DNA of 41,402 nt from Actinomycetota bacterium (lineage in GTDB: Bacteria; Actinomycetota; Coriobacteriia; Anaerosomatales; JAUXNU01), in assembly GCA_030682655.1 (NCBI GenBank), contig JAUXNU010000003.1:1-41402 (forward strand). Reading direction: 5' to 3'. Positions 1 to 41,402 of the stretch are shown here, in pieces. Numbering within the stretch: position 1 is the first letter of the stretch; each line of letters starts with the position of its first letter. Under the pieces are notes generated by a model, which saw only the letters and a list, made by a program, of their open reading frames with translations, did not search any database and was not told where the DNA came from. The translations under genes and the position numbers were made by a program.

Positions 1-13
1 CTTGAATAGACTG

Positions 14-136
14 CTTGTGCGCACGTCGTCCTCCGTGGCTCGGTTTCCTGACTCTCAGACAAGCCAGTATCCCAAGCTCAGGGGCGACGTGCGTAACTCA
101 TTCAGGGCGGATTCTCACCCACACATGTGTCACAAG
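14..136 (-). ncRNA. cobalamin-riboswitch-like leader RNA, reading out of the left edge
   Basis: Read on the minus strand, this segment carries pieces resembling the cobalamin riboswitch core in the right order: GGTGAGAATCC (109-119), a TACGCACG loop, GGGATACTGGC (62-72), and GAGTCAGGAAACC (42-54) near the 3' side. The ends can pair as CTTGTG/CACAAG (131-136 with 14-19). A perfect 9-bp complementarity links 85-93 to 20-28, which resembles the L5-L13 kissing interaction that cobalamin riboswitches use to control expression. The regulated gene would lie beyond position 1. The match is by eye and several core positions are unusual, so another structured leader is possible. A covariance search with RF00174 and its relatives would decide. 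Confidence 0.5.
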
Positions 137-144
137 ATCCCAGA

Positions 145-170
145 AAGGGCCGGGCAGATGCCCGGCCCTT
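145..170 (-). terminator. hairpin terminator downstream of the ferredoxin gene
   Basis: A perfect 11-bp inverted repeat (AAGGGCCGGGC / GCCCGGCCCTT) with a 4-nt loop lies 24 bp past the ferredoxin stop. On the minus strand it is followed by TTTCTG, so the T-tract is short. It separates the ferredoxin from the riboswitch-like leader further on. Confidence 0.6.
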
Positions 171-193
171 CGCGCGCGTTCGGAGCGGCAACC

Positions 194-370
194 CTAGTCC
201 ATCGAGATGGACTCGTTGGGGCAGGAGTCGACGCAGATGCCGCACTCGGTGCAGTCCTCAGGGCGAGCCAGAATAGCTACGTCTTCGAGGTCATAGCAGC
301 TGGTCGGGCACTCATCCACGCAGATGCCACAGGCAGTGCAGAGGTTCGAATCAACGACGGGAACGGCCAT
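194..370 (-). CDS. 2x[4Fe-4S] ferredoxin
   Basis: This 58-residue ferredoxin is a soluble cytoplasmic electron carrier. It has two classical cluster motifs of the form CxxCxxCxxxCP, CTACGICVDECP and CTECGICVDSCP, and almost nothing else, which is the usual bacterial 2[4Fe-4S] clostridial-type size. The ATG at 370 is preferred because GAAAGGAC lies at a good distance upstream; an in-frame extension to 412 has no ribosome-binding site. It appears to be a single-gene unit closed by the hairpin at 145-170. The redox partner cannot be read from the sequence; hydrogenase and dehydrogenase genes elsewhere in the window are only possible partners. Confidence 0.93.
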   Translation of the reverse strand: MAVPVVDSNLCTACGICVDECPTSCYDLEDVAILARPEDCTECGICVDSCPNESISMD

Positions 371-442
371 GGAAAAGTCCTTTCGACGAACAGACCCCAC
401 AAGTGACGGCATTCTAGCATGTGCCGTCCCACCGTTGCACGC

Positions 443-2017
443 CTACCGCGCCTTGTCGGCGACCTCTGACGGACTCCAGAAGCAGAACGGATACGTGCGG
501 TCAGTCAGCACCTCGGCCATTTGGCGCTGGCCATCGAGTCTCGCGAGCTCCTCGCTCAGTTGATTCGCAAGGGGTGCCAGAACCTCGACAAGCTCCGCGT
601 TGACCTCGCGAATGCGCCGCCCTAGCGCCTTCTTGTCCGCACCGTCAACAGCGATTTCCGTGACCAGCTGCTGCTTCTCGAATGCCAGTGCCTGCGCGTG
701 GTTGCGCTCCTCGGCCGTGTCGAATTCCACCTCGCCGAGCATCGTATCGGGATTGTGATCGAGCCGATTCAGCTCTTGTCGCAGATCGGCGACCTCTTCC
801 TCGGTCACCAGATGCGCACCGAGGGGCAGGTACATCGTCATCGACGCAACCACGTAGGGAGCAGGCTTGACGCCGTAGTACCGCAGCGCGACCCCGTCGG
901 TGACACGGTCATATCGGCCGCCCCCGACGCCGTGGATGAAGAGATCCGCCACGAACATCCTGACGAACAGCGTCAGCGCAAGAGCGCGCGGAACGAGCGT
1001 GAACTCCGCATCGCCAAGGAGAGACGCGGCGGACGCCGCGTCGGGAGGCAGAGATGCGAGCGCCAGGCCATTCGCGCGAAGCTCCAGCATGCCGTCGACC
1101 TGCCCCACACGTGCAGCGTACCTCTTGCTGCCGACAATCACCCACAGCGGCAGCTCTACTTCCGCCTCGTCGATTGCGAGGTCCGGGAAAGGTTGCACAA
1201 CCGAGCGCGTCTTGGTGGCCGTCCGGAAGTCGGCGAGTTCGGCGTTGAATGCCTCCGCAAACGCCCGGGCGTTGCAGATGATGTCGGCCGCGAAGAGCGC
1301 GAACGCCCTCGAACGCCCGACTGAAGTCACCGCAAGCTCGAGGTAGTCCGTTCCGGCGGACGCCTCATAGCGTCTGCGAGCGAAGGTGACCAGCTCCGAC
1401 AGGTTCTCGGCATCGCGCATGGCGTCATGAAGGTGCCCGCAGAACTCATCGAAATGTCGCCCGACCGCGGGAGCCGGCAGAGAGGCCAGCATCCCTGATG
1501 CCGCAGTGCAGAAGTCGTCTACATGAAGGGCATCCGGAACCGGAGCGCACGCGTAGCAGGTCTCGCCATCACCGACGGCAAGGTACAGCTGGCACCTCTT
1601 GACAACCGGTCGCATACACGGCGCCGCGACTCCCAGCGTGGCGAACGTGTCGGAATCGACGACGAGGTCGAGCGCGGTAGCGCCGGTCTCGTCCGAAAAG
1701 CGCTGAAGGAGGAAGTCCTTGATCCAGACACCGGGATGATACAGCTCGGGCTGGTGACCCGTGACGACGACAAGACCCGGTTCGTCCTTCGTGGTCGCGA
1801 CCGGTACGCCAAGTCGCGCCGAGAACGCTTCGGCGTGCGCCACCAACTCCCGGCGGGCCGACAGGCGCAGCGAGGCGCCGCTGGTTCCGGCGACATCGAA
1901 GTCCCATGCCCGCACGCGCTCGCCCACCGTTCCGGCGAGCGTCGTCCACTCCTCGTACGGCGGCTGGGTGAGGAGTTCACCGTGACCGTGTGGGAGTGTC
2001 GGGCGAGTGCGGACCAT
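443..2017 (-). CDS. BshC-like protein (putative cysteine-adding thiol-synthesis enzyme)
   Basis: A protein of about 524 residues, close to the roughly 540 typical of BshC, which adds cysteine to glucosaminyl-malate in bacillithiol synthesis. Residues 86-96 read TGHQPELYHPG, resembling the BshC signature (TGQQ-x-GLF-x-GP); a Gly-rich HGVGGGRYDRVTD block lies at 360-374 and a charged, probably helical segment follows. The gene begins about 5 bp after the stop of the BshB-like deacetylase, so the two are translationally coupled, and this pairing is the main support for the call. The start is set at ATG 2017; a GTG one codon upstream is equally possible, and the frame extends to 2110 inside the upstream gene. 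Similarity to true BshC is distant, so it could be a related ligase for another thiol. Confidence 0.6.
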   Translation of the reverse strand: MVRTRPTLPHGHGELLTQPPYEEWTTLAGTVGERVRAWDFDVAGTSGASLRLSARRELVAHAEAFSARLGVPVATTKDEPGLVVVTGHQPELYHPGVWIKDFLLQRFSDETGATALDLVVDSDTFATLGVAAPCMRPVVKRCQLYLAVGDGETCYACAPVPDALHVDDFCTAASGMLASLPAPAVGRHFDEFCGHLHDAMRDAENLSELVTFARRRYEASAGTDYLELAVTSVGRSRAFALFAADIICNARAFAEAFNAELADFRTATKTRSVVQPFPDLAIDEAEVELPLWVIVGSKRYAARVGQVDGMLELRANGLALASLPPDAASAASLLGDAEFTLVPRALALTLFVRMFVADLFIHGVGGGRYDRVTDGVALRYYGVKPAPYVVASMTMYLPLGAHLVTEEEVADLRQELNRLDHNPDTMLGEVEFDTAEERNHAQALAFEKQQLVTEIAVDGADKKALGRRIREVNAELVEVLAPLANQLSEELARLDGQRQMAEVLTDRTYPFCFWSPSEVADKAR

Positions 2018-2022
2018 CACGC

Positions 2023-2706
2023 CTACACCAGATCCGAAAAGCCGCGCAGCCCGATCGGCTCGTCCGAGAAGAAGGGCTCGCCAGCCTCGGATCGGATCAT
2101 CGTGCCCCACATGCGCGCCATCTGTTCCATCATCGGGACCACGTTCGCATTCCCCGGATTCGCCGAGAATTGCGACTCATAGGCAGCAAGCGCCTCGAGT
2201 TTGACGGGGAGCTCCTTGGCCACCTCGATGATGAACGACGGCTCGCGCACCAGCCGCATGTGAACGGCCATGTACTGGAAGACCCTTGAGGGGTAGTGGG
2301 GCTCTCCGATCATGTCGGTCTTGGTGAACTTCGCGTAGAAGCGCGCCGCACGAGCGATGCTGCTGGCCGCGATGTGGTCGGGGTGTGCGTCCTCGGGGAA
2401 GGGCACGAACATCGTGTCGGGTCGGAGCTCCCGCAATACGCCGGCGAGCTCCGTGCGCGCTGCGACAGTGTCCATCAGATAACGATTCGGCCCGGAAAGG
2501 GTTCTGCGCTGCGCTGCGCCAAGGATCTCCGCCGCACGCGCAGACTCGATCGCCCGGGTCTCGCGACTGCCATGCGGAGTAGGTTCGCCGTCGGTCAGGT
2601 CGACGATCGCCACGCTCAACCCCGAGCGAACCATCTTCACGATCGTGGCACCCATCCCGATCTCCACGTCATCGGGATGTGCTCCGATGCAAACGACATC
2701 GACCAT
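2023..2706 (-). CDS. LmbE/PIG-L family deacetylase, BshB1-like
   Basis: A 227-residue zinc-dependent N-acetylglucosaminyl deacetylase of the LmbE/PIG-L family, which includes BshB (bacillithiol), MshB (mycothiol) and PIG-L. The N-terminal metal-binding motif AHPDD is at residues 9-13, and a second histidine motif, PEDAHPDH, is present near residue 105. Overall spacing and the C-terminal EPFFSDEP segment resemble BshB1, which deacetylates GlcNAc-malate. The ATG at 2706 has a strong GGAGGAGG ribosome-binding site and lies 2 bp from the glycosyltransferase stop. It sits between that gene and the BshC-like gene, arguing for a thiol or glycoconjugate pathway. The substrate is inferred from context. 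Confidence 0.85.
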   Translation of the reverse strand: MVDVVCIGAHPDDVEIGMGATIVKMVRSGLSVAIVDLTDGEPTPHGSRETRAIESARAAEILGAAQRRTLSGPNRYLMDTVAARTELAGVLRELRPDTMFVPFPEDAHPDHIAASSIARAARFYAKFTKTDMIGEPHYPSRVFQYMAVHMRLVREPSFIIEVAKELPVKLEALAAYESQFSANPGNANVVPMMEQMARMWGTMIRSEAGEPFFSDEPIGLRGFSDLV

Positions 2707-2708
2707 CG

Positions 2709-3404
2709 TCAGTCCTCCTCCAGGGCCGCACGCCACACGCGCATATAGTACGCGAGGCGGACGTCCGGGTTGTCGAGCGCCTCTCCGAAAGAACGATCGT
2801 GATCGTGGTAGATGCGTTCGACCGCGACTTCTCGAATGTGAAGTCCGGCACGATATGCCTTGGCCCAAAGCTCCAGCGGCATCGCATATCCGGGCTCACG
2901 CAGCTCGATGCAGTCCAAGGCCCGGAGCCGATAAGCTTTGAAGCCGCAGAACGCATCGGTGAGGCTCCAGCCGGTAGTCCGGTTGATCTCCCTCGTCACC
3001 TTCAGATTGACGGCGCGCCGGTCGGGAGTCGGAGCGCCCACTGCGGCGCTCTCGGGCAAGTACCTGCTGCCAGAGACGATGTCGCCGCCCTCTGAGAGCG
3101 CCTCGAGGAACTCCGCGATGTGCTTCGGCTCATGCTGGCCATCGCAGTCCATCGTGACGAGACGATCGATGCCTCGTGCATGGCTCACCGCGAAACCCTC
3201 GGAAAGCGCCCTGCCGTATCCGAGGTTGGCGGGGTGCGCGATCACGGTGACGTCGTCACGTGCCGCGAGCAGCACCGACGTGCGATCTGTGGACCCGTCA
3301 TCGACAACGATCACTTCGCCGTCAAAGCGGCTGCGCACCGCATCGAGTACGGCGCACACGGTCTCGGCTTCGTTGTACACGGGCAGAAGAACGGCATCCG
3401 CCAT
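2709..3404 (-). CDS. GT2 family glycosyltransferase
   Basis: A 231-residue GT-A fold glycosyltransferase of family 2, dolichyl-phosphate-mannose-synthase-like. It transfers a sugar from a nucleotide donor to a lipid or small acceptor. It has the VVDDGSTD nucleotide-binding motif (residues 34-40), the metal-binding DxD (Asp86-Cys-Asp88 in MDCDGQ), and a GSRY segment. No C-terminal membrane helices are visible. The ATG at 3404 has AGGGAG upstream; an earlier Met at 3428 is not supported. It is first in the tight unit with the BshB- and BshC-like genes. It is not BshA, which is a retaining GT4 enzyme, so its role in thiol synthesis is uncertain. Confidence 0.85.
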   Translation of the reverse strand: MADAVLLPVYNEAETVCAVLDAVRSRFDGEVIVVDDGSTDRTSVLLAARDDVTVIAHPANLGYGRALSEGFAVSHARGIDRLVTMDCDGQHEPKHIAEFLEALSEGGDIVSGSRYLPESAAVGAPTPDRRAVNLKVTREINRTTGWSLTDAFCGFKAYRLRALDCIELREPGYAMPLELWAKAYRAGLHIREVAVERIYHDHDRSFGEALDNPDVRLAYYMRVWRAALEED

Positions 3405-3448
3405 CGAGAAGCTCCCTGTCGCCACCACCTTCGAGCACGGCCTTGAGT

Positions 3449-3874
3449 CTACTCGACCTCGACGATGTCGAACGAGGTGCGCACGTTCACCTGTGGCCCA
3501 AGCATGCCCTTCACAGAGCAGTACTTCTCCTCGGACAGTTCGATCGAACGGCGCACTGCCTCCTCGGTCACGCCTACGCCCGTGACCACGTAGCGAACGT
3601 GGATGTCCGTGTATAGGTGGGGGAACTCCTCTTCACGCTGCACCGCTTCTACGACCATCTCGAATGAACGCACATCCTGGCGCTTCTTCTCGAGAATGGA
3701 GATTACGTCCATGCCGGTGCAACCAGCGAGCGCATAGAGAACGAGTTCGACTGGGCGCGCTCCCGTGCCCTCACCCTTGTAGTCGGAACTGGAGTCCATG
3801 ACAATCCCGTGTCCGGCCTCGTCCCAGCCCACAAACTGGCGGTTTCCGCCCCAACGCACGTGGACAGTGTCCAT
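3449..3874 (-). CDS. OsmC family peroxiredoxin-like protein
   Basis: A 141-residue OsmC/Ohr-fold protein. This family reduces organic hydroperoxides with two active cysteines. Cys52 lies in the ELVLYALAGCTGMD motif and Cys119 in EEKYCSV, the expected positions. The arrangement and length are closer to the general OsmC/YhfA group than to Ohr. A strong AAGGAGG lies upstream of ATG 3874. The gene precedes the glycosyltransferase/BshB/BshC cluster on the same strand with a gap of about 45 bp, consistent with a thiol-redox operon. The physiological reductant is unknown. Confidence 0.88.
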   Translation of the reverse strand: MDTVHVRWGGNRQFVGWDEAGHGIVMDSSSDYKGEGTGARPVELVLYALAGCTGMDVISILEKKRQDVRSFEMVVEAVQREEEFPHLYTDIHVRYVVTGVGVTEEAVRRSIELSEEKYCSVKGMLGPQVNVRTSFDIVEVE

Positions 3875-3956
3875 GCGAAACAGACCTCCTTGCGGGAGTT
3901 ACAGTCAGAACGAGTTGTACCCGAAAGCGACGCAAGTGCTCCTGCGGCCACCGGGG

Positions 3957-5642
3957 TCAGATCTTGCGCCCAACCATCTGCGCGAGTTCGCGGGGACTCA
4001 TGGCCTTGCCGACAGCCTCCTCGAACGTCACCTTGCCAGCCTGCAGCAGGGTCTTGAGGTGCTGGTCAAGCGTCTGCATGCCCAAGGACGCGCCGCCTTG
4101 GATGATCGTCGCCATCTGATGCGTCTTGCCCTCGCGGATGAGATTCCCGATTGCAGGTATGCCTAGCATGACCTCCATTGCCATCACACGGCTGCGGCCG
4201 TCTGTCGAGCGCAACAGGACCTGTGAGAGAACGCCCTCGAGCGTACCGGACAGCTGCATGCGAACCTGCTGCTGCTGGTGCGGCGGGAAGACATCGATGA
4301 TGCGGTCGATCGTTGCGGGGCCTCCGGTCGTGTGCAGTGTGGCGAGAACGAGGTGCCCGGTCTCGGCTGCAGTGATCGCGGCGCCGATCGTCTCCAGATC
4401 CCGCATCTCGCCGACAAGTATGACGTCAGGATCCTGGCGCAGCACGCGCTTGAGCGCAGATGCGAACGAATGGGTGTCCTCGCCCACCTCACGCTGGTTG
4501 ACGTAGGCCTTCTTGTTCTTGTGCATGAACTCGATCGGATCCTCGAGCGTGATGATGTGCAGGGCCCTGGTTTCGTTGATGTGGTTGATCATGGCCGCAA
4601 GCGTGGTCGACTTGCCCGACCCCGTCGGTCCGGTCACAAGCACCAGACCGCGCGGACGCTCCGCGAGATACCGGGCAACCTTGGGGAGGCCGAGCTCCTC
4701 GAGTGTGGGGATCTTGATGGGAATCACCCGGAAGACCGCTCCCATCGAGTTGCGCTGCTGGAAGACATTCGCGCGAAAGCGCGAGACGCCAGGGATGCTG
4801 TAGGCGAAGTCCAATTCCAGCTCGGTCTCAAACCTGCGTCGCTGGTCCTCGGACAGAAGGTTGAGGATCATCTCCATCGTATCCCGCGGCATGAGCACCC
4901 GATGGTTCTCCACGGGTACGATTTCTCCGCGTAGACGGACGCCGGGGGGGCTCCCGACCGTGATATGCAGGTCAGAACCCCCACGCTCGATCATGAGTCG
5001 CAGCAGATCGTCGATATGAGGAGAGTCGTCCGTCCTGGGAGCTTCAGCGCCGACCCCCAAGCCGGAAGGGGGGGCGGGCGTTTCTGCGGGCGACGATACC
5101 GGTGATGGGGTGGCCGGACCGGGCGGTGAGGCCTGCGGCACACCGTACGCTCCCGCCGCAGGCATTTCTGCCTCGGGCGCACCCGCAGATGCAACCACCT
5201 GTTGCGGTACGCCGTAGCCCATCGACGCAGGAGACGCATCGGGGTCCGGACCTGAGCCGTTGTCGGACAGCCCGGCAAGTGACAGCACCTTGCCCACTAG
5301 AGCGGCCACGGAACCACCGGAAGCCATGTGGGCAGAAGCGCCTGCCTGGCGTGCACGCATCGCAGACGTCTCGCTTGGCTGCAGTGAGATGATGACCACG
5401 GCAACCTCACCGCCATCCGGGGATGCCTTGATCTGCTGCGTGAGCGAGTATCCGTCCATCCCTTCGAGCTCACCGTCGACCACGACGACATCTGGCTTTT
5501 CGACGCCCATCATGCCAAGCGCACGCGGCGCCGACAGGGCACTGATGACACCCATCTTCGCGCCGGATTCCGAAAGCATCGTCTTGATCTGTTCGACCAG
5601 GTCGGCATCCTCATGGACGATCAGCAGTTTCTTCTCGGCCAC
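3957..5642 (-). CDS. receiver domain-PilT ATPase fusion (type IV pilus retraction-like)
   Basis: A 561-residue protein with three parts. Residues 1-125 are a CheY-like receiver (acidic pair E11/D12, candidate phospho-acceptor D56 in VVVDGELEGMDG). It lacks the usual conserved Lys near the end (AHMAS instead of a K-P motif), so phosphorylation signalling may be lost. Residues of about 135-225 form a Pro/Ala/Gly-rich linker with repeated YGVPQ. The rest is a complete PilT/secretion ATPase: Walker A GPTGSGKST, the DPDVILVGEMRD Walker B, the HLVLATLHTT His box, and AIGNLIREGKTHQM, a variant of the PilT-type AIRNLIRE motif. PilT hexamers power pilus retraction at the inner membrane. The GTG at 5642 is chosen because GGGAGGG sits 8 nt upstream. 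CRP-type sites lie at 5687-5724. Confidence 0.9.
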   Translation of the reverse strand: MAEKKLLIVHEDADLVEQIKTMLSESGAKMGVISALSAPRALGMMGVEKPDVVVVDGELEGMDGYSLTQQIKASPDGGEVAVVIISLQPSETSAMRARQAGASAHMASGGSVAALVGKVLSLAGLSDNGSGPDPDASPASMGYGVPQQVVASAGAPEAEMPAAGAYGVPQASPPGPATPSPVSSPAETPAPPSGLGVGAEAPRTDDSPHIDDLLRLMIERGGSDLHITVGSPPGVRLRGEIVPVENHRVLMPRDTMEMILNLLSEDQRRRFETELELDFAYSIPGVSRFRANVFQQRNSMGAVFRVIPIKIPTLEELGLPKVARYLAERPRGLVLVTGPTGSGKSTTLAAMINHINETRALHIITLEDPIEFMHKNKKAYVNQREVGEDTHSFASALKRVLRQDPDVILVGEMRDLETIGAAITAAETGHLVLATLHTTGGPATIDRIIDVFPPHQQQQVRMQLSGTLEGVLSQVLLRSTDGRSRVMAMEVMLGIPAIGNLIREGKTHQMATIIQGGASLGMQTLDQHLKTLLQAGKVTFEEAVGKAMSPRELAQMVGRKI

Positions 5643-5686
5643 AGATTGACCCTCCCAAGCGAATCGGACTGACTCCCCGTACCGCC

Positions 5687-5724
5687 TGTGTCGCACGTCA
5701 CAAGCACATCACAGACTCATCACA
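5687..5724 (-). promoter_or_regulatory. CRP-type site with an array of three TGTGA half-sites upstream of the PilT fusion
   Basis: On the minus strand TGTGACGTGCGACACA (5687-5702) differs from the CRP consensus TGTGA-N6-TCACA at one position and matches the crp-promoter site in its ACACA right half. Two further TGTGA half-sites (5709-5713 and 5720-5724) continue at exact 11-bp spacing, one helical turn. The array lies 45-82 bp upstream of the GTG start at 5642 and about 120 bp from the divergent rRNA methyltransferase gene. Confidence 0.55.
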
Positions 5725-5844
5725 GATATCGGCACGGGCGGCGCGCCCCTCAACCCCGAACGGGAGCATCTACTGTCCGCACGTGCAACGGGTAGTATAT
5801 GCCTCGTCACGTCACACAATCACCTGACGGTTCCGGGAGAATCG

Positions 5845-7149
5845 ATGAGACTGCGTATCGAAGGACTCGCATACGGGGGTGAAGGGGTCGCCCACCTCGA
5901 GACGGGCCAGGCGGCCTTTGTTGCCGGCTCTTGCCCTGGAGATCTCGTCGATGTCGAGATCACGTCGAGCCACAAACGTCTCGTCAAGGCGAAAGTGACC
6001 GCCGTCATTGAAGCGTCGCCGCAACGCGTGGAAGCTCCGTGCCCCTACTTTGGCGAATGCGGGGGCTGTCAGTGGCAGCACGTGTCCTACGGCACGCAAC
6101 TCTCTGCCAAGCGAAGCGCTGTGCGTGATGCGCTCACCCGAATCGGCAAGATCCCAGCCGAGGACCTGGTGGCCGAGTCGATCGCATCACCCGCACAATA
6201 TGGCTATCGCAACAAGATCGAACTACTTGCCGAGGAGACTCCCTCCGGCACCGTGTTGGGATTCGCGAAACTCGGCACGGTAGAACTCGTTCCCATCGAC
6301 GCGTGCATGCTGGTCGACGCTCGTGCGCAGCGCCTGCCCTCGTCACTGCGCGGCGCTCTCAGGTACGTTTCTGGCAGTCAGCAGCTTGGACTGAGCAGAG
6401 TCGGAATCCGCGTGGCTCGCAGCACGAAGGACCTCGAGGTGGCGCTGTGGACCTCCCCTGGACCGTTTCCGAGGCAGCTAGCAGCACGAACGCTGGCGCA
6501 AGGTACGGGCGCGACCAACATCGTGCGGGTCCTCACAAAGGGGCCGGCGGAACAGCGGCATGTCACGAAGGTCGAGGTCTTCTCAGGTCCGGGCGCGTGG
6601 TCCGAGCGGTTTCTCGGCCAGCGCATGCTTGTGTCTGCTCCGTCGTTCTTCCAGGTCAACACGGCCGTCGCCGAGAAGCTCGTGAAGCACGTTCTTGGCA
6701 AGATGCAGGTGGACGGGACGGATCGAGTGCTCGATCTGTTCTCCGGAGCGGGCACATTCACATTGCCGCTCGCCGAACAAGCCGGCGAGGTCGTGGCCGT
6801 CGAGTCCTCCCGGCACGCGCTGAACGATCTGCGGCGCAATCTCGAAAGCGCGCAGCTCGACGCCGTTGTCGAGCCCGGAGATGCCGCCTACGTCTTGCCT
6901 GGACTCGGCCGCTTCGACAGTGCCGTCGTCGATCCCCCTCGTACCGGACTCGGAGCACCGACCGTGCTGGCGCTTGTGAGCGCTCGTCCGCGAAGAATCG
7001 CATACGTCTCATGCGACCCGGCGACGCTAGCACGTGACGCGAAGACGCTGACCGAATCGGGCTACCGCCTTGTCGAGGCCACTCCGGTCGATCTCTTCCC
7101 GCAGACCTTCCACGTGGAGACGGTCGCGATCTTCGACCTATCGGAATAG
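5845..7149 (+). CDS. rlmD: 23S rRNA (uracil-5-)-methyltransferase, RlmD/RlmCD (RumA) family
   Basis: A 434-residue SAM-dependent enzyme of the TrmA/RumA family that makes 5-methyluridine in 23S rRNA. An N-terminal TRAM-type RNA-binding domain (about 1-58) precedes the iron-sulfur ligands Cys66, Cys72, Cys75 and Cys153. A Rossmann methyltransferase domain follows with VLDLFSGAGTFTLPLA. The catalytic cysteine is Cys390 in SCDPATLARD and the end carries FPQTFHVE. GGGAG precedes the ATG. It stands alone, divergent from the receiver-PilT gene. TrmA-family members cannot be separated by position of the target uridine from sequence alone; RlmCD is an alternative. Confidence 0.9.
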   Translation: MRLRIEGLAYGGEGVAHLETGQAAFVAGSCPGDLVDVEITSSHKRLVKAKVTAVIEASPQRVEAPCPYFGECGGCQWQHVSYGTQLSAKRSAVRDALTRIGKIPAEDLVAESIASPAQYGYRNKIELLAEETPSGTVLGFAKLGTVELVPIDACMLVDARAQRLPSSLRGALRYVSGSQQLGLSRVGIRVARSTKDLEVALWTSPGPFPRQLAARTLAQGTGATNIVRVLTKGPAEQRHVTKVEVFSGPGAWSERFLGQRMLVSAPSFFQVNTAVAEKLVKHVLGKMQVDGTDRVLDLFSGAGTFTLPLAEQAGEVVAVESSRHALNDLRRNLESAQLDAVVEPGDAAYVLPGLGRFDSAVVDPPRTGLGAPTVLALVSARPRRIAYVSCDPATLARDAKTLTESGYRLVEATPVDLFPQTFHVETVAIFDLSE

Positions 7150-7158
7150 GCTGCTGCG

Positions 7159-7386
7159 CTAGACGAGCTTGCCCACTTCCGGGAAGTCGGTGATGTAGAC
7201 ATCGTGGGTGGCGTCAGCGTGCTCCTCGGTCAGGTCCGCCCCGGCGGTGTGCATGTACTCATGCTCACCATCCCCCCACATCGCACTTTCGGTGACATCG
7301 TAGACAGTTCCCTTGTAGGCAACGTAGGCGGGATTGCCGTTCTTGCCATTGAGCTTCGCGAGATCGTCGCTGGTGAAGTCCTTCAT
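7159..7386 (-). CDS. cytochrome b5-like heme/steroid-binding domain protein
   Basis: A 75-residue single-domain protein of the cytochrome b5-like heme/steroid-binding family. The order FTSDDLAKLNGKNG, PAYVAYKGTVYDVT, W-GDGEHEYMHTAGADLT and a terminal FPEVGKLV is diagnostic. Histidines in GEHEYMH are candidate heme ligands. There is no signal peptide. It is probably a small cytoplasmic heme or redox protein, but no member of this stand-alone bacterial subfamily has a role that can be read from the sequence. The start at 7386 has GTGGAGG directly upstream. Its stop lies 9 bp from the convergent rRNA methyltransferase stop. Confidence 0.85.
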   Translation of the reverse strand: MKDFTSDDLAKLNGKNGNPAYVAYKGTVYDVTESAMWGDGEHEYMHTAGADLTEEHADATHDVYITDFPEVGKLV

Positions 7387-7500
7387 GACACCTCCACGGG
7401 CGGACCGGCTGTGGGACATCACGTATGTCCCCGACCCGACGCGCAACCTAACCAGCTGCCGTCCAAACGCTGCACCCGAGCGGGCGCAATGCGCCGGCTG

Positions 7501-7869
7501 CTAGACACGCCGTCCCAGACGGGACAACACACGAACTGCCCTGAAGAACATCGAACCGACGGCGCCCCAAAGAGCGAGCCCAACCAGATTCAGCCCCCCG
7601 GTGCCCTCGCCGCCTCCCTTGAGGACATCAGCGTACGTCACCGGAATCGGTATCGGTGTTCCGTCCACCTCTACGGTAAGCGTCGCCGCGCCCGAACCGA
7701 TCTCGATGTTTCTGAAGTCGCGCAGCGTCTGTGCCGCAAGCTGTGCTCCGCTGGCCGTGGTCACGGTGCGCGCGACGTGGACTGGTTCCGCGGCGCCCGC
7801 GACTGCAGGGCCCGCAAGTAGTACCGCACCCGCGAACGCGACGACCATCATCCATCTCGTTTTCAACAC
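7501..7869 (-). CDS. exported or membrane-anchored protein of unknown function
   Basis: I do not recognise this protein. From a GTG start (7869) with AGAAGG upstream it has 122 residues: a signal peptide (about 1-26, hydrophobic VVAFAGAVLLAG then a small-residue cleavage region), a short soluble stretch rich in Thr/Val with VDGTPIPIPVTYADVL, a Gly-rich linker, and a C-terminal hydrophobic helix (LVGLALWGAVGSMFF) followed by Arg/Lys. That arrangement fits an extracytoplasmic domain anchored by its C-terminus. A near-perfect CRP-type palindrome lies 70-85 bp upstream, next to the crp-like gene. Its role is unknown. Confidence 0.6.
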   Translation of the reverse strand: MLKTRWMMVVAFAGAVLLAGPAVAGAAEPVHVARTVTTASGAQLAAQTLRDFRNIEIGSGAATLTVEVDGTPIPIPVTYADVLKGGGEGTGGLNLVGLALWGAVGSMFFRAVRVLSRLGRRV

Positions 7870-7938
7870 AACCGCCTTCTGCCGAAGCGTTCTCCCCTCC
7901 AACACAAGGGGTTCATCGGCAGAACGAGCGGACAAGCG

Positions 7939-7954
7939 TGTGACTCGAGTCACC
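7939..7954 (-). promoter_or_regulatory. CRP/FNR-family operator
   Basis: TGTGACTCGAGTCACC matches TGTGA-N6-TCACA with one mismatch at the final base; its core GTGACTCGAGTCAC is a perfect 14-bp palindrome. It lies upstream of the exported-protein gene (start 7869) and about 100 bp downstream of the crp-like stop, so it most likely acts on the former. Confidence 0.6.
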
Positions 7955-8030
7955 GTGCACTCCACGTTCACCGATTAGCCTCGCATTCCTACCGTCTGTC
8001 CCTAAAGACGTCACAGATTCCCCACGCAAA

Positions 8031-8056
8031 GAAGCCGACCCGCAGGGGCCGGCTTC
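8031..8056 (-). terminator. intrinsic terminator of the crp-like gene
   Basis: An 11-bp stem (GAAGCCGaCCC with GGGCCGGCTTC, one mismatch) and a 4-nt loop lie 25 bp past the crp-like stop. On the minus strand the stem is followed by TTTGCG, a short T-tract. Confidence 0.7.
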
Positions 8057-8080
8057 GGCACGTACGACGGAAGCGCTACC

Positions 8081-8779
8081 CTATTCTCCCTCGAGACGCT
8101 CCCTCAAGCGAATCATGTCGACGACGATCTTGCGGCCTTTGGTGGCGAGAACGCCCTCCTTGGCAAGGTTAGAGATGATGCGGCTCGCGGTCTCGCGGGA
8201 TGTACCCGCAAGCGTCGCGATGTCGTAGTGCGTCAGCCCCTGTATCACCGGGACGCCACGCGTCTCGTAGCTCGCGGTCGCCACGTTCAGAACGACACGC
8301 ATCACGCGGTGTGCTGCGTCGTGGAACGCCATGTCCTCGAGGCGCGCGATCGTGTGGCGAAGACGCCGAGACAGCGTCGCGATGAGCGACAGCGCCAGGC
8401 GCGGGTTCAGCTGGATGGCGGCGGAAAGGTCCTTGGCATCGAGACTGAACAGTTCGATGTCGGTCACAGCGATGACGTCGGCGGAGCGGGGCTCTGCGTC
8501 GACGAGGCTCATCTCGCCGAAGTGCGCGGGCGCTTCCAGGTAGTTCAGGGCGAGTTCCTTCCCGTCCGGCGACGCAAGCGAGACCTTCACCCGGCCCGAG
8601 ACGAGCAGGTACATCGAGGAGCCGATGTCGTTCTGATTGACGATGAAGGCACCCTTGCCGTACCTGCGAAACTGCACCATGTCCGCGAACGTCTCGAGGT
8701 CGTCGTGCGAGAGATCGGCGAACATGGGAATCGCGCGCAGCTTGGAGATGGACTGGTCTTTTGATGTGATTGTCTTCAT
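8081..8779 (-). CDS. CRP/FNR family transcriptional regulator
   Basis: A 232-residue regulator with an N-terminal cyclic-nucleotide-binding fold (about 15-130), a long dimer helix and a C-terminal winged helix-turn-helix (about 150-232). The effector pocket keeps Glu89 and Arg98-Ser99 in GEMSLVDAEPRSA, as in cAMP-binding CRP; there is no FNR-type N-terminal cysteine cluster. The recognition helix reads TSRETASR, with Arg195, Glu196 and Arg200 equivalent to CRP Arg180, Glu181 and Arg185, predicting TGTGA half-sites. Such sites occur upstream of this gene, of the next gene (7869) and of the PilT fusion. No clear ribosome-binding site precedes ATG 8779. The ligand (cAMP or another) is inferred. 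Confidence 0.92.
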   Translation of the reverse strand: MKTITSKDQSISKLRAIPMFADLSHDDLETFADMVQFRRYGKGAFIVNQNDIGSSMYLLVSGRVKVSLASPDGKELALNYLEAPAHFGEMSLVDAEPRSADVIAVTDIELFSLDAKDLSAAIQLNPRLALSLIATLSRRLRHTIARLEDMAFHDAAHRVMRVVLNVATASYETRGVPVIQGLTHYDIATLAGTSRETASRIISNLAKEGVLATKGRKIVVDMIRLRERLEGE

Positions 8780-8805
8780 ACCACTTAGTTTCGGCTCGCA
8801 GCGGT

Positions 8806-8821
8806 TGTGACTTGAGACACA
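8806..8821 (+). promoter_or_regulatory. CRP-type operator in the crp-like gene's own promoter
   Basis: TGTGACTTGAGACACA lies 27-42 bp upstream of the crp-like start. It deviates at one base from TGTGA-N6-TCACA and shares CT-GAG in the spacer with the 7939-7954 site. The position is suited to autoregulation. The motif is near-symmetric, so strand is nominal. Confidence 0.6.
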
Positions 8822-8891
8822 TCAGGGACTCTTTCGTCACCAAACACCGCTTGTCGGCGACGTGACTGCCCATTCTGGACGAACGAGAGAC

Positions 8892-11800
8892 CTACCGTTT
8901 CTCGGTGCGTATGAAGTCGACAAACAAAGGCGTCAGATGCGGTATGAGCTGCGGCAGATACGTGGGCATGAGAGAATCCATCGTCTTGGGCAGCAGATCA
9001 GGCATCAGTTCGCCCATGTCCTCGGGCATCTCGCCGATGTACTCCTCGACCTCGCGAACCATTTCCGGCATGACCTTGCCGAGGATACCCGGAGCCATCG
9101 CCGGGAACATCAGCGGCATCATCTTCTCCATCATGGCTAGGCCGCCGGGGACATGCTTCATCCCGCGCATCATCGGCGCCATCCCGACCGGCATCGCGTC
9201 CATCATCTGCGGGAAGATCCGCGTCATGAACGTCGCCATGTTCTTTGGCTCGAGCAGGATGATGAACTTCTCGAAGTAGCCCCACATGTAGTTGGCATAG
9301 TCAGTCGTCTCGGGAATGTCATAGCCAGCCGCCTCGGCAACCACCCGGGCAAGGTCATCGATCTGCAGAGGCAGGTCGTTCTTCACCACGCTATCGCGCA
9401 ACTGCACCTGGCAGCACAGGCACAGGGCAACGACCTTGTCCGCACCGGCATCGACGGCCTCCTGGAGCCGTTCCTTGCCAAGGATCGGCGCCACGGACAT
9501 CTCACCGACGAGCGTGAGCACCGAACCGCAACACAGGCCCTCCTCGCGATTGTGCTCCATCTCAACGTAGTCAACGCCCGGGATCGCCTTGAGCATATCG
9601 CGCGGCGGCTCGTAGTTGCCCTGGGCGCGACCCATATGACACGAGTCATGGAAGGTTATGCGGCCCTCGATCGGATTCTTGAGCTCGATCTTGCCCTCTG
9701 CCATAGCTTCGGCGACGAGTTCCGAGTAGTGCTTCACCTCGAAGTCGTATTCCTCACCGCGCTCGGCCGCCAGATTGGCGTAGAGCTCCTTCCACACGAG
9801 GCCGCACGCGGGACACGAGGTAACGATCGTCTTGGCGCCGCGCTTCTTGGCCTCGGCGACATTGTGCTCGAATATCTCCTCGAAAACGTCCCACTTGCCC
9901 GCTACCTTCATCGGGATGCCACAGCAGGCTTCGTCTGTGCCCATGTAGCCGATGTCGTAGCCGGAGTCCTGCAACAGGCGAACGGAAGCCTCGGCGATGT
10001 CCTTCTCGACGAAACTCGCGGTACAGCCGCCGAAGTAGAGGATGTCGGCCTTCTTGTCCCAGCCACCGTGCTCATCGGTCAGTGAGTCCTTGATGTCCTC
10101 TGGCACCCAGTCAGCACGGTGTTCGGCCTTGGCCGCCCAGATGTCCCGCTCTCCGCGAAGTGAAGCCGCCATCATCTCGAACGGCGGGAAGGTTCCGCGC
10201 TTCTCCTCGTGAACCAGCTTGCCGCGCATCTCCATCCAGTTGTGCTCGACGGGAAGCTGCAGCTGACAGCGTGTGTTGCACACCTCACAGGTCGTGCAGA
10301 CGAGGAAGGTATCGATCGCCTTGCGGTTCCATTTCTCACGACCTGCCATGACTTCGCGCAGGTATGCGTACTTCCCGCGTGGGGAGTGGCTCTCCCATCC
10401 TCGGCCGGTGTACTGCTCACATGTCGGAACGCAGTAACCGCACCGTGCACAGGCGTACGCCATGAACGCGACATCGCCCGGGATACCGCGGACGTCCCGG
10501 GAGAGATCACCGTGGTCCTTCGGGGGCCTTGCAGCATTGGCGATCGGTCGCACGAGCGACTCGAAGGCGGCTGCACTGCCCATGAGCAGGTCGATGACGC
10601 CAGAACCCAACACCTTCCCGGGGTTCATGACAGCCTTGGGATCCACCTTCGCCTTGTAGGCGGCAAGAGCTCGAACCTTGTCCGCACCAAGAACGGAATC
10701 GGCCTCACGTCGGAAGTACAGGCCTGTCGAGTAGGCCGCGCCGCCATGCTTCTTCGCGATCTTGATGACCGACAGCGACAGGGCGAAGGCGACGTTGAAC
10801 GCGAACGATCGCTCATCATGCGGAATGAAGCCAAGGAGAACGACCTTGTCTCCCTTTGAGTGCATCCCCTCGAGAATGAACGGCTGGGTGATCTTAGCGT
10901 CTATCTCGGCGAGCACGTCCGGCATCTCTGTCAGCGGTACCACTACCTCGGTCGGCACGAGCGAGGGACCGGTCCTCTTGAGCCGCATCGGTGAGAAGCG
11001 CTGCTCCCACTCGTGCTCAGCGGCCTGGGCATCGAGCTCTTCGCCGTTCCTCGCGGCGACGATGGCGGTGAGCGCCATGTCCACGGCACCGTGGCGAGAC
11101 ACCGGATACGCGATCACCGCGAGGTACTTCTCGGGGAGACTCGGCTCGTAGTGTTCATGCGACAACTCATACGGATGTCCGTGCCTGTGCGGGAGCTCCT
11201 TCTTCAGCCGGATGGATTCCGGATTGAGAAAGGTGATCGACCAGATCGGCAGATGCTGCTCTGAAATCGCCCGGAGCGTCGCGCCGAGAGAATAGGCATC
11301 CGGAAAGGCGATGACGCGATGTACCTCGTCCTCATGCTGTCGGATACGCACTGTGAGCTCGGTGATGATACCGGTGATGCCCTCGGCATCAGCGACGAGA
11401 TCGTTCAGCTCGTCACCCTCGAATACCCTGACCTCACCGGAGGGCAGGACAACGCGTGCCGAAACGACGTTCTCCTTGAACGTGCCGTACTCGTAAGATC
11501 CAAAGCCCGCTCCACCCTGAGCGAGCCAACCCGCAGCCCCTGAACTCGGGGCCGAGGAGGGATACAACCTCAGGCCCAGGCCATCTTTGTTGAGCTCGCG
11601 CTCGATCTGCTCCCATATCGCCGAAGCCTGAACCGTTACGGTCAACTCCTTGTGGTCGACCGCAAGTACGCGGTGCATGCCCGACATGTCGACGACAACC
11701 GCACCCGTCGGCGGCAGAACGCCTCCGTAGCCCGATGTCGCCCAACCTCGTGGGACGAGCTTGATGCCCTCGCGACTGGCAAGCTTCACCAGGTCGACGA

Positions 11801-11984
11801 TCTGGGCCTCGTCTCGGGGCCTGACCACCGCACCGGCAACGCCCGCAGGGACAAAGGGCTTGACGAGGGACGGCATCGCCCCGATGTCGAACGAGTACAT
11901 CTTCCGTTCGACAAGGTCCGTACGCACCCGGTCTCCGAAGATCTCACGGAGCTGATGCTCGATGCGTTCGCTGACCGCTGCCAT
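8892..11984 (-). CDS. fused FAD-binding oxidoreductase/Fe-S protein (GlcD-GlcF-like) with methionine-rich tail
   Basis: A 1030-residue protein combining a FAD-linked dehydrogenase with an iron-sulfur partner. Residues of about 45-215 are a PCMH-type FAD domain and about 220-460 the FAD-oxidase C domain. Two [4Fe-4S] motifs follow (Cys512/515/518/522 and Cys563/566/569/573). Then come two CCG-type cysteine-rich regions (Cys654, Cys687-688, Cys724/727, and Cys782, Cys818-819, Cys855/857/858), as in GlcF, LldE and HdrD. Such enzymes oxidise D-2-hydroxy acids and pass electrons to quinone or other carriers; the substrate here is unknown. Residues 916-1010 form an unusual tail with about 22 Met and many Pro. 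The start at 11984 has GGAAGAGG upstream; a longer frame reaches 12044. Confidence 0.88.
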   Translation of the reverse strand: MAAVSERIEHQLREIFGDRVRTDLVERKMYSFDIGAMPSLVKPFVPAGVAGAVVRPRDEAQIVDLVKLASREGIKLVPRGWATSGYGGVLPPTGAVVVDMSGMHRVLAVDHKELTVTVQASAIWEQIERELNKDGLGLRLYPSSAPSSGAAGWLAQGGAGFGSYEYGTFKENVVSARVVLPSGEVRVFEGDELNDLVADAEGITGIITELTVRIRQHEDEVHRVIAFPDAYSLGATLRAISEQHLPIWSITFLNPESIRLKKELPHRHGHPYELSHEHYEPSLPEKYLAVIAYPVSRHGAVDMALTAIVAARNGEELDAQAAEHEWEQRFSPMRLKRTGPSLVPTEVVVPLTEMPDVLAEIDAKITQPFILEGMHSKGDKVVLLGFIPHDERSFAFNVAFALSLSVIKIAKKHGGAAYSTGLYFRREADSVLGADKVRALAAYKAKVDPKAVMNPGKVLGSGVIDLLMGSAAAFESLVRPIANAARPPKDHGDLSRDVRGIPGDVAFMAYACARCGYCVPTCEQYTGRGWESHSPRGKYAYLREVMAGREKWNRKAIDTFLVCTTCEVCNTRCQLQLPVEHNWMEMRGKLVHEEKRGTFPPFEMMAASLRGERDIWAAKAEHRADWVPEDIKDSLTDEHGGWDKKADILYFGGCTASFVEKDIAEASVRLLQDSGYDIGYMGTDEACCGIPMKVAGKWDVFEEIFEHNVAEAKKRGAKTIVTSCPACGLVWKELYANLAAERGEEYDFEVKHYSELVAEAMAEGKIELKNPIEGRITFHDSCHMGRAQGNYEPPRDMLKAIPGVDYVEMEHNREEGLCCGSVLTLVGEMSVAPILGKERLQEAVDAGADKVVALCLCCQVQLRDSVVKNDLPLQIDDLARVVAEAAGYDIPETTDYANYMWGYFEKFIILLEPKNMATFMTRIFPQMMDAMPVGMAPMMRGMKHVPGGLAMMEKMMPLMFPAMAPGILGKVMPEMVREVEEYIGEMPEDMGELMPDLLPKTMDSLMPTYLPQLIPHLTPLFVDFIRTEKR

Positions 11985-12089
11985 CTGTTCCTCTTCCTTC
12001 CATGCGTCAAAGGAGCTTGTGAAGCGCTTCTCTTGGGCTACCACAGCAATTCATATGCCCAGGGGGGTATTCATGTTTCATAACGCAGC

Positions 12090-12105
12090 ATACCCCCGTG
12101 GGTAT
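12090..12105. promoter_or_regulatory. palindrome ATACCC-N4-GGGTAT, possible metal-sensor operator
   Basis: ATACCCCCGTGGGTAT is a 16-bp inverted repeat in the divergent region between the FAD/Fe-S gene and the HAD gene. An additional GGGGGTAT at 12063-12070 mirrors its left half. G/C-tract palindromes flanked by TA are typical of CsoR/RcnR-family operators; no such regulator gene is in the window. Confidence 0.35.
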
Positions 12106-12183
12106 GTGTGGTCAAGGATGTGTAGTGAGTCGAACATGCTACGATTGCGTGGCCCAAGGAGTTGCTACCCCGAAAGGAGCCCC

Positions 12184-12903
12184 ATGCGCGGCGTGCTCTT
12201 CGATCTTGACGGTACCCTGCTCGATATCGACCTTGAGGGTTTCCTTGGCAGGTACTTCAGAGCGCTGTCCAGCGTGGTGGCTCCCCTCGTCGATTCACCC
12301 GAGGATGAGCAGCGTGCCATGCGTGCGGTAATGGAGTCCACGAACGCCATGATGCGCCCGCATCCCGGCGTTACGAACCACGACATCTTCCACGACGAGT
12401 ACCGTCGCCTGACCGGTCTTGATCTGCGGGAGCACTGGCAGCTCTTCGAGGATTTCTACGAAAACGAGTTCCCGCTCCTTGGCGACGGATATGGGCCGCG
12501 CGACGGCGCCCGGACGGTGCTCGAGGCAGCCAAAGGCTGTCACCTCGGCATAGCCATCGCCACCAACCCTATCTTCCCGCTCAGGGCCGTCGAGCACCGG
12601 CTGGCCTGGGCCGGCCTGGAGGGCTCCTTGGCCGATGTCGTGACCTCGTACGAGTCGATGCACGCGTGCAAGCCGCATCCCGACTACTTCCGGGAAACCG
12701 CAGCTCAGCTCGGTCTTGACCCTCGCGACTGCCTCATGGTCGGAGACGACTCCGTGCTCGACATGTCGGCCGCGGACGTGGGCATGTCGACGTTCTACGT
12801 GGGAGATGCCGAGGACGTCCAGGCTGACTACCATGGGACGCTGCTCGAGGCCGCCGATCTCATCATGAGGGTGTGCGCAGAGGGTGGGGACGTCAGTCTC
12901 TAG
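12184..12903 (+). CDS. HAD-superfamily hydrolase (phosphatase)
   Basis: A 239-residue haloacid dehalogenase-type hydrolase. Motif I is DLDGT near the N-terminus (nucleophile Asp in FDLDGTLLD), motif II is the ATNP segment, motif III is the Lys in ACKPHPDYF, and motif IV is VGDDSVLDM. A helical cap domain (about 15-100) is inserted after motif I, as in the subclass that dephosphorylates small metabolites such as phosphoglycolate. The ATG at 12184 has AAAGGAG; the long in-frame extension upstream to 11962 has no support. It converges on the DUF2249 gene and shares the CTAG at its stop. The substrate cannot be assigned. Confidence 0.9.
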   Translation: MRGVLFDLDGTLLDIDLEGFLGRYFRALSSVVAPLVDSPEDEQRAMRAVMESTNAMMRPHPGVTNHDIFHDEYRRLTGLDLREHWQLFEDFYENEFPLLGDGYGPRDGARTVLEAAKGCHLGIAIATNPIFPLRAVEHRLAWAGLEGSLADVVTSYESMHACKPHPDYFRETAAQLGLDPRDCLMVGDDSVLDMSAADVGMSTFYVGDAEDVQADYHGTLLEAADLIMRVCAEGGDVSL

Positions 12904-13163
12904 TGGGCGCGCCGCCGAATGAGCGCTACCCATGCGCCGTCCATGCGCTGATCGTAGAAGTACTCGAATCTACCCTTCGTCTCCTTGCGAAGATCGAGTT
13001 GGTAGCCGAGCCCGGCTGGCTCGTGGTCACATATGACGACGAGGCTGTCGTCCGCGTCCAGCTCGAGCATCCGGTCCACGAGGGTGAACACGATCGGTCG
13101 GCGCAGTCCGGGAGTGAACCCGCGCACATCCACCACCAGACCGTTGGAAGCGCCAGAAACCAT
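12900..13163 (-). CDS. DUF2249 domain protein
   Basis: An 87-residue protein matching the DUF2249 pattern: VDVRGFTPGLRRPIVFTLVD, then LVVICDHEPAGLGYQLD, then an F-EYFYDQ segment and a terminal WVALIRR. DUF2249 proteins are small cytoplasmic proteins often found near anaerobic respiration and nitrogen-oxide genes; the function is unknown. The ATG at 13163 is preferred over a GTG at 13193, which has no ribosome-binding site; GAGGTG lies upstream of the chosen start. Its stop overlaps the convergent HAD gene stop by 3 bp. Confidence 0.75.
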   Translation of the reverse strand: MVSGASNGLVVDVRGFTPGLRRPIVFTLVDRMLELDADDSLVVICDHEPAGLGYQLDLRKETKGRFEYFYDQRMDGAWVALIRRRAH

Positions 13164-13792
13164 GAGACCCCAGTCACCTCGTTGCTGTACCACCCGGCAG
13201 CGGCACCTGTATGAATGATTCTTCGCCCAACGCCCGGTTCCTCTATCATCCGCGCCTATCCTATTTGCGGAGTTGATTGTGAAGCCCTTCCCAATCCGAG
13301 GTCAGAGATAGCAGGGCGCACGGTGCCGTTGTAGAATCTTGCGTTGGGACAAACTTGTCTGCTTCACCCATCGCTATCGTGCAGCGAGTGGGAATATACC
13401 GTCTGACATGCGACATTGTCGTTGGGGGTCGTGGGAGACTTGATTCACCAGCTCACAGACGCGTGCGCGGGTCCTGTGCGGCCCCAAACCATTCACCCGT
13501 GCGCCGCGCTCGCCAGACGTCGGGTCATCACTGGAGCCCGACTCCGCGCTCTCCGATGGCGGACCCCCGGTTCGCCGGCGACTCCGGCAACTCCCCTCCG
13601 GTTTCGGACCGCTCATCTCGGCGTGTGCCGACGATTGAGCGGGTTCCGATACATGTACGCAACCATCCCTGGGTCTCACGGAAAGGAGGCTGCCGGCTAG
13701 GAATCTTCAACGACTTCTGGACGCAGCCTGGATTCGTCTCGCGCTGGAAGTCGGAACTCCGTCCGAACGTTCCAACAAAGGAGGTGTATAGC
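13164..13792. other. 629-bp noncoding region upstream of the hydrogenase genes
   Basis: No convincing gene is seen; short frames here lack ribosome-binding sites and known motifs. A weak CRP-like match TGTGAAGCCCTTCCCA (13278-13293, one mismatch to TGTGA-N6-TCACA but an unrelated spacer) and a GACAA-N2-TTGTC repeat (around 13348) are present. The region probably holds the promoters of the DUF2249 gene and the hydrogenase locus and a long 5' leader. Confidence 0.4.
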
Positions 13793-14965
13793 ATGACGAA
13801 TGAGGACCACGGCGCCGTCTACGACCTTCTCGCTGCGAGAGGCGTGTCGCGCCGCGATTTCCTCAAGTTCTGTGGTTCTGTGGCCGCACTTCTGGGTCTG
13901 TCCGAAGCGATGGTCCCGCAGGTGATAGCCGCAGTTGAGAAGGGTGCGACGCTGCAGCCGGCACTCTGGTACAACGGTGGATCTTGCACCGGCTGCACGG
14001 AGTCCATGGCGCAGGTCGACTCCCCCGACGTTGCCACCATCGTTCTCGACCTACTGTCACTGAACTACTTCGAGACCGTCATGATGGCCCAGGGCGCCGA
14101 TGCCGAGAAGGCAGCCGAGGAGACCATCCACGCTGGCGGCTATGTACTTATCTACGAGGGCTCGGTCATGAAGGGCGAAGACGGCAACACGCTGCGCATC
14201 GCCGACCGTACCGGGCTCGAGATCCTCGAGGAGGCCGGCAAGGACGCAGCTGCTTGCATCGCGGTCGGTTCCTGTGCGGTCGACGGCGGCTGGGTTGCAG
14301 CTCGGCCGAACCCCGCGGAGGCGACCGGGGTGAAGATGTTCTTCGACGAGAAGGGCATAACAACACCGGTAATCAACCTCCCCACCTGCCCGGTCAACCC
14401 CGAGTGGATCGTCGCCATGGTGGTCGACGTGCTGCTCCTCGGCGGGCTAGAGGACGGCAAGATCCTCAAGAAGCTCGATGACTTCGGTCGTCCCAAGGGC
14501 ATCTTTGGCCAGTCCATTCACGACAACTGCCCACGCAGAGGCCACTTCGAGAACGGCGAGTTCGTCTACGAGTTCGGTTCCACGGAAGAGTCGATGGGGT
14601 ACTGCCTGTACGCGATGGGCTGCAAGGGTCCGCAAACGTTCACGAACTGTCCGATCGTCCGGTGGAATCGACGCGCCAGCTGGTGCGTCGAAGCGGGCTC
14701 GCCCTGCATCGGATGCGGAAACGCCGGCCCGAAGGAAGGCATGAACTGGGTCGACCTGGACACGCCGTTCCTGAATCGGCATCGTGACCTGCCTATTGGT
14801 GGCGCCACGTTCCAGCCGACGACCATCGGCGCCGGAGTCGGCGCGGTCGCGGCAGCAGCGCTCGTCGTCCACGGTATCGGCATGAAGGCCGCCGGTCGCA
14901 TGGACGGCGGAGCCGACTACGAGGAAATGAAAGCTCACGATCGCAAGAAGGGAGGCGGTAAATAG
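13793..14965 (+). CDS. [NiFeSe]/[NiFe] hydrogenase small subunit, Tat-exported
   Basis: A 390-residue small subunit carrying the three iron-sulfur clusters of a group 1 uptake hydrogenase. A twin-arginine signal (SRRDFLK, Arg20-Arg21, then a hydrophobic stretch) sends the folded heterodimer across the membrane. The proximal cluster motif is SCTGC (Cys65, Cys68) with GSCAVDGG and TCPVNPE. Distal cluster ligands are in HDNCPRRGHF, and a cysteine-rich block CLYAMGCKGP to SPCIGCG follows. A C-terminal hydrophobic helix (IGAGVGAVAAAALVV) can anchor it in the membrane. ATG 13793 has a perfect AAAGGAGG. Its TAG overlaps the large-subunit GTG by one base. An in-frame extension to 13355 is not coding. 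Confidence 0.95.
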   Translation: MTNEDHGAVYDLLAARGVSRRDFLKFCGSVAALLGLSEAMVPQVIAAVEKGATLQPALWYNGGSCTGCTESMAQVDSPDVATIVLDLLSLNYFETVMMAQGADAEKAAEETIHAGGYVLIYEGSVMKGEDGNTLRIADRTGLEILEEAGKDAAACIAVGSCAVDGGWVAARPNPAEATGVKMFFDEKGITTPVINLPTCPVNPEWIVAMVVDVLLLGGLEDGKILKKLDDFGRPKGIFGQSIHDNCPRRGHFENGEFVYEFGSTEESMGYCLYAMGCKGPQTFTNCPIVRWNRRASWCVEAGSPCIGCGNAGPKEGMNWVDLDTPFLNRHRDLPIGGATFQPTTIGAGVGAVAAAALVVHGIGMKAAGRMDGGADYEEMKAHDRKKGGGK

Positions 14966-16608
14966 TGGCACGTGCAGTTGTCGATCCGTTGACCCGAATC
15001 GAGGGTCACATGCGTGTTGAGGTCGAAATCGACGGCGGCGTCGTCAAGGACGCATGGATCTCCGGTAGCCTCTACCGAGGCATGGAGGCCGTGCTCAAGG
15101 ACCGCCGACCCCAGGACGCATTCTACATTTCGCAGCGTATCTGCGGCGTGTGCCCGATCTCCCACGGCCACGCATCCACGATGTCTGCCGAGGACGTATA
15201 CGGTCTAACCATTCCGAATGGCGCCCGCATCGTCAGAAACATCATCGAGGGCGCACAGTACCTGCATAGCCACGTGCTGTGGTTCTACACACTTGCCGCC
15301 CTCGACTACGTCGACCCCGTCAAGGCATTGTCCGCCAACATCGCCGACACGTACGCTCTCGCCGAAGCTGCGGGAACGCGCGTCGCTGATTTCGGTGCAG
15401 TCGCCAAGCGGCTCGCGGCGTTCGTCGAAGGCGGTCAGCTCTCGATCTTCAGCAACGGCTGGTTCGGCCACCCTGCGTACCCGGAGGCCATGCCTCCCGA
15501 GCTACACCTGATAGCGGTCGCACACTACCTGGAGGCTCTGGAAGTCCAGGCCGAAGCGGCTGCGATCATCGGAATCATGGGGGGCAAGTTCCCGCACTTC
15601 ATGACATCGATCAATGGCGGCACCGCATTTGTGCCGACCGAGGAGAAGCTTGACGACATCCTCTTCCGCCTCACAAAGGTGGTCGACTTCGTCAATACGG
15701 CCCTCATCCCCGACACGCTCGCCATAGCGCCGTTCTACATCGACGCGGCAGCCTACGGGGGAGGCCACGGGAACTTCCTGGCCTGGGGCGTCTTCAATGA
15801 CGAGAGCTTCGAACTCACGAAGCGCTACCTTCCTGGCGGAGTCATCACCGGCGGCCAGCTGTCGGTCACGGACCCTGACAAGACGAAGGTCACTGAGGAC
15901 GTCGAGCATTCCTGGTACGAGTCCCCCTCCGGTCTGACTCCGGACAAGGGCGAGACGAAGGCGAAGTTCTCCAAGTACGACACGTCCGACAAGTACTCGT
16001 GGGGCAAGGCTGCCAAGTACGACGGCCTGCCCATGGAGGTAGGTCCTCTTTCCCGCATGCTCGTCGCGTATCTTCGCGGCGTGCCGCAGGTCAAGACGCT
16101 CATCGACTCGACGCTTGAGACGCTAGGCGTCGCCGGCAAGCCCGAGGTGCTGCTCTCGCTCCTCGGCCGTGTCGCAGCCCGCAACCTCGAGTGCGCCTAC
16201 GTGGCAGAACTCACGGTGGGCTGGGTCGGCGAGCTCATCGAGGCCATCAAGGGTGGGGACCTCAAGCTCTTCCAGGAGCATGAGGTCGTCGACGGCGACG
16301 GCGCCGGACTGTGGGAAGCGCCGCGAGGCGCGGTTGGTCACTGGATGTCTGTCAAGGGCGGCAAGATCGCCAGCTATCAGGTCGTCGCTCCGACCACCTG
16401 GGACATGACTCCTCGCAACGCCGATGGCGTGCGTGGCCCCATGGAGGAAGCGCTCGTAGGAGCACCGGTCATCGATCCCGAGCGGCCCATGGAGGTCGTC
16501 CGGATCGCTCGCAGCTTCGATCCTTGAATCGGCTGCGCGGTTCACGTGATTGAACCGAAAACCGGCAAGACCGCTATGATCCACACCAAGCCGATGGGGG
16601 TGAGGTAG
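14965..16608 (+). CDS. [NiFeSe] hydrogenase large subunit, selenocysteine read-through of TGA at 16525
   Basis: The catalytic subunit, which splits H2 at a nickel-iron site. The N-terminal metal motif is RICGVCPISHGH (Cys60, Cys63). A conventional call ends at residue 520 (16527) directly after FDP, without the C-terminal ligands every such enzyme needs. Reading TGA (16525-16527) as selenocysteine continues as U-I-G-C-A-V-H (Sec521, Cys524, His527). A 20-residue tail then runs to TAG 16606-16608, which abuts the ATG of the next gene. [NiFeSe] hydrogenases place Sec exactly at this cysteine. TGA is an ordinary stop elsewhere (for example at 3957), so the code is standard. The GTG start has GGGAGG and overlaps the small-subunit stop. 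Total 547 residues; cleavage after His527 is expected. Confidence 0.88.
16538..16557 (+). promoter_or_regulatory. bacterial SECIS-type hairpin directly after the in-frame TGA
   Basis: A perfect 7-bp stem (CGGTTCA / TGAACCG) with a six-base loop CGTGAT, plus a possible 3-bp lower stem (16530-16532 with 16562-16564). The loop GT begins 18 nt after the TGA, inside the roughly 16-37 nt range known for bacterial SECIS elements. It would bind SelB-Sec-tRNA(Sec) and is located in translated sequence, as bacterial SECIS elements are. Confidence 0.75.
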
Positions 16609-17283
16609 ATGGCGCATCCCGCACACTACCGTGAAGCACACCCGACTGTCTTTGTTATCACGCACTGGCTCAACCTCATCGCCATAGTGTCGCTCGCCTT
16701 CTCGGGCTTCTACATCCACTACCCGTTCTTCCCAGGGTTCATGGGCGTAGCCCGCGGCATGCACTTCTTCTTCATGTACGTGCTCGTCATCAACCTGACG
16801 TTCCGCATCCTCGCAGCCTTCTTCGAGAAGGATGCAGTCATGCTGGGAACGCGCGAGGTTGACACGGACATCAAGAACTGGCTGCCGCAAGAGGCGAACC
16901 GCCACCAGCTCGGTGCATGGCTCAAGTACTACCTGTTCATGAAGAAGGACCACCCGCTCGGAGCCAAGTACGGCGTTCTCCAGAAGATCGCGTACCTGGC
17001 CACTGTGCCGCTGACCTTCTTCATGTTCTACACCGGCCTGTGCATCTATGCACCGACGATGGACTCACAGGTATTCTCGTCGGCATGGATCGGCGGCCCG
17101 ATGAACATGCGCATCCTGCACTACTTCCTGATGTGGGTGTTCCTTATCTTCACCGCGATCCACGCCTATCTGGCCAACGTCGAGGGCTTTGCGCCTTCCT
17201 CGCTCATCTTCGCGCGCAAGGAAAGCGAGGGCCTGCACTTCGACCCGAAGACCGGCAAGGTCACAGGCGGTTCCTCGCACTAG
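16609..17283 (+). CDS. hydrogenase cytochrome b subunit
   Basis: A 224-residue integral membrane b-type cytochrome of the HyaC/HydC family, which passes electrons from the periplasmic hydrogenase to quinone. Four or more hydrophobic helices are visible (for example around residues 14-37, 47-71, 126-146 and 165-190), with conserved histidines in THWLNL, ARGMHFFF, LHYFLMW and AIHAYLA as heme ligands. The ATG follows the read-through TAG of the large subunit with no gap, and GGTGAGG serves as ribosome-binding site. This supports co-translation with the full-length large subunit. A stable hairpin follows at 17314-17341. Confidence 0.93.
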   Translation: MAHPAHYREAHPTVFVITHWLNLIAIVSLAFSGFYIHYPFFPGFMGVARGMHFFFMYVLVINLTFRILAAFFEKDAVMLGTREVDTDIKNWLPQEANRHQLGAWLKYYLFMKKDHPLGAKYGVLQKIAYLATVPLTFFMFYTGLCIYAPTMDSQVFSSAWIGGPMNMRILHYFLMWVFLIFTAIHAYLANVEGFAPSSLIFARKESEGLHFDPKTGKVTGGSSH

Positions 17284-17313
17284 GGGTGCCTCTGGTCAAC
17301 CATGTTTGGGCGT

Positions 17314-17341
17314 GCAGGGCCCCGGGAAACCGGGGCCCTGC
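17314..17341 (+). terminator. stable hairpin after the hydrogenase structural genes
   Basis: A perfect 12-bp stem (GCAGGGCCCCGG / CCGGGGCCCTGC) closed by a GAAA loop lies 30 bp past the cytochrome b stop. No T-tract follows, so it may act as a weak terminator or as an mRNA 3' stabiliser separating the structural genes from the radical SAM gene. Confidence 0.55.
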
Positions 17342-17450
17342 CACTATCGGCATGGCTATGCTTGGCAGGAGTTGAGCCGAAGACGTTGAATGGACATACG
17401 GGGTCACCTGGGCCTGTGGCGTCGGAAACGGCGCGAACCGCGTTGGGGGT

Positions 17451-17466
17451 GCGACCGCAAGGTCGC
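17451..17466 (+). other. GCAA-tetraloop hairpin in the leader of the radical SAM gene
   Basis: GCGACC-GCAA-GGTCGC forms a perfect 6-bp stem with a GNRA loop in the 273-bp stretch between cytochrome b and the radical SAM gene, which otherwise holds the hairpin at 17314-17341 and no gene. It may be part of a structured 5' leader; no known riboswitch class was recognised. Confidence 0.35.
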
Positions 17467-17556
17467 GCGCAGGGATCACGGTTCACGGTGCAGCGCATTC
17501 TGGGGCCTCGCGGATAGCCGGCAGCTAGCCAGATACGGCGCAACGAAAGGGACGAC

Positions 17557-18879
17557 ATGCTCTCCGAGCGCGCGATTACCGCTGCCCTGCGTGTCCTGAA
17601 CAAGAACTACCTTGCACAGACTCCGACGGACCTCGATTCGCTCCCCGCACCCGTGCCCGGCAGGGGCTATGTCCTCTATGCGCACGTACCGTTCTGCGAG
17701 CGACTATGCCTGTACTGCTCCTTCAACCGGTTCTTGTTTCAGGAAGACCGGGCGCGAGGGTACTTCAAGCATCTGCGCGACGAGATGCGCATGACCGCCC
17801 ACATGGGCTACGACTTCCCGTCGCTCTACATCGGTGGCGGCACCCCGACAATCCTTCTCGATGAGCTATGCGAAACAATCGATCTGGCCACAAGCCTGTT
17901 CTCCATTCGCGAAGTCTCATGCGAGACCAGTCCCAACCACCTGGGTCCAGAATTGGTCGAACGCCTGTCTGAGCGGGTACAGCGCCTGTCAGTCGGCGTC
18001 CAGAGCTTCGACGACGGCCTGCTACGCACCATGGACCGCTATGAGAAGTACGGAAGCGGTGAGGATCTCTTCGAGCTGATCGCATCAGTCGCGGGCAAGT
18101 TCCAGTCGCTCAACGTGGACATGATCTTCAACTTCCCGAGCCAGACCGAGCAGATGTTGGCGCGCGACATCATGATGCTCAAGGCCACGGGAGCGAACCA
18201 GACGACGTTCTACCCGCTCATGGCGTCACCGAAGACCCGACTTGAGCTGCAACGTGCGGTGGGGTCCATCGATTTCAAGCGCGAAGCCTACTACCACCAG
18301 CTCATCGCGCACACGCTCTCCGACCAGTTCGTCCCGACGTCGGCGTGGACGTACTCGCGCGATGTCGGCTCAATGATCGACGAGTACATCGTGGACTATG
18401 AAGAGTACGTCGGGCTCGGCTCCGGTGCGCTCTCCTTCCTTGACGGCCGCATCTACGGGAACACCTTCTCGCTGCGTCAGTACGGCGAGGCGATCTCCTC
18501 GGGACGCATGTCCGTTGCGAACCAGGGTAAGCCCTACGGCCGAATGGCCCGGATGCGCTATCGCTTCGTCACCGACCTCTTCGGGCTCAGGCTCGACAAG
18601 GTACGGTTCGAGCACGATTTCGGCGTTCCGGTCGAGCGCGGACTCTGGGCGGAGCTCGGATTTATGCACGCCGCCGGAGGCATCGCCCGTCACGACGATG
18701 TCGAGATCACGCTCACCGAGAAGGGCCGCTACCTGCTGATGGTCATGATGCGCGAGACACTCGCGAGTTCGAACGACCATCGCGACCAGGCACGCGAGTC
18801 ATTGCCACTCGACGAGCGCATGCTCCTGCTCGAGGGCGAATCATGCGTGGCCCCGGCCACACGGCTCGCGGCAGGGTAG
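17557..18879 (+). CDS. HemN/HemW-family radical SAM protein
   Basis: A 440-residue radical SAM enzyme. The cluster motif is HVPFCERLCLYCSF (Cys47, Cys51, Cys54). Then come the GGGTPT SAM-binding motif, ETSPNHL, SVGVQSF and a C-terminal HemN-like domain, characteristic of the coproporphyrinogen III oxidase/HemW family. The fourth cysteine of true HemN (CxxxCxxCxC) is replaced by Phe, so oxygen-independent coproporphyrinogen oxidase activity is doubtful and a heme chaperone (HemW) or other role is possible. AAAGGGA precedes ATG 17557. It lies between the cytochrome b gene and the hydrogenase protease gene. A role in heme supply to the cytochrome is an attractive inference only. Confidence 0.82.
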   Translation: MLSERAITAALRVLNKNYLAQTPTDLDSLPAPVPGRGYVLYAHVPFCERLCLYCSFNRFLFQEDRARGYFKHLRDEMRMTAHMGYDFPSLYIGGGTPTILLDELCETIDLATSLFSIREVSCETSPNHLGPELVERLSERVQRLSVGVQSFDDGLLRTMDRYEKYGSGEDLFELIASVAGKFQSLNVDMIFNFPSQTEQMLARDIMMLKATGANQTTFYPLMASPKTRLELQRAVGSIDFKREAYYHQLIAHTLSDQFVPTSAWTYSRDVGSMIDEYIVDYEEYVGLGSGALSFLDGRIYGNTFSLRQYGEAISSGRMSVANQGKPYGRMARMRYRFVTDLFGLRLDKVRFEHDFGVPVERGLWAELGFMHAAGGIARHDDVEITLTEKGRYLLMVMMRETLASSNDHRDQARESLPLDERMLLLEGESCVAPATRLAAG

Positions 18880-18973
18880 TATCGGCACCACAGGCTGGAC
18901 CTAAGCGGCCCTGTGTCGCGTCTGTATTCGCTACACTCATGCAATCCCTGTGCTCCAAGGAGGGCTCCTGCAC

Positions 18974-19531
18974 ATGACAGACAGCGCCGAACGCATCCTC
19001 GTGATGGGCATCGGAAACCCGCTCATGGGCGATGAGGGTGTCGCGATTCGCGTCGTCGAACTGCTCATGTCCGGATATGAGTTTCCCGACAACGTCGAGG
19101 TCGTTGACGCCGGAACCATGGGCTACACGATCCTGAACCTTCTGCGCGACCGCGATTTCGTCCTTGTGGTCGACGCCATTGATGGCACCGGCTACGAGCC
19201 CGGCACCGTCGTTACGCTCTCGCCCGAGGACCTCGCTCCCAACCAGCTCATGCACTCGCTGCATGACACACGGTTTGTCAACGTTCTCGAGGCCGCGGAA
19301 CTCACCGGAATCCAGGTGCGGGCGCTTTGCATCGGAATCCAGATAGAGAAGATCGAACCCTGGGTCACCGAGCTCAACGATTCGCTGGAAGACGCACTAC
19401 CTACCGCCGTCGATGCGGTGTTGACCGTCCTTGGCGAACACGGGGTGACGGGTCTGCCAAGGACTGACGGCACTGCGGACAGCCGCATCCTCGAGTCGAT
19501 TCGCACGCGCGGTCCCGCACGGGCCGACTAG
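18974..19531 (+). CDS. hydrogenase maturation protease (HyaD/HybD family)
   Basis: A 185-residue endopeptidase that removes the C-terminal extension of the hydrogenase large subunit after nickel insertion. The signature MGIGNPLMGDEGVAIRV carries the metal-sensing Glu21; Asp67 or Asp70 in VVDAID and His97 in SLHDT complete the expected ligand set. Its presence agrees with the read-through model, which gives the large subunit a cleavable 20-residue tail after His527; the 520-residue truncated form would have nothing to cleave. ATG 18974 has AAGGAGG; an earlier Met at 18950 lies upstream of that site. Its stop shares CTAG with the convergent transketolase stop. Confidence 0.93.
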   Translation: MTDSAERILVMGIGNPLMGDEGVAIRVVELLMSGYEFPDNVEVVDAGTMGYTILNLLRDRDFVLVVDAIDGTGYEPGTVVTLSPEDLAPNQLMHSLHDTRFVNVLEAAELTGIQVRALCIGIQIEKIEPWVTELNDSLEDALPTAVDAVLTVLGEHGVTGLPRTDGTADSRILESIRTRGPARAD

Positions 19532-21444
19532 ACTTCGCCGAGGAGCCCCTCGACGGCTGCAACGATACCTGCTGCATCGAGCCCCGCCAGCGCGAACAGA
19601 TCGCCGGCCGCCCCACTGGTCATGTACGAGTCGATGCCGATGCGCTTGAGCCGCACCGGCGCTCCCTCGCTTGCGATCCGATCCGCGACGGACGCGCCCA
19701 GGCCGCTGCGGACGGAATGGTCCTCGACGGTGACAACCAGCCGCGACGACGTCGCCCGAACCATAGCGGTGTGGTCGAGATCTAGCGGCGAGGATACGAT
19801 CCCCACCGCCACCGAGCGGCCTGATGCCGTCAGCTGGTCGGCGGCGGCCACCGTCGCGCCGGCCGGTGTCCCCATCGTCAGCAATACGACGTCGGAACCC
19901 TCGCGAACCCAGTCGATGCGCCCGTATTGGAACTCGTACTCGTCGCCAAACGCCGGGTTTCCGGCGCTATCCAGGATGCACGGTAGCTTGCTGCGGCCCA
20001 TGGCCACGCACACGTTGCCCTCGAGAGCGGCGGCCGCTCGAACCGCGCGATCCGTCTGATTGGGATCGGCAGGCACAATGACCTTCCAGCCGAAGAAGTC
20101 CCGGAACGCGCCGACGTAGTCCAGGCACTGATGTGTCTTGCCGTCCTCCCCCACGTCAATCCCGCAGTGAGTCAGCACGAGCTTCAGCCCGGCCCCGTTG
20201 ATGTCGTTCAGCCGCTGTTGGTTGTAGGCCTCATCGCAACCGAAGACACCGAAGTCCGCCCAGAAAGCAAGGACGCCGCAGGTCGAGAGCGCGCCGCCGA
20301 TGGTCGCGGCGTTGTGCTCCCCCACCCCGCACTGCACGAACCCTTCCGGGTGACGCCTCGCGAACCCATCCGTCTTGACCGAGACGGCCAGATCGCAGTC
20401 GAGTACGGCAACGGGGACTCCCGGGTTGGCGTCGGCAAGATCGACGAGCGCGGTGCCCCAGGCGGACCGGTTGTCGGTAGGAGCATCGGCGCCGTAGGTC
20501 CTCGGCGTTCCGAGGACAACCGCGACTGGCGGCGTACGGTAGTCGAGTTCTGTGACCGCCCCGTGCTCGCGCCGCCTCGCTCGGGCCGCATCAAGCGCAG
20601 GAGGGAGTCCAAGTTCGACCATTGCGGCCTCATACTCCGCGGGCGCAAGTCCGCGTCCGTGGAACTCCGGGTCGCCCTCCATGAAGGACACGCCCTTGCC
20701 GATGACCGTGTGCGCGATTATGGCTACCGGGGCGCTCGTGTCCGATACTGCATCGCGCAGCGCTCCGTGAACCGCTTCGACGTCGTGTCCGTCGATCTCG
20801 AGCACCCGCCATCCATCGGCAGCGAAGTCCGCCGCAACCGGGACATGCAACACATCGTCAGTGCGACCCGATATCTGGATGCCGTTCAGATCCACCAGCA
20901 CGGTGATGTCGCTCAGACCGCGCGCCACAGCGAGCCTGCGCGCCTCCGCGACCTGGCCTTTCTGTTGTTCTCCGTCGCTCATTGCGACGAACGTGTGCCA
21001 CGCAAGCCCGGTCATCCTGGCGCCCAGAGCCATCCCGACACCGGCTGAAAGACCCTGCCCGAGATTGCCCGTACTCCACTCCACCCCGGGGACGGAACGC
21101 TCTACATGCCCCTCGAAGAGACTCCCCTGCTGACGAAAGTGCGCTTCCACCTCCTCGGCAGGGAAGAATCCGGCGGCGGCCAGTGCGGCGTAGACACCGG
21201 GAGACGTGTGCCCGTGGCTCACTACGATCCGGTCGCGTCCGGGCCAACGCGGCTCATCCGGACGCAGCCGTGCGCACGAGAACAGCACGGTATACAGTTC
21301 CAAGGAGGACATCGAGCCTCCCGGATGACCTGATGCGGCTACACTCGTCGCCGTAAGCACCGTGCCCCGCGATGCGCGCGCGCGATGGCGAAGATACTTG
21401 GCCATTTCGGGCGTGAGTCTCTGTGAGAACCCCGAGTGAAACAT
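19528..21444 (-). CDS. transketolase family protein
   Basis: A 638-residue thiamine-diphosphate enzyme with fused N- and C-terminal halves. The N-terminal part has SGHPGGSMSS and the TPP/magnesium motif (SDGEQQKGQ with the downstream LVDLNGIQ Asn). The C-terminal part carries the pyrimidine-binding domain (CGVGEHNAATIGGAL) and the transketolase C domain. Transketolases shuttle two-carbon units in the pentose phosphate pathway. The motif has SDG rather than the usual GDG, and the sequence differs from canonical TktA, so a specialised donor or acceptor cannot be excluded. The ATG at 21444 has GGGGGTG; the frame extends to 21531 without support. Divergent from the inositol monophosphatase family gene. 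Confidence 0.85.
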   Translation of the reverse strand: MFHSGFSQRLTPEMAKYLRHRARASRGTVLTATSVAASGHPGGSMSSLELYTVLFSCARLRPDEPRWPGRDRIVVSHGHTSPGVYAALAAAGFFPAEEVEAHFRQQGSLFEGHVERSVPGVEWSTGNLGQGLSAGVGMALGARMTGLAWHTFVAMSDGEQQKGQVAEARRLAVARGLSDITVLVDLNGIQISGRTDDVLHVPVAADFAADGWRVLEIDGHDVEAVHGALRDAVSDTSAPVAIIAHTVIGKGVSFMEGDPEFHGRGLAPAEYEAAMVELGLPPALDAARARRREHGAVTELDYRTPPVAVVLGTPRTYGADAPTDNRSAWGTALVDLADANPGVPVAVLDCDLAVSVKTDGFARRHPEGFVQCGVGEHNAATIGGALSTCGVLAFWADFGVFGCDEAYNQQRLNDINGAGLKLVLTHCGIDVGEDGKTHQCLDYVGAFRDFFGWKVIVPADPNQTDRAVRAAAALEGNVCVAMGRSKLPCILDSAGNPAFGDEYEFQYGRIDWVREGSDVVLLTMGTPAGATVAAADQLTASGRSVAVGIVSSPLDLDHTAMVRATSSRLVVTVEDHSVRSGLGASVADRIASEGAPVRLKRIGIDSYMTSGAAGDLFALAGLDAAGIVAAVEGLLGEV

Positions 21445-21554
21445 CGAACACCCCCGAGATCGGGACGCGGGTGCATGGAGAATCCGCCCGCACACGAACG
21501 GTTTCGCTAGACTGGTTCGAGCATAGCGCACGTGTCACCTAGAAGGGACGTTCA

Positions 21555-22367
21555 ATGCAAGACGAGCTGCGCGCAGCGCGGGAAGCGGCGCGATCAGGCG
21601 CAGAAGCGATCATCGCGCGACGCGGGAACGTGGGACTCGTCCGATTGAAGAGCACCCTGACCGACGTCGTCACCGACGCTGACATCGCCGCCGGTGTAGC
21701 TGTCGCGCTATCGCTTCTGGCTCACGACCCCGGCGCGCGATTCGTGATCGAAGAGAGCGAGGTCTACGAACTCGCAGGCGTTGTCGAGGGCTCCTTGTCC
21801 GAGGGCGACACGTGGGTCGTCGACCCTCTCGACGGAACCACTTCGTTCGTGCACGGCTACCCGACGTACTCGGTATCGGTCGCCTTGCTCAGGGAAGGTC
21901 GCCCGGTCGTGGGCGCGACGTACAACGTGCCGACGGGGGAACTGGTGTCTGGCGCCGTCGGACATGGAGCCTGGCGCGATGAAGAGCGTGTCAAGTGCAC
22001 CGGCGTCTCTGGTCTCGCCGAAGCACTGCTGATCACCGGATTCCCCTACGATCGCGGAGCGCTGCTCGACCGCCAACTTGACTGTCTTGGCAGCTTCCTC
22101 CGCTCGCCCGTCCACGGCATCCGACGTGACGGCTCCGCCGCGGTCGACTGCTGCCATGTCGCCTGCGGTCGAGCCGACGGCTTCTGGGAGTTCGGGCTCA
22201 AGCCATGGGACATGGCTGCCGGCGTGGTCATCCTTGGCGAAGCGGGGGCGCGCGTCACGGGGATAGGCGGCGAGGAATGGACGCCCGCATCGACAGGCAT
22301 CATCGCAGCCAACCTCGCGCTGCATGAGCTCATGTGCGCAGTGATCCTGCCCGAGGACCGCAGCTAG
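21555..22367 (+). CDS. inositol monophosphatase family protein
   Basis: A 270-residue magnesium-dependent phosphatase of the IMPase/FBPase-like superfamily. The metal-site motifs are present in order: Glu in IEESE, DPLDGTTSFVHGYP (the DP-LDGT metal ligands), and WDMAAG near the C-terminus. These enzymes hydrolyse inositol phosphate, fructose bisphosphate, histidinol phosphate or PAP; the substrate cannot be read here. AGAAGGGA precedes the ATG. It diverges from transketolase across about 110 bp. A sugar-phosphate substrate would suit that neighbour, but this is inference. Confidence 0.9.
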   Translation: MQDELRAAREAARSGAEAIIARRGNVGLVRLKSTLTDVVTDADIAAGVAVALSLLAHDPGARFVIEESEVYELAGVVEGSLSEGDTWVVDPLDGTTSFVHGYPTYSVSVALLREGRPVVGATYNVPTGELVSGAVGHGAWRDEERVKCTGVSGLAEALLITGFPYDRGALLDRQLDCLGSFLRSPVHGIRRDGSAAVDCCHVACGRADGFWEFGLKPWDMAAGVVILGEAGARVTGIGGEEWTPASTGIIAANLALHELMCAVILPEDRS

Positions 22368-22387
22368 TCCGGCACGTCGCGAGCCGT

Positions 22388-23884
22388 CTAGTAGTAGCGC
22401 TTCTCCTCGACGTCATCCTCGGCCAGGTGGATATCCCAATCGCCAAGGAGCTTGCTCACGGCCCTTTCGCCGCTTTCGATGCAGTTCGGGAGACCGACGC
22501 CGCGATAGGAACCGCCGGCTAGCGCCAACCCGGCTATCTCGCCGCTTCGATGCTCTATCGTGGCGATCCGGTCGAGGTGCCCCATCGTGTACTGCGGCAT
22601 GCCGAGGTTCCAGCGGAAGACTCTGGAGAACAGAGGCTCTCCCTTGATGCCAAGGATACTGCGGAGCTCCGACAGCACGATCTCCACAAGCTGCTCGTCC
22701 GAGTTCTCCATGACCGCCTGGTTGTGCGGCCCGCCCACGAAACCACGGAACATCACGCGGCCGGCAGGCGCGCGTCCGGGCCACTTGGTCGAGGAGAAGG
22801 TAGCCGCCATGAGCGAGCGCTTCTCGGCGAGCGGGCACAGAACACCGAACGCGTTCATGTCGATGCCCACGCCTGCCTCGTCAAACGCGATGGAGACGGT
22901 GGCCGAGGAGCTGCAGGGAATCTCCGCCAGAGCGTCAGCGATCTCCGTGTCGATAGACCGGACGAGCGGCTCCGCCGCCCAGCTCTCGGTCGCGATGATC
23001 ACACCATCGGCTTCGATCGACGTGTCGTCGGACAGGTGCAACACGTAGCCTGCATCGCTGCGCTTGATGTCGCGCACCGAAACGCCTGTGCGGATGTGAT
23101 CGCGTCCTGCAGCATCAGCCATCGTGTCGGTGAGTTCCTGCATGCCGCCCTCAAACGACGTGAAGAATGTCCTTGGCTTGGCTCCGGGCTTGGTCGGGTA
23201 CTTCTTGCGCATCTCGTCGACCTTCTTGCGCATATCGAGGAAGCCCCTAAGCAGGCTGCCATGCTTCTGCTCCATCTCGAGCAGGTTCGGGAAGGTCGCA
23301 GCCAATGACATCTTGGCCGGGTCCGACGCGTGAACGCCCCCCACGAGTGGCTCGGCGAGTCGGTCGAGGCACTCGCGTCCCATGCGCCTCACCACGAAGC
23401 TCTCCAGCGTCTCATCGTTCAGCTCGCCTTCCACCACCCGCTTCTTGGGAACGAGGAGATCCATTCCCATGCGAATCTTGCCCGGCCATGAAAATAGGCC
23501 TGTGGTGGCAAACGGCATGAACTTGGTCGGCGCGAACATCATCACGCCGTCCGGCATCTCGTGAAGCTTGCCGCGGGACAGGATAAGCGTCTTCTTGCGG
23601 GAATCGTCCGTCGGAAGCTTGTCATCTTCGATTGATGTCAGCTTGGCGATCCGGTGAACCGCCGGCTTGCTCGTCAGGAAGCAGTCCGGGCCGCCGTCCA
23701 CCACGAACTGCGCATCGGGGTTCCCGGGGTCCGTGACCATCTCGGTCGCGATCTTGCCGCCGAGACGCTCGTCCTTCTCAAGGAGCGTGAACGACACATC
23801 ATTGCCCGCCTCGGCCGCACGCCGAACCTTGTACGCAGCTCCGAGACCGGCCACGCCTCCGCCGATGATGACGATTCGCTTCAT
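22388..23884 (-). CDS. hemY: protoporphyrinogen/coproporphyrinogen oxidase (HemY/CgoX family)
   Basis: A 498-residue FAD-dependent oxidase that aromatises the porphyrinogen ring. The dinucleotide-binding motif IIGGGVAGLGAAY starts at residue 5, followed by an LLEKDERLGGKI FAD segment. A GGPDCFLTSKP-type block and a C-terminal ALAGGSYRGVGLPNCIESG FAD-binding motif complete the HemG/HemY (PPOX) family pattern. In Gram-positive bacteria the equivalent enzyme usually makes coproporphyrin III (CgoX). It is the last gene of the hemE-hemH-hemY unit. Its start is 37 bp past the hemH stop, with AGAGGA upstream. Whether it works on proto- or coproporphyrinogen cannot be settled from sequence; no hemQ/chdC is in the window. 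Confidence 0.93.
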   Translation of the reverse strand: MKRIVIIGGGVAGLGAAYKVRRAAEAGNDVSFTLLEKDERLGGKIATEMVTDPGNPDAQFVVDGGPDCFLTSKPAVHRIAKLTSIEDDKLPTDDSRKKTLILSRGKLHEMPDGVMMFAPTKFMPFATTGLFSWPGKIRMGMDLLVPKKRVVEGELNDETLESFVVRRMGRECLDRLAEPLVGGVHASDPAKMSLAATFPNLLEMEQKHGSLLRGFLDMRKKVDEMRKKYPTKPGAKPRTFFTSFEGGMQELTDTMADAAGRDHIRTGVSVRDIKRSDAGYVLHLSDDTSIEADGVIIATESWAAEPLVRSIDTEIADALAEIPCSSSATVSIAFDEAGVGIDMNAFGVLCPLAEKRSLMAATFSSTKWPGRAPAGRVMFRGFVGGPHNQAVMENSDEQLVEIVLSELRSILGIKGEPLFSRVFRWNLGMPQYTMGHLDRIATIEHRSGEIAGLALAGGSYRGVGLPNCIESGERAVSKLLGDWDIHLAEDDVEEKRYY

Positions 23885-23920
23885 GTTCCCGTATGTCCTC
23901 TCTCGTCCGACTGTCCGGCG

Positions 23921-24925
23921 CTAGTCGCGCGTCTGAAGCGCTTGGACCGCAAGTCCCGCAAGAGCCGCGATGAGCAGCTCGTCGTCGTTGGGCACGCAAG
24001 CGCGCACGAACCGCAGGCCGAGATCGGCAGCGCGGTTCGATGCGACGATGTCCAGGTCGTACATCGTCTCCATGTGGTCGGTCGCAAAGCCGATCGGGCA
24101 GATGACGACAGTGTCATAGCCTGCGGCGGCAGCTGCATCCATCACCACATCGATGTCCGGCTCCAGCCAGTCGCCGGGCCGGGCACCTTTCGATTGATAG
24201 GCAAGCACCCATGGCGCGCGGCCAGACAGCGAGCCGAACGTGGCCACTCCTAACTCCGCGCTATCGATCTCCTCGGCCCCTCCGAGCTCGGCGGCCTGCG
24301 CAACCGCTGCTGCGACCTCGTGCAAACCGGCAACGTAGGGGTCGTCCTCTACGAGGTCCGCGACCGGCAAGCTGTGCGCCGTCATCACCAACAGGGGCTT
24401 CTCCCCGGGGGCAGCTTCGAGAGCGTGACGACACGCATGGCCAAGGAACTCCCGGTACCCGGGTGCTGTGTGCAGCGCCGGAGACTCGCGGACATCATTT
24501 ATCTCCAGGCCCGAAAGCGCCTCGCGAGCTGCGGCGCGATACGCGCCGCACGAGACTTTCGACTCGAATGGAGACAGGGACACCATCACGATGCGGTTTG
24601 CGCCTATCTCGATAAGCTCGTGAACCGCGTCCGATATCAGTGGATCCCAATACCGCATGCCAAGGCGCACGGGGACGGGGTGCCCTTGAGACGCGAGCTC
24701 GCGCTCGAGCAAACCCGATATCCGCAGCGCGATCTCGGTCAGAGGCGACTTGCCCCCGATCGCTTCGTACTTCGCCCTGGCGCGCTCAACGAGCTCGGGA
24801 CTCGGCTCCCGACCCATGAGGCGGGCCATGAACGGTCCCACCGCCTCCAGGGAATCCGGGCCGCCGAATGCGGTCAACAGGATTCCCGGCCTATCGGGCG
24901 CGCAATTTGGCCTCGTATCCGTCAC
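23921..24925 (-). CDS. hemH: ferrochelatase (coproporphyrin/protoporphyrin)
   Basis: A 334-residue class II chelatase inserting ferrous iron into the porphyrin. It has the N-terminal LLTAFGGPDS motif, the metal-ligand His184 in MTAHSLP and Glu286 in ATDHMETMYDLD. The AYQSKG...WLEPDI segment is typical of the family. No C-terminal iron-sulfur cysteines are visible. Start choice: a GTG at 24925, 5 bp after the hemE stop, gives the usual length. An ATG at 24970 would overlap hemE by 41 bp, and neither has a strong ribosome-binding site. The order hemE-hemH-hemY on one strand implies co-transcription. Actinobacterial enzymes usually metallate coproporphyrin III (CpfC). Confidence 0.92.
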   Translation of the reverse strand: MTDTRPNCAPDRPGILLTAFGGPDSLEAVGPFMARLMGREPSPELVERARAKYEAIGGKSPLTEIALRISGLLERELASQGHPVPVRLGMRYWDPLISDAVHELIEIGANRIVMVSLSPFESKVSCGAYRAAAREALSGLEINDVRESPALHTAPGYREFLGHACRHALEAAPGEKPLLVMTAHSLPVADLVEDDPYVAGLHEVAAAVAQAAELGGAEEIDSAELGVATFGSLSGRAPWVLAYQSKGARPGDWLEPDIDVVMDAAAAAGYDTVVICPIGFATDHMETMYDLDIVASNRAADLGLRFVRACVPNDDELLIAALAGLAVQALQTRD

Positions 24926-24929
24926 AGCG

Positions 24930-25985
24930 CTATCGCGCCCCGACTGCGCGAATTCGGGCGGAGTGCTCATGCACGGCCTGCACGAGGACGCGGGCGTGGT
25001 CGGGGTCGGTGTCCTTGTGGATGCCGTGGCCAAGGTTGAAGATGTGGCCGGGTCGTGTTCCGACCGCCTCAAGGATCTCGACCGCCTTGGCCTCGATCAC
25101 TTCAACCGGAGCGAACAGTGTCATCGGATCCAGGTTTCCTTGTACGGCAAACCCGTCACCCACCAGATCCATCGCCTTGCCGATGTCGATGCGCCAGTCC
25201 AGACCTATGACGTCTCCACCCGCCTGGGTAACGAGGTCGAGCATCGCGGTGGCGTTGTTCGCGAAGTTGATGACCGGAACGCCGGTCTTGCCTACCTCGG
25301 CAATGACTCGCGTCGTGTGCGGAAGCACTGACCGCTCGTAGTCTGACGGTGAGAGGTATCCGACCCAGGAGTCAAAGACCTGGACTGCCTGCGCTCCTGC
25401 TTCGATCTGCGCCAGCAGGTATGCGATCACCGTGTCGGTCGTGACCGTCATGAGTGCGTCCCACGCCTGTGGGTCTTGCCACATGAGGGTCTTGCAGTTG
25501 ATGTAGGCGCGCGTAGAGCCACCCTCGATCATGTACGACGCGAGAGTGAATGGCGCCCCGGCAAAGCCGATGAGCGGCACCTTGTCCTTCAGCTCCCCGC
25601 GCAAGATGCGAATCGCATCCATGACGTAGCCCGTGTGCTCGATGGGGTCGGAGACACGCAGCTTGTCCACGTCGGCCTTCGAGCGTACGGGGTTGCCGAT
25701 GACGGGACCTTCCCCTTTCGCGAACGAGAGGTCGAGGCCCATTCCCTCGAGGGGCAGCAGGATGTCCGCGAAGAGGATCGCGGCGTCTACTCCCACAAGA
25801 TCCACCGGTTGCAGAGTCACTTCGACAGCCAGCTCGGGCGTCTTGCACATCTCGAGGAAGCCGTGCTTCTCGCGGATGGCGCGGTACTCGGACATGTAGC
25901 GGCCAGCCTGGCGCATCATCCAGATCGGGGTGCGCTCAATCGGCTCCCGCCGACAAGCTCGCAAGAAGAGGTCGTTGTAGGCCAT
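24930..25985 (-). CDS. hemE: uroporphyrinogen decarboxylase
   Basis: A 351-residue cytoplasmic enzyme converting uroporphyrinogen III to coproporphyrinogen III. Signature 1, PIWMMRQAGRYMSEYR, is at about residues 20-36, with the substrate-binding Asp in ILFADILLP. GFAGAPFTLASYMIEGG (signature 2) and a final FNLGHGIHKDTDPDH block complete the family set. The start at 25985 has GAAAGGAA upstream; the frame extends to 26042 without support. It opens the hemE-hemH-hemY unit just downstream of the terminator at 26045-26089. Confidence 0.96.
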   Translation of the reverse strand: MAYNDLFLRACRREPIERTPIWMMRQAGRYMSEYRAIREKHGFLEMCKTPELAVEVTLQPVDLVGVDAAILFADILLPLEGMGLDLSFAKGEGPVIGNPVRSKADVDKLRVSDPIEHTGYVMDAIRILRGELKDKVPLIGFAGAPFTLASYMIEGGSTRAYINCKTLMWQDPQAWDALMTVTTDTVIAYLLAQIEAGAQAVQVFDSWVGYLSPSDYERSVLPHTTRVIAEVGKTGVPVINFANNATAMLDLVTQAGGDVIGLDWRIDIGKAMDLVGDGFAVQGNLDPMTLFAPVEVIEAKAVEILEAVGTRPGHIFNLGHGIHKDTDPDHARVLVQAVHEHSARIRAVGAR

Positions 25986-26044
25986 GGTGGGGGTGTTCCT
26001 TTCACATGCCGGTAGGCGAAAAGCCGCGTAATAGTCTAGCACGA

Positions 26045-26089
26045 ACGGGTCCCCCGCCGACCCCCTTGCGGGGACGGCGGGGGACCCGT
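26045..26089 (-). terminator. very stable hairpin downstream of acetyl-CoA synthetase
   Basis: A perfect 15-bp stem (arms 26045-26059 and 26075-26089) with a nested CCCC/GGGG stem in its loop lies 25 bp past the acs stop and before hemE. The T-tract is poor on both strands (TTCG on minus). It should insulate the heme unit from acs transcription. Confidence 0.75.
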
Positions 26090-26113
26090 CTAGGCACTCA
26101 CATTCGGCAGGGA

Positions 26114-28105
26114 CTATCCGCCGGGACGTGTCTCGACAATGATCTTAACGATGGAAGGATCGGCAAGCGTCGATATATCGCCAAACGCGCTCATATCCGT
26201 CTCACCTGCGGCGATCTTGCGCAGGATACGACGCATGATCTTGCCGGAACGGGTCTTGGGCAACTCGGGAACCAGGTGGATCTGGTCCGGAGTCGCAATC
26301 GGCCCGATCTCCTGGCGCACATGACCGGCGAGCTGCTTCACGAGATCGGCGGTGGCATCCTGACCGGTCTTGAGAATGACGTAGGCATAGTTGCCCTCGC
26401 CCTTGATGTCGTGCGGGAAGCCCACGACAGCGGCCTCGGCGACCGAGGCGTGGCTCACGAGTGCGCTCTCGACTTCCGCGGTACCCATGCGGTGGCCCGA
26501 GACGTTGATGACATCATCGACGCGGCCAAGGAGCCAGTAGTAGCCGTCTTCGTCCTTCCGCGCACCGTCACCCGTGAAGTAGTTGCCGGGGAACGTCGTG
26601 AAGTAGACTTCCTTCACGCGCGCGTTCTCATCGTCGCCCCACATGCCGCGCAGCATGCCCGGCCATGGGTACTTGATGCACAAGCGTCCTCCGGAGCCGA
26701 CCGGCGTTTCCGTCTTGTCCTCGTTGAGGATGACCGGCTGGACGCCGAAGAACGGGCGAGTGGCGGAGCCCGGCTTCTGCGGAGTCGCGCCCGGCAGGTT
26801 GGTGATCATGTGGCCGCCGGTCTCAGTCTGCCAATACGTGTCCACGATGGGCACGTTCTCGTGACCGATGTTCTTGTGGTACCACATCCATGCCTCGGGG
26901 TTGATCGGCTCGCCGACCGTGCCGAGGACTCGAAGGCTGGAGAGGTCGTACTTGGCCGGCCACTCCTCGCCCGACTTCATGAGAGCGCGAATCGCAGTCG
27001 GCGCGGTGTAGAACTGGTTCACGCCGTGCTTCTCGACGACCTGCCAGAAGCGACCTGCATCCGGATAGGTCGGTACACCCTCGAACATCAGCGATGTTGC
27101 GCCAAGGGACAGTGGCCCGTACACGATGTAGCTGTGCCCGGTGACCCAACCGATGTCCGCGGTGCACCAGTACACGTCCTCGTCGTGGTAGTCGAATGTG
27201 TACTTGAAGCTCAGGGTGGTGAAGAGCAGGTAACCTGCGGTCGTGTGGAGCACACCCTTCGGCTTGCCGGTCGAGCCGGAGGTATAGAGAATGAACAGCG
27301 GGTCCTCGGCATCCATCCATTCGATGTCGCAGTGCTGCTTGATTGCGGCGTCACGGACTTCCTCGTGATACCAGTAGTCGCGGCCAGGCTCCATGTCGAC
27401 GCGCGTCTGCGCGCGGGAGACTACGATGACAGACTCGATAGTCGGGCACTCGAGCAACGCCTCATCGGCCATAGCCTTCAGCGGGACAACGCGGCCGCCG
27501 CGAATACCCTCGTCAGCCGTCACGAGCATGCGGGCCTCGCAGTCCTGGATGCGTTCGCGCAAGGCCTGTGCCGAGAATCCGCCGAACACGATCGAGTGGA
27601 TAGCGCCTATGCGGGCGCACGCGAGCATCGCGATGGCCAACTCGGGGATCATGGGCATGTAGATGGCGACACGGTCGCCCTTCTTGATGCCATGCTTCTT
27701 GAGGACATTCGCGAAACGGCACACCCTGTAGTAGAGCGACTGGTAGGTGTACATCTTCGTGCGACCCTCGTCGGACTCCCAGATGATGGCCGCTTTGTTG
27801 CGGCGCCATGTCGTGAGATGACGGTCGATGCAGTTGTATGCGACGTTGGTCTTGCCGCCCTTGAACCACTCGACCTTGGGGGTATCGAACTCCCACTCGA
27901 CGACCTTGTCCCACTTCTTGTGCCAGTACAGGTACTCCTCGGCCATCTCGGCCCAGAATCCCTCCGGGTCCTCGACGGACCGGTTGTACATGGCTTCGTA
28001 CTCTTCCATCGAGCTGATGTGTGCCCGGTCCTTGACCCACTGAGGGGGGTCGACAACACGCAGTTCCTTCTGCATGGACTCGATCGCGTTGGACTTTTCA
28101 GTCAT
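26114..28105 (-). CDS. acs: acetyl-CoA synthetase (AMP-forming)
   Basis: A 663-residue ANL-superfamily enzyme making acetyl-CoA from acetate, ATP and CoA through acetyl-AMP. It shows the N-terminal ACS segment ([17 protein letters not shown]), the phosphate loop [11 protein letters not shown], the motif [10 protein letters not shown], the hinge [13 protein letters not shown] and the catalytic lysine in TRSGKIMRR near the C-terminus. This Lys is the site regulated by acetylation in other bacteria. Length matches classical Acs (about 650). ATG 28105 has AAGGAGG; the 20-residue frame extension upstream is not used. It suggests acetate assimilation or reversible acetate metabolism in an anaerobe. 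Confidence 0.96.
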
Positions 28106-28536
28106 AGAGGCCTCCTTCGTCCGGGGTCGATCTCTGAGTGCACGGTCGCGCGGGTCCCCCGTCAATCCCTACTGCGGCCGTCGTTGTGACAGCACCTAAC
28201 CGCGCTAGAGTGTCCATCATTCTAGCCATAATCCCTGCTAAACGCCCTACTTGGTCAGGTGAGCGGCCCCAGACTCTCGGTGGGCGGCTCCCCCGGGCGA
28301 CCATCACAATGCTGAACGAGAATATGTTGTAACAAATGTTGCAAGGGCCTGCGCTCATCCTGTAAAGTGGCTACTGGTATTCAGTTTCCCTTCCCAGCAC
28401 GACTGCTGATCCGGGGAATCCGGTGAAGCGCTACGCGGGACATCGTCGACCGGCATCGCGATGTGTGTGTGGTTCCCAGGCAGACCACACCGCCACCCGC
28501 AGTGAGACTCAGGGGTAGCATTGGGAAGAGGAATAA
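28106..28536. other. 430-bp noncoding region upstream of acs
   Basis: No gene is supported here. It contains an AT-rich patch (around 28320-28345, with TTGTAACAA and repeated TGTTG) unusual for this GC-rich sequence and a likely promoter zone for acs on the minus strand. The minus-strand TAGAAT (around 28223) could be a -10 element. The 28380-28500 part looks capable of folding, but no riboswitch class was recognised. Confidence 0.35.
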
Positions 28537-28566
28537 GGAAGCCCCGGCCCGAAGGCTGGGGCTTCC
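28537..28566 (-). terminator. intrinsic terminator of the ASKHA/DegV operon
   Basis: A 13-bp stem with one G-T wobble (GGAAGCCCCGGCC / GGCTGGGGCTTCC) closed on the minus strand by a UUCG loop, followed by TTATTCCTCTT. It lies 22 bp past the ASKHA stop. Confidence 0.85.
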
Positions 28567-28588
28567 GTCATTCTCGAAGGTAGTCCGG

Positions 28589-30172
28589 TCAGAAACCGCG
28601 CTTCAGCGTGTACGGTGCGAGCGCGAGAGCACCCACGAACGTGGCTGCGAAGAAGGGGTCCTCGGCCAAGGAATGGTGATGCCCTGAGGCTGTCGTGGTA
28701 GACGCCAGCTCCGCGAGCGAAGGATCCACCGCTACCATCGCCGCCCCCAGCAGTGATGCATTGCCCACCTGTTCTACCCTTCCGGCAGACTCGCCCGGGA
28801 GCAGCCCGATCTGGATCAGATCCTCGGCATCGAGCGCCTCTCCGAGCCCTCCGGCGACAACGAATCGCTCGATTGCGCGCGATCTCACCTGGGCCGCGCG
28901 CGTAACAGCGAGAATCCCCGACGCGATTGCCGCCTTGGCCGTCTGGAACGCCCGGATGTCCGTCTGCAGGAGCGTGAGGGGGTGTTGGGACGATTCAGAA
29001 CCGAGATCGACGCCGAGGACTTCGCCCACCAGGTGGAACCGGGAGGCAAGTGGGCCTTCCTCGACCATCGCACCATCGGATGCGACATGGCCAAGTCGCG
29101 AGAGCGAGGCGATAGCACTCGCAAGCCCCGAGCCCGTGAGCCACATCCCGTCTCCCCCGCCCACGGTAGTCAGCTCGAGTGACGACTTTGATTCGCGAAC
29201 CCTCACGACGCCACCGTCGGCTGCAGGACCGCCGCAGGAGATGCCGAATCCCTCAATCGCGGGACCCGCAGCAGCCGACGCATAGACCGCCCTCCTCGGC
29301 GAAACGCACATGATCTCGGCGTTCGTACCGATATCGACGTAGAGCGCCGTCACTTCAGCCTGGGCAAGCCCCGCGGCCACGATGCCTGCGGTGACATCAC
29401 CTCCGACGAAAGAGGCTACCGGCGGAAGAACGAGTGTCTCTGCGCCGGGGGCCAATCGGACCCTGAGACGCGATTCTTCCGGAAGCGCCCTGATCCCTTC
29501 GAATGGCGCCCGATATGGCGCGACCCCGAAGCTTGCGAGGGACTCACCCAAGAGCGAGGCGGCCATGACGCTGTTCCCCGCCACCACCAACCGCCTGATC
29601 GCTGACAAACAAGAACCGGCGTGGCCGCATGCGAGAGACAGTGCCTCGAGTGCTGACTCCTCGGCGAGTCGCGTGAGGTCTTCCGCGTGCCCCTCCTCCG
29701 CAGCCGACACGCGCGAGACGAGATCCGCACCGTAGGACTGCTGGGAGTTCGGCACAACAGCCCGCCCTAGCTCCCTCCCGGACGTCGAACCGATCACCAC
29801 GGCGGCAACGGTGCTCGTTCCGAGATCGACCGAGGCGACGAGTTCGCCTTCTTCGGCATCGCCGATCTGGGCGGTTGTTGCCTGAAGGTTCACGAGCGGC
29901 TTGATGACGAGTGGGGCTGCAACGCGCGCCAGACATGCGAGCCGCATTCCGGACGGCGCCAGCTTGAGTCCGCGACTCTCGATATCCCCGGGGGGCTCCG
30001 GAGACCCTTCAAGGACCCGCACGGCGCACTTCCCGCACACTCCCCGTCCGCCACATGGTGACGGGACGAGGACGCCTGCGCGACGCGCGGCGTCAATGAC
30101 TGTCTCGCCTTCGTCCACCCAGACGGTCAGGTCAGCGGGCTCGAACTTGACGGGGTAGCGCCGTGTGGCCAT
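28589..30172 (-). CDS. [2Fe-2S] ferredoxin-ASKHA fusion, RACo/RamA-like corrinoid-protein activator
   Basis: A 527-residue protein with an N-terminal plant-type [2Fe-2S] domain (Cys40, Cys46, Cys49, Cys80 in SPCGGRGVCGKC and LAC) and a large ASKHA-type ATPase domain of the DUF4445 kind. Recognisable parts are SVDLGTSTVAAVV, YVDIGTNAEI, FGISCGGPAADGG and FVVAGGLGEAL. Relatives (RACo, RamA) use ATP to re-reduce inactive Co(II) corrinoid proteins in the Wood-Ljungdahl or methyltransferase pathways. No corrinoid protein is in the window, so the partner is elsewhere. ATG 30172 has GAGGAA and starts 7 bp after the DegV stop. The terminator at 28537-28566 ends this unit. Confidence 0.85.
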   Translation of the reverse strand: MATRRYPVKFEPADLTVWVDEGETVIDAARRAGVLVPSPCGGRGVCGKCAVRVLEGSPEPPGDIESRGLKLAPSGMRLACLARVAAPLVIKPLVNLQATTAQIGDAEEGELVASVDLGTSTVAAVVIGSTSGRELGRAVVPNSQQSYGADLVSRVSAAEEGHAEDLTRLAEESALEALSLACGHAGSCLSAIRRLVVAGNSVMAASLLGESLASFGVAPYRAPFEGIRALPEESRLRVRLAPGAETLVLPPVASFVGGDVTAGIVAAGLAQAEVTALYVDIGTNAEIMCVSPRRAVYASAAAGPAIEGFGISCGGPAADGGVVRVRESKSSLELTTVGGGDGMWLTGSGLASAIASLSRLGHVASDGAMVEEGPLASRFHLVGEVLGVDLGSESSQHPLTLLQTDIRAFQTAKAAIASGILAVTRAAQVRSRAIERFVVAGGLGEALDAEDLIQIGLLPGESAGRVEQVGNASLLGAAMVAVDPSLAELASTTTASGHHHSLAEDPFFAATFVGALALAPYTLKRGF

Positions 30173-30179
30173 CAGTCGG

Positions 30180-31019
30180 CTATTCCTCGGGAATGAATGC
30201 TACGCCCCAGCCGGTGCCGGTATGGGTGGAGATGACCGTTCCTGTCTCGACGACGTACATGTCGGTGGCCAAGTATCGGCTGGTGAGCTGATCGCGCAAC
30301 CACTCAGCGCGCTCGAGCGACATGGCGTGAAGAACGCAGAACTTGCCCCCCGTAGCGTTGCCCATGCGCTCGCCAACCCACTCAAGAGTGCGATTGAGGG
30401 CTGTCTGCGCGCCACGGATGCGTCCGACCGGATCGAACACCCCGTCGGCGACTGTGAACAGCACGCGCAGGTTCAGCATGCCACCAATGAACGCGCCCAC
30501 GCGGCCGATTCGGCCGCCTTTCGCGAGATTGTCGAGCTTGTCGACGCCCACAAGGAGCTGGACTCTGTCCCTGGCGTTCTCGACATGCGCAACAACCTCA
30601 TCAACCGACAGACCCCGGGCTACCGCGCGCGCTGCTTCGATGACCTGCAGACCCAGGGCCATCGAGAGGTTGCGGGAGTCCACCAGGTGCACGCGTCCCG
30701 GGAACTCGCGAGCCGCTTGAGTAGCCGACTCGAACGTTCCGGAAAGATCTGATGAGATGTGCACCGAGATCACGCTGCGCGCGGTCTCGAGCACGCGCGC
30801 GTATGCCTCCACGAAGATGCCCGGCGACGGCTGGGACGTCGTGGGAAGCTCTTTCGCGGCGTTCATACGGCGGAAGAACTCCTCTTGAGACAGATCGCCG
30901 TCGGTGAAGGTCTCCCCGTCTATCGTCAAAGCCAGTGGAACCACGGTGATGCCATGCTCCTCGTACAGACTCCTCGGCAGGTCGGACGTACTGTCCGTGA
31001 CGATCGCGATCTCTCTCAT
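30180..31019 (-). CDS. DegV family fatty acid-binding protein
   Basis: A 279-residue DegV/FakB-type protein. These bind a long-chain fatty acid and, with FakA kinase where present, feed exogenous fatty acids into lipid synthesis. Seen are the N-terminal AIVTDSTSDLP, the TTSQPSPG motif of the fatty-acid pocket, ISSDLSGTFESA, and LDNLAKGGRIGR. GGGGG precedes the ATG at a plausible distance, and the start is 11 bp from the HIT gene stop, suggesting co-transcription. No FakA gene is in the window. Confidence 0.93.
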   Translation of the reverse strand: MREIAIVTDSTSDLPRSLYEEHGITVVPLALTIDGETFTDGDLSQEEFFRRMNAAKELPTTSQPSPGIFVEAYARVLETARSVISVHISSDLSGTFESATQAAREFPGRVHLVDSRNLSMALGLQVIEAARAVARGLSVDEVVAHVENARDRVQLLVGVDKLDNLAKGGRIGRVGAFIGGMLNLRVLFTVADGVFDPVGRIRGAQTALNRTLEWVGERMGNATGGKFCVLHAMSLERAEWLRDQLTSRYLATDMYVVETGTVISTHTGTGWGVAFIPEE

Positions 31020-31030
31020 AACAACCCCCG

Positions 31031-31387
31031 CTACTCTACGAAGTTGACCATGCCATGGCTCATACCCCGACCCCCGAGCACGTGCACGTGCAGGTGCCCG
31101 ACAGTCTGGTTCGCGTCCCGGCCGTTGTTGACGATCACGCGATAGCCTGACGACGCAACCCCTTTCATCTCGGCGATCTTGGGAATCGCAGCGAAAAGCG
31201 CGGCCATGGTTGCCACCGGCACGTTGTCACCGATATGCCCGTAGTGCGCCTTCGGGATTATCAGAGTGTGCACCGGGGCCTGCGGAGCGATGTCATCGAA
31301 CGCGATGATCTCGTCGTCCTCGAGGACCTTCTGGGCGCCCATCTCACCTGCGGCAATCATGCAGAACACGCAGTTGTCCACGAACAC
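31031..31387 (-). CDS. HIT family nucleotide-binding protein (HINT-like)
   Basis: A 118-residue histidine-triad protein, probably a purine nucleoside phosphoramidase. The HxHxH motif is in QTVGHLHVHVLGG, and the N-terminal CVFCMIAAGE zinc-type segment is typical of HINT1/HinT proteins. The start is uncertain: GTG at 31387 is preferred because AAGGAGG lies 5 nt upstream (GTG 31381 is the next choice). The ATG at 31417 lacks a ribosome-binding site. It lies between exonuclease VII small subunit and DegV in one strand-consistent run. Confidence 0.92.
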   Translation of the reverse strand: MFVDNCVFCMIAAGEMGAQKVLEDDEIIAFDDIAPQAPVHTLIIPKAHYGHIGDNVPVATMAALFAAIPKIAEMKGVASSGYRVIVNNGRDANQTVGHLHVHVLGGRGMSHGMVNFVE

Positions 31388-31469
31388 GAATACCTCCTTG
31401 GTGTCGACCAGACTCATAGTAGCGTACCCGCTGTAGCTGAGAAGCGGTCACCGGCAGAACGTGCCGGGA

Positions 31470-31706
31470 CTACTCGGTCGCCGTCGGCTCGGCTTCTATC
31501 TGGCCAAGGAGCATCGTCACTTTCTGCTGTGCATCGGCCAACTTGGCCTGCAGTGCGCGCAGGAGCGAGACGCCTCTCTCGTACCGGTCAAGACTGTCCT
31601 CGAGCTCCAACTGCCCGCTCTCCAGTGCCGCGACGATCTGCTCAAGTTCCTTCAGTGCATCTCCAAAAGCCATCTCTTCGGGAAGGCGCAGCTCGTTGTC
31701 CTCCAT
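31470..31706 (-). CDS. xseB: exodeoxyribonuclease VII small subunit
   Basis: A 78-residue, mostly helical protein with the XseB pattern (FGDALKELEQIVAALESGQLELEDSL, then YERGVSLLR). It binds the large subunit and is required for activity on single-stranded DNA. Its ATG follows the xseA TAG with no intervening base (TAGATG), with GGAGAAGGGGAG overlapping the end of xseA, so the two are translationally coupled. Confidence 0.95.
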   Translation of the reverse strand: MEDNELRLPEEMAFGDALKELEQIVAALESGQLELEDSLDRYERGVSLLRALQAKLADAQQKVTMLLGQIEAEPTATE

Positions 31707-33032
31707 CTAACTCCCCTTCTCCTTCGTTTCGACGACACACCCGATCGTACCGTCCGATATCCGTACGTCTACGCTGTCACCAACGGCGACCTGATTCTGC
31801 GAAGTGACCACCGTGCGGCCGTCCGGACCGAAACAGACAGCATACCCCCGGCCCAGGATCTTCAGCGGAGACAAGTCATCGAGACGCGTCGCCGCTCGCG
31901 CAACGGCATCCTCGGCACGCTCCTGGACGCGCGGTCCGATTCGTAGCATGGACGTACGAACGTACTCAAGACGCTCGCCGTCGCGCCGCAAACGCTCTGG
32001 AATCGCCCGGTTGAGCGCGATCGCCGCCAGATCCAGCGCCTGAGACGCAGACCCCACCAGCGCAGAGCGGTCTGAGAAGACCGGACGCTCCAGCAATCTG
32101 CGAACGCGGTGTTCGGCGGCCTGGACACGATGCTGGAGTGCCCCACCCAGCAGTCGAGACGCCTTGTCCACGCGACCACGCAACTCACCGACGGACGGAG
32201 CCGCCGCCTCGGCAGCTGCGGTCGGGGTAGATGCCTGCAAGTCCGCCACCATGTCGGCGATGGACGTGTCGGGTTCGTGGCCGATTCCCGTGATGACTGG
32301 AACCGGGCTCGTCGCCACTGCGCGGGCCACGTCCTCGTGGTTGAACGGCATCAGGTCCTCGTAGCTGCCGCCTCCACGCACAAGGAGCACTACATCGGGT
32401 CCCGCCTCGGCGGCAACTCGTAGCCCCTCCACGATCTCCCCGGGCGCATCTGAGCCCTCAACCGCAACCCCTGCCACCAGGAGTTCGGCAATCGGATAGC
32501 GTCTCCGGAGAGTCCGAATGACATCATGAATGGCCTTGCCGCGTGGGGAAGTCACAACCGCGATACGCCGGGGATATTCAGGTACCGGGCGCTTCCGGTC
32601 CGGGCGCATCAGCCCCTCGACCTCGAGTCGCCTTGCAAGAGCCGCGACCTGCATCCGCAACACGCCTTCGCCAGCGAGAACGAGGCGTTTCACCATGAAC
32701 TGCATCCGCCCCTTGGGCACGTATGCGGAGAAGGTTCCAGTCATCTCGACGAGCACGCCGCACTTCATGGCAACACCGGAGGCCACGTACGCATCGCGCC
32801 ACATCATGCAGGGCATCGCGGCGCCTTCGTCGCAGACCGTGAAGTACGCGGCCTTATAGCCGGGCTTGTCGTTGAACTCCGAGACCTCGCCAACCACACG
32901 CACAGTCACGGACTCGAGCGCGCGTTTGGCTGCGGACATAGCCTCTGTGACAGACAGTGCACGCTCCTCGGCCACGCCGACGACCTCTCCCCGAACGACA
33001 TCACCGAGCATTCTACCAGTCGCCACCGACAC
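31707..33032 (-). CDS. xseA: exodeoxyribonuclease VII large subunit
   Basis: A 441-residue subunit that degrades single-stranded DNA to oligonucleotides. It has an N-terminal OB-fold (about 25-120), then the XseA catalytic region with TSPRGKAIHDVIRTLRRR, LLVRGGGSYEDL, ITGIGHEPDTSIAD and ASTPTAAAE, and a C-terminal coiled region ending with GRGYAV. The start is a GTG at 33032 without a clear ribosome-binding site; ATG 33011 (7 codons in) is an alternative. It precedes xseB with immediate coupling. Confidence 0.94.
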   Translation of the reverse strand: MSVATGRMLGDVVRGEVVGVAEERALSVTEAMSAAKRALESVTVRVVGEVSEFNDKPGYKAAYFTVCDEGAAMPCMMWRDAYVASGVAMKCGVLVEMTGTFSAYVPKGRMQFMVKRLVLAGEGVLRMQVAALARRLEVEGLMRPDRKRPVPEYPRRIAVVTSPRGKAIHDVIRTLRRRYPIAELLVAGVAVEGSDAPGEIVEGLRVAAEAGPDVVLLVRGGGSYEDLMPFNHEDVARAVATSPVPVITGIGHEPDTSIADMVADLQASTPTAAAEAAAPSVGELRGRVDKASRLLGGALQHRVQAAEHRVRRLLERPVFSDRSALVGSASQALDLAAIALNRAIPERLRRDGERLEYVRTSMLRIGPRVQERAEDAVARAATRLDDLSPLKILGRGYAVCFGPDGRTVVTSQNQVAVGDSVDVRISDGTIGCVVETKEKGS

Positions 33033-33080
33033 GAACGGCTCGCACGATCCGGGGGCATTGAGTGCGAGACGCGTGACGGG

Positions 33081-33749
33081 CTATCGCCTGGACAGGCCGA
33101 GGAAGTACACGAGCTGGAGCACCGCCACCAGCGTTGCCGCAAGATAGGTCAACGCTGCAGCAGAAAGGACGGTCCTCGCGCCGGACACCTGCTCGTCCGG
33201 CAGAATGCCGCCGGTCTTCAGGGAGGCCAGAGCGCGACGCGACGCGTCGATCTCAACGGGAAGCGTGACCAGCTGAAAGAGTACGGCGGCGGCAAATAGC
33301 GCAATACCCACCGTGATGAGGTCGCTGAACCGTAGGAACAGCCCGCCCATGATCAGTGGGAACGCAAGTCGCGATCCAAGCTGGGCGGCGGGCACAAGCG
33401 CCTGCCGCACCTGCGCGAACGCGAATGCCTGCGCGTGCTGAACGGCGTGACCCGCTTCATGAGAGGCGACGCCCGCTGAGGCCACGCTTCGCCCCTGGTA
33501 CACAGCCGAGGACAAGCGCAGCACACGGGCGCGCGGGTCGTAGTGGTCGGTCAGCGCCCCCTCGACCTGCTCGATGGCAACTTCGTGCAGCCCGTTGCTC
33601 GCCAGCATCGCGCGGGCGACCTCGGCACCGGATTGCCCGGTCGCCAGAGGCACAGCGCTATAGCGCCGAAATGACGAATTGACCCACCACTGCGTCGCCA
33701 ACCCGAGTACCACAGCGACGATCATGATTCCCCAGTACGAGGAAAGCAT
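33081..33749 (-). CDS. zinc metallopeptidase, YugP family
   Basis: A 222-residue membrane protease of the YugP-type neutral zinc metallopeptidase family. The zinc motif HEAGH is at residues 97-101 (ASHEAGHAVQHA). One hydrophobic helix lies at the N-terminus and about three in the C-terminal half, so it is an integral membrane protein with the active site near the membrane. AAGGAG lies upstream of ATG 33749, overlapping the stop of rnd, which indicates translational coupling. Physiological substrate unknown. Confidence 0.9.
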   Translation of the reverse strand: MLSSYWGIMIVAVVLGLATQWWVNSSFRRYSAVPLATGQSGAEVARAMLASNGLHEVAIEQVEGALTDHYDPRARVLRLSSAVYQGRSVASAGVASHEAGHAVQHAQAFAFAQVRQALVPAAQLGSRLAFPLIMGGLFLRFSDLITVGIALFAAAVLFQLVTLPVEIDASRRALASLKTGGILPDEQVSGARTVLSAAALTYLAATLVAVLQLVYFLGLSRR

Positions 33750-33755
33750 TGCCTA

Positions 33756-34916
33756 CTACTCCTTCTTGCCGGTCGCAACGCCAACAATGGCGAGCCGGCC
33801 GTTGACTACTGTGAGAGATATCTTCCCATCCAACAGCTCAAGCAACTCGTCCCCGATATGCGACTTGCGCCAGCCCTCCAGAAGCGGACTCTCTTCGACT
33901 TCGCCGGCGGCCAAGCGCTCGAGTTCACACCTGGACGCTAGCAAAGGAGCCGCCACCTTGTGCTCCTTGGCCCTGATGCGAACGAGAGCGGCCATCAGGT
34001 CCACGAGCCCCTCGATATCGCGAACGCGCTGTCGCTTGGGTCCGAATGCCGGGAGTTTGTCCTCGGAAAGCTCCATACCCCTGGTCACGGCGGCGATCAG
34101 TGACCTGTGTGAACCCTTGCCGAGCTTGTCGCCCACACCTCGGATCTTCTGCAGCTCGCTTGCGTCACGCGGGGCGCGCCGCGCGATCTCCACAAGACTT
34201 TCATCTCCTACGACCCACCGTCGCGGAATATCGCGTCGCTGAGCCTCGCGCTCTCTCCACGCCGTCACAGTCATCAGCACACCGAGCTGACGCCGATTGA
34301 GACTCGATATGCGTTTGATCCGTCGCCATTGCTCCTCGGGCACGATCTCGTACGTCGCGGGATCCTCCAGCCACTCGAAGTCTGCTTCGAGCCAGTCAAG
34401 CCGCCCCTCGTCCTCCAGGCGCTCCCGCAAAGTCCGGTAGATCGGCACGAGATACCGCACGTCGTTCAGGGCGTACTCGATCTGTGTCTCCGACAGCGGA
34501 CGCTTGGCCCAGTCCGTGTACGTGTCGGACTTGTCGAGAACCTCCCCGGTGATCTCCTTGACAAGAGCGCCATAGCCGACCTGCTGCGGGAAGCCTGCAA
34601 GCGTCGCGGCGACCTGCGTGTCGAACACCGGCGCAGGCACCTCACCCATGAGCTTGTGGAATATCTCGAGGTCCTGGGTGCCCGAGTGAAGAACCTTGAC
34701 GATACCGTGGTCCCGCAGTATCTCGAAGAGCGGCTCAAGATCATCGACAACAAGAGGGTCGATGATCGCCGCGACGTCGTCAGTTGCGACCTGGATCAGG
34801 CACAGCCGCGCGTAGTACGTCCGCTCACGCATAAACTCCGTGTCGATGGTAATGAACTCCGATCCGCGAATCTTCTTCGCGAACTGGCGTATCGCCTTGC
34901 CGTCCGAAACGTACAC
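33756..34916 (-). CDS. rnd: ribonuclease D
   Basis: A 3'-5' exoribonuclease of the DEDDy superfamily used in tRNA 3' processing. The Exo motifs are clear: DTEFMRE (Exo I), HSGTQDLEIF (Exo II) and YALNDVRYL (Exo III with the catalytic Tyr). One or two HRDC domains follow (about 205-285 and beyond), as in RNase D. The start is set at GTG 34916 because GAAGGGA lies about 6 nt upstream; the GTG at 34922 would overlap it. 386 residues. Divergent from the diacylglycerol kinase family gene. Confidence 0.94.
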   Translation of the reverse strand: MYVSDGKAIRQFAKKIRGSEFITIDTEFMRERTYYARLCLIQVATDDVAAIIDPLVVDDLEPLFEILRDHGIVKVLHSGTQDLEIFHKLMGEVPAPVFDTQVAATLAGFPQQVGYGALVKEITGEVLDKSDTYTDWAKRPLSETQIEYALNDVRYLVPIYRTLRERLEDEGRLDWLEADFEWLEDPATYEIVPEEQWRRIKRISSLNRRQLGVLMTVTAWREREAQRRDIPRRWVVGDESLVEIARRAPRDASELQKIRGVGDKLGKGSHRSLIAAVTRGMELSEDKLPAFGPKRQRVRDIEGLVDLMAALVRIRAKEHKVAAPLLASRCELERLAAGEVEESPLLEGWRKSHIGDELLELLDGKISLTVVNGRLAIVGVATGKKE

Positions 34917-35012
34917 TCGCACTCCCTTCGAGCGGATGCCAACCGCCGGACACCTTCTGTAGCGTATGCTACGAGCTGCCTGGAGTCACGGACGCGCATC
35001 CCGGGGGGCGCC

Positions 35013-35948
35013 ATGCGGGTTCTCCTGATAGTCAACCTCAAGTCTGGCCAAGGAGACGCAGGCATCTACGACTTCGCCCGCGAGCTCGGCAGGCACGGCA
35101 CGGAGATCGTCGTCAGGTTCGTCGGCCGTAAGCAGACCCTCGCGTCGATGCTCGCCGATGCCAAGGAGTTCGACCGCGTCGTGGCCGCTGGCGGGGACGG
35201 CACCGTATCGGGCATTGCGTACGCACTGCGCGGCAGCGGCGTGCCTATCGTTGCGTATCCCGCTGGTACCGCAAACCTCACGGCCCTGAATCTGCGAATT
35301 CCGCTCGACCCGATCGATCTGGCCGCGATCACGCTGCGCGGCGCCATCCGATCGTTCGATCTCGGCGAGATCTCGTGCCCGTCCCAGGCGGACGGCTGCG
35401 TCCCCACACTCGCAACGACACCCCCGGACACGAAGGCTCAGGGGTTCGTCGTCGCTGCAGGGATAGGCTTCGACGCCAAGATCATGGAAGGGGCCCACGA
35501 GCTCAAGTCCTCGATCGGAGCTGCGGCCTACCTGGTTGCGGCGCTGCAGAACCTGGCACCCATCGTGTCGAAGTTCCACCTCAAACTCGACGACCGCGTC
35601 GTCGACACAGAAGGCATCGCGGTACTCGTAGTCAATTTCGCCAGACTTCAGTTCGACATATCGATCACGCACGACAGCGATCCCTCGGACGGTGTGTTCG
35701 AGATCGTGGTGCTGCGAACAAGGAACGCGATCGAGCTGCTCCCCGCAGTGTGGGCGGCCGTCCTCGACCGCACCACAGGAATACAGGTCGGCTCACCGGG
35801 GCTGGAGATCTACTCCGCCCGCGACATCATCATGTCCTCCGACCCCCCGTTGCCGCTGCAGCACGACGGGGAGACGGCCGCGCCCGTCTCACCCATTCAT
35901 GTCCGCGTGCTCCACCGGGCCGCGACGTTCGTGGTCCCTGAGGAGTAG
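35013..35948 (+). CDS. diacylglycerol/lipid kinase family protein
   Basis: A 311-residue lipid kinase (DagK/YegS-like) that phosphorylates diacylglycerol or a similar lipid at the membrane face. The catalytic DAGKc motif GGDGT is at residues 60-64, preceded by LIVNLKSG and followed by YPAGTANLTALNL. The C-terminal half has the usual accessory domain with GIGFDAKIM. GGGGGG lies before ATG 35013. The frame is open for 680 bases upstream, but that part lies antisense to rnd and is not coding. Its stop is 2 bp from the convergent TerC stop. Confidence 0.9.
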   Translation: MRVLLIVNLKSGQGDAGIYDFARELGRHGTEIVVRFVGRKQTLASMLADAKEFDRVVAAGGDGTVSGIAYALRGSGVPIVAYPAGTANLTALNLRIPLDPIDLAAITLRGAIRSFDLGEISCPSQADGCVPTLATTPPDTKAQGFVVAAGIGFDAKIMEGAHELKSSIGAAAYLVAALQNLAPIVSKFHLKLDDRVVDTEGIAVLVVNFARLQFDISITHDSDPSDGVFEIVVLRTRNAIELLPAVWAAVLDRTTGIQVGSPGLEIYSARDIIMSSDPPLPLQHDGETAAPVSPIHVRVLHRAATFVVPEE

Positions 35949-35950
35949 TG

Positions 35951-36718
35951 CTATGCGTCTTCCTTGGCAGGCTGGAGCAAGCCGCGCTTGCGGGCGATGT
36001 TCCCCTGATAGCGCATCTGCGCGAACTCGACGAGTAGCGAGAACGCCATCGCGAAGTACACGTACCCCTTAGGTACAACCACTTCGAACGCCTCGGCGGT
36101 GAGAAGCATGCCGATCATCAGCAAGAACGCGAGGGCGAGTATCTTCACCGATGGGTGATCGTTGACGAAGTTGCTGACGGGATCCGCGAAGGCAACCATC
36201 ACCGCCATCGCGATGACGATTGCCACAACCATGAGCGGGACCTCGTCGACCATGCCAACCGCCGTGATGACCGAGTCGAGCGAGAAGATGATGTCCATGA
36301 TGGCGATGTTGGCGATGACCGCACCGAACGCCGCAGCCTTCTTGCCGGACGCGTGCTCTTCTTCGTCTTTGAGTTCGGTCTTGTGGTAGATCTCCGTGGT
36401 CGCCTTGTAGACGAGGAAGAGGCCACCAACGAGCAGGATGATCGAACGCCCCGTCAGCTCGACGAGATGGCCGAAGACGTGAAACTCGACAAGCGGTCGC
36501 GTCAGGCCGAGTATCCACGACAGCGTCAGCAGGAGCAGAATACGCATGACAAGCGCCGTCACGAGCCCGATTCTCCGCGCGAGAAGCTGCTGCGATGCGG
36601 GTAGGCGCGATGAGACTATCGCGATGAAGATCAGGTTGTCTATTCCGAGAACGATCTCAAGCAGCGCCAGCGTCGCGATAGCGATCCACGACGACGGCTG
36701 GGACAGCAGCTCCAGCAT
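35951..36718 (-). CDS. TerC family integral membrane protein
   Basis: A 255-residue membrane protein of the TerC family, associated with tellurite resistance and, in Alx/MntP-like members, with manganese or metal export. About seven hydrophobic helices are visible with the family motifs EIVLGIDNLIFIAI and IMDIIFSLDSVITAVGM (the conserved acidic Asp/Asn in membrane helices). A DEEEHASGKK cytoplasmic loop separates the halves. GAGGAG lies before the ATG. It probably transports divalent metal ions, but the substrate is not set by the sequence. Confidence 0.93.
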   Translation of the reverse strand: MLELLSQPSSWIAIATLALLEIVLGIDNLIFIAIVSSRLPASQQLLARRIGLVTALVMRILLLLTLSWILGLTRPLVEFHVFGHLVELTGRSIILLVGGLFLVYKATTEIYHKTELKDEEEHASGKKAAAFGAVIANIAIMDIIFSLDSVITAVGMVDEVPLMVVAIVIAMAVMVAFADPVSNFVNDHPSVKILALAFLLMIGMLLTAEAFEVVVPKGYVYFAMAFSLLVEFAQMRYQGNIARKRGLLQPAKEDA

Positions 36719-36803
36719 CCGGACTCCTCAGGCAGCTCTTGCGTGACGCCAGCAGTATACCGGACGAGTGCGAGCCCGCATCGCGGAGCGCGGACGGGAG
36801 CGG

Positions 36804-37136
36804 CTATTCCTCCGTTCCTGAGAGGAAATCCACGATCAGGCCGTACTCCTCATCAGTCACGACCAGGCCGTTGGTCTTCATGCGGTCGACCGTGGAGACC
36901 CACTCTTCTCGGGACTTGCTGGCCTGTTCGACACGATCGATCGTGTGGCACAGGGTGCACTTCTGCTGAACGAGCTCTGCGGACGGTTCGGACGAACCCG
37001 TGATGGTCGGAGTCTGCGGACCGCCCAAACTCCCGCCCTCGCCGGTCCCCGCCGAGGAACACCCGGCGACAGCAAGCGCGAGCGCGACAACGAGCAGGAC
37101 ACGCGCGGGTATTCCCGCAACAACCGACCGGTGCAT
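36804..37136 (-). CDS. c-type cytochrome lipoprotein
   Basis: A 110-residue lipoprotein with one covalently bound heme. The N-terminus is a lipoprotein signal: positive start, hydrophobic VLLVVALALAV, then AGC as lipobox (lipidated Cys). The heme motif CTLCH lies in the middle, and the later M in VDRMKTNG is a candidate axial ligand. It should face outside the cytoplasmic membrane and may accept electrons from membrane oxidoreductases. ATG 37136 has AAGGAGG. A perfect 8-bp repeat overlaps that ribosome-binding site (37143-37172) and could reduce initiation. The frame runs on to 37346 upstream without support. Confidence 0.85.
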   Translation of the reverse strand: MHRSVVAGIPARVLLVVALALAVAGCSSAGTGEGGSLGGPQTPTITGSSEPSAELVQQKCTLCHTIDRVEQASKSREEWVSTVDRMKTNGLVVTDEEYGLIVDFLSGTEE

Positions 37137-37142
37137 GGGTCC

Positions 37143-37172
37143 TCCTTGGCTCACACGATCTCCTGCCAAGGA
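37143..37172 (-). promoter_or_regulatory. hairpin sequestering the ribosome-binding site of the cytochrome gene
   Basis: TCCTTGGC (37143-37150) and GCCAAGGA (37165-37172) are perfect inverse complements with a 14-base loop. On the minus strand the 3' arm contains most of the AAGGAGG of the cytochrome c gene, so folding would mask it. No ligand or regulator is identified. Confidence 0.4.
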
Positions 37173-37187
37173 CTGTACCCACGCACA

Positions 37188-37212
37188 AGGCCCCGGCACA
37201 TGGCCGAGGCCT
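37188..37212 (-). terminator. GC-rich hairpin, possible terminator downstream of the SRPBCC gene
   Basis: AGGCCCCGGC (37188-37197) pairs with GCCGAGGCCT (37203-37212) with one mismatch and a 5-base loop, 140 bp past the SRPBCC stop and before the cytochrome gene. On the minus strand TTGTG follows, a poor T-tract. Confidence 0.4.
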
Positions 37213-37351
37213 CGATGATTCATGATGGACCATGCTTGATGAGCTTCGAACGGAGCAACCGCGACCCCTGACCGCTCGCGGGCGGGCAGCATCCCGCGGA
37301 CGGCCACATGGTCATTTGAGCGTCGGATCGGACGCATGGACGCCACTGACG

Positions 37352-37786
37352 CTACGCTTCCTCCAGGATTGTCCTCAGGTTCGCCACAATCACGTCGCCC
37401 TCGTGGTCGTTCAGCTTGATGATAGCGGCTTCGGCCAACTTGCCGAGCACCGGGACCGGAATCGTGTAGTCTACCTTGAACGTGACCTTCGTGTCGTCAC
37501 CCTCCGGTTGGACCATCCAGGTCTGGGTGCTATCAATTCCGCCCTTGCTCTTGCTGACGATGCGCTCGTTGGCGATGTGCTCGACATCCTCACTTGTTCC
37601 CTTCAGGCGCATGCCGGCCATCTTGTACGTCCAGCGGTTCGTGTGCCCGCCATTGGCCAGCGAGTGCACGTCCGTGATCTCCATCAGACTGGGCCAAATC
37701 TCCGGCAGGTGCATCGGATCGTCCAGGTACGTGAAGACCCTCTCGACCGGCGCATGGACGACCACGCTCTTCGTCTGACTCGCCAT
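37352..37786 (-). CDS. SRPBCC (polyketide cyclase/lipid-binding) family protein
   Basis: A 144-residue START/Bet v1-like fold protein. The pattern is typical: an N-terminal SVVVHAPVERVFTYLDDPMHLPEIWPSLMEI helix-strand start, then a beta-rich middle and a C-terminal long helix (KLAEAAIIKLNDHEGDVIVANL). Members bind small hydrophobic ligands or act as polyketide cyclases; the ligand is unknown. GGAAAGGGGGTG precedes ATG 37786; the frame extends 13 codons further with no support. It stands alone between the cytochrome gene and a noncoding region. Confidence 0.88.
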   Translation of the reverse strand: MASQTKSVVVHAPVERVFTYLDDPMHLPEIWPSLMEITDVHSLANGGHTNRWTYKMAGMRLKGTSEDVEHIANERIVSKSKGGIDSTQTWMVQPEGDDTKVTFKVDYTIPVPVLGKLAEAAIIKLNDHEGDVIVANLRTILEEA

Positions 37787-37977
37787 ATCTATCACCCCCT
37801 TTCCTTGGTGACAGCTGTCTTTCATATGCAGAACTTGGCAGGTTGTGGCCGCGTGTTCGCGAGATCAGGTCAACTCCATCCCGAGCTTGCCCGAGAAGGC
37901 TGCCCCCGCAGACCCACGTTCCTATTCCCACGACATTCGAACGAGAAACGCCGACGAGGCCGGGCGCGTGGCAACGC

Positions 37978-38006
37978 TGGTGGGCCATCGTGGATGAGTT
38001 TCGAAC
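37978..38006 (+). repeat. 29-bp intergenic direct repeat, copy 1
   Basis: Shares TGGTGGGCCATCGT, then a single G/A difference, GATGAG, a single T/C difference, and TTCGAAC with copy 2 at 38047-38075. A third, more diverged copy lies at 37224-37251. Confidence 0.8.
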
Positions 38007-38046
38007 CACGAAGGTCCCGAACCAAGAGGTTCGAGACCTGTAGTGT

Positions 38047-38075
38047 TGGTGGGCCATCGTAGATGAGCTTCGAAC
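38047..38075 (+). repeat. 29-bp intergenic direct repeat, copy 2
   Basis: Matches copy 1 (37978-38006) at 27 of 29 positions. A diverged third copy (GATGGACCAT...TGATGAGCTTCGAAC) is at 37224-37251 near the cytochrome gene. Confidence 0.8.
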
Positions 38076-38177
38076 GGGTGCGCTCAACGTGTTGGAGATG
38101 AGCGGCGAACGAAGTGAGTCCGCTCGATCTCCTGGTTAGGTGAGTGATCACAGAGCGAGAATGCTGTGGGCCCGCGC

Positions 38178-38663
38178 TCAGGCAGCGGTCTCAACTAAGC
38201 CGAGCTCAGCGAGCAGCTCACGGGCCAGAGACTCATACTCCTCAGCCCACTTGTCGTGCTTGACCTGACGCATCGCATCAAGGGCCGCGTCCAGTGAGTA
38301 GCCGTAGTCGAGGAACCAGTCAAGAGTCGAGGCCAGCTCAAGCACGATAGGGCTGGTTGACTCGAGAATGCCGATCGCGCTCTTGAACTCCCCAACGTCG
38401 CGGACAAACGCGGTGTCCTCCGCGACATACTCGTAGCCTGCACCAACAACTTGCTCGGAGACCGCACCAAGCTTCTCGACGAGGCGCAAATCGGCCTGCA
38501 CGTCCTCACTATACGGACCGTAGAAGTGCATTCTGAATGAGTAGTCTGTGGGTAGTCCCAGCCGCTGAAGGAACCAGACGGTCTTCTGGAGTCGAATCCT
38601 GCCCAAGACGCGGTGATTGCTGTGGGCTCCGATGACGGAGACCAACCACGCATAGTGTTCCAC
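38178..38663 (-). CDS. YwgA-like protein, partner of an HD phosphohydrolase
   Basis: A 161-residue protein resembling Bacillus YwgA. Typical features are GRIRLQKTVWFLQRLGLP and the conserved FHFYGPYS-like block (here MHFYGPYSEDVQADL), followed by an acidic helical C-terminus. YwgA-type genes sit next to YwfO-like HD phosphohydrolases in other bacteria, as here. A regulatory role on its partner is inference. Start choice: GTG 38663 has AGAGGA upstream and follows the HD stop by 15 bp. An earlier TTG at 38696 would overlap that gene by 19 bp. Confidence 0.75.
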   Translation of the reverse strand: MEHYAWLVSVIGAHSNHRVLGRIRLQKTVWFLQRLGLPTDYSFRMHFYGPYSEDVQADLRLVEKLGAVSEQVVGAGYEYVAEDTAFVRDVGEFKSAIGILESTSPIVLELASTLDWFLDYGYSLDAALDAMRQVKHDKWAEEYESLARELLAELGLVETAA

Positions 38664-38677
38664 GTGACGTGTCCTCT

Positions 38678-40015
38678 CTAGTTCTTGCTTAGCCAATCAT
38701 CCATGAAATCACACAGTTTGTCTCTAAGTCTCTCCGGGAAGTAGTAGCGCACAAGCAGATAGCGTTCCGTCAGCTCATCGATTGTACCCAGCTGACCTGA
38801 CAGTTCTCCGAGCTCACCGTCTGGCTTCTGGAGCCAAATGAGTTTCTCCATCGCCTCACCCTCATCGGGTCGTCCAGGAGGATCGTACGGCTTGTAGGGT
38901 GTGTCGCCGGGGGTGTCATCCTGGAAGAGGGTGTCGGGTTCGCCCTCGTCTCGCAGCCACAGTCTGACAGCGGAGATCAACCCAGCAAGGCGGTTGGGCT
39001 GCAGGTGAGTCAGGTCGCGACACTTCCAGAGCCTCCTGTTCAACAGGCCCGCGCCGAGCTCATTGAGCACAGGGTTGTCGCAACTCGCACACCGACGGAA
39101 GAACACGTTCATCACGTAGTCGTCGAGCTGAAGATACTGGTCAAGGCTCATCTCGCTTGAGAAAGCGTTCAGCACTTCGAATGGTGCGCCGGGTACGACG
39201 GCCTCCTTCGCCTCGTCCGTTTCAGCTGCTTCGAGAGCCTTCGTGTAGGTCTCCAAGAGGAGCCGCAGCATCACTTCGCCAGCGCGCGTGGCCTTGTGAT
39301 AGTACACCGCGTGGTACATGTGATATCGAGCGAAGACGTAGGTCTCAAGAGCATCTCGAGCCTTCTGGGAAACGTAGACTCCGCGATACTCGTCCACGTA
39401 GAGGTGCTCAAGAAGCCAGTGGGAATCGAACGTTCCGTAGTCGACGCCAGTGTAGTGGCTGTCGCGAAGAAGGTAGTCGAAGCGATCGGCGTCCAGCTGG
39501 CTCGAGATTGTTTGGCGCAGATGAAGTGGCAGCGCCCAATCCCTGGGTGGAGCCGCTCCGAACAAGCTAGCAACTTTCACTGGCAGCGCTGGGTCGACAC
39601 CCACCAGTACATGGTTCACCTCTGTCTCAGATGAGAGAACAACCTGTGTTGTACGCTTCTCATGGTTCTCCTTGGCTGCCTTCTCGAAGACGTGAGAGTA
39701 CGGACCATGGCCGACGTCATGGAGCAGGGCCGCGACCAGCAGGACCCGTTCTTCGTCCTCGGTGACTGGCGGCGCAACCCGCTTGAATCGTTCAATGAAC
39801 CTACTCGTCACATGCAGCATCCCGATGCTATGGGCAAACCGGCTGTGATTCGCTCCCGGAAACACACAGGGGCTCATGCCCAGTTGGTGGATGCGGCGCA
39901 GTCGCTGGACCTCAGTGGTGTTAATCAGGGCGAAGAGCAACTCACCTATGTCGCCTTCGAAGCTGATGAGCCCATGAACCGAGTCGAAGATGTAGCGTGG
40001 ATCGCCATCCGGCAC
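38678..40015 (-). CDS. HD-domain phosphohydrolase, YwfO/SAMHD1-like
   Basis: A 445-residue protein similar to the HD superfamily phosphohydrolase YwfO and to dNTPases of the dGTPase/SAMHD1 type. It begins YIFDSVHGLISF, then has INTTEVQRLRRIHQLG, NHSRFAHSIG (metal His57/His62), LLHDVGHGPYSH (the HD pair at 99-100), and SQLDADRFDYLLRDS, the typical series of metal ligands. It may hydrolyse deoxynucleoside triphosphates. GTG 40015 has GGGAGGAG upstream; the frame extends to 40099. A perfect 11-bp palindrome lies 26-49 bp upstream. Base composition is lower in GC than neighbouring genes, suggesting transfer with its YwgA-like partner. Confidence 0.85.
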   Translation of the reverse strand: MPDGDPRYIFDSVHGLISFEGDIGELLFALINTTEVQRLRRIHQLGMSPCVFPGANHSRFAHSIGMLHVTSRFIERFKRVAPPVTEDEERVLLVAALLHDVGHGPYSHVFEKAAKENHEKRTTQVVLSSETEVNHVLVGVDPALPVKVASLFGAAPPRDWALPLHLRQTISSQLDADRFDYLLRDSHYTGVDYGTFDSHWLLEHLYVDEYRGVYVSQKARDALETYVFARYHMYHAVYYHKATRAGEVMLRLLLETYTKALEAAETDEAKEAVVPGAPFEVLNAFSSEMSLDQYLQLDDYVMNVFFRRCASCDNPVLNELGAGLLNRRLWKCRDLTHLQPNRLAGLISAVRLWLRDEGEPDTLFQDDTPGDTPYKPYDPPGRPDEGEAMEKLIWLQKPDGELGELSGQLGTIDELTERYLLVRYYFPERLRDKLCDFMDDWLSKN

Positions 40016-40040
40016 CAGTGACTCCTCCCCCCTCAAGAGC

Positions 40041-40064
40041 GTACTGGTCGATGTCGACCAGTAC
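40041..40064. promoter_or_regulatory. palindromic operator candidate upstream of the HD phosphohydrolase
   Basis: The arms GTACTGGTCGA (40041-40051) and TCGACCAGTAC (40054-40064) are perfectly complementary with a 2-bp centre. The position, 26-49 bp upstream of GTG 40015, and the TGGTC/GACCA half-sites resemble GntR-type operators. A hairpin role is less likely given the 2-base loop. Confidence 0.5.
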
Positions 40065-40140
40065 GAACACATGTTCCCACTTCGCAGAAGCCAACGCAAC
40101 AGTCGTCACGAGTTCCAGAACTGCTCATCTCACCTAGTCA

Positions 40141-41402
40141 CTATGAGATGGCCGGCCCGATCCGGTGTATACGTGGATCGTCCGCGGGATTTGGCCCGCG
40201 GCGCCGACAGACGGAGGGACCGGCCATGAATGAGCTTACACACATCGGACTGGACGTGCACAAGGACACGATCGCCGTGGCGGTGCTTCGCCCCGGCACG
40301 ACCGAGGTCGACGAGCGGGTGATACCCAACACCCCCGAGGCGGTGCGCCGGCTGCTGCGCCGCTACGAAGACCCGTCGGCGCTTCGCACCTGCTACGAGG
40401 CGGGCCCGACCGGGTACGACACGCACCGGCTCGTGAGTTCGCTCGGGATCGACTGCGACGTGATCGCCCCCTCGCTCATCCCGCGCCGGTCGGGTTCGCG
40501 CGTGAAGACCGACCGCATCGACGCGCGCAACCTCGCAAGACTGCACCGCGCAGGCGAGCTCACGAGCGTGCGGGTGCCCACGAACGCCGAGGAGGCCGTG
40601 CGCGACCTCATCAGGGTGCGCGAAGAGGTCAAGGCCGACCGCCGGATCGCCCGCCAGAGGATCCGCAGCTTCCTCATGCGCTACGGCAAGCGCTACCCGG
40701 GGCCGGGCGACAAGTGGCCGGTCCGCTTCGAGGTGTGGATGCGCGCTCTTCGCTTCGACGAGCCTCTCGCCCAAGAGGCCTTTGAGCAGCTCGTCGGCGC
40801 CTACTTCGTGCGCGACGCGCAGCTCGCCGCGATGGGGAGGCGCATCGAGGAGCTCGCGCTCGAGCAGCCCTTCGCGGATCCCGTCACGCTGCTTTCCGCG
40901 CTTCGCGGCATCGGCACACTTTCCGCGATGACGATCCTCGCGGAGACGTGCGACTTCTCCCGTTTCCCCGAAGCCGGAAGCTACATGGCGTTCACGGGAC
41001 TGACGCCCTCCGAGCATTCGAGCGGGGCCTCTCGTCATCAGGGCTCGATCACCAAGACCGGCAACCGGCACATACGGCGTGTGCTCGTGGAATCCGCCTG
41101 GGCCTACCGGCACGCGCCGGCGGTGCGCGGGAAGCTGAAGAAGCGTCTCGAGGGACAGCCGCCGGAGGTCGTGGCCTACTCGTGGGCCGCGCAGTGCCGC
41201 CTGAACGGGACGTACCGGCGGCTCTCGGCAGAAGGGTGCGCGCACCGCCGTGGTGGCTACAGCACGCGAGCTCTCCGGCTTCGTCTGGGGACTCATGACG
41301 GGCAACCTCGGACCGGCGCGGTAACGACGACATGCACGCGGGCGGGCGCCATACTCCGGAGAGATCCTCGATCACGTTATGCGACTCCAATAAGCGCGCG
41401 CC
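40141..41402 (+). mobile_element. IS110-family insertion element, partial at the right edge
   Basis: The transposase gene (40226-41324) and about 85 bp of structured noncoding sequence upstream belong to this element. Before the gene lie hairpins GATCC/GGATC (40159-40179, with GTATAC in the loop) and a perfect CCGCGGG/CCCGCGG stem (40182-40201), resembling the noncoding end of IS110 elements that carries the bridge RNA. The exact left boundary is not defined, and the right end is beyond the window. Confidence 0.6.
40226..41324 (+). pseudogene. IS110-family transposase, frameshifted near the 3' end
   Basis: The N-terminal DEDD (RuvC-like) domain is intact: GLDVHKD, CYEAGPTGYD and KTDRIDARNLA supply the acidic residues. 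The C-terminal Tnp_20 domain has LRGIGTLSAMTI, FPEAGSYMAFTGLTPSEHSSG with the catalytic Ser, and ITKTGNRHIRR. Reading from ATG 40226 (GGAGGGA upstream), the frame becomes nonsensical after YRRLSAE and stays open to the window end. Skipping one base near 41231 restores the expected tail (KGARTAVVATARELSGFVWGLM) and a TAA at 41322-41324. This is therefore a one-base indel, a true inactivating mutation, or a sequencing error. Residues total about 365. IS110 transposases work with a bridge RNA. Confidence 0.85.

Follow-up and report, generated by a model that had tools for sequence, protein, structure and literature searches.

Five genes lie on the minus strand in the first 3.9 kb of the window (the whole 41,402-nucleotide stretch of DNA analysed here), and they follow one another in the order OsmC, GT2, BshB, ligase and ferredoxin:

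3449-3874, minus strand: OsmC-family gene (PF02566, 66.2 bits)
2709-3428, minus strand: GT2 glycosyltransferase (PF00535, 92.6 bits)
2023-2706, minus strand: BshB1-type zinc deacetylase, 227 aa (TIGR04001, 185.5 bits)
443-2017, minus strand: BshC-fold ligase candidate, 524 aa, starting at ATG 2017 (predicted structure and hhalign)
194-370, minus strand: 2[4Fe-4S] ferredoxin (PF00037, 48.6 bits)

An initial annotation had proposed that two of these genes encode a BshB1-like deacetylase and a divergent BshC-like protein, preceded by OsmC and GT2 genes in an apparently actinobacterial genome. Both occur as open reading frames exactly where it had placed them (443-2017, minus strand, 524 aa, and 2023-2706, minus strand, 227 aa), the OsmC (PF02566) and GT2 (PF00535) genes lie directly upstream, and the host is indeed actinobacterial, belonging to the Anaerosomatales of the Coriobacteriia. 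Only 2 bases separate the GT2 and deacetylase genes, and 5 bases separate the deacetylase gene from that for the 524-aa protein, which starts at the same residue as its homologues. The GT2 gene starts at GTG 3428 or, judged by the starts of its homologues, probably at ATG 3404. Scans for promoters and terminators found none, and there was no match when the GT2-BshB-ligase trio was compared with defence families or the ligase with plasmids. In the order, as here, the cassette is adjoined by a gene for a PilT-like ATPase with an N-terminal response-regulator receiver domain (3957-5645, minus strand). Genes for a small cytochrome-b5-like domain protein (7159-7446, minus strand) and for a 1050-aa FAD-oxidase / Fe-S / CCG-domain protein (8892-12044, minus strand) also recur near the cassette in relatives.

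Distribution and linkage of the gene set

Relatives of the ligase were found in 65 of 69 Anaerosomatales genomes; no other genome covered by that first genome search had one. The order OsmC-GT2-BshB-ligase is conserved in all 20 extended Anaerosomatales loci, and a ferredoxin gene, a putative associate of the pathway, lies downstream of the ligase in 20 of 20. OsmC stands beside the cassette in this order only and is absent from that position in other phyla. A scan of species genomes yielded at least 558 confirmed ligase relatives, of which 80 were kept, and relatives were listed in Armatimonadota, ANGP1, Bacillota (including Limnochordaceae), Nitrospinota, Nitrospirota and Planctomycetota. 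The gene set is thus present in an actinobacterial genome, as first supposed, but it is no oddity of a single actinobacterium, being widespread across phyla.

In most non-planctomycete loci the GT2, BshB and ligase genes are contiguous, often with short (4-base) overlaps. In Planctomycetota the GT2 and ligase genes are usually adjacent and BshB lies elsewhere, and in Scalindua the ligase gene is next to neither. Within the planctomycete sample 21 of 119 genomes gave a ligase match, some of them weak and divergent; three (G547, G578 and G639) gave weak matches (E about 1e-22) in two pieces, representing a more divergent BshC-like branch. Clustering of the neighbourhoods revealed no fourth gene common to loci across phyla, and the remaining neighbour clusters occur only within the order or in small groups, some of them resembling wrong-strand frames. 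We read the GT2, BshB and BshC-like genes as a biosynthetic module complete in itself.

The ligase candidate and its relationship to BshC

Searches of the 443-2017 protein against Pfam, including the BshC family PF10079, and against NCBIfam returned no match, and about 46 relatives from several phyla likewise showed no consistent match to either collection; nothing in the window's own genome scores over the PF10079 cut-off. The profile check that the initial annotation had suggested for this protein therefore failed at the level of sequence. Taken by itself, that failure would sink the BshC assignment, yet it was overturned by structure. An AlphaFold (AF2) model built from an alignment of 42 relatives (mean pLDDT 93.2, pTM 0.87) has Bacillus subtilis BshC, 4wbd, as its closest PDB entry (E 3e-14 in Foldseek), and VIA-align superimposes the two end to end over 450 residues with Z 26.8, 10% identity and an rmsd of 6.1, a value that in a predicted model points to domain movement or divergence. 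The second-best fold is the class I lysyl-tRNA synthetase 1irx (Z 20.0, 271 residues aligned, rmsd 3.2), followed by other class I synthetases and by MshC (Z about 10.5). BshC alone is matched over the full length, coiled coil included, and the model has both hallmarks of the BshC fold, a class I synthetase-like core and a C-terminal coiled coil (about residues 406-504).

Comparison of profiles with hhalign gave a similar picture. An alignment of 46 relatives matched one of 40 canonical BshCs with a probability of 89.7% and an E value of 1.9e-6 over 339 columns, set against controls (reversed, column-shuffled and unrelated profiles) that gave E values of 0.09 or worse. Significance was reached only after the alignments had been widened on both sides, an earlier comparison of an order-only alignment with six canonical BshCs of one family having given a probability of 1%. 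Coiled-coil and helical matches from a profile search of solved-structure sequences were set aside as helical bias. Together, the structural match to 4wbd and the profile-profile match uphold the proposed divergent BshC-like identity, and show 443-2017 to encode a distant homologue of BshC whose motifs have changed.

The altered motifs are TGHQPxLxHPGVWxK (residues 86-100), VDxD (120-123) and DLFIHGxGGxxYD (358-370). In the hhalign pairing GHQP...HPGVWxK falls on the canonical GQQxG...GP...K, VDxD on the canonical EDxD region and DLFIHGxGGxxYD on the canonical QD...GPGExxY, so that the canonical GQQxG...GP and QD...GPGE motifs are missing and are replaced by GHQP...HPGVW and ADLFIHGxGG. In the model, the first core strand (83-88) and a helix (95-111) flank the HPGV stretch, at a junction that we take to be the position of the HIGH box in class I synthetases, and the HPGV stretch may accordingly be the equivalent of that box. 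Several cysteines at about residues 136-173 (PC, RC, CYAC, FC) are common to the order and absent in other phyla; they possibly form a metal site.

The deacetylase and the glycosyltransferase

The 2023-2706 protein narrowly exceeds the BshB1 equivalog cut-off (TIGR04001, 185.5 versus 182.5 bits), bearing out the proposal of a BshB1-like deacetylase beside the BshC-like gene, and falls far below the cut-offs for MshB (39.5 versus 224) and BshB2. Its zinc-binding and catalytic residues (HPDD, HPDH) are intact and are conserved in 28-29 of 29 sequences. The subfamily carries the signature GEPTP / PNR / DAHPDH. It departs from canonical BshB at Arg109, the position of which is occupied by Ala107 in 2023-2706: the arginine is kept in none of about 89 partner BshBs, a count in which some sequences appear twice and in which the replacement is mostly Ala, compared with 30 of 33 canonical partners. 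Changing Arg109 to Lys lowers BshB activity, and the contact it makes is important for GlcNAc-malate (PMC4101496). In a tree of 76 BshBs, the operon-encoded and unlinked forms separate from 31 BshBs linked to canonical BshC with branch support of 100/99; picking the unlinked rows by their GEPTP motif introduces some circularity, though these rows are also the best BshB1 matches of their genomes. Of 19 genomes in which BshB is not adjacent, 16 have a BshB1 over cut-off at another place, and it carries the GEPTP...NR signature of the operon form. One locus (L110, about 7085-7976) has its BshB gene broken across two frames, through sequencing error or decay.

The match to PF00535 agrees with the description of the glycosyltransferase as a GT2 and not a GT4 BshA. 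Its AF2 model (pLDDT 93.7) has a GT-A fold with DxD and GSRY and is closest to dolichyl-phosphate mannose (DPM) synthase (5mlz, Z 24.9, 26% identity) and ArnC, the next fold match being the soluble glucosyl-3-phosphoglycerate synthase (Z 21); the enzyme itself is soluble and short. DDGS, DCDxQHEP, GSRY and R137 are invariant motifs. Both Arg122 and Arg137 are invariant and align with phosphate-binding arginines of DPM synthase, and from this alignment the acceptor is probably phosphate- or carboxylate-bearing. The best curated family, matched by 36 of 36 members, is the GalNAc-transferring (HexNAc) PpgS, but the window's GT2 scores far below the PpgS cut-off (100 versus 370 bits) and likewise far below every other curated equivalog cut-off. 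It thus shares the GT-A fold, DxD, GSRY and a second phosphate-binding arginine with DPM-synthase-like enzymes (PfDPMS, ArnC, PpgS), and differs from them in having its own C-terminal signature, RxFxxxLDD...YY, and in the adjacency of its gene to a BshC-like gene in most phyla.

A candidate thiol pathway and its alternatives

Thiol redox buffers are known in many bacteria, among them glutathione, bacillithiol and mycothiol, and the last two are made to a common plan of sugar transfer, deacetylation and class I synthetase-like ligation. The module could follow the same plan. With a nucleotide sugar as donor, the GT2 would place N-acetylglucosamine, or a similar HexNAc, on an acceptor that probably carries a phosphate or carboxylate; the BshB-type zinc enzyme would strip the acetyl group, leaving a free glucosamine amine; and the BshC-fold enzyme would use that amine as the attachment point for an amino acid, probably cysteine. 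Such steps would yield a cysteinyl-glucosaminide thiol akin to bacillithiol and mycothiol with a different aglycone. The linkage, the homologies, the folds, the intact GT2 and BshB catalytic residues and the absence over cut-off of BshA and, in the window's own genome, MshC were computed; the substrates, the order of the steps, cysteine and a thiol function are what we infer, cysteine from the BshC relationship only.

Like the bacillithiol pathway (BshA-BshB1-BshC), the module has a BshB1-type deacetylase followed by a BshC-fold ligase, and in canonical loci, too, bshB adjoins bshC. It differs in having a GT2 for the GT4, no BshA over cut-off, a ligase outside PF10079, a replaced Arg109 in BshB, and relatives without YpdA or bacilliredoxin over cut-off. 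No gene exceeds the BshA cut-off (TIGR03999) in any of 99 related genomes, the window's own included, or in 38 of 39 distant bearers, the exception being a Scalindua genome; several of the genomes are incomplete. YpdA and bacilliredoxin were each found over cut-off in 0 of the 99 relatives, and canonical BshC in 0 of the 39 distant bearers of the divergent set. The mycothiol pathway (MshA-MshB-MshC-MshD) has the same plan, with a PIG-L/LmbE deacetylation, but the module's deacetylase is of the BshB1 type and its ligase is nearer to BshC than to MshC. Mycothiol was discounted for the window's genome, in which no gene exceeds the MshC cut-off (TIGR03447): the best match reaches 313 of 485.1 bits, as expected for a CysRS.

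Two side observations concern bacillithiol genes proper. A Scalindua genome (G528, L137) has on contig 133, at 16751-17881, a BshA-like gene just over cut-off (282 versus 273.7 bits); that genome, which also carries the divergent ligase and lacks canonical BshC over cut-off, perhaps has a hybrid pathway. Among 396 Actinomycetota genomes sampled, 25 carry a canonical BshC that scores over the PF10079 cut-off, and these 25 belong to a single family (f26; L051-L077), where a DRHPDH-type BshB lies beside the BshC gene; canonical bacillithiol genes are thus apparently present inside a phylum usually credited with mycothiol. A survey predicts bacillithiol in Chlorobi, Bacteroidetes, Acidobacteria, Firmicutes and Deinococcus-Thermus, and mycothiol only in Actinobacteria (PMC6282198). 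The words thiol, mycothiol, bacillithiol, glutathione and OsmC are absent from the description of Anaerosomatales (PMC9686372), and no BshC-like gene set or unidentified thiol in these phyla appeared in the literature searched, bioRxiv and most subscription journals being outside its scope.

Three other products were weighed. The kinship of the GT2 to DPM synthase and ArnC, by sequence and structure, and its retention of their phosphate-binding arginines Arg122 and Arg137 would suit a lipid-linked product: polyprenyl-phosphate-GlcNAc from the GT2 would lose its acetyl group to BshB and be aminoacylated on the glucosamine by the BshC-like enzyme, and the end product would be a modified lipid or a glycan of the envelope, not a soluble thiol. 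We consider this unlikely: the GT2 is soluble, short and also close to a soluble synthase (Z 21), the partner BshB groups with BshB1 of a soluble pathway, and no envelope or flippase gene is common to the loci across phyla. Bacillithiol itself (Cys-GlcN-malate), made with the GT2 in place of BshA, would agree with the BshB1 equivalog match and the BshC fold of the ligase, but is improbable as the product given the loss of Arg109 from all of the roughly 89 partner BshBs, at a position where a Lys change already lowers activity (PMC4101496), the lack of YpdA or bacilliredoxin over cut-off, the different fold classes of GT4 BshA and the GT2, and ligase motifs unlike those of canonical BshC; bacillithiol proper was set aside on BshA absence and Arg109 loss.

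The ligase might instead attach some other amino acid to glucosamine in place of cysteine, yielding an aminoacyl-glucosaminide without thiol function. Its core is closer to class I LysRS (1irx, Z 20.0) than to MshC (Z about 10.5) and its motifs depart from BshC, but its sole full-length match, coiled coil included, is BshC, its partner deacetylase is of the BshB1 type and an OsmC peroxidase-type gene is linked to it in the order, all of which makes such a product rather improbable.

Given a first enzyme of another family, a lost BshB contact and changed ligase motifs, the simplest reading is a pathway of the same plan with a different aglycone. We counted in support the linkage of the trio across phyla, the BshB tree (100/99), the intact zinc site and the intact donor site of the GT2, and against it the resemblance of the ligase fold to class I LysRS (Z 20), the differences from canonical BshC motifs, the proximity of the GT2 to polyprenyl-phosphate glycosyltransferases, the lack of bacillithiol-recycling enzymes over cut-off and the unlinked ligase of Scalindua. 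Overall, we give a probability of about 0.58 to a pathway of the bacillithiol or mycothiol kind that starts with another enzyme, probably builds on an aglycone other than malate and most likely leads to an undescribed cysteinyl-glucosaminide thiol. The original suggestion, a low-molecular-weight thiol pathway that is either bacillithiol-like or new, stands and gains strength from the BshC fold, the BshB1-type partner, conservation across phyla, the absence of MshC from the genome and of BshA over cut-off; bacillithiol itself is not supported, given the absence over cut-off of BshA, YpdA and bacilliredoxin from the 99 relatives and the replacement of Arg109, and a thiol product is suggested by homology. 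More tentatively, and at somewhat less than even odds, the GT2, the BshB variant and the BshC variant may define a further class of low-molecular-weight thiol in several phyla, the aglycone being something other than malate or inositol, probably phosphate- or carboxylate-bearing, and the glucosaminide beta-linked if the GT2 inverts as DPM synthase does.

A conserved gene set whose ligase belongs to no curated family is a direct and testable candidate. To our knowledge the terminal BshC step has resisted biochemical study, and a divergent BshC homologue offers a second way into its mechanism. The current BshB1 model assigns the module's BshB to bacillithiol; GEPTP / PNR / DAHPDH in BshB together with TGHQPxLxHPGVW in the ligase could let annotators tell the module from bacillithiol. 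The bearers, which include subsurface Coriobacteriia, Armatimonadota, Nitrospinota and anammox and other planctomycetes, may make an undescribed protective thiol.
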